Origin: Candidatus Egaibacter danicus
GTDB taxonomy: Bacteria > Pseudomonadota > Gammaproteobacteria > Burkholderiales > Burkholderiaceae
Length of the DNA: 5,642 nt
Direction: 5' to 3'
Assembly: GCA_011391115.1 (NCBI GenBank)
Contig: JAABRC010000146.1
Coordinates: forward strand, 1 to 5,642
Below are positions 1 through 5,642 of this stretch, in pieces. The first letter of the stretch is position 1; every line of letters starts with the position of its first letter. A model generated the notes under the pieces. That model did not search any database. It was not told the DNA's origin and worked only from the letters and a program-made list of their open reading frames with translations. The position numbers were made by a program, and so were the translations under genes.

Positions 1-985
1 CCGGCAAATTGTGGGGGAGCAGCCGCTTCGACTCCTTTTGCTGGACCATAGTGAATTTGGCTTATACAGCATCCATCAAGAGTTGCAGAGTTTGGTAGAT
101 CACAAGGGACTTGCGGTGGAAGTTATCCCGCTTCTGGGCAGCGTTGCGCAACTTGATCGCTTGCGTGACATCTGCAGAATCTATCAGCCACATACGGTGT
201 ACCACGCTGCTGCCTACAAGCACGTTCCGCTGGTAGAGTCCAATCCATCGCAGGGCATTATCAACAACGTATTTGGTACGTTGCATATGGCACAGGCGGC
301 CGTTGAGTATGGTGTCTCCAGCTTTGTGCTGATCTCTACCGACAAGGCGGTTCGACCCACCAATGTGATGGGTGCAAGCAAGCGTGTGGCCGAATTGGTG
401 TTGCAAGCAATGGCAGCCAGTACAACGAAAGATGTGGCCACCTGCTTTAGCATGGTGCGCTTTGGCAATGTCTTGGGGTCAAGCGGAAGCGTGGTCCCCC
501 TGTTTAGGCAGCAACTGGCAGTAGGTGGCCCCCTGACGGTTACTCACACCGAGGTTACCCGCTATTTCATGACGATTCCCGAGGCTGCGCAGCTGGTGCT
601 TCAAGCCGGTGCTATGGCCTCAGGAGGTGAAGTTTTTGTGTTGAACATGGGCGAGCCAGTCAGGATCATGGATTTGGCACGCCGCATGGTGGAATTGTCG
701 GGCATGAAGGTACGGGATTCAGAGCGTCCTGACGGGGACATCGAAATCCAGATTACAGGCTTGCGTCCGGGAGAGAAACTTTATGAGGAGCTTTTGATTG
801 GCGACAATCCGACACCGACCGTGCACCCGCGTATTATGAAAGCGCATGAGGACTATCTCGAATGGACTGCATTGCAGGTGCAATTGAGCATTCTTGAGCA
901 TGCGGCACAAACGGAAGACATCGCTGCCATGAAAGCGGTTTTGCTCACGTGCGTTCATGGCTATGGCCTGGAGGTGTCGGCATAA
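1..985 (+). CDS. CapD/WbpM/PglF-type nucleotide-sugar 4,6-dehydratase/epimerase, C-terminal part (5' partial)
   Basis: Partial gene: the frame (first full codon at base 2) is open to the window edge, and the first residues, RQIVGEQ, fit the segment just after the glycine-rich NAD-binding motif of this family. The GTG at 11 is therefore an internal valine, not a start. Members are extended short-chain dehydrogenases acting on UDP-linked amino sugars for O-antigen, capsule or protein glycans; full-length forms are about 600-660 residues with N-terminal membrane helices, which lie upstream here. Seen, counting the GTG codon as residue 1: YHAAAYKHVPLVE (64-76), STDKAVRPTNVMGASKR (109-125), then FGNVLGSSGSVVPLF, TRYFMTIPEAAQL and LRPGEKLYEELL. 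The usual catalytic Tyr of YxxxK is Met (M120, K124), as in the large WbpM-like subgroup. The exact sugar product cannot be read from the sequence. TAA stop at 983-985. Family assignment is secure; dehydratase versus epimerase activity is not. Confidence 0.93.
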   Translation, partial: RQIVGEQPLRLLLLDHSEFGLYSIHQELQSLVDHKGLAVEVIPLLGSVAQLDRLRDICRIYQPHTVYHAAAYKHVPLVESNPSQGIINNVFGTLHMAQAAVEYGVSSFVLISTDKAVRPTNVMGASKRVAELVLQAMAASTTKDVATCFSMVRFGNVLGSSGSVVPLFRQQLAVGGPLTVTHTEVTRYFMTIPEAAQLVLQAGAMASGGEVFVLNMGEPVRIMDLARRMVELSGMKVRDSERPDGDIEIQITGLRPGEKLYEELLIGDNPTPTVHPRIMKAHEDYLEWTALQVQLSILEHAAQTEDIAAMKAVLLTCVHGYGLEVSA

Positions 986-1041
986 TTCCGATGCTAGATG
1001 TTTGCAGCTTGCTGCACAATCCAGATCAAATAGCTGCGTAG

Positions 1042-1938
<897 letters not shown>

Positions 1939-1994
1939 CCGCCTGTCAGCTAAACGCAAGCAATTCGCCGCGCGCATGGGCGCAAAATGACTTC

Positions 1995-2738
1995 ATGCGA
2001 CTCTTGTTGGTTGAGGACGATGTGATGGTGGCCAGTGGCATCAAGCTGGGTCTCACGGACGCGGGCTACGCGGTGGATTGGGTTGGCAGCGCCGAGCGGG
2101 CGATGGAAGCTACCCGAACTGAGGCATTTGATGTGGCCGTGGTCGATATCGGGCTGCCCCTGATGGATGGGCTGGCCCTCACGCAGCGGTTACGCAAATC
2201 CGGCTTTGCCATGCCCGTGCTGATTCTCACCGCGCGCGATGCCTTGCAGGACCGGGTTCAGGGGCTGGACATGGGCGCAGATGACTATATGACCAAGCCT
2301 TTTGAGTTACCCGAATTGTTAGCCCGGCTGCGGGCCCTGCTTCGGCGCTCGCAGGCGGCTACCTCTGCCGTGTTGAGCTTTGGGCCGTTGGAAATGGATA
2401 CTGCCAAACGTCAGGCGTTTATTCGTTCCGGGCCAGTTGCCGGTCAGACAGCTGGTTACACACCTTCGGTCCAACTGATCGAGTTTGGTCCCCGCGAGTG
2501 GACTGTCATGGAGTATTTGCTTTTGCAGGTCCCCAAGCCTGCCAACAAAGACAAGCTGTTGCTGGCGCTTACCGGCTGGGACAAGGAAATCACTCCCAAT
2601 GCCGTGGAGGTTTACATCTCGCGCCTGCGCGGCAAGCTTGAACCCTTTGGCATCGCGCTGAGATCGATTCGCGGGTTTGGCTATCGCCTTGAACTGACCG
2701 AAGACGAGCCAGCCCCAATGCCCGACACCGGCCGTTGA
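1995..2738 (+). CDS. OmpR/PhoB-family response regulator (TctD/QseB-like)
   Basis: DNA-binding partner of the histidine kinase that follows 3 bp downstream. Residues 1-115 form a receiver domain: acidic pair Glu7-Asp8-Asp9 in VEDD, phospho-accepting Asp51 in VVDIGLPLMDG, Thr79 in LILTARD, and Lys101 in MTKPFELPELLARL. Residues 125-235 are a winged-helix domain with GPREWTVMEYLLL, the recognition-helix stretch NAVEVYISRLRGKL and the wing ending IRGFGYRL. The linker between the beta platform and GPREW (about 146-160, rich in Gly, Thr, Ser) is roughly 14 residues longer than I expect for the subfamily, and the C-terminal tail is Pro/Asp-rich. At 247 residues the protein is somewhat longer than the usual 220-230. 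The ATG at 1995 gives the normal MRLLLVEDD beginning; an ATG at 1987 is in another frame. The target genes are unknown. Subfamily is from resemblance only; TctD regulates tricarboxylate uptake in other bacteria. Confidence 0.95.
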   Translation: MRLLLVEDDVMVASGIKLGLTDAGYAVDWVGSAERAMEATRTEAFDVAVVDIGLPLMDGLALTQRLRKSGFAMPVLILTARDALQDRVQGLDMGADDYMTKPFELPELLARLRALLRRSQAATSAVLSFGPLEMDTAKRQAFIRSGPVAGQTAGYTPSVQLIEFGPREWTVMEYLLLQVPKPANKDKLLLALTGWDKEITPNAVEVYISRLRGKLEPFGIALRSIRGFGYRLELTEDEPAPMPDTGR

Positions 2739-2741
2739 CGC

Positions 2742-4220
2742 ATGCACACGTCTGCGGTCATTGGTACCGGACTGCGGCAGCGTTTGCTGCTGCTGCTGCT
2801 GATACCGTTGATCCTTCTTGCGGGCGTCAGCACCTGGTTCGACTACAGGCAAGCCGGTGATACTGCGTTGCAGCAGGATCGCCAGCTCCTGGGCCTGGTT
2901 CCGCTGCTGGCTGACTCGGTGATTGCCCGCGGTCAGACAGCCATTGACGCGCCGGTACTACTCATGGCGCCCCCTGTGGAAGAGTTCCTCAAGCAGCGCT
3001 CCGGCGTTGCCGCATTTGGTATCGCCAGCCCGGATGGGCAGATGTTGATTGGTGAGTCCTGGCTGGGCGGGGCTTTGCCGTCAACCTGGGAGCCCGAATT
3101 TTCGAGTGAAGTGGAAGATGGCGTGACCTACCGCATTGTCACGCAGCGTGTGCATACGGTGGCAGGCGACCTGGTGATGTACCTGGCCGACGGCTCCGAC
3201 TCGCGGCAACAGTGGCTGCGTCTGGTGCTCCTCAAAGTGGTGTTACCCAATCTGGTGCTGGCCGTTGTCGCCTTGTTCGCCATCAATTGGGCTGTGCGCC
3301 GCGCACTGCGCCCGCTGATCGAACTGAAAGAGGCTGTGGAACGCCGCTCGCCCCGCGATTTGAGTGCGCTGGATACGATGGCCTCGCCCGAGGAAGTGCG
3401 CCCGCTGGTGTCGTCGATCAACCGGTTGCTGGACCTTGTGAACGCCCAGACCGAAAGCCAGCGACGCTTCGTGGCTGACGCTGCGCACCAGTTGCGTACA
3501 CCGCTGGCCGGCTTGCAGGCGCAGGTCGAAGCGTGGGCCCAGGCGGCCAGCACAGCATCACAAGACGGCAAAAATACTCCAAATATGGAGTCAAATAGGC
3601 CTCTATCCCTCGTGGAATATGCGCAACCAGCTATCATTTTGGGAGTGAGTGAGGTTAGCCAGTTGCGGGACGCCGTTCGCCGCACCTCGCAGCTGGCTAA
3701 CCAGCTACTGGCCTTGTCACGCGCTGACGCGCTGGCGCTGGATACGCAACCCATGCAACCCCTTGACTTGAAGGACCTGTGCGAAAGCTTGCTGGAGGTT
3801 CATCTCAACACGGCTACCGCCAAGCACATCGACCTGGGTCTCGACGCCAGATCCATTCATGTCACAGGCCACGAATGGCTGTTGCGCGAAATGGTAGGGA
3901 ACCTGCTGGACAATGCGGTGAAGTACACGTCCGAAGGTGGCACGGTGACGTTGCGTTGTGGCTACAGGACGCCATCCGGGATGGCAGAACGTCCCACCCG
4001 GGCGTTCATCGAAGTGGAGGATGACGGCCCGGGTGTGCCAGTGGACGAGCGTGACAAGGTGCTGGAGCGTTTTTACCGTGTGCCTGGCGTGACGGGCCAG
4101 GGCAACGGGCTGGGGTTAGCGATAGCGCAGGAGATCGCTCACGTGCATGGCAGCGCTTTGGAGGTGGGCGCAGGACCCCATGGACGCGGATTGCGCGTCA
4201 CCATGGTGTTTCCGCCCTAG
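2742..4220 (+). CDS. TctE-like sensor histidine kinase with an insertion in the dimerisation hairpin
   Basis: Inner-membrane sensor of the two-component pair; it should autophosphorylate on His249 and pass the phosphate to Asp51 of the upstream regulator. Order in the 492 residues: membrane helix 1 (about 13-30, with six consecutive Leu); periplasmic domain of the 2CSK_N/TctE type (about 31-157); membrane helix 2 (about 160-183); a HAMP-like linker (185-235); HisKA with FVADAAHQLRTPL (243-255); HATPase_c with N box GNLLDNAVKY (386-395), DDGPG (427-431), ERFYR (442-446) and GNGLGLA (454-460). All catalytic motifs are intact. The odd part is residues 270-305, between the two HisKA helices, where relatives have a short turn; it coincides with a dispersed repeat in the DNA and carries codons rare in its neighbours (AGG, CTA, TCA). 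The ligand is unknown; organic acids are plausible only by family. Three bases separate it from the regulator's stop, so the two are very probably cotranscribed. Confidence 0.95.
   Translation: MHTSAVIGTGLRQRLLLLLLIPLILLAGVSTWFDYRQAGDTALQQDRQLLGLVPLLADSVIARGQTAIDAPVLLMAPPVEEFLKQRSGVAAFGIASPDGQMLIGESWLGGALPSTWEPEFSSEVEDGVTYRIVTQRVHTVAGDLVMYLADGSDSRQQWLRLVLLKVVLPNLVLAVVALFAINWAVRRALRPLIELKEAVERRSPRDLSALDTMASPEEVRPLVSSINRLLDLVNAQTESQRRFVADAAHQLRTPLAGLQAQVEAWAQAASTASQDGKNTPNMESNRPLSLVEYAQPAIILGVSEVSQLRDAVRRTSQLANQLLALSRADALALDTQPMQPLDLKDLCESLLEVHLNTATAKHIDLGLDARSIHVTGHEWLLREMVGNLLDNAVKYTSEGGTVTLRCGYRTPSGMAERPTRAFIEVEDDGPGVPVDERDKVLERFYRVPGVTGQGNGLGLAIAQEIAHVHGSALEVGAGPHGRGLRVTMVFPP
3571..3647 (+). 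repeat. Comamonadaceae-type dispersed palindromic repeat inserted in frame in the kinase gene
   Basis: The stretch is AT-richer than its surroundings and reads through without a stop, encoding about residues 277-302 of the kinase. Its left part holds a perfect hairpin, ACTCCA (3576-3581), loop AATA, TGGAGT (3586-3591). Imperfect terminal inverted repeats are visible: ACTCCAAA at the left end against TTTTGGGAGT at the right end (one indel). Inside are CAAATAGGCCTCTA and CAGCTATCATTTTG, arms of a small non-coding repeat that I recall in many copies between genes of Rhodoferax, Polaromonas and Acidovorax. The central stem typical of those copies (GCGCTT/AAGCGC) is decayed here to CCCTCG/ATGCGC, which would suit an old insertion constrained by coding. 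The exact borders are approximate, and identity with the family rests on memory rather than a search. Confidence 0.68.
3653..3702 (+). other. Long mRNA hairpin inside the histidine kinase coding region
   Basis: GGTTAGCCAG (3653-3662) is the exact reverse complement of CTGGCTAACC (3693-3702). The pairing continues inward through 3669 and 3686 with two G-U wobbles (3663 with 3692, 3668 with 3687), giving a 17-bp stem and a 16-base loop in the transcript. It begins six bases after the repeat insertion ends and encodes the start of the second HisKA helix (VSQLRDAVRRTSQLANQ). No T tract follows, so it is not a canonical terminator. It may affect translation or be fortuitous; no function is claimed. 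Confidence 0.5.
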
Positions 4221-4241
4221 GCAAAACCCTTGGGTGCGCTG

Positions 4242-4250
4242 TGCGAGAAT
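4242..4250 (+). promoter_or_regulatory. Weak candidate extended -10 element upstream of slmA
   Basis: TGC followed by GAGAAT (4245-4250) resembles an extended sigma-70 -10 element (four of six bases match TATAAT, plus the TG at the right place). Transcription would begin near 4257, about 18 bases before the slmA ATG. No convincing -35 lies about 17 bp upstream, so slmA may equally be read from the two-component promoter. This is a suggestion from base pattern only. Confidence 0.22.
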
Positions 4251-4274
4251 TGTTTCAACCTATTCCCAGAAGCC

Positions 4275-4940
4275 ATGTCCGACGCCGAAACCTCCCCTCT
4301 ACCCGTTGCAGCTGGCAGTGAACCGGCTACTCCGGTGCGCAAACGGCCCAAACCGGGCGAACGCCGTGTCCAGATTCTGCAGGCGCTGGCATCCATGCTG
4401 GAGCAGCCCGGCGCGGAGCGTATCACCACGGCAGCACTCGCGGCCCGGCTGGATGTCAGTGAGGCCGCGCTTTACCGGCATTTCGCCAGCAAAGCGCAGA
4501 TGTTTGAGGGCCTGATCGAGTTTATTGAGCAGACCGTTTTTTCGCTGGTCAACCAGATAGCCGAGCGCGAGAGTGCGCTTGCCTCTGTTGAATCTGGCGC
4601 CGGCAGCCGTCATGCCATCAAAGTGATCTCCATGGTGATTCAGTTTGCCGAGAAGAACCCCGGCATGACGCGTGTGATGGTGGGCGACGCCCTGGTGTTT
4701 GAAAATGATCGACTGCAGCAGCGCATGAACCAGTTTTTCGACAAGATTGAGTCCACACTCAAGCAGAGCCTGCGAGTCGCGTCGGACGCTTCCGGCTCGG
4801 CAACTCCCAGTGTTGATGCACAGATTCAGGCGTCAGTGTTAACGGCGTTTGTCATGGGACGTTTGCAACGTTTTGCCCGGTCCGGGTTCAAGCGTCTGCC
4901 ATCCGAACATCTGGAAGCCAGCCTCGCGTTGATGCTGTAA
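4275..4940 (+). CDS. slmA: Nucleoid occlusion factor SlmA (TetR-fold)
   Basis: DNA-binding division inhibitor: SlmA dimers bound to specific chromosomal sites interact with FtsZ and stop Z-ring assembly over the nucleoid. Residues 28-90 form the TetR-type helix-turn-helix domain, with ERITTAALAARLDVSEAALY followed by RHFASKAQMFEGLIEFIEQ, almost the E. coli SlmA pattern. The C-terminal part has the family signature FAEKNPGMTRVMVGDALVFE (124-143) then NDRLQQRMNQFFDKIE, typical of SlmA rather than efflux-type TetR repressors. The protein is 221 residues against 198 in E. coli; the excess is an N-terminal Pro/Ala/Arg-rich tail and a looser segment at about 168-182. The frame is open upstream to a TTG at 4230, but that would add Cys-containing residues unlike the family, so the ATG at 4275 is preferred. 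The only purine-rich stretch, AGAAG, lies too close to the ATG to be a good ribosome site. The kinase gene ends 54 bp upstream. Confidence 0.95.
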   Translation: MSDAETSPLPVAAGSEPATPVRKRPKPGERRVQILQALASMLEQPGAERITTAALAARLDVSEAALYRHFASKAQMFEGLIEFIEQTVFSLVNQIAERESALASVESGAGSRHAIKVISMVIQFAEKNPGMTRVMVGDALVFENDRLQQRMNQFFDKIESTLKQSLRVASDASGSATPSVDAQIQASVLTAFVMGRLQRFARSGFKRLPSEHLEASLALML

Positions 4941-4962
4941 CAGGCACCCAATAGAGCAATCC

Positions 4963-4976
4963 AAGGGTTTACCCTT
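4963..4976 (+). repeat. 14-bp inverted repeat after slmA (operator or weak terminator)
   Basis: AAGGGT and ACCCTT form a perfect 6-bp inverted repeat around TT, starting 22 bases after the slmA stop. As RNA it could form a 5-bp stem with a TTTA loop, but it is followed by AAATTT rather than a T run, so a canonical intrinsic terminator is unlikely. The symmetric AGGGTTTACCCT form also resembles a protein-binding site. I cannot assign a binder. Confidence 0.4.
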
Positions 4977-4983
4977 AAATTTC

Positions 4984-5004
4984 CTAGAAGGCATCGTCTA
5001 GAAG
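4984..5004 (+). repeat. Tandem heptamer CTAGAAG, 14-bp spacing
   Basis: CTAGAAG occurs at 4984-4990 and again at 4998-5004. The first copy also pairs with part of the second as CTAGA (4984-4988) and TCTAG (4997-5001). The repeats lie in the gap between slmA and the TetR gene, upstream of the main palindrome, and could be a second regulator site or a promoter-proximal motif. There is no independent support for a function. Confidence 0.3.
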
Positions 5005-5038
5005 CTTTCTTTCGGGGATCGCATGCCGCAATTTGCTG

Positions 5039-5064
5039 CAAAATAGAACGATCGTTCTTTTTTG
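5039..5064. promoter_or_regulatory. Near-perfect palindrome, probable TetR-family operator
   Basis: The core AGAACGATCGTTCT (5045-5058) is a perfect 14-bp palindrome. Beyond one T/T mismatch (5044, 5059) symmetry continues through AAAA (5040-5043) with TTTT (5060-5063) and C5039 with G5064. It sits about 21 bp from its centre to the ATG of the downstream TetR gene, where a bound dimer would block transcription. Size, symmetry and position fit an autoregulatory TetR operator. The binding partner is inferred from position. No clear -10/-35 pair could be placed around it. Confidence 0.78.
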
Positions 5065-5072
5065 TGAAATTG

Positions 5073-5642
5073 ATGTCAGCCACTCCGCCATCGACCAAAA
5101 CCAGTTTTGCCAACCTGGCCGGCCACAGCCGGTTGACTGGGGCGCACGGGCGAGCTGTCCAGAAAGGCCAGCAGACCAAGGCCGCTATCGTGGACGCCGC
5201 GCTGGGACTGGCGACCCAGATTGGGCTGGAGGGTTTGAGCATTGGTGCACTGGCTGAGGTCATGCACATGAGCAAATCCGGCGTATTTGCCCATTTTGGC
5301 TCACGCGAGGAACTTCAGATTTCCGTGATCCGTGAGTACCACGACCGCTTCGAGCACGAGGTGTTTTATCCCGCCCTCGAGGAGGAACGTGGTCTGCCCC
5401 GTGTGCGCGCCCTGTTTGCCAACTGGATGAAGCGCACCTCGGTAGAAATTGACTCCGGGTGCATCTACATCAGTGGTGCGGTGGAATTTGATGACCGGCC
5501 CGGTCCGGTGCGGGATGCGCTGGCCAATTCGGTCAAGACATGGCTCGCGGCCGTGCATCGTGCCGTTGTGCAGGCACAGGAAATGGGTCAGTTGCATGCT
5601 GACGCGGATGCGCACCAGATGGCCTTTGAAATCCACGGCCTC
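5073..5642 (+). CDS. TetR/AcrR-family transcriptional regulator (3' partial)
   Basis: The frame is open to the window end, giving 190 residues; the C terminus lies outside. After an unusually long N-terminal tail (1-33), residues 34-85 form the TetR_N helix-turn-helix domain: QTKAAIVDAALGLATQIGLE, then LSIGALAEVMHMSKSGVFAH and FGSREELQISVI. The ligand-binding half contains SGCIYISGAVEFDDRPGPV (128-146) and a helix VKTWLAAVHRAVVQAQEMG (154-172). This type is common in Burkholderiales, and I recall it beside acyl-CoA dehydrogenase and other fatty-acid degradation genes, which cannot be checked here. The ATG at 5073 is preferred; an in-frame GTG at 5064 would start inside the palindrome. Neither has a Shine-Dalgarno sequence. 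The palindrome just upstream suggests self-repression. Although slmA precedes it and shares the fold, the two proteins are not close relatives. Effector and targets are unknown. Confidence 0.92.
   Translation, partial: MSATPPSTKTSFANLAGHSRLTGAHGRAVQKGQQTKAAIVDAALGLATQIGLEGLSIGALAEVMHMSKSGVFAHFGSREELQISVIREYHDRFEHEVFYPALEEERGLPRVRALFANWMKRTSVEIDSGCIYISGAVEFDDRPGPVRDALANSVKTWLAAVHRAVVQAQEMGQLHADADAHQMAFEIHGL

Follow-up and report, generated by a model that had tools for sequence, protein, structure and literature searches.

In the TctE-type sensor histidine kinase of Candidatus Egaibacter danicus, we found that the turn of the HisKA hairpin is extended by a segment that copies, in frame, a ~70-nt repeat dispersed in Comamonadaceae; this copy probably entered the hairpin once, was tolerated there and has presumably been held near the repeat consensus since. 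The best reading of the family is that of protein-coding repeats resembling the Rickettsia palindromic elements (RPE), with in-gene copies maintained at the DNA level by a process that we infer. Throughout, the window is the whole stretch of 5,642 nucleotides that was analysed.

An in-frame repeat copy in the kinase hinge

The kinase gene (positions 2742-4220, forward strand; 492 aa) was assigned from its open reading frame, its Pfam-type domains and its nearest relatives, of which the nearest named ones are TctE-like kinases of Rhodoferax and kin. Its 2CSK_N, HisKA (240-267) and HATPase_c domains score above cutoff and HAMP below its cutoff; the frame is uninterrupted, so that the kinase does read straight through the insert, as a first, sequence-only reading of this DNA had stated. 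Upstream on the same strand lie the gene for the cognate OmpR-type response regulator (TctD-like, 1995-2738; Response_reg and Trans_reg_C) and argB (1048-1938), an open reading frame named from its sequence. argB lies upstream of the regulator in related loci too, and a pattern search returned the same order in 75 rows.

We located the in-frame repeat copy at 3582-3652 (forward strand), with the profile match at 3586-3649 and the core at 3588-3636. Against a 72-position profile built from 92 copies, kinase copies left out, the segment scored 63.4 bits (E 2.6e-17 in 2.18 Mb), a score reached by only about 13% of 201 other copies, and 47 of the 49 core positions equal the repeat consensus. The AT-richness and rarer codons attributed to the insert were both borne out: GC is 45.6% over 3582-3649 against 62.5% for the gene outside 3576-3650, a 69-nt stretch at the copy ranks 10th lowest in GC among 470 such stretches of the gene, and codon adaptation, 0.63 over the whole gene, drops to 0.39 in the segment (rank 4 of 469).

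Other details of the earlier description had to be changed. The interval 3549-3656 does enclose the element, but its first ~30 nt precede it. Rather than ~35 extra residues, the window kinase has about 25, as judged from a hinge spacing of 59 against 34 in the shortest Rhodoferax hinges; the ~25 codons absent from the latter (residues ~273-297) correspond to 3558-3632 on the forward strand, with an approximate left border. The right border is uncertain because the right end of the insert overlaps residues I.L..EQ, which also occur in hinges without the insert. The proposed terminal inverted repeats (ACTCC at 3576-3580, GGGAG at 3641-3645) are not shared by the family: 97 aligned copies show near information-free flanks and a conserved core without matching termini, and so lack the terminal inverted repeats that define a MITE. 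Just 3' of the insert, in the region coding for helix 2, we also observed a 15-nt inverted repeat (3653-3667 and 3688-3702; 93% complementary). Rfam gave no matches at the gathering score in the window, and three miRNA matches below threshold start at or after 3639.

A dispersed family of two sequence types

Copy numbers were counted in the genomes of relatives. A 76-nt query taken from the window matched 9 of 14 genomes at E <= 0.01: at least 40 copies were found in each of G001, G003 and G004, with 14 in G007, 11 in G006, 8 in G005, 4 in G035, 2 in G043 and 17 in G171, the kinase copy itself among the last, and none in G002, G008, G140, G063 and G113. The idea that there might be no copies outside this gene is therefore false. 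With a composite query, 60 genomes gave 0-425 first-look candidates each; these are unscored, and at most 15 per genome were scored, which yielded a scored match in 42 of the 60. The repeat is common in Rhodoferax and Acidovorax relatives. Genus searches started from G001 and from G005 covered the same 103 genomes, and the genus of G171 comprised 2. Four plasmid records matched the repeat, the best place of each lying outside any annotated feature, and a phage collection gave no match.

With flagged kinase hinges set aside, 201 distinct copies remained: 147 intergenic ones, 33 within called ORFs and 21 that overlap or abut the ends of genes. This agrees with the sequence-only reading, which described the repeat as intergenic in Comamonadaceae. 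An antisense gene start lies within 15 nt to the left of 42 of the 147 intergenic copies and an antisense gene stop within 15 nt to the right of 57; many copies therefore fill spacers between co-directional genes. In Rhodoferax loci (e.g. L007, L170-L182, from many genomes), inspection by eye showed that the 57-63 nt argB-regulator spacer is an antisense repeat copy, whose reversed left part (GGGCTGGAGGCC) would serve as the Shine-Dalgarno sequence before the regulator ATG. The corresponding spacer of the window (1939-1994, forward strand), also judged by eye, holds no clear repeat.

Two repeat types were distinguished, an Acidovorax type with the palindrome GCGCTT...AAGCGC and a Rhodoferax type with conserved mismatches in the palindrome. 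Over an element of about 70 nt, stem pairing reaches 8.4 of 11 positions in Acidovorax-type copies and 6.2 of 11 in Rhodoferax-type copies, and information content is about 61-67 bits over 84 columns. The description of the repeat as palindromic holds well for the dispersed Acidovorax-type copies and poorly for the window copy, in which the palindrome is weak. RNAalifold returned no consensus fold for either strand of 167 dispersed copies, nor for 67 kinase hinges.

The hinge copy in orthologous kinases

The insertion is not private to the window kinase. All 27 distinct kinases with a DNA match have it in the identical codon phase and at the identical junction, and in all 27 the end of the model lies 9 nt from the LR..RRTS anchor, though hinge spacing varies from 42 to 59. 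Spacing was measured in 92 distinct hinges and falls into a short class (28-42; 27 hinges) and a long class (46-63; 65 hinges). In L195, where the copy is partly deleted, the hinge is 42 and the DNA match remains. As to whether the segment occurs in all orthologues, it proved common across the family, yet it is missing from the 27 short hinges of the 92 and from the few non-Comamonadaceae kinases compared, which have a short turn with no insert (by eye).

The hinge was excluded from a midpoint-rooted tree of 92 kinases, and L033, L034 and L209 were left out as too short. Long hinges occur on both sides of the root, the label requires 8 changes, and many of the short hinges are in nested clades. 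We read this midpoint-rooted tree as suggesting an ancient gain of the hinge copy followed by repeated loss. The hinge peptide drifts between clades, with parts of it (PLA, AI) recurring across orthologues, and sister kinases share derived hinge peptides (e.g. L183-L185), from which we conclude that the copy is inherited within clades.

Two further kinases (L212 and L214, from G034 and G161) have an Ala/Gly-rich HisKA hinge of more than 80 residues past the His that is unrelated to the repeat. Hinges of this much greater length illustrate the tolerance of the HisKA turn.

Retention of the repeat at the nucleotide level

Hinge nucleotides are kept closer to the repeat than the peptide requires. 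When 67 hinges were recoded synonymously with the codon usage of their own gene, the observed repeat score was higher in 48 (z >1.64, up to 6.8). GC-matched recoding gave a similar result: 46 of 67 hinges exceeded the null when scored with the Rhodoferax-type matrix, and 48 of 67 when the better of the two matrices was taken; the window hinge reached z 4.8 against the GC-matched null. As far as checked, no kinase hinge DNA was in the set used to train the matrices. Across hinges, the match to the repeat decays in a graded fashion.

The hinges also follow the repeat type of their own lineage. Of the 48 hinges with z >1.64, 47 were compared (L208 left out): the Acidovorax-type matrix gave the better fit for 12 of 14 from the Acidovorax clade and the Rhodoferax type for 30 of 33 others, so that 42 of 47 agree with their lineage. 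In the 14 Acidovorax-clade sequences the stem register is 62% Watson-Crick paired, against 11-40% in 16 other registers, and inner stem pairs are formed in 4-7 of the 14 at three positions. The remaining, Rhodoferax-type hinges show 34% pairing in this register, which is not distinct. Covariation keeping the kinase stem was rejected as a general feature, the register being supported in the Acidovorax clade (14 sequences) alone.

We also compared the hinges with the genomic abundance of the repeat. In 60 genomes, the median number of unscored first-look candidates was 116.5 where the kinase hinge is repeat-like (n=28) and 3 where it is not (n=32); the one-sided Mann-Whitney p of 1.1e-5 is uncorrected for relatedness and, the genomes being related, too small. 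The link is not strict, because a repeat-like hinge is missing from six genomes with many candidates (80-425; G043, G216, G246, G209, G072, G107), and a hinge with z >1.64 occurs in four with few (1-17; G028, G139, G243, G202).

Repeat copies inside other genes

Of the 33 copies inside ORFs, 26 fall within proteins that have Pfam matches (23 proteins), 3 in ORFs without Pfam matches, 3 in ORFs with stops and 1 in a further kinase hinge (L194). The genes concerned include dnaX, uvrA, mutS, earP, coaBC, lpxB, ispD and a thiL-like gene. For 6 proteins we inspected, residue by residue, the homology flanking the copy on either side. Compared with solved homologues, the net local gain is about 11 residues in ThiL, 8 in EarP and 9-10 in an enoyl-CoA hydratase; copies in CoaBC, MutS and IspD aligned with solved homologues show no clear net insertion, and 'insertion' alone therefore does not describe the family.

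At one shared site each, repeat-like DNA beyond both the synonymous and the GC-matched nulls was found in 23 of 30 CoaBC and 24 of 30 EarP orthologues from Rhodoferax-genus genomes. These panels are the best 30 of 56 genomes with a match for CoaBC and the best 30 of 51 for EarP; both were found with repeat-bearing queries, which biases the fractions upward, and the training set of 167 copies includes one CoaBC and one EarP copy. All 30 CoaBC segments align without length change, so this site looks rewritten rather than enlarged. The two genes agreed in all 25 genomes scored for both, with the copies present in 21 and absent in 4 (G249, G252, G257, G288). The three of these four that were included in the candidate count have 2-3 candidates. 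As to the kinase, G249 and G288 have the short hinge and G257 a long one without a detected copy, and the genus search gave no kinase match in G252.

Several further in-gene copies were seen. In dnaX of three genomes (L219, L273, L161) the repeat lies in the tau linker, a fourth candidate for a shared in-gene site. Repeat-like DNA was also observed in the genes for LpxB, an SbmA-type ABC transporter, IspD and MutS (L160, L158, L163 and L089, respectively), and an amine-oxidase-like gene (L234) holds two copies, at 2467-2529 and 3339-3402, in different reading frames.

Predicted structure of the hinge

AlphaFold2 placed helices at residues 217-274 and 302-328 of the window kinase, with a low-confidence loop between them (residues 275-301; block means 48-53). 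In P0076, a relative without the hinge insert, the helices span 216-270 and 278-304. Both models are monomers, with pTM 0.43 for the window kinase and 0.42 for P0076. In these models the insert seems to lengthen the loop at the tip of the HisKA hairpin and to leave the helices as they are in the hinge-less relative.

Discussion

We propose a single entry of the repeat, at an early stage of the family, into the HisKA hairpin turn of a TctE-type kinase, in the one open sense frame of the repeat consensus (...SNRPLALVEYAQAAI...); its translation would form a flexible loop which the kinase tolerates. A genome-wide process linked to copy number would then keep the in-gene copy close to the consensus of its genome, and the copy would decay or be deleted where the repeat family is lost. 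The simplest such process would be ectopic gene conversion among the dispersed copies. We saw neither a conversion tract nor a conversion event, and selection for a DNA or RNA function, or some other drive, might act instead.

One candidate for the holding process, which we advance tentatively, is a trans-acting, copy-number-dependent homogenisation. It would keep the HisKA hinge, CoaBC and EarP sites near the consensus of the genome, would rewrite coding sequence even where length does not change, and would let all sites be lost together with the family. Examples might be an uptake-like drive, or conversion from a copy that is single-stranded or resembles an oligonucleotide.

It is rather unlikely, in our judgement, that the repeat is a functional DNA or RNA motif, i.e. 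the site of a trans-acting factor in chromosome organisation, DNA uptake or RNA processing, whose nucleotides selection or molecular drive keeps at fixed places, coding or not, and whose sites would all be freed at once by loss of the factor. Such a motif would account for the nucleotide-level retention inside three genes, for the lineage type common to all copies of a genome and for their joint absence; the repeat-like DNA of CoaBC, with no length change, would fit its evolution in place, and the stem register kept in Acidovorax-clade hinges also speaks for it. The information content of the repeat is nevertheless far beyond what known binding or uptake sites need, the Rhodoferax-type hinges have no clear stem, and no consensus fold emerged from either the dispersed copies or the hinges.

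Recurrent independent insertion, in which the repeat targets one sequence over and over and the copy at this junction is a recent, separate arrival in every lineage, would explain both the matching of lineage types and the copy-number link, yet we hold it to be quite improbable: the junction and frame are identical in all the matched kinases, sister kinases have derived hinge peptides in common, the match decays in a graded way, and CoaBC has not changed in length.

The handedness of the DHp loop sets whether a histidine kinase phosphorylates in cis or in trans. A peptide exapted to tune the hairpin (its handedness, cis/trans phosphorylation or partner choice) and kept for that benefit, with the DNA similarity as a by-product, is very improbable, for although the insert sits precisely where the two DHp helices turn into each other and parts of its peptide recur across orthologues, synonymous positions are kept too, the peptides diverge widely, the loop is predicted to be disordered, and several lineages have shortened the hinge while retaining the helices and catalytic motifs; the term 'exapted' in the sequence-only reading, taken as a protein-level benefit, is not supported.

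We thus favour a tolerated in-frame repeat copy maintained at the DNA level, and several known systems can be set beside it. Rickettsia RPE families are palindromes of 100-150 nt. Our repeat is about 70 nt long, belongs to free-living Betaproteobacteria and is mostly intergenic, and its in-gene copies in orthologues, unlike RPE, are kept at synonymous sites and match the repeat type of their lineage. RPE are small dispersed repeats found in frame inside many unrelated protein genes (PMC10969869, PMC3733652), and a Wolbachia counterpart is cited by title in PMC3733652. The Comamonadaceae repeat is likewise present in many copies per genome and in frame inside unrelated protein genes, and its translation in frame at the tip of the HisKA hairpin supports the earlier comparison with RPE, a likeness drawn at the level of description.

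The family has very probably been sighted before. In PMC5217627, the motif pair ATAGCT(N)22CAAAAG is reported with 125 copies, 18 of them in genes, in Polaromonas naphthalenivorans, and GCTTAT(N)5AAGCG with 114 copies, 5 of them in genes, in Acidovorax ebreus. We found a single match to the former in 7 genomes, which is a copy of the Comamonadaceae repeat; the latter has 109 occurrences in G093, 40 in G195 and 174 in G198, against 0-1 in the control. Both pairs are thus very probably earlier sightings of the same repeat family; they stand in that paper as unnamed statistical motifs, and its section 13 gives no analysis of in-gene copies. The Beta-proteobacterial repeat element (BRE) of Bordetella and Comamonadaceae is described in PMC3110155 as about 90 bp long with 69% GC in Bordetella and 4 copies in R. 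ferrireducens, usually intergenic, with some copies entirely within coding sequences. It resembles our repeat in being dispersed, mostly intergenic and occasionally coding, but differs in GC (69% in Bordetella against 45.6% in the window copy), the two being compared by description. REP/BIME elements, with their RAYT transposases, are also short, dispersed, partly palindromic and mainly intergenic; the Comamonadaceae repeat is longer, has two lineage sequence types and has in-frame genic copies. In the literature searched, which covered few subscription papers, we found no description of in-frame copies of this repeat in Comamonadaceae, nor of shared sites within genes at which its nucleotides are retained.

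Descriptions of palindromic repeats in frame within protein genes come mainly from Rickettsia and Wolbachia, which are intracellular. The comparable family reported here belongs to free-living bacteria, many of them culturable, and lies within core genes (dnaX, coaBC, earP, lpxB, ispD, mutS, uvrA and a sensor kinase), and the presence or absence of its in-gene copies varies between related species. If maintenance at the DNA level inside genes is confirmed, a non-protein force that shapes protein sequence could be measured here, and the persistence of small non-autonomous repeats could be tested at defined in-gene sites. If it is true, conserved loop peptides in such proteins should not be read as a sign of protein-level selection.
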